Positions 1-23,501 of a stretch of 23,501 nt of DNA are shown piece by piece (the first letter of the stretch is position 1; each line of letters starts with the position of its first letter). The translations under genes were made by a program, and so were the position numbers. This DNA is from a virus. The stretch spans positions 1 to 23,501 of the IMG/VR virus record IMGVR_UViG_3300020442_000301, one strand, 5' to 3'. A model generated the notes under the pieces. It was not told where the DNA came from. It searched no databases and saw only the letters and a list, made by a program, of their open reading frames with translations.

Positions 1-717
1 TCTAGACGCAGGGCAGAAAGGTTGTCTAAACTGGGCATCCAATATCTTGACTGTGGTACTAGTGGTGGTGTTTACGGTTTGGAGCGTGGATACTGTCTTA
101 TGGTTGGGGGTGCAGATTATGCAGTACGGACCTGCCGTCCAATCTTTGACGCCCTCGCACCAGGTATCGCTGCTGCCCCTAGAACCAGTGACAGAGACGG
201 CTATACTCTCTACCCTGAAGAGTACGGTTGGATGCATTGTGGCGGTCCTGGGGCAGGTCACTTTGTGAAGATGGTCCACAATGGTATCGAGTATGGTATC
301 ATGCAGGCATACGCCGAAGGGTTCAACATCTTACACGAAGCAAATGCAGGTGCCAAGTATGTCAAGGAAGGAGACGCAGAGGTTGCCCCAATGGAGAACC
401 CTGCCGATTATCAGTATGATATCGACGTTTCTAAAGTGGCTGAGCTGTGGCGTCGTGGTAGCGTTGTTGGCAGTTGGTTACTTGACCTTACTGCGGATGT
501 ACTTCGCGGCGATCCAGAGCTTGATAAGTTCGATGGTGGAGTTTCCGATAGCGGTGAGGGTCGTTGGACTGTTCATACCGCTGTGGATCTGGGTGTACCC
601 GCTCCTGTCATCTCTGGTGCGTTGTGGGCACGTTTTGAGTCGCGCCGTCTTGGTGCTTTCACAGCCAAGGTTTTGAATGGAATGAGAGCTATGTTTGGTG
701 GTCATGACGTTCGCTGA
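1..717 (+). CDS. gnd: 6-phosphogluconate dehydrogenase, decarboxylating (5' end outside window)
   Basis: Oxidises 6-phosphogluconate to ribulose-5-phosphate and CO2 with reduction of NADP+; it is the second dehydrogenase of the oxidative pentose phosphate pathway and acts in the host cytoplasm. The frame is open from base 1, so the N-terminal Rossmann domain lies upstream; a TTG at 22 is internal, not a start. Visible are the substrate-site segment LDCGTSGGVYGLE near the left edge, and GGPGAGHFVKMVHNGIEYG, which holds the family's catalytic Lys and the HNG residues. The C-terminal part with SDSGEGRWTVHTA and GVPAPVISGALWARF and the early stop resemble the short (about 300-residue) Gnd form rather than the 470-residue enterobacterial form. 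The stop TGA at 715-717 overlaps an ATG at 717, but the next gene (zwf) more likely starts at 786. This is a known type of cyanophage auxiliary metabolic gene. Confidence 0.95.
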   Translation, partial: SRRRAERLSKLGIQYLDCGTSGGVYGLERGYCLMVGGADYAVRTCRPIFDALAPGIAAAPRTSDRDGYTLYPEEYGWMHCGGPGAGHFVKMVHNGIEYGIMQAYAEGFNILHEANAGAKYVKEGDAEVAPMENPADYQYDIDVSKVAELWRRGSVVGSWLLDLTADVLRGDPELDKFDGGVSDSGEGRWTVHTAVDLGVPAPVISGALWARFESRRLGAFTAKVLNGMRAMFGGHDVR

Positions 718-732
718 TGTCTTATTATGGGT

Positions 733-772
733 TACCCCGTTCTTTGTACTTTCCACGATATATTTCGGGGTA
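733..772 (+). promoter_or_regulatory. Intercistronic stem-loop upstream of zwf
   Basis: TACCCCG at 733-739 pairs perfectly with CGGGGTA at 766-772 across a 26-base spacer. It ends three bases before the AAAAGG Shine-Dalgarno-like stretch (775-780) of the preferred zwf start at 786. No T-run follows, so it is not an ordinary terminator. An RNA structure affecting zwf translation or gnd mRNA stability is inference; a chance 7-bp repeat is possible. Confidence 0.4.
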
Positions 773-785
773 CGAAAAGGTGAAA

Positions 786-2153
786 ATGTCTACTACGAAT
801 CCGACAAATACGATGGAAATGGAACCGCTCACTAAAGGAATTGTTATCTTCGGAGCAACGGGAGACCTTTGCAAGAAGAAACTAATCCCTGCACTATACA
901 AACTCTGGAAGAAGGATCTCCTTCCAGAGAACTTTTTGATTACTGGTTGTGCTAGGAGAGATCCTGGCGTGACAGTGTGGAAAGAATCTTTGGGTGATTA
1001 CCCTGAAGAATTTTTACATCATCTAGACTACGTATCCGCAGACCTAGACAATGTTGACTCTCTCAATAATCTTCCTACTCATCTGCACGACAATACTTAT
1101 TTCTTGTCGGTTCCTCCAGAAAGATATGCTAACGCTATTGTCCATCTTAAAGAGACGGGTCTCCTCGATGACCCCGACACGTCCAGAGTGGTTATTGAGA
1201 AACCCTTTGGGTACGATTATAAATCTGCTGATAATCTACAGTCTGTGGTGGGGAGACATCTACGCGAGAAGCAAGTTTATCGCATCGACCATTATCTTGG
1301 CAAAGATACTGTTAACAACATTCTTGCTACGCGCTTTAGTAATATACTTCTGGAACCTCTCTGGAATCGCCAGTACATAGAAGAGGTTCAGATCTTTGCT
1401 ACAGAGACTATCGGTTGCGATGGTCGTGCTCAATACTATGAGACATCAGGTGCTGTACGTGACATGCTACAGAACCATGTGTTGCAAGTGCTCGCATTGA
1501 TTGCTATGGAAGCACCCTGTCGTATGAATGCCAGGGAATTAAGACGTGAGAAGACAAAAGTGCTTGCCGCGACTAGACTATCACCATCAATCTTATTGGG
1601 ACAGTACCATGACTACCGTAGTGAAGAGGGCGTTGATCCTGGGAGCAACACTCCTACCTATTTCGCTGGTACTCTATTCGTCGATAACTGGCGTTGGGAG
1701 GGAGTACCTTTTAATGTCATGACTGGCAAGAAGATGCCTTATGGTTGTGTGGAAGTTGTGATCAAACTCAAAGCACCACCGCTAAAATTGTATGAAGGGG
1801 AAGTTAACGACCGTATTGTTATGCGTCTACAGCCTAACCCTCATCTGGATATTCGTCTTGACATTAAATCTCCTGGGCTTGGCGATAGTCTTGAACTCGC
1901 TACGCTCACTCACGCCTACCCCGAAGAAAGAGCAATTGACGGATACGAAAAATTACTCTATGATGTCATTAACCAAGACCAATCCCACTTCGTCCATTCA
2001 GATGAAGTAATGGAGTCGTGGCGTATTGTTGATGATCTTCTTTGCACTGGAGATCATTGTCAAGTCAGAACTGTTCCCTACCTCTATACGGCTGGTTGGG
2101 GACCAACGCATAAATTACATCAGTTAGGAATTAATTGGGACTATCCAGCATGA
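786..2153 (+). CDS. zwf: Glucose-6-phosphate 1-dehydrogenase
   Basis: Oxidises glucose-6-phosphate to 6-phosphoglucono-lactone with NADP+, the entry step of the oxidative pentose phosphate pathway, directly feeding the product of the preceding gnd gene. The 455-residue product is slightly shorter than the usual 480-500. It shows the N-terminal dinucleotide-binding loop GATGDLCKKK at about residues 23-32, EKPFG at 138-142, and the family signature RIDHYLGKD at about 166-174 with the catalytic His and substrate Lys. I chose ATG 786 because AAAAGG lies 5 bases upstream and because the 23 extra residues from the overlapping ATG at 717 look unlike the family. The 717 start cannot be excluded and would give 478 residues, translationally coupled to gnd. 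The pair probably boosts NADPH and pentose for phage nucleotide synthesis, as proposed for other cyanophages. Confidence 0.95.
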   Translation: MSTTNPTNTMEMEPLTKGIVIFGATGDLCKKKLIPALYKLWKKDLLPENFLITGCARRDPGVTVWKESLGDYPEEFLHHLDYVSADLDNVDSLNNLPTHLHDNTYFLSVPPERYANAIVHLKETGLLDDPDTSRVVIEKPFGYDYKSADNLQSVVGRHLREKQVYRIDHYLGKDTVNNILATRFSNILLEPLWNRQYIEEVQIFATETIGCDGRAQYYETSGAVRDMLQNHVLQVLALIAMEAPCRMNARELRREKTKVLAATRLSPSILLGQYHDYRSEEGVDPGSNTPTYFAGTLFVDNWRWEGVPFNVMTGKKMPYGCVEVVIKLKAPPLKLYEGEVNDRIVMRLQPNPHLDIRLDIKSPGLGDSLELATLTHAYPEERAIDGYEKLLYDVINQDQSHFVHSDEVMESWRIVDDLLCTGDHCQVRTVPYLYTAGWGPTHKLHQLGINWDYPA

Positions 2154-2347
2154 AGAACCGCATTTTAGAAGCACTCAAAGCAGATGCGAAAGGCAAGATT
2201 GCCAAAGCAAAAGTAAACATCGAAGTATATCTTCACAATCCTGTGGGCATTGGTGAGCATCCAGATGTACTAGGAGCAATCCAAGAACAGTTAGATGTCA
2301 TCGCTCATGAAGAGGAAAGATTAGAAGTCCTGGAGCGGCATTTCTGA
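2150..2347 (+). CDS. Small hypothetical protein, 65 aa, helical and charged
   Basis: The start ATG overlaps the zwf stop as ATGA, indicating translational coupling to zwf. The product begins MKNRILEALKADAKGKI. It has a basic Lys/Ala-rich first half and an acidic, Glu-rich predicted helix at the end (AHEEERLEVLERHF), with a central VYLHNPVGIGEHPD loop. No cysteine pairs, signal peptide or membrane segment are seen. It resembles in style the small conserved proteins of T4-like cyanophages, but I cannot name a function. An ATG at 2135 in the same frame is possible; 2150 fits the packing of the neighbours better. Confidence 0.75.
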   Translation: MKNRILEALKADAKGKIAKAKVNIEVYLHNPVGIGEHPDVLGAIQEQLDVIAHEEERLEVLERHF

Positions 2348-2505
2348 TGCACAACGTACAGCTTTTTGTTAGAGCAGTAATGCAGACCCCGTGGTGCCTT
2401 GGCGTCATGGGGTTTTGTGTTGTATTCGTTCCTATCATTGGTATGCATCTTGTCCATAAATATGGTTGGGAGCATTGGGAACCCTTCGCTAAAAAACACG
2501 AATGA
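2347..2505 (+). CDS. Small membrane protein, 52 aa
   Basis: A short gene overlapping both neighbours: its ATG shares a base with the upstream TGA (2345-2347) and its own TGA at 2503-2505 overlaps the next ATG at 2502. The product starts MHNVQLFVRAVMQTPW, has one hydrophobic segment at about residues 17-34 (CLGVMGFCVVFVPIIGMHL) and ends in a short, aromatic and charged tail (HKYGWEHWEPFAKKHE). A single-pass inner-membrane protein is the likely form. Function is unknown; the stop/start chaining on both sides is the main evidence that it is translated. Confidence 0.6.
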   Translation: MHNVQLFVRAVMQTPWCLGVMGFCVVFVPIIGMHLVHKYGWEHWEPFAKKHE

Positions 2506-2708
2506 ATTACGCACTATTATTGTGTCTGTCCCCGTTAGCAATTATCTTTTTGCTAATGAAATTTGTTGTTTGGATATCTGCTGTTAATGCTGAATCGGAT
2601 TATGTCAGAAGAGAACCTTTACGAAAACGAGGACCCTTCGTGGAAAATCCATATGCAGATGTTGATGAAGAGGAAGAGGAATATGGAGATCGCACAGACT
2701 ATCGATAA
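2502..2708 (+). CDS. Small membrane or secreted protein, 68 aa, acidic tail
   Basis: Begins with ATGA overlap to the previous gene. The N-terminus MNYALLLCLSPLAIIFLLMKF is strongly hydrophobic, followed by VVWISAVNAESD; VNA before ES would fit a signal-peptidase site, or the stretch may stay as a membrane anchor. The rest is hydrophilic: a basic stretch RREPLRKRGP, then a run of acidic residues DVDEEEEEYGD. No family recognised. The 3' part overlaps the next gene in another frame by about 107 bases if that gene starts at 2602. A role at the host membrane is inference only. Confidence 0.6.
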   Translation: MNYALLLCLSPLAIIFLLMKFVVWISAVNAESDYVRREPLRKRGPFVENPYADVDEEEEEYGDRTDYR

Positions 2709-2829
2709 AGCTTTGTACGACTACTATTCAGAACAAGGCAAACCAGTACCACAGTGGAAAACTAAAAGAGACCCTGACTGGTGGGTTGACTATTTAAAAA
2801 ATTTAGGGAGAGACCCCAGGAATCCATAG
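2602..2829 (+). CDS. Hypothetical protein, 75 aa (start uncertain)
   Basis: The product from ATG 2602 begins MSEENLYENEDPSWKIHMQ and ends in a Trp-rich, basic region (PQWKTKRDPDWWVDYLKNLG). The middle MEIAQTIDKALYDYYSEQGK is a predicted amphipathic helix. A later in-frame ATG at 2683 has a much better ribosome site, AGGAAGAGGA at 2671-2680 just upstream, and would give 48 residues with only 26 bases of overlap with the previous gene. The C-terminal half is therefore well supported and the N-terminal half less so. No family recognised. Confidence 0.6.
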   Translation: MSEENLYENEDPSWKIHMQMLMKRKRNMEIAQTIDKALYDYYSEQGKPVPQWKTKRDPDWWVDYLKNLGRDPRNP

Positions 2830-2918
2830 TGTACCGAGAACCACACCTGCAAAAGAAATCGGATGAATGTGCAGACCTTTGGAGGGAGTGGGAACGCCTA
2901 TGGCGAAAAAAGCATTAG
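2829..2918 (+). CDS. Possible 29-aa micro-ORF with GTG start
   Basis: A GTG at 2829 overlaps the preceding TAG by one base and opens a frame to TAG 2916-2918. It codes for a highly charged peptide, YREPHLQKKSDECADLWREW followed by ERLWRKKH. It fills the otherwise empty space before the next gene, whose likely ATG lies inside it at 2900. The composition looks protein-like, but the length is too short to be sure; it may only be leader sequence. Confidence 0.3.
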   Translation: MYREPHLQKKSDECADLWREWERLWRKKH

Positions 2919-3058
2919 GAGCACAAGACGCTAGAAAAAAATGGTGTCAATGTGTTGATGAACTATCGGAAATGCTGCATCTAGAAGCAAAGACCAACCC
3001 TAGATATTGTAATATGAAATTTGAATGGAATGAACCTCCTCCTCCGCCCCCTGAATGA
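2900..3058 (+). CDS. Hypothetical protein, 52 aa, proline-rich end
   Basis: The product from ATG 2900 starts MAKKALGAQDARKKWCQCVD, continues as a predicted helix with CxC (WCQCVDEL), and ends in EWNEPPPPPPE, a six-proline run. The GGAGGGAG stretch at 2881-2888 is a possible though distant ribosome site. An upstream in-frame ATG at 2867 would add 11 residues. No family recognised. It sits in a chain of overlapping small genes between zwf and the terminase region. Confidence 0.55.
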   Translation: MAKKALGAQDARKKWCQCVDELSEMLHLEAKTNPRYCNMKFEWNEPPPPPPE

Positions 3059-3230
3059 TGTAAACGATGTGACCTGGAGTATAGTCATAAGTTTGATTAT
3101 ACTATTGATAGGAGTCGCATGGGTAATCAAATATATACTTGGTATTGATGAAAGGGAATCCAATGCCAGACGAGGAGGAGTGGTTATGCACGATGACCCT
3201 GAACATAGAGGAAGTGAGGGCGATGTATGA
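3030..3230 (+). CDS. Small single-pass membrane protein (start uncertain)
   Basis: The frame encodes a clear transmembrane helix, TWSIVISLIILLIGVAWVIKY, followed by a hydrophilic tail with ERESNARRGG and an acidic end. From ATG 3030 it is 66 residues; from GTG 3069, ten bases after the upstream stop, it is 53 residues and avoids reading through the C-rich part of the preceding gene. Neither start has a good ribosome site. The 3' 68 bases overlap the next gene in another frame. Function unknown. Confidence 0.5.
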   Translation: MNLLLRPLNDVNDVTWSIVISLIILLIGVAWVIKYILGIDERESNARRGGVVMHDDPEHRGSEGDV

Positions 3231-3360
3231 CCACTTCGATTACGCTATAAAGATGTGGCCAGGTTCTCCTGCTCGTCCCGCCGATGAACAAGTATGGATG
3301 GACATCATGAAGAAGAGGATGTTTGCCATGATACAAGAATACAATTTTGATAAGTTATAA
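3163..3360 (+). CDS. Hypothetical protein, 65 aa
   Basis: Start ATG 3163 is supported by AAAGGGA at 3151-3157 with normal spacing. The product begins MPDEEEWLCTMTLNIEEV and contains MYDHFDYAIKMWPGSPARPA then a helical end (DIMKKRMFAMIQEYNFDKL). No membrane segment or cysteine cluster. It reads like a conserved small cyanophage protein, but I cannot assign it. Its TAA shares its last base with the ATG of the oxygenase-like gene at 3360, so the two are probably co-translated. Confidence 0.7.
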   Translation: MPDEEEWLCTMTLNIEEVRAMYDHFDYAIKMWPGSPARPADEQVWMDIMKKRMFAMIQEYNFDKL

Positions 3361-3869
3361 TGGATATTTGGACACATAGATTTAAACATCATTCAATTAA
3401 AGAAGAACTGCTTCGTCTCATGGAGGAAGAACCTCCTGGAGAAAACAGAGACAAAGACAATCTAGTGTCAGACTATTGGGAAAACAATAGCGAGAAAAAA
3501 TACATCAACAAATTCTTACAGCACATCAGAGAATTTACTGATGATATAAGTGATCGTTACTACGCCAAGGAACTACACATCATCCATGCTTGGCATCAAA
3601 TTTATACGGTAACAGGATCCCATGGGTGGCACGTACATAGTGGATCCAATATATCTTTTGTGTACTACTTACACCTAGAAAATCCTGAAGACCGCACTCT
3701 CTTCTGGAATCCAGAAACTAGAGAAACGTTTCAACCAGATGCTAGAGAAGGGGACATTGTTATATTTCCCTCACATACTTTACACACTTCTCCTATCATC
3801 AGGACTTCTAAAAAGAAGGCAATCATAAGTGGTAACATGAATTTAGGAGAGATCTTTGCCCCTATATAA
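3360..3869 (+). CDS. 2OG-Fe(II) oxygenase-like protein
   Basis: Likely a non-haem iron, 2-oxoglutarate-dependent dioxygenase of the phage type (similar in pattern to the putative 2OG-Fe(II) oxygenase family PF13759). In the 169-residue product, GWHVHSGSNISFVYYLHL at about 89-106 gives the proximal His ligand(s) H91/H93. REGDIVIFPSHTLHTSP at about 129-145 holds the distal His H142, and KKKAIISGNMN at about 151-161 would supply the basic residue that binds 2-oxoglutarate. This follows the double-stranded beta-helix order. The substrate is unknown; related phage genes have been suggested to act on proteins or on nucleotides, without proof. It starts as TAATG with the previous gene and is followed by an 80-base gap. 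Confidence 0.75.
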   Translation: MDIWTHRFKHHSIKEELLRLMEEEPPGENRDKDNLVSDYWENNSEKKYINKFLQHIREFTDDISDRYYAKELHIIHAWHQIYTVTGSHGWHVHSGSNISFVYYLHLENPEDRTLFWNPETRETFQPDAREGDIVIFPSHTLHTSPIIRTSKKKAIISGNMNLGEIFAPI

Positions 3870-3923
3870 ACATTAGTTAGGAAATCGTAGCCATTCTTTA
3901 CAGTATTTTCTCCTACATAGCAT

Positions 3924-3929
3924 TATAAT
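3924..3929 (+). promoter_or_regulatory. Possible -10 box (TATAAT)
   Basis: A perfect TATAAT stands in the non-coding gap 3870-3950, about 20 bases before the likely ATG 3951. The nearest -35-like hexamer, TTTACA at 3897-3902, is 21 bases upstream, too far for an ideal sigma70 promoter. It is only a candidate for a host-polymerase promoter driving the next two genes. Confidence 0.3.
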
Positions 3930-3950
3930 ACCTGTAGCAGAGTGTTACAT

Positions 3951-4178
3951 ATGCTTGGAGTCTACGTAGTAATCACAATCGTTCTTCTATTAGTTGCTTA
4001 TGCAGGTCCAGAAGAAACGATGCGATTATTCGCATACATGGACTTACAGTTGCGCTATGCATGGGTCAGGTTTAGAATGTATCTCATGCGTCGTAAGTTG
4101 GAACAACAACTTATCAAAGACCTACCTGAATACAACAAACTCATAAAGGAACTCAAAAAAGATGACCGAGGAGAATAG
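3951..4178 (+). CDS. Membrane-anchored hypothetical protein, 75 aa
   Basis: The product starts MLGVYVVITIVLLLVAYAGP, a single N-terminal membrane helix. A basic, amphipathic region follows (LQLRYAWVRFRMYLMRRKLE), then a charged end DLPEYNKLIKELKKDDRGE. The pattern suggests a membrane anchor with a cytoplasmic helical domain. A GTG at 3942 would add three residues. It overlaps the next gene by 17 bases. Proteins of this style occur ahead of the packaging genes in related cyanophages; function unknown. Confidence 0.65.
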   Translation: MLGVYVVITIVLLLVAYAGPEETMRLFAYMDLQLRYAWVRFRMYLMRRKLEQQLIKDLPEYNKLIKELKKDDRGE

Positions 4179-4464
4179 GGAACTGTCCGACCTCAAAATG
4201 GATAGGAAAGAATGCGAAAAGTGCGGTGCCACCTGGATTAATGGTCAGCATGTCTGGCGTGGCACTGGGAATACATCTGACTCTAGTGAGCTTGACCTTG
4301 CTGGTCTTGTGTGCAACAAGCTTGGTAACCACCAGTGCATCAATCCAATGAAGGGTAAACAGGGTGGTCAAACTTGGGATTATCGTGCTGGATACATTGA
4401 CGGCATGATTGAAACGAAGAAAAAATCCATGGAGGAGATGCGCGACAAGTTCGGTGATCTCTAA
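4162..4464 (+). CDS. Four-cysteine hypothetical protein upstream of gp17
   Basis: A 100-residue product with a probable zinc-binding set: C18 and C21 in ECEKCGATW, C51 and C59 around LVCNKLGNHQCINP. The C-terminal third is charged and helical (YIDGMIETKKKSMEEMRDKF). It lies immediately before the large terminase gene, the place where the small terminase gp16 sits in T4. The cysteines and length are unlike T4 gp16, so I leave it unnamed; a DNA-binding or packaging-related role is inference. The start may instead be ATG 4198 (88 residues), which removes the overlap with the previous gene. Its TAA lies inside the late promoter box of gp17. Confidence 0.7.
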   Translation: MTEENRELSDLKMDRKECEKCGATWINGQHVWRGTGNTSDSSELDLAGLVCNKLGNHQCINPMKGKQGGQTWDYRAGYIDGMIETKKKSMEEMRDKFGDL

Positions 4465-4467
4465 ATA
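4461..4467 (+). promoter_or_regulatory. Late promoter box (CTAAATA) for gp17
   Basis: CTAAATA matches the late-promoter core described for T4-like cyanophages (T4: TATAAATA), read by host polymerase with gp55. It overlaps the upstream stop codon and stands 24 bases before the gp17 ATG. A short palindromic hairpin follows directly. Confidence 0.6.
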
Positions 4468-4483
4468 CTAGTGGTGAACTAGT
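4467..4483 (+). repeat. Inverted repeat at the gp17 leader
   Basis: ACTAGT-GGTGA-ACTAGT forms a 6-bp stem with a 5-base loop, followed by TTTTT. It lies between the late box and the gp17 start. It could be a weak terminator for upstream transcripts or a 5' stabilising hairpin on the gp17 mRNA. Confidence 0.4.
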
Positions 4484-4490
4484 TTTTCTC

Positions 4491-6140
4491 ATGGCATCCG
4501 ATCAGATTTATCTTGGTAACCCGCTTCTAAAGAAAGCGAACGTCAAGCAAGACTTTACCAAGGAACAAATTGAAGAGTACATGAAGTGTGCAAAAGATCC
4601 TGTATACTTCACCAAGAACTATGTACAGATCGTCTCACTTGACGAAGGTCTGGTGCCATTTAAAATGTGGGACTTCCAAGAAGAACTAATCAGGAAGTTC
4701 CACACAAGTAGATTTAACATTGCGAAGCTGCCTCGACAGACTGGAAAGTCTACGACGGTGGTTTCGTATTTGTTGCATTATGCGTTGTTTAATGACAGCG
4801 TTAACATTGGTATCCTCGCTAACAAAGCAAGTACAGCAAGGGATCTACTCGGTCGTCTTCAGACAGCATATGAAAACCTACCGAAGTGGATTCAGCAAGG
4901 CGTGATATCATGGAACAAAGGTTCTATGGAGTTGGAGAATGGCAGTAAGATATTGGCAGCTTCTACATCTGCGTCTGCTGTCCGAGGTATGTCGTTTAAC
5001 ATCATCTTCCTCGATGAGTTTGCGTTCGTTCCAAACCATATTGCAGAGTCCTTCTTTGCCAGTGTTTATCCTACTATTACTTCTGGTAAATCAACGAAAG
5101 TAATTATCATCTCTACCCCACAGGGTATGAACCACTTCTATAAGTTGTGGACAGATGCACAGAATGGTAGGAATGGATATACATGGCACGAGGTACACTG
5201 GTCACAGGTGCCTGGTAGGGATGAGAACTGGAAAGCAGAGACAATTAAGAACACGTCAGAGAGACAGTTCACCCAGGAGTTTGAATGTGAATTCCTGGGA
5301 TCTGTTGACACACTAATCTCTGCCGCTAAACTACGAGCATTAGCATTTGTGGATCCCATTACCAGAAGTAAGGGGCTTGATGTATATGAAAAACCAGCAG
5401 ACAAAGCAGAATATATTATTACGGTGGATGTTAGTAGGGGTATTGGCGGAGACTATTCTGCTTTTATCGTCTTCGACATTACTACAGTTCCATATAAGAT
5501 AGTAGCAAAGTATAGGAACAACGAAGTCAAACCGATGTTGTTCCCCAACGTTATCAATGACGTTGCTAGAGCATACAATAATGCCTGGGTTTTGTGCGAG
5601 GTAAACGACGTAGGAGACTCTGTAGCGTCGATTCTAAATTATGACCTAGAATATCCTAACGTGCTTATGTGCGCCATGAGAGGGCGTGCAGGGCAGATTG
5701 TAGGGCATGGATTCTCTGGATCTAAAACACAGCTCGGTGTCAAGATGAGTGTCACCGTGAAGAAGGTTGGTTGTGCAAACCTCAAGCAGATTGTTGAGGA
5801 TGACAAACTCACTTTCAATGACTACGAAATTATATCAGAACTTACTACGTTCATTCAGAAGAAGCAATCCTTTGAAGCTGATGAAGGATTCCATGATGAC
5901 CTAGTAATGTGTATGGTGATCTTTGCCTGGTTGGTTCAGCAGGATTACTTCAAAGAGATGACTGACAATGATGTTCGTCAACGTATCTACAACGAACAGA
6001 AGAATCAAATCGAACAGGACATGGCACCGTTTGGTTTCATCACTACTGGTCTAGAAGGTGATGATGGATTTGTAGAAGATGGTGCTGTCTGGGAATATGG
6101 TGACACACAAGAAGATGTCTCATACATGTGGAGTATCTAA
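4491..6140 (+). CDS. 17: Terminase large subunit (T4 gp17-like)
   Basis: The packaging motor ATPase and headful nuclease, which docks on the portal gp20 and pumps DNA into the prohead. The 549-residue product has the N-terminal ATPase domain: Walker A PRQTGKST at about 81-88, Walker B IIFLDE at 171-176 with the catalytic Glu, and the coupling motif STP at about 208-210. The C-terminal RNase H-like nuclease domain shows ITVDVSRGIGGD (D313), LCEVNDVGDS (E370) and GFHDDLVM (D469/D470). Length is close to T4 gp17 (610). No Shine-Dalgarno sequence is evident before the ATG; the leader is short and partly hairpin. Downstream a zinc-ribbon gene overlaps as TAATG. Confidence 0.97.
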   Translation: MASDQIYLGNPLLKKANVKQDFTKEQIEEYMKCAKDPVYFTKNYVQIVSLDEGLVPFKMWDFQEELIRKFHTSRFNIAKLPRQTGKSTTVVSYLLHYALFNDSVNIGILANKASTARDLLGRLQTAYENLPKWIQQGVISWNKGSMELENGSKILAASTSASAVRGMSFNIIFLDEFAFVPNHIAESFFASVYPTITSGKSTKVIIISTPQGMNHFYKLWTDAQNGRNGYTWHEVHWSQVPGRDENWKAETIKNTSERQFTQEFECEFLGSVDTLISAAKLRALAFVDPITRSKGLDVYEKPADKAEYIITVDVSRGIGGDYSAFIVFDITTVPYKIVAKYRNNEVKPMLFPNVINDVARAYNNAWVLCEVNDVGDSVASILNYDLEYPNVLMCAMRGRAGQIVGHGFSGSKTQLGVKMSVTVKKVGCANLKQIVEDDKLTFNDYEIISELTTFIQKKQSFEADEGFHDDLVMCMVIFAWLVQQDYFKEMTDNDVRQRIYNEQKNQIEQDMAPFGFITTGLEGDDGFVEDGAVWEYGDTQEDVSYMWSI

Positions 6141-6358
6141 TGGAAGTAGAAGATCTGTTTGATTTAGATACTGTTCTGTTTAAACAAAGACAGTGTAGAT
6201 CCTGTGGAAAAACCAAAGACCTAACCACAGATTTCTACAGGTCTAGACCAGATAGAACATCTTTGTCTGCCTGGTCCTACGAATGTAAGGAATGTACCAA
6301 GCAAAGAGTAAAGAGTAGAAAGCGCAATTTAAAGGAAGACGTGTATCCAGACTGGTAA
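6140..6358 (+). CDS. Small CxxC/CxxC zinc-ribbon protein between gp17 and gp18
   Basis: A 72-residue protein starting MEVEDLFDLDTVLFK at the TAATG overlap with gp17; GGAG nine bases upstream supports this start. Two cysteine pairs, RQCRSCGKTK (C19, C22) and YECKECTKQR (C49, C52), flank an aromatic linker with DFYRSR. This spacing is like the zinc-binding half of phage HNH/endonuclease VII-type proteins, but the catalytic His/Asn part is absent. It may bind DNA or act as an accessory to packaging; this is inference. The basic stretch RVKSRKRNLK follows the last pair. Confidence 0.7.
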   Translation: MEVEDLFDLDTVLFKQRQCRSCGKTKDLTTDFYRSRPDRTSLSAWSYECKECTKQRVKSRKRNLKEDVYPDW

Positions 6359-6399
6359 AGGGTTCGTGCATGGTTTCCCCTCTTGAAAGTTCCAAAAAT

Positions 6400-6406
6400 C
6401 TAAATA
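6400..6406 (+). promoter_or_regulatory. Late promoter box (CTAAATA) for gp18
   Basis: CTAAATA stands 37 bases before the gp18 ATG in a short gap. It lies in a small inverted repeat, ATCTA at 6398-6402 with TAGAT at 6411-6415. The strong AAGGAG ribosome site follows at 6432-6437. Confidence 0.6.
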
Positions 6407-6443
6407 CCTATAGATCAAATTTGGTTTACTCAAGGAGAAAAAC

Positions 6444-8864
6444 ATGGCAAGTCAAGTCTCGCCTGGAATTGTTTTAAAAGAGCGTGACATTAGTAATGCT
6501 GTTGTTGTCGGTGCAAGCACTATTACTGCTGCACACGCATCAACTTTCCAAAAAGGACCTATTGGAAAGGTCGTGAATATCGCGTCACAAAAAGAATTAA
6601 TTTCAGTATTCGGTCAACCCACCGACTCCAACGCAGAAGATTTTTTCGTAGCATCTGAATTCCTCGGATACGGCGGTCGTCTCGCAGTTGTACGTGCTGC
6701 TACAGGTGTTAACAGTGCATCTGATGGTGGTGCTGCTGTCCTAGTCAAGAACGATGATGACTGGGAAGCAGGAAATGGAAATGGTAATCGCTACGTAGCA
6801 AGAACCGCAGGAACCTGGGGCAACTCCCTCAAGGTTGTCGCTGTTGACCGTGGTGCTGACCAGATCGTAACTCTAACCGCAGCACCTGCAGGTCTGTCTA
6901 TGGGAGATACGGTCACCTTCACTGGTGGTAAGAAAGCAGTTGTATACAACTGGAATTCCACATCTCTAGAAGCTGCACTGATCCTCGACGATCCTACCAG
7001 CAGACTAACACCTTCCGATAGCATCGATTCTCCTGATACTGGAGTTGTTTCTGGTGCTGGTACTATCGTTGGTGGTACTGGATATCAATCTGCAACTGCG
7101 GTTGCTGTTTCTGGTGGATCTGGCACAGGCGCTACAGTCAACATCACCGTAACAACTGGTGTTCCTCTCACCGTTTCTGGTGGTGCTGGCGGTACTGCTT
7201 ATGCAACTGCTACTGCACAAGGAACAACTGGTGGTACTGGTACTGGTTTAACCGTTGACATCGTTGCTTCTGCTGGTTCGGTTACATCGATTGCAATCGC
7301 TAACCCTGGAACTGGTTACACCGTAGGTGATGTTATCACCATTGCTGGTGGTGGATCTGACGCAACCTTCACTATCGCTACCGTTGAAGGTGCTGTTGGT
7401 GCAGTCGCAATTGCTGCTGGTGGTTCTGGATATGTTGTTGGCGAAATTCTCACCATCGGTGGTGGAAACGGCGATGCAACTTTTGAAGTTGCTGGTGTAT
7501 CTGACACCGCAATCACCATCTCTGCAGTCAAAGATTGGTACACCAATACCATCATTCCTGGCACTGGTCTTCCCCTTGGTGCTATCGGTCCTCGTCCTGG
7601 AACATCTGCATTTGCTGCAGAAAACGGCGTTGAATATGACGAAGTTCACTTCGCAGTCATCGATACCGATGGTGCAGTTAGTGGTTCTGCTAACACAATC
7701 CTTGAGAGAATCCTGTATGTCTCCAAGTTGAGTGACGGCAGAAGCTCCGAAGGCGCTGCTAACTTCTACAGAGACATCATTGCTGAACAGTCTTCGTTCT
7801 TCTTTAACGGAACTGCTCCTGCTGCTGGTTGGAATCCTTCCTCCGATGGGGTTGGTCAAGCACTAGATCTAGCAGGTTCTGGCATCACTGGCAAGATGCA
7901 ACTCGTAGGATTGAACGCTGTCGATCTTTCTGGTGGTGTAGATGATTACAACTACACTCCTGCAGAAATCGAGAACGCATTCGATGAGTTCGCTGACACA
8001 GAACTAGTTCCTAACCTGAACTTTGTTCTCATGGGCGGATCACTCGCTACAGAACTCGACACCAAAGCAAAGGCAAACAAAGTTATTGCAATTGCTGCTG
8101 GTAGAAAAGACTGTATCGCTTTCGTTTCTCCTCACAAAACAAACCAAGTTGGAACCAATGGTTCTCTAACCACCCAACAGCAAAGAGAGAATACTCTCAA
8201 CTTCTTTAACGGCATGACTTCCACGTCCTATGCTGTTTTCGATAGCGGTTACAAGTATTTCTATGACCGCTTCAACGATAAGTATCGCTACATCCCTTGC
8301 AACGGAGACATTGCTGGTCTCTGCGTTAACACATCGACTCTCCTCGATGACTGGTATTCCCCTGCTGGTCTGAACAGAGGTTCGCTACGTAACGCTATCA
8401 AACTAGCATACAATCCTAGCAAAGCAGATAGAGACGAACTCTACCAGAACAGAATCAACCCTGTTGTTGTATTCCCTGGCAGTGGCGTCACTCTGTTTGG
8501 CGACAAGACTGCACTCGCATCTCCTTCCTCCTTCGATCGTATCAACGTTCGTCGCCTCTTCCTCAATGTTGAGAGAAGAATTGGTGGACTTGCCAAGGCA
8601 GTGCTATTTGAACAAAACGACGCGACAACCCGCGCTTCCTTCCTCACGGCAGCAACTAGCTACCTTGCTGAAGTCCAAGCACGTCGTGGCGTAACTGATT
8701 TCCTTGTGGTATGTGATGAATCAAACAACACCCCCGACGTTGTTGACCGTAACGAGTTTGTTGCAGAACTATTCATGAAACCAACCCGTTCCATCAACTA
8801 CATCACCGTAACGTTTACTGCAACGAAGACTGGGGTTTCGTTCGCTGAAGTAATCGGTAACTGA
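6444..8864 (+). CDS. 18: Contractile tail sheath protein (T4 gp18-like)
   Basis: Forms the contractile sheath around the tail tube. The 806-residue product is much longer than T4 gp18 (659). The N-terminus SPGIVLKERDISNAVVVGAS and the C-terminal domain (RRLFLNVERRIGGLAKAVLF, then a strand-rich end with SINYITVTFTATKTGVSF) are typical of myophage sheaths. The central surface region (about residues 199-352) is an insertion of glycine-rich repeats with GTGYTVGDVITIAGGGSDAT and GSGYVVGEILTIGGG. A strong ribosome site AAGGAG precedes the ATG by six bases, fitting a highly expressed structural protein. It is followed after 28 bases by the tube gene gp19. Confidence 0.95.
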   Translation: MASQVSPGIVLKERDISNAVVVGASTITAAHASTFQKGPIGKVVNIASQKELISVFGQPTDSNAEDFFVASEFLGYGGRLAVVRAATGVNSASDGGAAVLVKNDDDWEAGNGNGNRYVARTAGTWGNSLKVVAVDRGADQIVTLTAAPAGLSMGDTVTFTGGKKAVVYNWNSTSLEAALILDDPTSRLTPSDSIDSPDTGVVSGAGTIVGGTGYQSATAVAVSGGSGTGATVNITVTTGVPLTVSGGAGGTAYATATAQGTTGGTGTGLTVDIVASAGSVTSIAIANPGTGYTVGDVITIAGGGSDATFTIATVEGAVGAVAIAAGGSGYVVGEILTIGGGNGDATFEVAGVSDTAITISAVKDWYTNTIIPGTGLPLGAIGPRPGTSAFAAENGVEYDEVHFAVIDTDGAVSGSANTILERILYVSKLSDGRSSEGAANFYRDIIAEQSSFFFNGTAPAAGWNPSSDGVGQALDLAGSGITGKMQLVGLNAVDLSGGVDDYNYTPAEIENAFDEFADTELVPNLNFVLMGGSLATELDTKAKANKVIAIAAGRKDCIAFVSPHKTNQVGTNGSLTTQQQRENTLNFFNGMTSTSYAVFDSGYKYFYDRFNDKYRYIPCNGDIAGLCVNTSTLLDDWYSPAGLNRGSLRNAIKLAYNPSKADRDELYQNRINPVVVFPGSGVTLFGDKTALASPSSFDRINVRRLFLNVERRIGGLAKAVLFEQNDATTRASFLTAATSYLAEVQARRGVTDFLVVCDESNNTPDVVDRNEFVAELFMKPTRSINYITVTFTATKTGVSFAEVIGN
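7038..7499 (+). repeat. Glycine-rich repeat insertion within gp18
   Basis: Codes for about 154 residues holding three imperfect copies of a unit centred on GTGY/GSGY followed by a valine/isoleucine-rich strand, GG(G/S)G, an (S/G)DAT or GAT turn, and another strand. Copies begin near residues 211, 290 and 328. The DNA is GGT/GGC/GCT-rich and locally repetitive but not a perfect tandem repeat. Predicted to form beta-rich exposed loops. Confidence 0.7.
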
Positions 8865-8892
8865 TAACCCAAAAAAGGAAAGGTAAACACAA

Positions 8893-9495
8893 ATGGCAAA
8901 CATCTCAAGTTTCTTAAGTAAAATTGGTGAAGGCGTCAAGCCTAATATGTTCAGTGTCGAGATCCCGTTCCCAGCGGGACTCGATAACGAACCAACTGCA
9001 AACAGCGAAGATCAGAAACTGGTCAACCTTCTCTGCAAATCCACTGCACTCCCAGCATCTAACCTGGGAGTCATTGAGGTTCCTTTCAGAGGAAGAACTG
9101 TCAAGATCGCTGGTGATCGTACATTCGACACCTGGTCTGCAACGTTCTTCAACGATAAGGACATGAAGGTTCGTGGTTTCTTCGAGCAATGGTTGGAATC
9201 CATGAACACCCACGAGGCAAACAATGCTCCATTGTTCCAGCCTAGTGCATCTGATGGATACATGCAGAACATGAAGGTCCACCAACTCCGTAAGGATGAC
9301 AAGGGACCTGATGCACCAAGCAAACTACGTTCTTATGAACTGTACTTTGCTTTCCCAACCAGCATCTCCCAGATCGATCTTGCTTATGACAGCAACGATC
9401 AGATCGAAGAGTTCACAGTTGAGTTCCAGTATTCTTACTGGAAGGCACTCAAGGGTGGTACAACTGGTTCTTCCCAGATCGAGATCAAGAAGTGA
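8893..9495 (+). CDS. 19: Tail tube protein (T4 gp19-like)
   Basis: Stacks in hexameric rings to make the inner tail tube. The 200-residue product (T4 gp19 has 163) shows the expected order: an N-terminal KPNMFSVEIPFP strand, LLCKSTALPASNLGVIEVPF, then FRGRTVKIAGDRTFDTWSAT, which matches the T4 tube segment GDRTFDDW closely. It ends with a strand IEEFTVEFQYSYWK, like the T4 end. A purine-rich ribosome site (AAAAAAGGAAAGG) precedes the ATG. It follows the sheath gene directly and probably shares its transcript. Confidence 0.95.
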   Translation: MANISSFLSKIGEGVKPNMFSVEIPFPAGLDNEPTANSEDQKLVNLLCKSTALPASNLGVIEVPFRGRTVKIAGDRTFDTWSATFFNDKDMKVRGFFEQWLESMNTHEANNAPLFQPSASDGYMQNMKVHQLRKDDKGPDAPSKLRSYELYFAFPTSISQIDLAYDSNDQIEEFTVEFQYSYWKALKGGTTGSSQIEIKK

Positions 9496-9503
9496 TCTTT
9501 CTG

Positions 9504-9526
9504 ACCTGATAAATAGTTCATCAGGT
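9504..9526 (+). repeat. Perfect 7-bp inverted repeat enclosing a late box
   Basis: ACCTGAT at 9504-9510 and ATCAGGT at 9520-9526 form a perfect stem with a 9-base loop. The GATAAATA late box runs from the left arm into the loop. There is no T-run, so it is not a classic terminator. Confidence 0.55.
9508..9515 (+). promoter_or_regulatory. Late promoter box (GATAAATA) for gp20
   Basis: GATAAATA resembles the T4 late core TATAAATA and stands 31 bases before the gp20 ATG, in the only gap between gp19 and gp20. Confidence 0.6.
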
Positions 9527-9546
9527 AATTTAGAGATCAATAGATC

Positions 9547-11244
9547 ATGAGTCAACTGTTTGGTTTTTTAATCAAAGATGGCGGGGGGAGCAAGGGTCAA
9601 TCTCCTGTTCCCCCTAATAGTGATGACAGCGTAGCCACCGTAGCAGGTGGCTATTTTGGTACTTACGTAGATGTAGAAGGCGTCTCGAAAAACGAGTACG
9701 AACTACTTAAGCGATATAGAGACATGTCGCTACACCCAGAAGTAGACACTGCCATTGATGAAATTGTAAATGAGTTTGTTGTCAGCGATGCAGATGATGC
9801 ACCCGTTGAGATCGAACTATCAAATCTTCAGATGGGTGCTGGAGTAAAGAAAAAGATTAGAGATGAGTTCGACCACATCTTAAAGATGTTGAACTTCGAC
9901 AAGAACGCTCATCAGATCATTCGTAATTGGTATGTGGATGGTAGGGTATATTACCACAAGGTCATTGATCTTGAAAACCCAAAGGCAGGTATTCTAGAAC
10001 TACGAAACATTGACGCGCTCAAGATTCGTAAGGTTCGTCAGAAAGTTAGTGACCCAAGAATTGCAGCAGATCCACAAGCAGTCAAAGGCACTGCACTGCA
10101 GTATGACTGGGGTGATTACATAGAGTATTACATCTACCAACCAAAAGGTTTTGGTGGTTCGATGACAATGCCACACAACAGTCCATCAGACTTCTCAACT
10201 AATAACGGAATCAAGATTGCATCTGATTCAATCGCAACAGTCAACTCTGGCGTGATGGATCTGAACAAGAAGTACAGTCTGTCCTTCTTACACAAAGCAA
10301 TCAAGTCTCTCAATCAACTTCGTATGATTGAAGACTCTCTGGTTATCTACCGTTTGTCCAGAGCACCAGAACGTAGAATTTTTTACATCGATGTTGGTAA
10401 TCTTCCTAAAGTCAAGGCGGAACAATACCTCCGTGATGTTATGGCACGTTATCGTAATAAGTTGGTTTACGATGCTTCGACGGGAGAGATCAGAGATGAT
10501 AAAAAACACATGAGTATGCTGGAAGACTTCTGGTTACCTCGCCGCGAAGGTGGTAGAGGCACAGAAATCTCCACACTACCTGGTGGTCAGAACCTAGGTG
10601 AACTCAAGGACGTTGAGTATTTTAAAAAGAAACTCTACAACTCCCTGAACCTGCCACCTTCTCGTCTCACTGACGATAACAAAGCATTCAACCTAGGTAA
10701 GTCTACAGAGATCCTACGCGACGAACTGAAGTTTAGTAAGTTCATCGGTCGTCTCCGCAAGCGTTTCTCTCGTTTGTTCCACGACATTCTCAAGACTCAA
10801 CTCATCCTTAAGGGTGTCATCGCTCCTGAAGATTGGGATGACATGGAAGAGCATATCCAATATGACTTCCTGTTTGACAATCACTTCAATGAACTGAAGC
10901 AACAGGAGATGATGATGCAGCGCGTCACTCTCGTTACCCAGATGGATCCTTTTGTTGGCAAGTATTTCTCTACCGAGTATATCCGTCGTCAGGTTCTCAT
11001 GCAGACCGAGAAGGAGTACAAGGAAATTGACAAGCAGATGCGTGGCGACATTGATAGCGGCATGGCACTCGATCCAGTCGATGTCAATTCTCTAGAGATG
11101 ATGAACCAGCAGAACGCTGCCTACGCTCCAGAAATTGCAGCGCAACAAGCAGACGATGCTGGCGAAAGAGAACTAGAGAAGGCAAAGGAAATGGAGAAGT
11201 TGAAACCTGCTCCCGCGCCTGCAAAACCTAAAGCTGATAAATAA
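9547..11244 (+). CDS. 20: Portal vertex protein (T4 gp20-like)
   Basis: Forms the dodecameric portal ring that starts head assembly and through which gp17 packages DNA. The 565-residue product is close to T4 gp20 (524). It shows the T4-type portal layout: EYELLKRYRDMSLHPEVDTA near residue 50, AIDEIVNEFVV after it, the core region SLVIYRLSRAPERRIFYIDV, and GGRGTEISTLPGGQNLGELK. The DVEYFKKKLYNSLNLPPSRL clip/wing segment and a long C-terminal helical region follow. The extreme C-terminus is a Glu/Lys- and Ala/Pro-rich tail (KLKPAPAPAKPKADK). The end of the gene overlaps the late box for the next gene. Confidence 0.96.
   Translation: MSQLFGFLIKDGGGSKGQSPVPPNSDDSVATVAGGYFGTYVDVEGVSKNEYELLKRYRDMSLHPEVDTAIDEIVNEFVVSDADDAPVEIELSNLQMGAGVKKKIRDEFDHILKMLNFDKNAHQIIRNWYVDGRVYYHKVIDLENPKAGILELRNIDALKIRKVRQKVSDPRIAADPQAVKGTALQYDWGDYIEYYIYQPKGFGGSMTMPHNSPSDFSTNNGIKIASDSIATVNSGVMDLNKKYSLSFLHKAIKSLNQLRMIEDSLVIYRLSRAPERRIFYIDVGNLPKVKAEQYLRDVMARYRNKLVYDASTGEIRDDKKHMSMLEDFWLPRREGGRGTEISTLPGGQNLGELKDVEYFKKKLYNSLNLPPSRLTDDNKAFNLGKSTEILRDELKFSKFIGRLRKRFSRLFHDILKTQLILKGVIAPEDWDDMEEHIQYDFLFDNHFNELKQQEMMMQRVTLVTQMDPFVGKYFSTEYIRRQVLMQTEKEYKEIDKQMRGDIDSGMALDPVDVNSLEMMNQQNAAYAPEIAAQQADDAGERELEKAKEMEKLKPAPAPAKPKADK
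11236..11243 (+). promoter_or_regulatory. Late promoter box (GATAAATA) upstream of the gp67-like gene
   Basis: GATAAATA overlaps the last codons of gp20 and lies 22 bases before the next ATG. The overlap with coding sequence (Asp-Lys-stop) means it could be chance, but position and match are right for a late promoter serving the gp67-like gene and gp21. Confidence 0.5.
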
Positions 11245-11265
11245 AATATACCCACTACTTAAGTC

Positions 11266-11451
11266 ATGGATACACCATTAGAATCTGAACTAGTTGATAT
11301 TGTGGATTTGATTGCTGATAAGAAGCGCGGCGAAGCGTTAGATAAAATCAACGATTATCTATACGGCAAGGCACAAGACGTTATCGATCAGTACAAACAA
11401 ACAGTAGCGTCTAGCTACTTTGATGAACCTACAGATACTCCAGAAGAATGA
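11266..11451 (+). CDS. Small prohead core protein candidate (gp67/68 position)
   Basis: A 61-residue acidic, helical protein (MDTPLESELVDIVDLIADKK, then GEALDKINDYLYGKAQDVID). It lies between the portal and the protease, where T4 carries the small prohead core genes 67 and 68. The composition (acidic, no cysteine, no membrane segment) suits a scaffold-core component that is degraded by gp21. Sequence similarity to T4 gp67 is not obvious to me, so the name rests on position. Its TGA overlaps the gp21 ATG as ATGA. Confidence 0.65.
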   Translation: MDTPLESELVDIVDLIADKKRGEALDKINDYLYGKAQDVIDQYKQTVASSYFDEPTDTPEE

Positions 11452-12092
11452 AACTCATTACAGAAAACATTGAGGAGGTCAAACTTTTGACCGAAGAAAA
11501 AGACGGTCAGAAGCACCTCTACATTGAGGGTGTATTCCTCCAGTCGGAAGTAAGAAACCGCAACGGAAGAGTCTATCCATTTTCTGTTCTGGAGAAAGAA
11601 GTAGGTCGTTATAACGAAGAGTACGTAACCAAAGGTCGTGCTCTAGGAGAACTCGGTCACCCCGATGGTCCTACTGTAAACCTTGATCGTGTATCCCACA
11701 GGATCACATCACTCAAGGCAGAGGGCAATAACTTCGTAGGTAAGGCACGAATTCTTGACACACCAATGGGCAACATTGCCAAATCTCTCCTTGGCGAGGG
11801 TGTGAAACTTGGTGTTTCTTCTCGCGGCATGGGTAGCATTGATAAGCGTGAAGACGCTAATTATGTTATGGATGACTTTATGCTCGCGACTGCTGCTGAT
11901 ATCGTAGCAGATCCTTCTGCCCCTGATGCATTTGTAAACGGCATCATGGAAGGCAAGGAATGGGTATGGGATAACGGACTCCTAAAGGAGAAAACCGTGT
12001 CTAAATACCAGGGATACATTAGTGAATCATCCAAGAGAGATCTGGAAGCGAGGACCCTACAGGTCTTTGAACACTTCCTGTCAAATCTCTAA
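11448..12092 (+). CDS. 21: Prohead core protease (T4 gp21-like)
   Basis: Serine protease that removes the scaffold and trims the capsid protein during head maturation. The 214-residue product (T4 gp21: 212) has the catalytic His in GELGHPDGPTVNLDRVSHRI (H71) and the catalytic Ser in KLGVSSRGMGS (S124 or S125), as in the herpesvirus/T4 assemblin-like U9 protease group. The N-terminus VFLQSEVRNRNGRVYP is a typical signature of the phage family. It overlaps the preceding core gene by four bases and is followed by gp22, its main substrate. Confidence 0.95.
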   Translation: MKLITENIEEVKLLTEEKDGQKHLYIEGVFLQSEVRNRNGRVYPFSVLEKEVGRYNEEYVTKGRALGELGHPDGPTVNLDRVSHRITSLKAEGNNFVGKARILDTPMGNIAKSLLGEGVKLGVSSRGMGSIDKREDANYVMDDFMLATAADIVADPSAPDAFVNGIMEGKEWVWDNGLLKEKTVSKYQGYISESSKRDLEARTLQVFEHFLSNL

Positions 12093-12095
12093 TTT

Positions 12096-12103
12096 AATAA
12101 ATA
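12096..12103 (+). promoter_or_regulatory. Late promoter box (AATAAATA) for gp22
   Basis: AATAAATA lies just after the gp21 stop, 38 bases before the gp22 ATG, in a 49-base AT-rich gap. The ribosome site AAGGGG at 12130-12135 follows. Confidence 0.55.
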
Positions 12104-12141
12104 ATCATAGAAATAGCTTATAGAAATTCAAGGGGAAACTC

Positions 12142-13320
12142 ATGTCAGATATGTTAAAGGAAAAATTTGAGGAGTTTGTAACTGAATCAGGTCTAGTTGT
12201 TGAAGCTGGCGATCCAATGCCAACAGTATCTGCAGCAGTTATTCCTGGTGGTGGCGGTTATGAAGCGTCTAGTCAGTCCAAGACCGAAGTCAACTCCAAG
12301 GCAGGAGCTGGTGAAGGCAAAGGAACTGTAGGCACTGACGCTGTTAACGGTTATGGAGCTCAACAGTCAGTCACCGACAATGGTGGTCCACGCCCAGACG
12401 GAAACGACGAAGGCGAAGACAACCCTGGTGCTAAAGCAGCTGCCCCTGTTGGCGCTAAAGGCGCACAGAGTGATGGCACTGCACAGACTGCTAACATCAA
12501 CGATCCTGGTGATCAGGGCAAGACTCAAACTGTTGGTGCTGACGCAGCATATGCTACCAGCACTGGTCCTGATGTAACATATCCCATCAAGCCTTCCTTT
12601 GAATCCCTTGATATGAGTGCAGATGTTGCAGCACTCACCGAAGGAACAGAACTCTCTGAAGAGTTCAAAGAAAAAGCAACAACAATTTTTGAAGCAGCAG
12701 TCAAATCCAAACTGTCCGAAGAGTGGAAGAAACTCGAAGAGCAGTTTGAGACTCGCATCTCCGAGCAAGTCGCATCTGTTAAGAGCGAACTCGCAGAAGA
12801 GGTTGGCGGTACTATCAAGTACGCTATTCAAGCATGGTTAGAAGAGAACCAAGTATCCATCGATCGTGGTATTCGTAACGAAATTACCGAAGACTTCATC
12901 GCTGGACTCAAGAATCTCTTCCAAGAGCATTATATTAATATCCCCGATGACAAAGTTGATGTCGTCGAAGGATTGTCTGAAGATATTCGTAAGATGGAAG
13001 ACAGCCTCAACGAACAGATTGAGCGCAACGTGAAACTTCAAAGTCGTCTAGATGAGACTGCAAAAACTGTAATTCTGAACGTTGTTTCGGAAGGATTGGC
13101 AGATACTCAAAAGGACAAGCTGGCATCTCTAGCAGAAGGCGTAGAGTTTGAGTCCGAAGAAAAGTTTACAGAGAAGGTTAAGACCCTCCGTGAATCGTAC
13201 TTCCCAGCAAACCCTGCTTCCCCTGCTGTAGAAGCTACTGATGAAGCACCAGTCGAAGGCGAAGAAGTATCCCCAGCAATGGCGGCATACCTCAACGCTA
13301 TTAATCGCTGGAACTCCTGA
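12142..13320 (+). CDS. 22: Prohead scaffold core protein (T4 gp22-like)
   Basis: Major internal scaffold on which the capsid shell assembles; later cut to peptides by gp21. The 392-residue product is longer than T4 gp22 (269). Residues about 30-140 are low-complexity, rich in Gly, Ala, Asn and Asp (for example VTDNGGPRPDGNDEGEDNPG). Residues about 160-350 are highly charged and predicted to form long helices or coiled coils (KSKLSEEWKKLEEQFETRIS, IRKMEDSLNEQIERNVKLQS). The end is acidic with EAPVEGEEVSPAMAAYLNAI. Identification rests on composition plus the gp21-gp22-gp23 order. Several LxE-type sites that gp21 could cut are present. Confidence 0.9.
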   Translation: MSDMLKEKFEEFVTESGLVVEAGDPMPTVSAAVIPGGGGYEASSQSKTEVNSKAGAGEGKGTVGTDAVNGYGAQQSVTDNGGPRPDGNDEGEDNPGAKAAAPVGAKGAQSDGTAQTANINDPGDQGKTQTVGADAAYATSTGPDVTYPIKPSFESLDMSADVAALTEGTELSEEFKEKATTIFEAAVKSKLSEEWKKLEEQFETRISEQVASVKSELAEEVGGTIKYAIQAWLEENQVSIDRGIRNEITEDFIAGLKNLFQEHYINIPDDKVDVVEGLSEDIRKMEDSLNEQIERNVKLQSRLDETAKTVILNVVSEGLADTQKDKLASLAEGVEFESEEKFTEKVKTLRESYFPANPASPAVEATDEAPVEGEEVSPAMAAYLNAINRWNS

Positions 13321-13356
13321 TAATATTACATAAATTTTCCTTACCCTACAAAGCTA

Positions 13357-14763
13357 ATGTTTAACGCAGAAAAGCTTCAGGAAAAGTGGGCACCTGTTCT
13401 TGGTCACGAAGGCTCCTCGCCTATCGGTGATCGTTACAAGAAGGCTGTCACCTCTGTCCTCCTGGAGAACCAAGAAAGATTCATGCGCGAAGAGCGCGGC
13501 ATGCTAAACGAAGTTGCAGTTAACAGCCTCGGCGCTGGTACTGTTTCTCCTGCTGGTAGCGCACTCGGCAATTCTAACACTGCAGGTCTTGCAGGTTTCG
13601 ACCCTGTACTGATCTCCCTCGTTCGTCGTGCAATGCCTAACCTGATGGCATACGACGTTTGTGGCGTTCAACCAATGTCTGGTCCTACTGGACTCATCTT
13701 CGCAATGCGTTCCCGCTACGAGAACCAAGGCGGCGAAGAGGCACTGTTCAACGAGCCCGACACTGGATTCTCTGCAGCACACGACGCATCACAGGGTGAC
13801 TACACCCCACGTACTGGCGCTGGTGTTGGTGGCGATTCCGAAGGCAACAACCCTGCTCTCCTCAACGATTCCTCTGCTGGCACCTATGAGGTTGCTAGAG
13901 GCATGTCTCGCGAAAACCTGGAGAAAATGGGCGAAGCTTCCCGTCTCTTCCGTGAGATGTCCTTCAGCATTGAGAAGACCTCTGTTACTGCAAAGTCCAG
14001 AGCACTCAAAGCAGAGTACACCCTGGAACTGGCACAAGACCTCAAGGCGATCCACGGTCTAGATGCAGAGCAAGAGCTCGCTAACATCCTGTCTAGCGAA
14101 GTTCTCGCAGAAATCAACCGTGAAGTCGTTCGTACCGTCTACACCGTTGCAAAGAAAGGTGCTCAAAACAACGTTGCTAACGCTGGCATCTTCGACCTCG
14201 ACGTTGACTCCAACGGCAGATGGTCTGTTGAGAAATTCAAAGGACTTCTCTTCCAAATCGAGCGTGATGCTAACGCAATCGCACAAGAGACTCGTAGAGG
14301 AAAGGGCAACTTCCTGATCTGTTCTGCTGATGTTGCTTCGGCACTGGCAATGGCAGGAGTTCTCGACTACAGCAGCGGTCTAACTGGCGCTGGTGGTCCT
14401 TCCATCGGTCAGGTTGATGACACTGGTAACCTCTCCGTAGGTACTATCAACGGTCGCATCAAGGTCTACGTTGATCCTTATGCAGCGAACCTCTCCGATA
14501 AGCACTACTATGTTATCGGTTATAAGGGTACTTCCCCTTATGATGCAGGTCTCTTCTACTGCCCATATGTACCTCTCCAGATGGTACGTTCTATCGATCC
14601 TGATACCTTCCAACCAAAGATTGGTTTCAAGACTCGTTACGGCATGGTCAGCAACCCATTCGTCACCACCAACGGTGCATACAACGGCACCCCCGATGGC
14701 GAATCCCTCACCGCAAATGCAAACATGTACTACAGAAGAGTACAAGTTACCAACCTCATGTGA
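13357..14763 (+). CDS. 23: Major capsid protein (T4 gp23-like)
   Basis: Forms the hexamers of the head shell, with the HK97-like fold. The 468-residue product (T4 gp23: 521) contains the conserved stretches FDPVLISLVRRAMPNLMAYD, VCGVQPMSGPTGLIFAMRSR, the region EMSFSIEKTSVTAKSRALKA-EYTLELAQDLKAIHGLD, and FYCPYVPLQMVRSIDPDTFQ-PKIGFKTRYGMVSNPF near the end. These are classic gp23 signatures. LNE at residues 50-52 fits an LxE cleavage site for gp21 and would release an N-terminal propeptide; this is inference. No good late box or Shine-Dalgarno sequence is seen right before it, so it may depend largely on the gp22 promoter. Confidence 0.98.
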   Translation: MFNAEKLQEKWAPVLGHEGSSPIGDRYKKAVTSVLLENQERFMREERGMLNEVAVNSLGAGTVSPAGSALGNSNTAGLAGFDPVLISLVRRAMPNLMAYDVCGVQPMSGPTGLIFAMRSRYENQGGEEALFNEPDTGFSAAHDASQGDYTPRTGAGVGGDSEGNNPALLNDSSAGTYEVARGMSRENLEKMGEASRLFREMSFSIEKTSVTAKSRALKAEYTLELAQDLKAIHGLDAEQELANILSSEVLAEINREVVRTVYTVAKKGAQNNVANAGIFDLDVDSNGRWSVEKFKGLLFQIERDANAIAQETRRGKGNFLICSADVASALAMAGVLDYSSGLTGAGGPSIGQVDDTGNLSVGTINGRIKVYVDPYAANLSDKHYYVIGYKGTSPYDAGLFYCPYVPLQMVRSIDPDTFQPKIGFKTRYGMVSNPFVTTNGAYNGTPDGESLTANANMYYRRVQVTNLM

Positions 14764-14782
14764 TTCATCACCAGGTTTACAG

Positions 14783-14808
14783 AGCGTCCCTTCGGGGGCG
14801 CTTTTTTT
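14783..14808 (+). terminator. Rho-independent terminator after gp23
   Basis: AGCGTCCC (14783-14790), loop TTCG, GGGGCGCT (14795-14802) and a run of T to 14808. The 8-bp GC-rich stem has one G-U pair and a stable UUCG tetraloop. It closes the head-gene block. Confidence 0.92.
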
Positions 14809-14817
14809 ATGCTTTTA

Positions 14818-14825
14818 GATAAATA
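14818..14825 (+). promoter_or_regulatory. Late promoter box (GATAAATA) after the gp23 terminator
   Basis: GATAAATA lies ten bases after the terminator T-run and 34 bases before the next ATG, so transcription is likely restarted here for the membrane protein gene. Confidence 0.6.
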
Positions 14826-14851
14826 AGGATGAGAATTTACTATGGGTCATT

Positions 14852-15514
14852 ATGCCATCCCTAGAAGAAGCGAAAGCAGCAGCGGCAGCAAAGAAAGCAT
14901 CCGCCACACCACCAACAAGACCAGCAAACAAACCATCAACGTTTAAGATCCTCATCGGAACTATTGGTGCGTTGTTTGCAGTATCACATATCGGTCTGAT
15001 TGGTTATGTAATCAGACAACCAGATGAACCACCAGTTCCACAGGTTCCAACTATCAATATCCCTCGCGGTGACTACTCATCTTATACCATTGAGGCAGGG
15101 AAAGAAGGATACAGGATTCAATACAAAGCAAATGATCCTGCTATCCTTGAGTCAGAAAGATCTCTTCGACTCAACCAGCATAAGAAAGGATTCCTTGGTG
15201 GCGGCACTGAAATGCGTGACGAGTATCGTAGAGACCAGTATACCATGGATGGCACTCGCAACATCGGGGGAGGTGAAATAGGTGAAGTGGGAAAGAATGT
15301 AGGAGGAGTAAGCGCCGAGTGTATCGCAGCGGACGCTGGAGCACGGTCTCAAGGTGCGATGGCAGGTAGTGCTATAGCTGCTGGTGTCGCCGTTCCTGCG
15401 GTCTCTAGCATCCCTTACATTGGATGGTTGGCAGGTGGTTGGGCACTACTCCTAGGACAGAAGGCAGGATCATCTCTAGGGTCCACTGTGGGAGGGGTCT
15501 TTAACGACTGCTAA
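14852..15514 (+). CDS. Hypothetical membrane protein in the late structural block
   Basis: A 220-residue protein with an Ala/Lys-rich N-terminus (EEAKAAAAAKKASATPP), one clear membrane helix at about residues 29-54 (ILIGTIGALFAVSHIGLIGY), and a proline-rich hinge (QPDEPPVPQVPTINIP). A soluble middle with YTIEAGKEGYRIQYKANDPA follows. The C-terminal 60 residues are Gly/Ala-rich and hydrophobic (GAMAGSAIAAGVAVPAVSSI), like a glycine-zipper segment. It has a late box of its own, so it is probably a late or virion-associated protein, perhaps acting at the host envelope during infection or lysis. No family recognised; ribosome site weak. Confidence 0.75.
   Translation: MPSLEEAKAAAAAKKASATPPTRPANKPSTFKILIGTIGALFAVSHIGLIGYVIRQPDEPPVPQVPTINIPRGDYSSYTIEAGKEGYRIQYKANDPAILESERSLRLNQHKKGFLGGGTEMRDEYRRDQYTMDGTRNIGGGEIGEVGKNVGGVSAECIAADAGARSQGAMAGSAIAAGVAVPAVSSIPYIGWLAGGWALLLGQKAGSSLGSTVGGVFNDC
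14994..15017 (+). repeat. Perfect 8-bp inverted repeat inside the membrane protein gene
   Basis: GTCTGATT (14994-15001) pairs with AATCAGAC (15010-15017) over an 8-base loop. It codes for the end of the membrane helix. No T-run follows. It may be a mRNA hairpin or chance. Confidence 0.45.
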
Positions 15515-15522
15515 ATAGTAGT
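15507..15522 (+). promoter_or_regulatory. Late promoter box (CTAAATA) within a dyad
   Basis: CTAAATA at 15511-15517 overlaps the stop codon of the previous gene and stands 21 bases before the next ATG. It is centred in an imperfect dyad, ACTGCTA/TAGTAGT. It likely drives the gp3-like gene and, by overlap, uvsY and uvsW. Confidence 0.55.
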
Positions 15523-15537
15523 GCTTGGGAAGTTGAC

Positions 15538-16050
15538 ATGACTGCTGATTGGTACAAGAAACAACCATCTAATAGAAACTATCTATCCCCAACAGGTTTT
15601 ACCTTTCGTCTCGAAAGATTTGATGGGGTAGATTTCTTTTGCCAGTCAGCAAACATTCCTGATGTAACCATGCCAGTTGTAGAAGTGGCAACACCGTTCA
15701 GAAGTGCCCCCATTATCCCTGGCGGTGGTGTAGAATATGGAGATCTATCATTGAGATTCATCATCGATGAAGACCTCAAAAACTACATGTCCATTTGGAA
15801 TTGGATTAGAGACAACGGCAACGCAGATTCATTTGAGGGTGAAGCAGCAGGATATTCTGACGGCAACCTAATGATTCTGACATCAAATTTCAATCCACAG
15901 TTTCTAGTAAACTTTGAAAATTTGATTCCTATATCTCTAACCAACATACCATTCGACGCAACGGTTAACGAAGTAGAATTTTTTACAGCGACTGTTACCT
16001 TTAAGTATCACAGGTACACAGTGAATGATTTGTCAATGCAACCTTTATGA
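15538..16050 (+). CDS. 3: Tail tube-related protein, probable tail-terminating gp3
   Basis: A 170-residue protein with the strand-rich tube-like layout: YLSPTGFTFRLERFDGVDFF at the start, CQSANIPDVTMPVVEVATPF resembling the gp19 segment with alternating loops, GGGVEYGDLSLRFIIDEDLK and a final strand EFFTATVTFKYHRYTV. Size equals T4 gp3 (176), which caps the tube at the head-proximal end. I recall gp3 beside uvsY in cyanophages; this placement and the fold-like pattern support the call. A baseplate tube initiator (gp54) or another tube-like protein is the alternative. Its TGA overlaps the uvsY ATG (ATGA). Confidence 0.6.
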   Translation: MTADWYKKQPSNRNYLSPTGFTFRLERFDGVDFFCQSANIPDVTMPVVEVATPFRSAPIIPGGGVEYGDLSLRFIIDEDLKNYMSIWNWIRDNGNADSFEGEAAGYSDGNLMILTSNFNPQFLVNFENLIPISLTNIPFDATVNEVEFFTATVTFKYHRYTVNDLSMQPL

Positions 16051-16520
16051 ATTTCAACTCCCTACATCAACGCTTCCAGTCAATTAAGGAAGAGTGGCAA
16101 AAAGATACACAGATCGATTTTCAATTCAAGAACAAACAATACACTGAAGATCTGGCACGTCTTGCGCTGGAGATCCCTTTCCAGCACAATAAATACTTAA
16201 ACCATTACACAGACCTCTCACAAATTAAAACCTCACTGGAGTTTGAATATCGCAAACTCCTACGAGACAAGAGAGAATACTACGGTGGAGAAGCAGACGC
16301 TAAAACCTACGCCGACAAACCTTTTGGTACTAGTATTAAGACATCAGAAAAGATGAAGGTGTATCTGGAGTCAGATGACGAACTCATCAACACCGAGGCA
16401 AAGGTCAAGTACATTGATCAAATGTTATACTTCCTCGATCATGTGATGAAGCAAATCTCTAACCGAGGTTTCCAGATCAAGAGTGCTATTGAATGGGAAA
16501 AATTTATTAATGGAAACTAA
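16047..16520 (+). CDS. uvsY: Recombination mediator UvsY
   Basis: Loads the UvsX recombinase onto single-stranded DNA covered by gp32 during recombination-dependent replication and repair. The 157-residue product (T4 UvsY: 137) is all-helical and charged. It shows the family pattern: an N-terminal helix (FQSIKEEWQKDTQIDF), IPFQHNKYLNHYTDLSQIKT, the segment LEFEYRKLLRDKREYYGGEA, and a C-terminal coiled-coil (KVKYIDQMLYFLDHVMKQIS with RGFQIKSAIEWEKFING), which would drive oligomerisation. The neighbours on both sides overlap it (ATGA and TAATG), and uvsW follows, as expected for the recombination cluster. Confidence 0.92.
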   Translation: MNFNSLHQRFQSIKEEWQKDTQIDFQFKNKQYTEDLARLALEIPFQHNKYLNHYTDLSQIKTSLEFEYRKLLRDKREYYGGEADAKTYADKPFGTSIKTSEKMKVYLESDDELINTEAKVKYIDQMLYFLDHVMKQISNRGFQIKSAIEWEKFINGN

Positions 16521-17980
16521 TGTCTCAACTAGTTGTCAAGAAAAAGAATGAGGTCTATCTACAGATCTCATCGGAACCTCATGTCCATCGTGAATTGGCA
16601 GACTACTTCTCCTTTGAATTACCAGAGGCAAAGTTTCTAAAGCGTCAACCACGATACAGATACTGGGATGGAATGATCCATCTGTACTCACCTGGTACAG
16701 GTGAACTGTATCATGGTCTCTTGTCACACCTCAAAGAGTGGTGCAAAGAGAGACAGTACGCTATCCGATACGAGGATAATGACTGGTATGGTGAGGTAGA
16801 GGTGGAGAACGATTTTGTTTCTCCTCCTGCTGTTGCAGATTACATGAAACATATCTGTAAGTATAAGCCTAGAGATTATCAGTACATGACTGTGTACAAG
16901 GCGCTCAAGAATAACAGAGGGTTATTTTTGTCACCGACAGGATCTGGTAAATCCCTTATGATTTATTCCATCGTTCGCTATTATGCAGCGGCGGGTAAGA
17001 AGATTCTACTGATCGTTCCTACGACATCTTTGGTAGAACAAATGATAAAGGATTTTAAGGACTATGGATGGAATGCAGAAGAATTCTGTCACACCATATA
17101 CTCTGGCAAGGATAAGAATACGGATAAACCAGTTGTTATTTCAACCTGGCAATCAATCTACAAGTTTCCCAAAAGATACTTTGACGACATTGACTGTGTT
17201 ATCGGTGACGAAGCACATTTATTTAAGGCAAAGTCACTCACAGGTATCCTCACCAAACTCCACAACGCGAAGTATCGCTTTGGGTTCACAGGTACACTCG
17301 ATGGTAGCAAGACTCATAAGTGGGTCTTGGAGGGTTTGTTTGGTGCGTGTGAACAGGTTACGAAGACAGATTCGCTTATTAAGAAAGGGTTCCTTTCTAA
17401 CCTACGGATCAAGATCCTAGTCTGCAAGCACGACTACAAATATTTTGCTGACTACCATGAGGAGATGGACTACATTGTAGCACATGAGAAGCGAAATAAC
17501 CTAATCAAAAATCTTGTCAACGATATTGAAGGCAACACATTAGTTCTCTTTAACTATGTGGAGAAGCATGGTGACCCTTTATACGAACTAATAAATAATT
17601 ACATTAGTGACGACAGAAAAGTATTCTTCGTCCATGGTGGTACTGATACAGAGGATAGGGAACAAGTAAGGGCAATCACAGAAAGCGAATCTAACGCTGT
17701 CATCATTGCATCTTACGGTACGTTTTCCACAGGTATCAACATTAAAAAATTACATAACATCGTATTTGCTTCTCCTTCCAAATCTAGAGTAAGGAATCTA
17801 CAATCTATTGGTAGAGTTCTACGTAAAGGAGATGGAAAAGATATTGCTACACTATATGATATCGCTGACGATATCTCTGGTCGTAAAGATAACTATACGT
17901 TGAAACATCTTTACGAAAGAGTAGTAATATATCAAGAAGAGAACTTTAAGTACGAAACTATAAACATAGACTTAAGGTAA
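16520..17980 (+). CDS. uvsW: Recombination DNA/RNA helicase UvsW
   Basis: Superfamily 2 helicase that remodels recombination intermediates and unwinds R-loops, switching off origin-dependent replication late in infection. The 486-residue product (T4 UvsW: 503) has Walker A SPTGSGKS at about 138-145, the DEAH box GDEAHLFKAKSLTG at 229-242, motif III-like FTGTL at 256-260, and motif VI QSIGRVLRKGDG at 428-439. The N-terminal about 100 residues form the UvsW-specific DNA-binding domain (LPEAKFLKRQPRYRYWDGMI). It starts as TAATG with uvsY. It would be read from the late box at 15511, consistent with the late expression of uvsW in T4. Confidence 0.96.
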   Translation: MSQLVVKKKNEVYLQISSEPHVHRELADYFSFELPEAKFLKRQPRYRYWDGMIHLYSPGTGELYHGLLSHLKEWCKERQYAIRYEDNDWYGEVEVENDFVSPPAVADYMKHICKYKPRDYQYMTVYKALKNNRGLFLSPTGSGKSLMIYSIVRYYAAAGKKILLIVPTTSLVEQMIKDFKDYGWNAEEFCHTIYSGKDKNTDKPVVISTWQSIYKFPKRYFDDIDCVIGDEAHLFKAKSLTGILTKLHNAKYRFGFTGTLDGSKTHKWVLEGLFGACEQVTKTDSLIKKGFLSNLRIKILVCKHDYKYFADYHEEMDYIVAHEKRNNLIKNLVNDIEGNTLVLFNYVEKHGDPLYELINNYISDDRKVFFVHGGTDTEDREQVRAITESESNAVIIASYGTFSTGINIKKLHNIVFASPSKSRVRNLQSIGRVLRKGDGKDIATLYDIADDISGRKDNYTLKHLYERVVIYQEENFKYETINIDLR

Positions 17981-17982
17981 GT

Positions 17983-18366
17983 ATGGAAGAAGAATTCTAT
18001 GCAACTATAAAACTAACATCTAATGAAGAGATCATTGCTAAAGTATGTTACCTAACTGATGAGGAGTGTTTACTAGTAGAGAAACCTTTACTAGTAACTA
18101 GAGCAAATCAAAAAAGGAATGGTAGATTAGTAGAAGGATTTTCTTTAAGTGATTGGGTAATGAGTTCTTATGAAGAACTATACATCATAAAGATGAGTCA
18201 AGTAGTTACTCTAACAGAGTTAGATGATAAGATATTAGGTTTCTATGAACGTCATTTAAGTGATGAACAAGATTCATCAGTAAGTAAGATGTCAAAAGAA
18301 ATGGGATATCTAGGTAACGTTAATGATCAAAAGAAAAAATTAGAGGAGCTTTTTAATAAAAGTTAG
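17983..18366 (+). CDS. Hypothetical protein, possibly Sm-like, AT-rich gene
   Basis: A 127-residue product starting two bases after the uvsW stop. The first 80 residues look like a small beta-barrel: EEFYATIKLTSNEEIIAKVC, then a turn and LLVEKPLLVTRA, and later ELYIIKMSQVVTLTELDDKI. This pattern resembles Sm/Hfq-like folds seen in some phage proteins; this is inference, not a match. The rest is a charged helix (DQKKKLEELFNKS). Codon use (TTA, AGA, GTA, AGT) is clearly more AT-rich than in uvsW or gp55, so the gene may have a different history. Confidence 0.7.
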   Translation: MEEEFYATIKLTSNEEIIAKVCYLTDEECLLVEKPLLVTRANQKRNGRLVEGFSLSDWVMSSYEELYIIKMSQVVTLTELDDKILGFYERHLSDEQDSSVSKMSKEMGYLGNVNDQKKKLEELFNKS

Positions 18367-18400
18367 AGTATTTAATTAATAGCTATAATGATCTTGAACC

Positions 18401-18442
18401 CTTGACAGAGTTAGTCTATAGGTGTTAGGTGTATTTGTCAAG
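18401..18442 (+). repeat. Inverted repeat in the gap before gp55
   Basis: CTTGACA at 18401-18407 is the exact reverse complement of TGTCAAG at 18436-18442, with 28 bases between. The left arm contains a -35-like TTGACA, but no convincing -10 follows it. It could be an operator, an RNA hairpin or chance. A lone TATAAT also occurs at 18384-18389. Confidence 0.4.
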
Positions 18443-18467
18443 CCCCCTAGCGAAATTGGTTTTGAGG

Positions 18468-18496
18468 TTGACATAAAGTTCATTATGTACTATACT
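18468..18496 (+). promoter_or_regulatory. Sigma70-type promoter for gp55
   Basis: TTGACA at 18468-18473, exactly 17 bases of spacer, then TATACT at 18491-18496. This is near-consensus for the host housekeeping sigma. It stands 21 bases before the gp55 ATG, so gp55 and the recombination genes behind it can be read early, before late transcription begins. Confidence 0.85.
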
Positions 18497-18517
18497 GTAT
18501 GAAGCAAATGGTATGGT

Positions 18518-19075
18518 ATGAAGAAAACCAGAACAAAGACAGAGTATTACGTAAACAACAAGGAGTTCCTTGCTGCTGTAATCCTCTTGCGGGATTTCTT
18601 CAAGGACGGTGAGCGTCTTGGACATAAGTCCTACCTAGAATCTATCAGCTACTACCGTTCTCATAGGGACAGACGAACTGCTGCTAGGTTCAGGCGATGC
18701 TATGAATACCTAGGTGACTGCTTCTGGAAGATCGCAACACACCTATCATACAAACCAAACTTTGTCAACTACATGTTCCGTGAGGACATGATCTGTGATG
18801 GCGTGGAGAACTGTATCCAGTACATCCTTAACTTTGACCCAGAGAAATCTTCTAACCCATTTGCCTACTTCACCCAGATCATCTACTACGCCTTTCTTCG
18901 TCGCATTCAGAAAGAGAAGCGTCAGTTGGAGATCAAGAGTAAGATCCTAGAGAAGTCTGGACACCAGGAGATCATGCACACAGACACGTATGATGGTGAC
19001 ATGGCAGGCATGAATGCTTCCTACTCTGACATGGGTAGTATCAAAGAAAACATTGAAACGAGAATGAACAGATGA
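18518..19075 (+). CDS. 55: Late-transcription sigma factor (T4 gp55-like)
   Basis: Directs host RNA polymerase to late promoters such as the CTAAATA/GATAAATA boxes in this window, together with the sliding clamp in T4. The 185-residue product equals T4 gp55 in length. It has the sigma region 2 core: FREDMICDGVENCIQYILNF then DPEKSSNPFAYFTQIIYYAF and LRRIQKEKRQ at about residues 86-140, comparable with the core-binding and -10 recognition segment of group sigma factors. The N-terminal helices (VNNKEFLAAVILLRDFFKDG) and a flexible, charged end follow the T4 pattern. No clear Shine-Dalgarno sequence; ATG 18513 lies in another frame. Its stop overlaps the gp47 start (ATGA). Confidence 0.92.
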   Translation: MKKTRTKTEYYVNNKEFLAAVILLRDFFKDGERLGHKSYLESISYYRSHRDRRTAARFRRCYEYLGDCFWKIATHLSYKPNFVNYMFREDMICDGVENCIQYILNFDPEKSSNPFAYFTQIIYYAFLRRIQKEKRQLEIKSKILEKSGHQEIMHTDTYDGDMAGMNASYSDMGSIKENIETRMNR

Positions 19076-20115
19076 CTATTGCACTTATTACTGATCAACA
19101 TCTCGATGGTCGTAAGGGCAGTCTGGCATTCTGGAATTACTTCCTCAAGTTCTATGAGGATGTGTTCTTCCCTACACTAGAGAAGAAAGGAATCAAAGAG
19201 ATCATCGACCTGGGTGACACGTTTGACAATCGTAAAACGATTGACTTCAATGTCTGGGATCGAATTCGTACTCACTACTTTGATCGCCTGGCAGATATGG
19301 GCGTCACAGTACATACGATCTTGGGTAACCACTGTGTGTACTACAAGAATACGAACGCTATCAACTCTCCTGATCTATTGCTAGGTGACTATGACAATAT
19401 ACGTGTCTATGATGAGACTACTACTGTTACTATTGAGGGCAAGAGAATTTGTTTTGTCCCGTGGATTAACAGGGAGAACGAAGCGTACACGATGGAGCAT
19501 CTCAAGCAAACGGATGCACAAATTGTCATGGGACACCTCGAACTCGACGGGTTTGAAGTAACACCTGGCATGAAGATGGAGCACGGTATGGACCCCAAGG
19601 TCTACAAGGACTTCAAACAAGTCTTCTCTGGTCACTACCACCACAAGTCGTCTAGGGGCAACATCACATACCTCGGCAATCCTTACCAGATGTTCTGGAA
19701 TGATTACGCTGACCAACGTGGATTCCATCTCTACGAACCAGCAACAAACAAACTTCGCATGGTCAAGAATCCATACGAGATTTTCAAGAAGGTATACTAT
19801 AATGATGTAGATAAGGACATGGTTCTAGACTACACCCAGTACAAAGATACCTTTGTCAAACTGATTGTGGAAGAGAAGCGTGACTACTACAAGTTTGAGA
19901 AGGTTGTGGAAAACCTGTACAATGCAGGTGTGCATGACATCAAAGTTGTAGAGACTCTGGTTGATGAAGACAACGTAGAGGAACCAGACCTGGAAGTCAA
20001 AGACACACTGACATTACTCAATGAGTACATCGATGAGGTAGAGATGACCGTAGAGAAATCTGACCTGAAGAAGTTGATGAGATCGCTATATATTGAAAGT
20101 TGCGAGATGGTCTAA
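19072..20115 (+). CDS. 47: Recombination nuclease subunit (T4 gp47, Mre11/SbcD-like)
   Basis: Nuclease half of the gp46/gp47 complex, which resects DNA ends to make single strands for UvsX-dependent recombination and host DNA breakdown. The 347-residue product (T4 gp47: 339) has all calcineurin-type metallophosphatase motifs: DQHLDG (D8, H10), DLGDTFDNRK (D49 region), LGNHCVYYKN (N86, H87), VMGHLELDGF (H155) and FSGHYHHKS (H188, H190). These bind two metal ions. The C-terminal 130 residues likely form the capping and gp46-binding parts. It overlaps gp55 by four bases and is separated from gp46 by one small gene. Confidence 0.97.
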   Translation: MTIALITDQHLDGRKGSLAFWNYFLKFYEDVFFPTLEKKGIKEIIDLGDTFDNRKTIDFNVWDRIRTHYFDRLADMGVTVHTILGNHCVYYKNTNAINSPDLLLGDYDNIRVYDETTTVTIEGKRICFVPWINRENEAYTMEHLKQTDAQIVMGHLELDGFEVTPGMKMEHGMDPKVYKDFKQVFSGHYHHKSSRGNITYLGNPYQMFWNDYADQRGFHLYEPATNKLRMVKNPYEIFKKVYYNDVDKDMVLDYTQYKDTFVKLIVEEKRDYYKFEKVVENLYNAGVHDIKVVETLVDEDNVEEPDLEVKDTLTLLNEYIDEVEMTVEKSDLKKLMRSLYIESCEMV

Positions 20116-20384
20116 TGTCTTACATCTTAACTCTCAAGGACAAGCCAGAAGGTGTGTTCTCTGTAGTCGATAGAGATTGTGGAGAGCACGTCGTGCCGAT
20201 CTTTGATGAGTTAGATGACTGTGAGCGTTATGCAATTCAGTTGACCGAGTGTGAGACTGACCTAGAATTGCAGATGATCGAGATAGAAAAAACATTAATA
20301 GTGGCAGCATGCGAGTCAAGAGACCAAAAGTATGCTATAATAACTGTGGACGACTTCATCATACCCCCTGACGACTTTACATGA
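20115..20384 (+). CDS. Small hypothetical protein between gp47 and gp46
   Basis: An 89-residue acidic protein starting MSYILTLKDKPEGVFSVVD at a TAATG overlap with gp47 and ending in an ATGA overlap with gp46. The body has two strands and a helix: DELDDCERYAIQLTECETDL, then the MIEIEKTLIVAACESRDQKY-AIITVDDFIIPP end. Such a compact strand-helix-strand pattern is reminiscent of small domains of unknown function in cyanobacteria, but I could not confirm any match. Because it is translationally tied to both subunits, a role with the gp46/47 complex is a fair inference. In-frame ATG 20100 is less likely. Confidence 0.75.
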   Translation: MSYILTLKDKPEGVFSVVDRDCGEHVVPIFDELDDCERYAIQLTECETDLELQMIEIEKTLIVAACESRDQKYAIITVDDFIIPPDDFT

Positions 20385-22111
20385 TTACGTTTGAAAAAGT
20401 TCGCTGGAAGAATTTTCTTTCGACTGGCAACACCTATACTGAAGTCGATCTGACTGCCAACAAAACCAATCTTATTATTGGCACAAACGGAGCAGGTAAG
20501 AGCACCATCTTGGATGCCCTTACCTTTTCTTTGTTTGGCAAACCTTTTCGTAAGATCAACAAACCGATGCTGGTCAATAGCGTCAACGAAAAGGACTGCA
20601 TGGTGGAGATTGAATTCAAGATTGGTCCTAACGCATTTGTTGTCAAGCGGGGTATCAAACCAGGGAAGTTCGAGATCTGGCAGAACGGGGCAATGCTAGA
20701 TCAGTCCAGTAATGCTGCTGACTATCAGAAGCAACTGGAGCAGAACATCCTGAAGATGAACTATAAGTCGTTCACTCAAATCGTTGTGCTAGGTTCGTCC
20801 ACGTTCGTTCCGTTCATGCGACTGCCTCTAGCACAGCGTAGAGAAATTATTGAAGACATCCTGGACATCCAGATCTTCTCGATGATGAACATCGCTCTCA
20901 AAGATAAGATGAAGATCTCTACTGAAGAGATGAGAGAGGTTGATTACAGTGCTGACATGGCAGAGCAGAAGATTGACATGCAGCGTCGGTTGATTGAGCA
21001 GTTGTCTACTCGTGATGAGTCTCTGATTAAAGAGAAGCAAGAGTACATTGACAAATTGTTAGGAGAAGAAGAAATTTGTCAAGTTTCTGTATCACAACTT
21101 AATGAAGAATCACAAAAACTTTATGAAGATTTAAGTGGGTTGGAAAGTGCGAACAAGAAACTTATAACTTTAAATAACTTGAAAGGAAAACTTACAAATA
21201 AGTGTGGAACTTTTAAGAAACAGCACCAGTTTTTTGAAGAAAACGACACATGTCCTACGTGTAGTCAATCTATTTCTAAAGAAGTTAAAGAACATAAAGC
21301 AGGTGTCATTAGAAGTCAAGTCAAAGAACTTGTCCTCGCTATCGAAGAACTTCGATGCAACATTCTCGATGAGCAAGAGAGAAGTGAGCAGCATCTGGTG
21401 AAAACCCAGGAGTTGAATCAACTTCAGCAGAAGATTGCTGCTCACAATGCTACTGTTACACGCATCAACAAGAACGTCAGGCAACTGATGTCTGATGTAG
21501 AAACATTACAAAATTCCAAAGACGACAATTCTGAAGAGGAAGAGAAGTTAAAATACTTGTTGGAAGAACGTGATAACCTGAAGAAGCAAGTTGCTCTCGT
21601 CAAAAAAGATAGAGACACTTTGCTAGCAGCATCTCAACTCTTGAAAGATAATGGAATCAAAACCAGGATCATCAAGAGGTATCTGCCAATGATGAATAAA
21701 CTCATCAACCAGTATCTTCAAAACATGGACTTCTTCGTCAACTTCACATTGAATGAGAACTTTGAGGAAACGATCAAGTCGCGGTTTAGGGACATCTTTT
21801 CTTACGAATCTTTCTCCGAAGGAGAGAAAGCTCGTATTGATATTGCTCTGCTGCTTACTTGGCGTAGTATCGCTAAACTTAAGAATAGCGTGGATACTAA
21901 CATCTTAATCCTTGACGAGATCTTCGATGGGTCTCTTGACCAGAACGGTACAGGTGAACTAGGATGGATCCTTCGGAACTTCGATGACAATACAAACGTG
22001 TTTGTCATCAGTCACAAGGAGAGTTTGGAGGGTAAGTTTGATAGAACCCTCGTCTGTGAGAAGATCAAGAACTTCTCGGTCGTCAAGGAGACAATTGCAG
22101 AAGCGGCATAA
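20381..22111 (+). CDS. 46: Recombination ATPase subunit (T4 gp46, Rad50/SbcC-like)
   Basis: SMC-type ATPase that controls the gp47 nuclease. The 576-residue product (T4 gp46: 560) has Walker A IIGTNGAGKSTILDAL at about 33-48, a long coiled coil from about 160 to 430, and the zinc hook CPTC at residues 291-294 (nt 21251-21262) in the middle. The ABC signature FSEGEKARIDIALLLTW lies around 478-494, Walker B LILDEIFDGSL around 508-518 and the switch His in VFVISHKE near 544. Thus the complete Rad50 layout is present. Codon use around the hook, about 21055-21325, is notably more AT-rich than in the rest of the gene. Confidence 0.97.
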   Translation: MITFEKVRWKNFLSTGNTYTEVDLTANKTNLIIGTNGAGKSTILDALTFSLFGKPFRKINKPMLVNSVNEKDCMVEIEFKIGPNAFVVKRGIKPGKFEIWQNGAMLDQSSNAADYQKQLEQNILKMNYKSFTQIVVLGSSTFVPFMRLPLAQRREIIEDILDIQIFSMMNIALKDKMKISTEEMREVDYSADMAEQKIDMQRRLIEQLSTRDESLIKEKQEYIDKLLGEEEICQVSVSQLNEESQKLYEDLSGLESANKKLITLNNLKGKLTNKCGTFKKQHQFFEENDTCPTCSQSISKEVKEHKAGVIRSQVKELVLAIEELRCNILDEQERSEQHLVKTQELNQLQQKIAAHNATVTRINKNVRQLMSDVETLQNSKDDNSEEEEKLKYLLEERDNLKKQVALVKKDRDTLLAASQLLKDNGIKTRIIKRYLPMMNKLINQYLQNMDFFVNFTLNENFEETIKSRFRDIFSYESFSEGEKARIDIALLLTWRSIAKLKNSVDTNILILDEIFDGSLDQNGTGELGWILRNFDDNTNVFVISHKESLEGKFDRTLVCEKIKNFSVVKETIAEAA

Positions 22112-22137
22112 GGGGGGTCTTCGGACCCCCTTTTTTT
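22111..22137 (+). terminator. Rho-independent terminator after gp46
   Basis: GGGGGTC (22113-22119), loop TTCG, GACCCCC (22124-22130), then seven T to 22137. Perfect 7-bp stem, starting at the gp46 stop codon. It ends the gp55-gp47-gp46 transcript. Confidence 0.93.
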
Positions 22138-22140
22138 GTA

Positions 22141-22146
22141 TATACT
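22141..22146 (+). promoter_or_regulatory. Possible -10 box (TATACT) before the HEVGH-VWA gene
   Basis: TATACT lies three bases after the terminator T-run, 24 bases before the next ATG. No good -35 is visible; that position falls in the terminator hairpin. A promoter is expected here because the terminator would cut off upstream transcription. Confidence 0.35.
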
Positions 22147-22170
22147 ATATGCATCAACGCAAGAGACCCG

Positions 22171-23501
22171 ATGAACACCGCAGAAATCAAAGGTAACCTC
22201 GCTCGCCTTCTCGCCACCGAGAACCTCGTGGTTGAGCACCGTAAGGTCCCTACAGCGTCCTTCAATGTTGACACCCGTATCCTTACCCTGCCCATCTGGA
22301 ACGCTTCTAACAGCGTCTACGACCTGCTGGTGGGTCATGAGGTCGGTCATGCTCTCTACACACCCAACATTGACTGGGCAGAGGTAGCAAAGGTGCCCAA
22401 GGATTACGTCAACGTGGTGGAAGATGCTCGTATTGAGAAGTTGATGAAGCGAAAGTACCCTGGTTTGTCCAAGACTTTCTTCAAAGGTTACCAAGAACTT
22501 GATAACCAAGACTTCTTCTCCATCAATGATGAAGAACTTGATAACATCTCTTTCATCGACCGTATCAATCTTCACTGTAAGATTGGTGCCTTCTCCGCCA
22601 TGCCTTTCAGTGATGAGGAGCGTGTAATGGTGAAGAAAGTTGAGGAATGTGAGACTTTTGACGACGTTATTGCTGTCTGTCAGGAGATTTATGCCTATTC
22701 CCAGCAAGAAAAGCACGTTGATGCACCTGTAAATCCCAACTCTGGTGCTGCTCAAGGCACTACAGAACAGGTAGATTCTAAAGAATCAAAGCAAAACAGT
22801 GAATCTCCAAGCACCGATGGCGCACAATCTGTGCAGCAAACTGACAGCGATGAAGGTGAACTGGCAGAAGAAAATGTGGCAGCTGGTGGTGCTGCTGGCG
22901 GTGAAACCTCTGAAACTCAACGTGCTTTCGACGAAAATGTCCAAGATCTCGTCGAAGATGCTCCTTATTATTCGGAACCCACGTATGTTGAGATCCCTAA
23001 AATGAATCTGGACCACATTATTGTGGACCATGAGGTGCTGCAGAAGCATATTGAGGCACACTATGCTGAAAATGCACACAATCGTTACGATGATCCCATT
23101 GGATTTGTCACTGCCAAGTACAATGAGTACAAGAAATCTGCACAGAAAGAGGTCAACTACCTCGTGAAAGAGTTTGAGTGCAAGAAGGCAGCAGACTCCC
23201 ATGCTCGCACCACAACTGCACGTACTGGTGTGCTTGATACAGCAAAACTGCACACATACAAGTACAATGAGGACCTATTCAAGAAAGTTTCTGTTCTTCC
23301 TGACGGCAAGAACCACGGAATGATCTTTATTCTTGACTGGTCTGGGTCCATGTCGAACTATTTGCAGGACACAATCAAGCAATTGCTGTCCCTGGTGTGG
23401 TTCTGTCGCAAGGTAAACATTCCTTTTGAGGTTTATGCCTTCACTTATGAGTGGAATCGTCGCTTCCTTGACCCAGATGAGCATGACTATGATCCGACAG
23501 T
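22171..23501 (+). CDS. Metallopeptidase-like protein with VWA domain (3' end outside window)
   Basis: The frame is open from ATG 22171 to the end, 443 complete codons. The N-terminal domain has LLVGHEVGHALYTP at about 51-64, an HExxH motif (H56, E57, H60). Then VVEDARIEKLMKRKYPG at about 82-98 follows, where a Glu/Asp could be the third zinc ligand, as in gluzincin-type peptidases. Residues 175-255 are a low-complexity, Gln/Ser/Glu-rich linker. The C-terminal part shows MIFILDWSGSMSNYLQ at about 384-399, a MIDAS motif (D389, S391, S393) of a von Willebrand A domain, with the rest beyond the window. CobT-like VWA proteins of this type are known beside an AAA+ CobS-like gene in cyanophages; a chaperone-like or chelatase role is one idea, a protease another. 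It has its own transcription unit. Confidence 0.9.
   Translation, partial: MNTAEIKGNLARLLATENLVVEHRKVPTASFNVDTRILTLPIWNASNSVYDLLVGHEVGHALYTPNIDWAEVAKVPKDYVNVVEDARIEKLMKRKYPGLSKTFFKGYQELDNQDFFSINDEELDNISFIDRINLHCKIGAFSAMPFSDEERVMVKKVEECETFDDVIAVCQEIYAYSQQEKHVDAPVNPNSGAAQGTTEQVDSKESKQNSESPSTDGAQSVQQTDSDEGELAEENVAAGGAAGGETSETQRAFDENVQDLVEDAPYYSEPTYVEIPKMNLDHIIVDHEVLQKHIEAHYAENAHNRYDDPIGFVTAKYNEYKKSAQKEVNYLVKEFECKKAADSHARTTTARTGVLDTAKLHTYKYNEDLFKKVSVLPDGKNHGMIFILDWSGSMSNYLQDTIKQLLSLVWFCRKVNIPFEVYAFTYEWNRRFLDPDEHDYDPT

Follow-up and report, generated by a model that had tools for sequence, protein, structure and literature searches.

A cyanophage 'peptidase' gene encodes a predicted zincin-VWA protein that is paired with a CobS-like ATPase and is distinct from cobaltochelatase CobT by family tests

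The last gene in the stretch of viral DNA analysed here (the window; 23,501 nucleotides, positions 1 to 23,501 of IMG/VR record IMGVR_UViG_3300020442_000301) is predicted to encode the subunit that binds and cuts substrates in an ATP-driven remodelling and protease machine of two proteins, a reading to which we give a probability of roughly 60%. The protein joins an N-terminal zincin-like domain to a C-terminal VWA domain, and the gene for its putative ATPase partner lies immediately downstream. The features concerned are as follows.

19072-20115: gp47, upstream of gp46
20381..22111, + strand: gp46 recombination nuclease subunit, upstream of the gene studied here
22110..22133, + strand: intrinsic-terminator-like hairpin of 10 pairs with a T tail, between gp46 and the gene studied here
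22171..23501, + strand: VWA/metallopeptidase-like gene ('peptidase', PHROG 459, T4-GC 146), first 443 of 706 codons, ATG start, open at the contig end
22171..22722, + strand: N-terminal zincin-like domain, residues 1-184, limits taken from the full-length model, supported by an AlphaFold model and structural matches to zincins
22336..22350, + strand: HEVGH, residues 56-60, predicted zinc-binding and catalytic motif in helix 47-63
22411..22440, + strand: NVVEDARIEK, residues 81-90, predicted third-ligand motif in helix 77-95
22738..22899, + strand: disordered acidic linker, residues 190-243, pLDDT below 50
23095..23217, + strand: long connecting helix, residues 309-349, from the full-length model
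23308..23501, + strand: start of the VWA domain, from about residue 380, which runs past the window to residue 706 (model, structural matches and the continuing contig)
23335..23349, + strand: MIDAS DxSxS motif DWSGS, D389-S393, with the MIDAS Thr and Asp beyond the window in the continuing contig

The missing 3' end was recovered from a second contig, L057 (IMGVR_UViG_3300020442_000339), whose bases 1-77 are identical to window positions 23425-23501. Because an exact overlap of 77 nucleotides resembles that between adjoining contigs of a k=77 assembly, the two seem to be adjacent pieces of a single phage genome, and joining them gave a complete protein of 706 residues that includes the rest of the MIDAS (SGTP, LTDG). 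A PHROG search placed the 443-residue product in PHROG 459, 'peptidase' (alignment over residues 1-437, E 6e-195); a second, weak match was to a family of phage proteins labelled 'cobalamin biosynthesis protein'. By tblastn the gene was matched in 463 of 50,697 phage records, nearly all from Synechococcus or Prochlorococcus phages, with S-CAM1 as the nearest orthologue (91% identical). The orthologues have 706 codons in S-CAM1 and 740 in S-PM2, and in both genomes 'CobS' comes directly after them. Neither Pfam nor NCBIfam gave the S-CAM1-type protein a label, and PDB sequence searches with the cyanophage protein returned no meaningful match. The hairpin that follows gp46 suggests that the gene forms a separate transcription unit, and a promoter scan found no sigma-70-like promoter immediately 5' of it. 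Elsewhere in the window, a small gene between uvsW and gp55 (17983-18366) carries the PHROG 471 label 'methylamine utilization', a doubtful name for a conserved cyanophage gene.

The original prediction, made from the DNA letters, rested on the occurrence of HEVGH and VVEDARIEK in one phage protein, and both motifs proved to be conserved throughout the cyanophage family. H56, E57, H60, N81, E84, D85, R87 and E89 were unvarying in 86 diverse N-domains, a set biased for testing motif conservation since part of it had been retrieved with HExxH-containing patterns. In an unbiased retest, in which patterns outside the HExxH motif were used (VWA-only patterns, pooled with the first scan), HExxH and ED.R.E were kept in all 96 distinct ORFs with a complete N-terminus; three further ORFs retrieved by their VWA lacked the motif, being cut or frame-shifted ahead of it, and represent no true loss. 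The motifs are thus not due to chance. The AlphaFold model of residues 1-180, built with 86 sequences, reached a pLDDT of 92.1 and showed, in order, a helix, three strands, the HEVGH helix (47-63) and the EDARIE helix (77-95). The invariant E84, D85 and E89 lie in the latter, at the following-helix position where a third ligand is predicted. All nine of the best PDB matches found with Foldseek were zincins (ArdC, abylysin, jannalysin, selecase), with probabilities of 0.84-0.98 but individually weak E-values (0.035-0.21). In a library of viral models, significant matches (E<1e-3) were to close relatives, to VWA proteins labelled CobT in other phages and to a protein of the haloarchaeal virus HHTV-2; M48, SprT and IrrE-like zincins came next after the CobT-labelled VWA proteins, below significance. 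The model thus supports the metallopeptidase-like character claimed at the outset for this part of the protein, with a predicted zincin fold and the HExxH in its active-site helix, and the conservation of that motif in the cyanophage family suggests, as far as a motif can tell, that catalysis has been kept.

The C-terminal half likewise agreed with what had been predicted, namely a disordered linker followed by a VWA domain with an intact MIDAS. The low-complexity residues 190-243 were modelled as disordered and, with the long helix 309-349, connect the two folded parts of the full-length model. Among 82 full-length homologues D389, S391, S393 and D539 of the MIDAS were invariant and T507 was nearly so, and H56, E57 and H60 were likewise invariant in the same set. 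The best PDB match of the full-length model was NorD in NorQD complexes, matched by the VWA half, and human MDN1-MIDAS was also listed. The domain is therefore a VWA domain with a complete MIDAS, as in AAA+-VWA chaperones of the MoxR/NorQD type, and its best match is itself the VWA partner of a MoxR-type ATPase, in line with the suggestion that such proteins work with MoxR/CobS-type AAA+ ATPases.

The check proposed at the outset was to look for an AAA+ gene beyond position 23501, and one was found there: about 69 bases downstream of the 706-residue gene, the second contig encodes a CobS-like AAA_5 ATPase of 354 residues with intact Walker A (GLSGNGKT) and Walker B (LLLDEID) motifs, an AAA_5 match and a weak match to the CbbQ/NorQ C-terminal domain. 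The genes for the gp45 clamp and the gp44 clamp loader follow. In 169 of the 176 related loci whose sequence extends far enough downstream, a CobS-like ATPase lay within 4 kb on that side, and in three more it lay slightly farther on or upstream. In NorQD, midasin and CobST, a VWA protein docks on an AAA+ ring and the MIDAS grips an acidic residue of the target. By analogy with NorQ/NorD and CobS/CobT, the CobS-like ATPase would form a ring and dock the VWA domain, the MIDAS metal would grip an acidic residue of the target, the ring would pull or remodel that target, and the tethered zinc peptidase could then make a limited cut. It is the invariance of E57 that leads us to include limited proteolysis.

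The genes around the pair bear on what its targets might be. In cyanophages it has gp47/gp46 on one side and gp45/gp44/gp62/regA/gp43 on the other. In Ochrobactrum phage OC it is flanked by gp46/47 and the clamp, in DLP6 it comes after DNA polymerase, uvsX and a primase-helicase, and in the Rhizobium phages, nickie, ANB28, SSU5 and PhiR41_1 it precedes DNA polymerase or polymerase III alpha. The pair is near primase or polymerase in ICP2 and T5S1, and near primase-type genes or polymerase III alpha in three plasmids. At least five relatives lack that context, which does not show nearby in the Gordonia and Rhodococcus phages, CRP-810 and HCTV-1. A CobT-like gene followed by a CobS-like gene and then by a gene for DNA polymerase III alpha or for DNA polymerase, with DNA ligase often lying upstream, recurred in phages of unrelated hosts (L290, L292, L295, L296, L203, L205), and this conserved order, as a lead drawn from gene content, suggests a role linked to replication. 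In three plasmids a DUF3150 gene lies just upstream of the HExxH-VWA gene (L207:2479-3753, L208:1361-2467, L209:1835-2803), and in two of these it sits between that gene and the ATPase; it may be a third component.

The targets of the predicted machine would be DNA replication and recombination proteins or virion-assembly proteins, and the position among gp46/47, the sliding clamp and the clamp loader weakly favours the former. For group 2.2 jumbo phages a chaperone-protease acting on head or tail proteins has been proposed (PMC7824862). Such a role would say something about the target rather than the mechanism, and it therefore overlaps with both the proteolytic and the non-proteolytic readings of the machine. 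That proposal is helped by the cyanophage head and tail genes, which lie upstream in the same genome region; the genes directly beside the pair, however, serve recombination and replication, both here and in numerous unrelated phages and plasmids (genes for DNA polymerase III alpha, primase, ligase and clamp among them), and plasmids, which have no virions, also carry the pair. On balance, we consider a virion role fairly unlikely.

Divergent CobT-like proteins were read from phages of Rhizobium, Escherichia, Salmonella, Vibrio, Roseobacter, Gordonia, Rhodococcus and Ochrobactrum, from the haloarchaeal virus HCTV-1, and from plasmids of Hydrogenophaga, Rhodanobacter, Geobacillus and Moellerella. 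Most of these 'CobT' proteins from phages, archaeal viruses and plasmids keep HExxH (variants include HEVAH, HECGH, HEAGH, HETGH, HECQH, HEAAH, HEIGH, HESAH and HECYH), and most also have an ED motif; in ICP2, HECYH is kept and the second motif is altered. Cellular carriers appear to be rare in the one cellular phylum searched, since among 145 genomes from it the starting genome alone matched. On an Opitutales MAG contig (L162:6328-15280) two pairs of an AAA_5 gene and a HExxH-VWA gene stand next to each other, one of the HEAAH/EDARIE type and one of the DUF2201 type; another large ORF lies in between. Two phage proteins are apparent pseudo-peptidases as judged from their sequences: at the place of HExxH, Pseudomonas phage nickie (L290:2855-4939) has FLDSEISK and Stenotrophomonas phage ANB28 (L292:2858-4843) has FLDREVST, while both retain the VWA domain and the downstream partner gene, in the usual order. 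The catalytic motif is thus dispensable in some lineages and strictly kept in cyanophages. Homologues that retain the VWA domain without HExxH had been named beforehand as the observation that would count against a peptidase; none occurred in the cyanophage family, but nickie, ANB28 and the true CobTs are of this kind.

The same losses give some weight to an AAA+/VWA remodeller in which the zincin domain would bind metal for structural reasons and carry out no proteolysis, or would serve only for docking, because nickie, ANB28 and CobT have all retained the N-domain after losing HExxH. NorQD, CbbQO and RavA-ViaA are remodellers that work without proteolysis. A purely structural zinc site would not, however, require the general base, and in cyanophages E57 is as invariant as both histidines. 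We regard the non-proteolytic alternative as unlikely, and prefer the remodelling machine with a cutting subunit.

Whether the protein is CobT was addressed with family models. The full-length S-CAM1 orthologue did not match TIGR01651, the CobT equivalog model (cut-off 759 bits), to which Pseudovibrio CobT, as a positive control, scored 1005 bits. The cyanophage protein matched neither PF06213 (CobT) nor PF11775 (CobT_C), and its CobS-like partner, at 70-74 bits, fell far below the TIGR01650 CobS cut-off of 558.55. CobN was encoded by none of the 13 phage or plasmid records searched; among the control genomes, that of Synechococcus elongatus encodes CobN and that of E. coli gave no CobN match. 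A direct profile comparison of the cyanophage N-domain with that of canonical CobT gave 5.6% and was not significant. Profiles of the divergent mobile-element proteins, together with those of Pseudovibrio (L161) and Opitutales (L162), were linked to the cyanophage N-domain at 99% (E 5e-19 for the core set), and the mobile-element set was linked to the canonical CobT N-domain at 96.9% (E 1.6e-10), so that this divergent set was needed as a bridge where the direct comparison was not significant. By these profile comparisons the cyanophage protein is distantly homologous to CobT, both in the N-domain and in the VWA domain with its CobS-type partner, and by the family tests it is not the cobaltochelatase subunit CobT.

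In all true CobTs examined the HExxH position is changed, and the ED.R.E position survives as EQARVE. In a tree of VWA domains the CobTs grouped in a single clade (100/100), next to the Rhizobium and coliphage types; the tree was rooted at the midpoint and has many long branches, and only the single-clade result is firm. True CobT would accordingly be a sister lineage with a homologous zincin domain that has no HExxH and is predicted to be dead. Pseudovibrio sp. Ad37 encodes a HEAGH paralogue (L161:7827-9653) whose score of 31.4 bits is above the Pfam CobT cut-off of 26.1, in the same genome as a true CobT and forms a bridge between the two families. Labels among the homologues are scattered (H179, H247, H290) and include ribosome assembly protein, RNA binding protein and dimethylbenzimidazole phosphoribosyltransferase, the last a mix-up with an unrelated enzyme that is also named CobT.

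It has been stated that the cobST genes of archaeal viruses and cyanophages join host cobaltochelation and that cyanophage cobT is 'mistakenly annotated as a peptidase' (PMC8651126), and a 2023 study lists cyanophage cobS under vitamin B12 synthesis, at about one copy per myo-cyanophage (PMC9983427). Phage CobS and 'CobT' would then join host CobN and boost cobalt insertion for B12-dependent nucleotide synthesis; the distant homology to CobT is real and Synechococcus elongatus does encode CobN, but this reading is improbable given that the CobT and CobS models reject proteins where true CobT passes, that the phage and plasmid records supply no CobN, that cyanophages keep the HExxH which true CobT has lost, and that the pair occurs in PhiR41_1, a phage-plasmid infecting E. 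coli MG1655, and in Salmonella phage SSU5 though the E. coli control lacks a CobN match. The published remark on mistaken annotation therefore looks wrong, and the original preference for a remodelling or proteolytic machine over a cobalamin chelatase was supported, with peptidase activity as its inferred part.

Nearly all marine T4-like cyanophages carry cobS and the gene described here, and cobS is commonly classed with the auxiliary metabolic genes for vitamin B12. Should the pair prove to be a protease-remodeller, the ecological reading in terms of B12 would be wrong for a very abundant gene, and an origin for the cobaltochelatase subunit CobT would be at hand. More tentatively, we propose that phages, archaeal viruses and conjugative plasmids share a family of MIDAS-targeted AAA+ metalloproteases, tied to replication genes and misread as cobalamin machinery, from which CobT may have arisen by losing the protease site and in which independent inactivations may have occurred in nickie and ANB28; this wider scheme is possible, with the odds somewhat against it.

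Several known systems resemble parts of the cyanophage pair. NorQ-NorD shares the VWA fold, the MIDAS and the AAA_5 partner; to our knowledge NorD has no zinc-peptidase domain, unlike the cyanophage protein. CobT (TIGR01651, PF06213, PF11775) is alike in its distant N-domain and VWA homology and its CobS-type partner, but it has lost HExxH, forms its own clade and works with CobN, and the cyanophage protein fails all three models. The minigluzincins (abylysin, jannalysin, selecase) and ArdC share with the N-domain the order of helix, strands, HExxH helix and Glu helix (E 0.035-0.21), but they are stand-alone or otherwise fused, unlike the cyanophage zincin-VWA. DUF2201_N/DUF2201 (PF13203/PF09967) combines a putative metallopeptidase and a VWA-like domain next to an AAA+ gene, as in cyanophages; homology to it was not significant (hhalign with a single sequence, 0.7-7.5% probability). 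The cyanomyovirus 'peptidase' family itself (PHROG 459, T4-GC 146) includes the window protein as a member of the same architecture, its function being a label. A parallel in described architecture comes from the group 2.2 jumbo phages: there, and not for cyanophages, its group 2.1, a 2021 study reported a MoxR ATPase together with a protein whose N-terminal metallopeptidase is joined to a vWA domain, and proposed a function in virion assembly (PMC7824862). Agrobacterium phage Atu_ph07 proved not to be the source of ASV44728. The group 2.2 pair (ASV44728/ASV44729) shares with the cyanophage pair the N-terminal metallopeptidase, the C-terminal vWA, the adjacent MoxR-type ATPase and the gene order; it differs in the virion role proposed for it, in contrast to the replication-gene context in cyanophages. 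The architecture is thus already known from other jumbo phages, and our evidence favours the metallopeptidase reading of that study and extends it to a cyanophage core gene.
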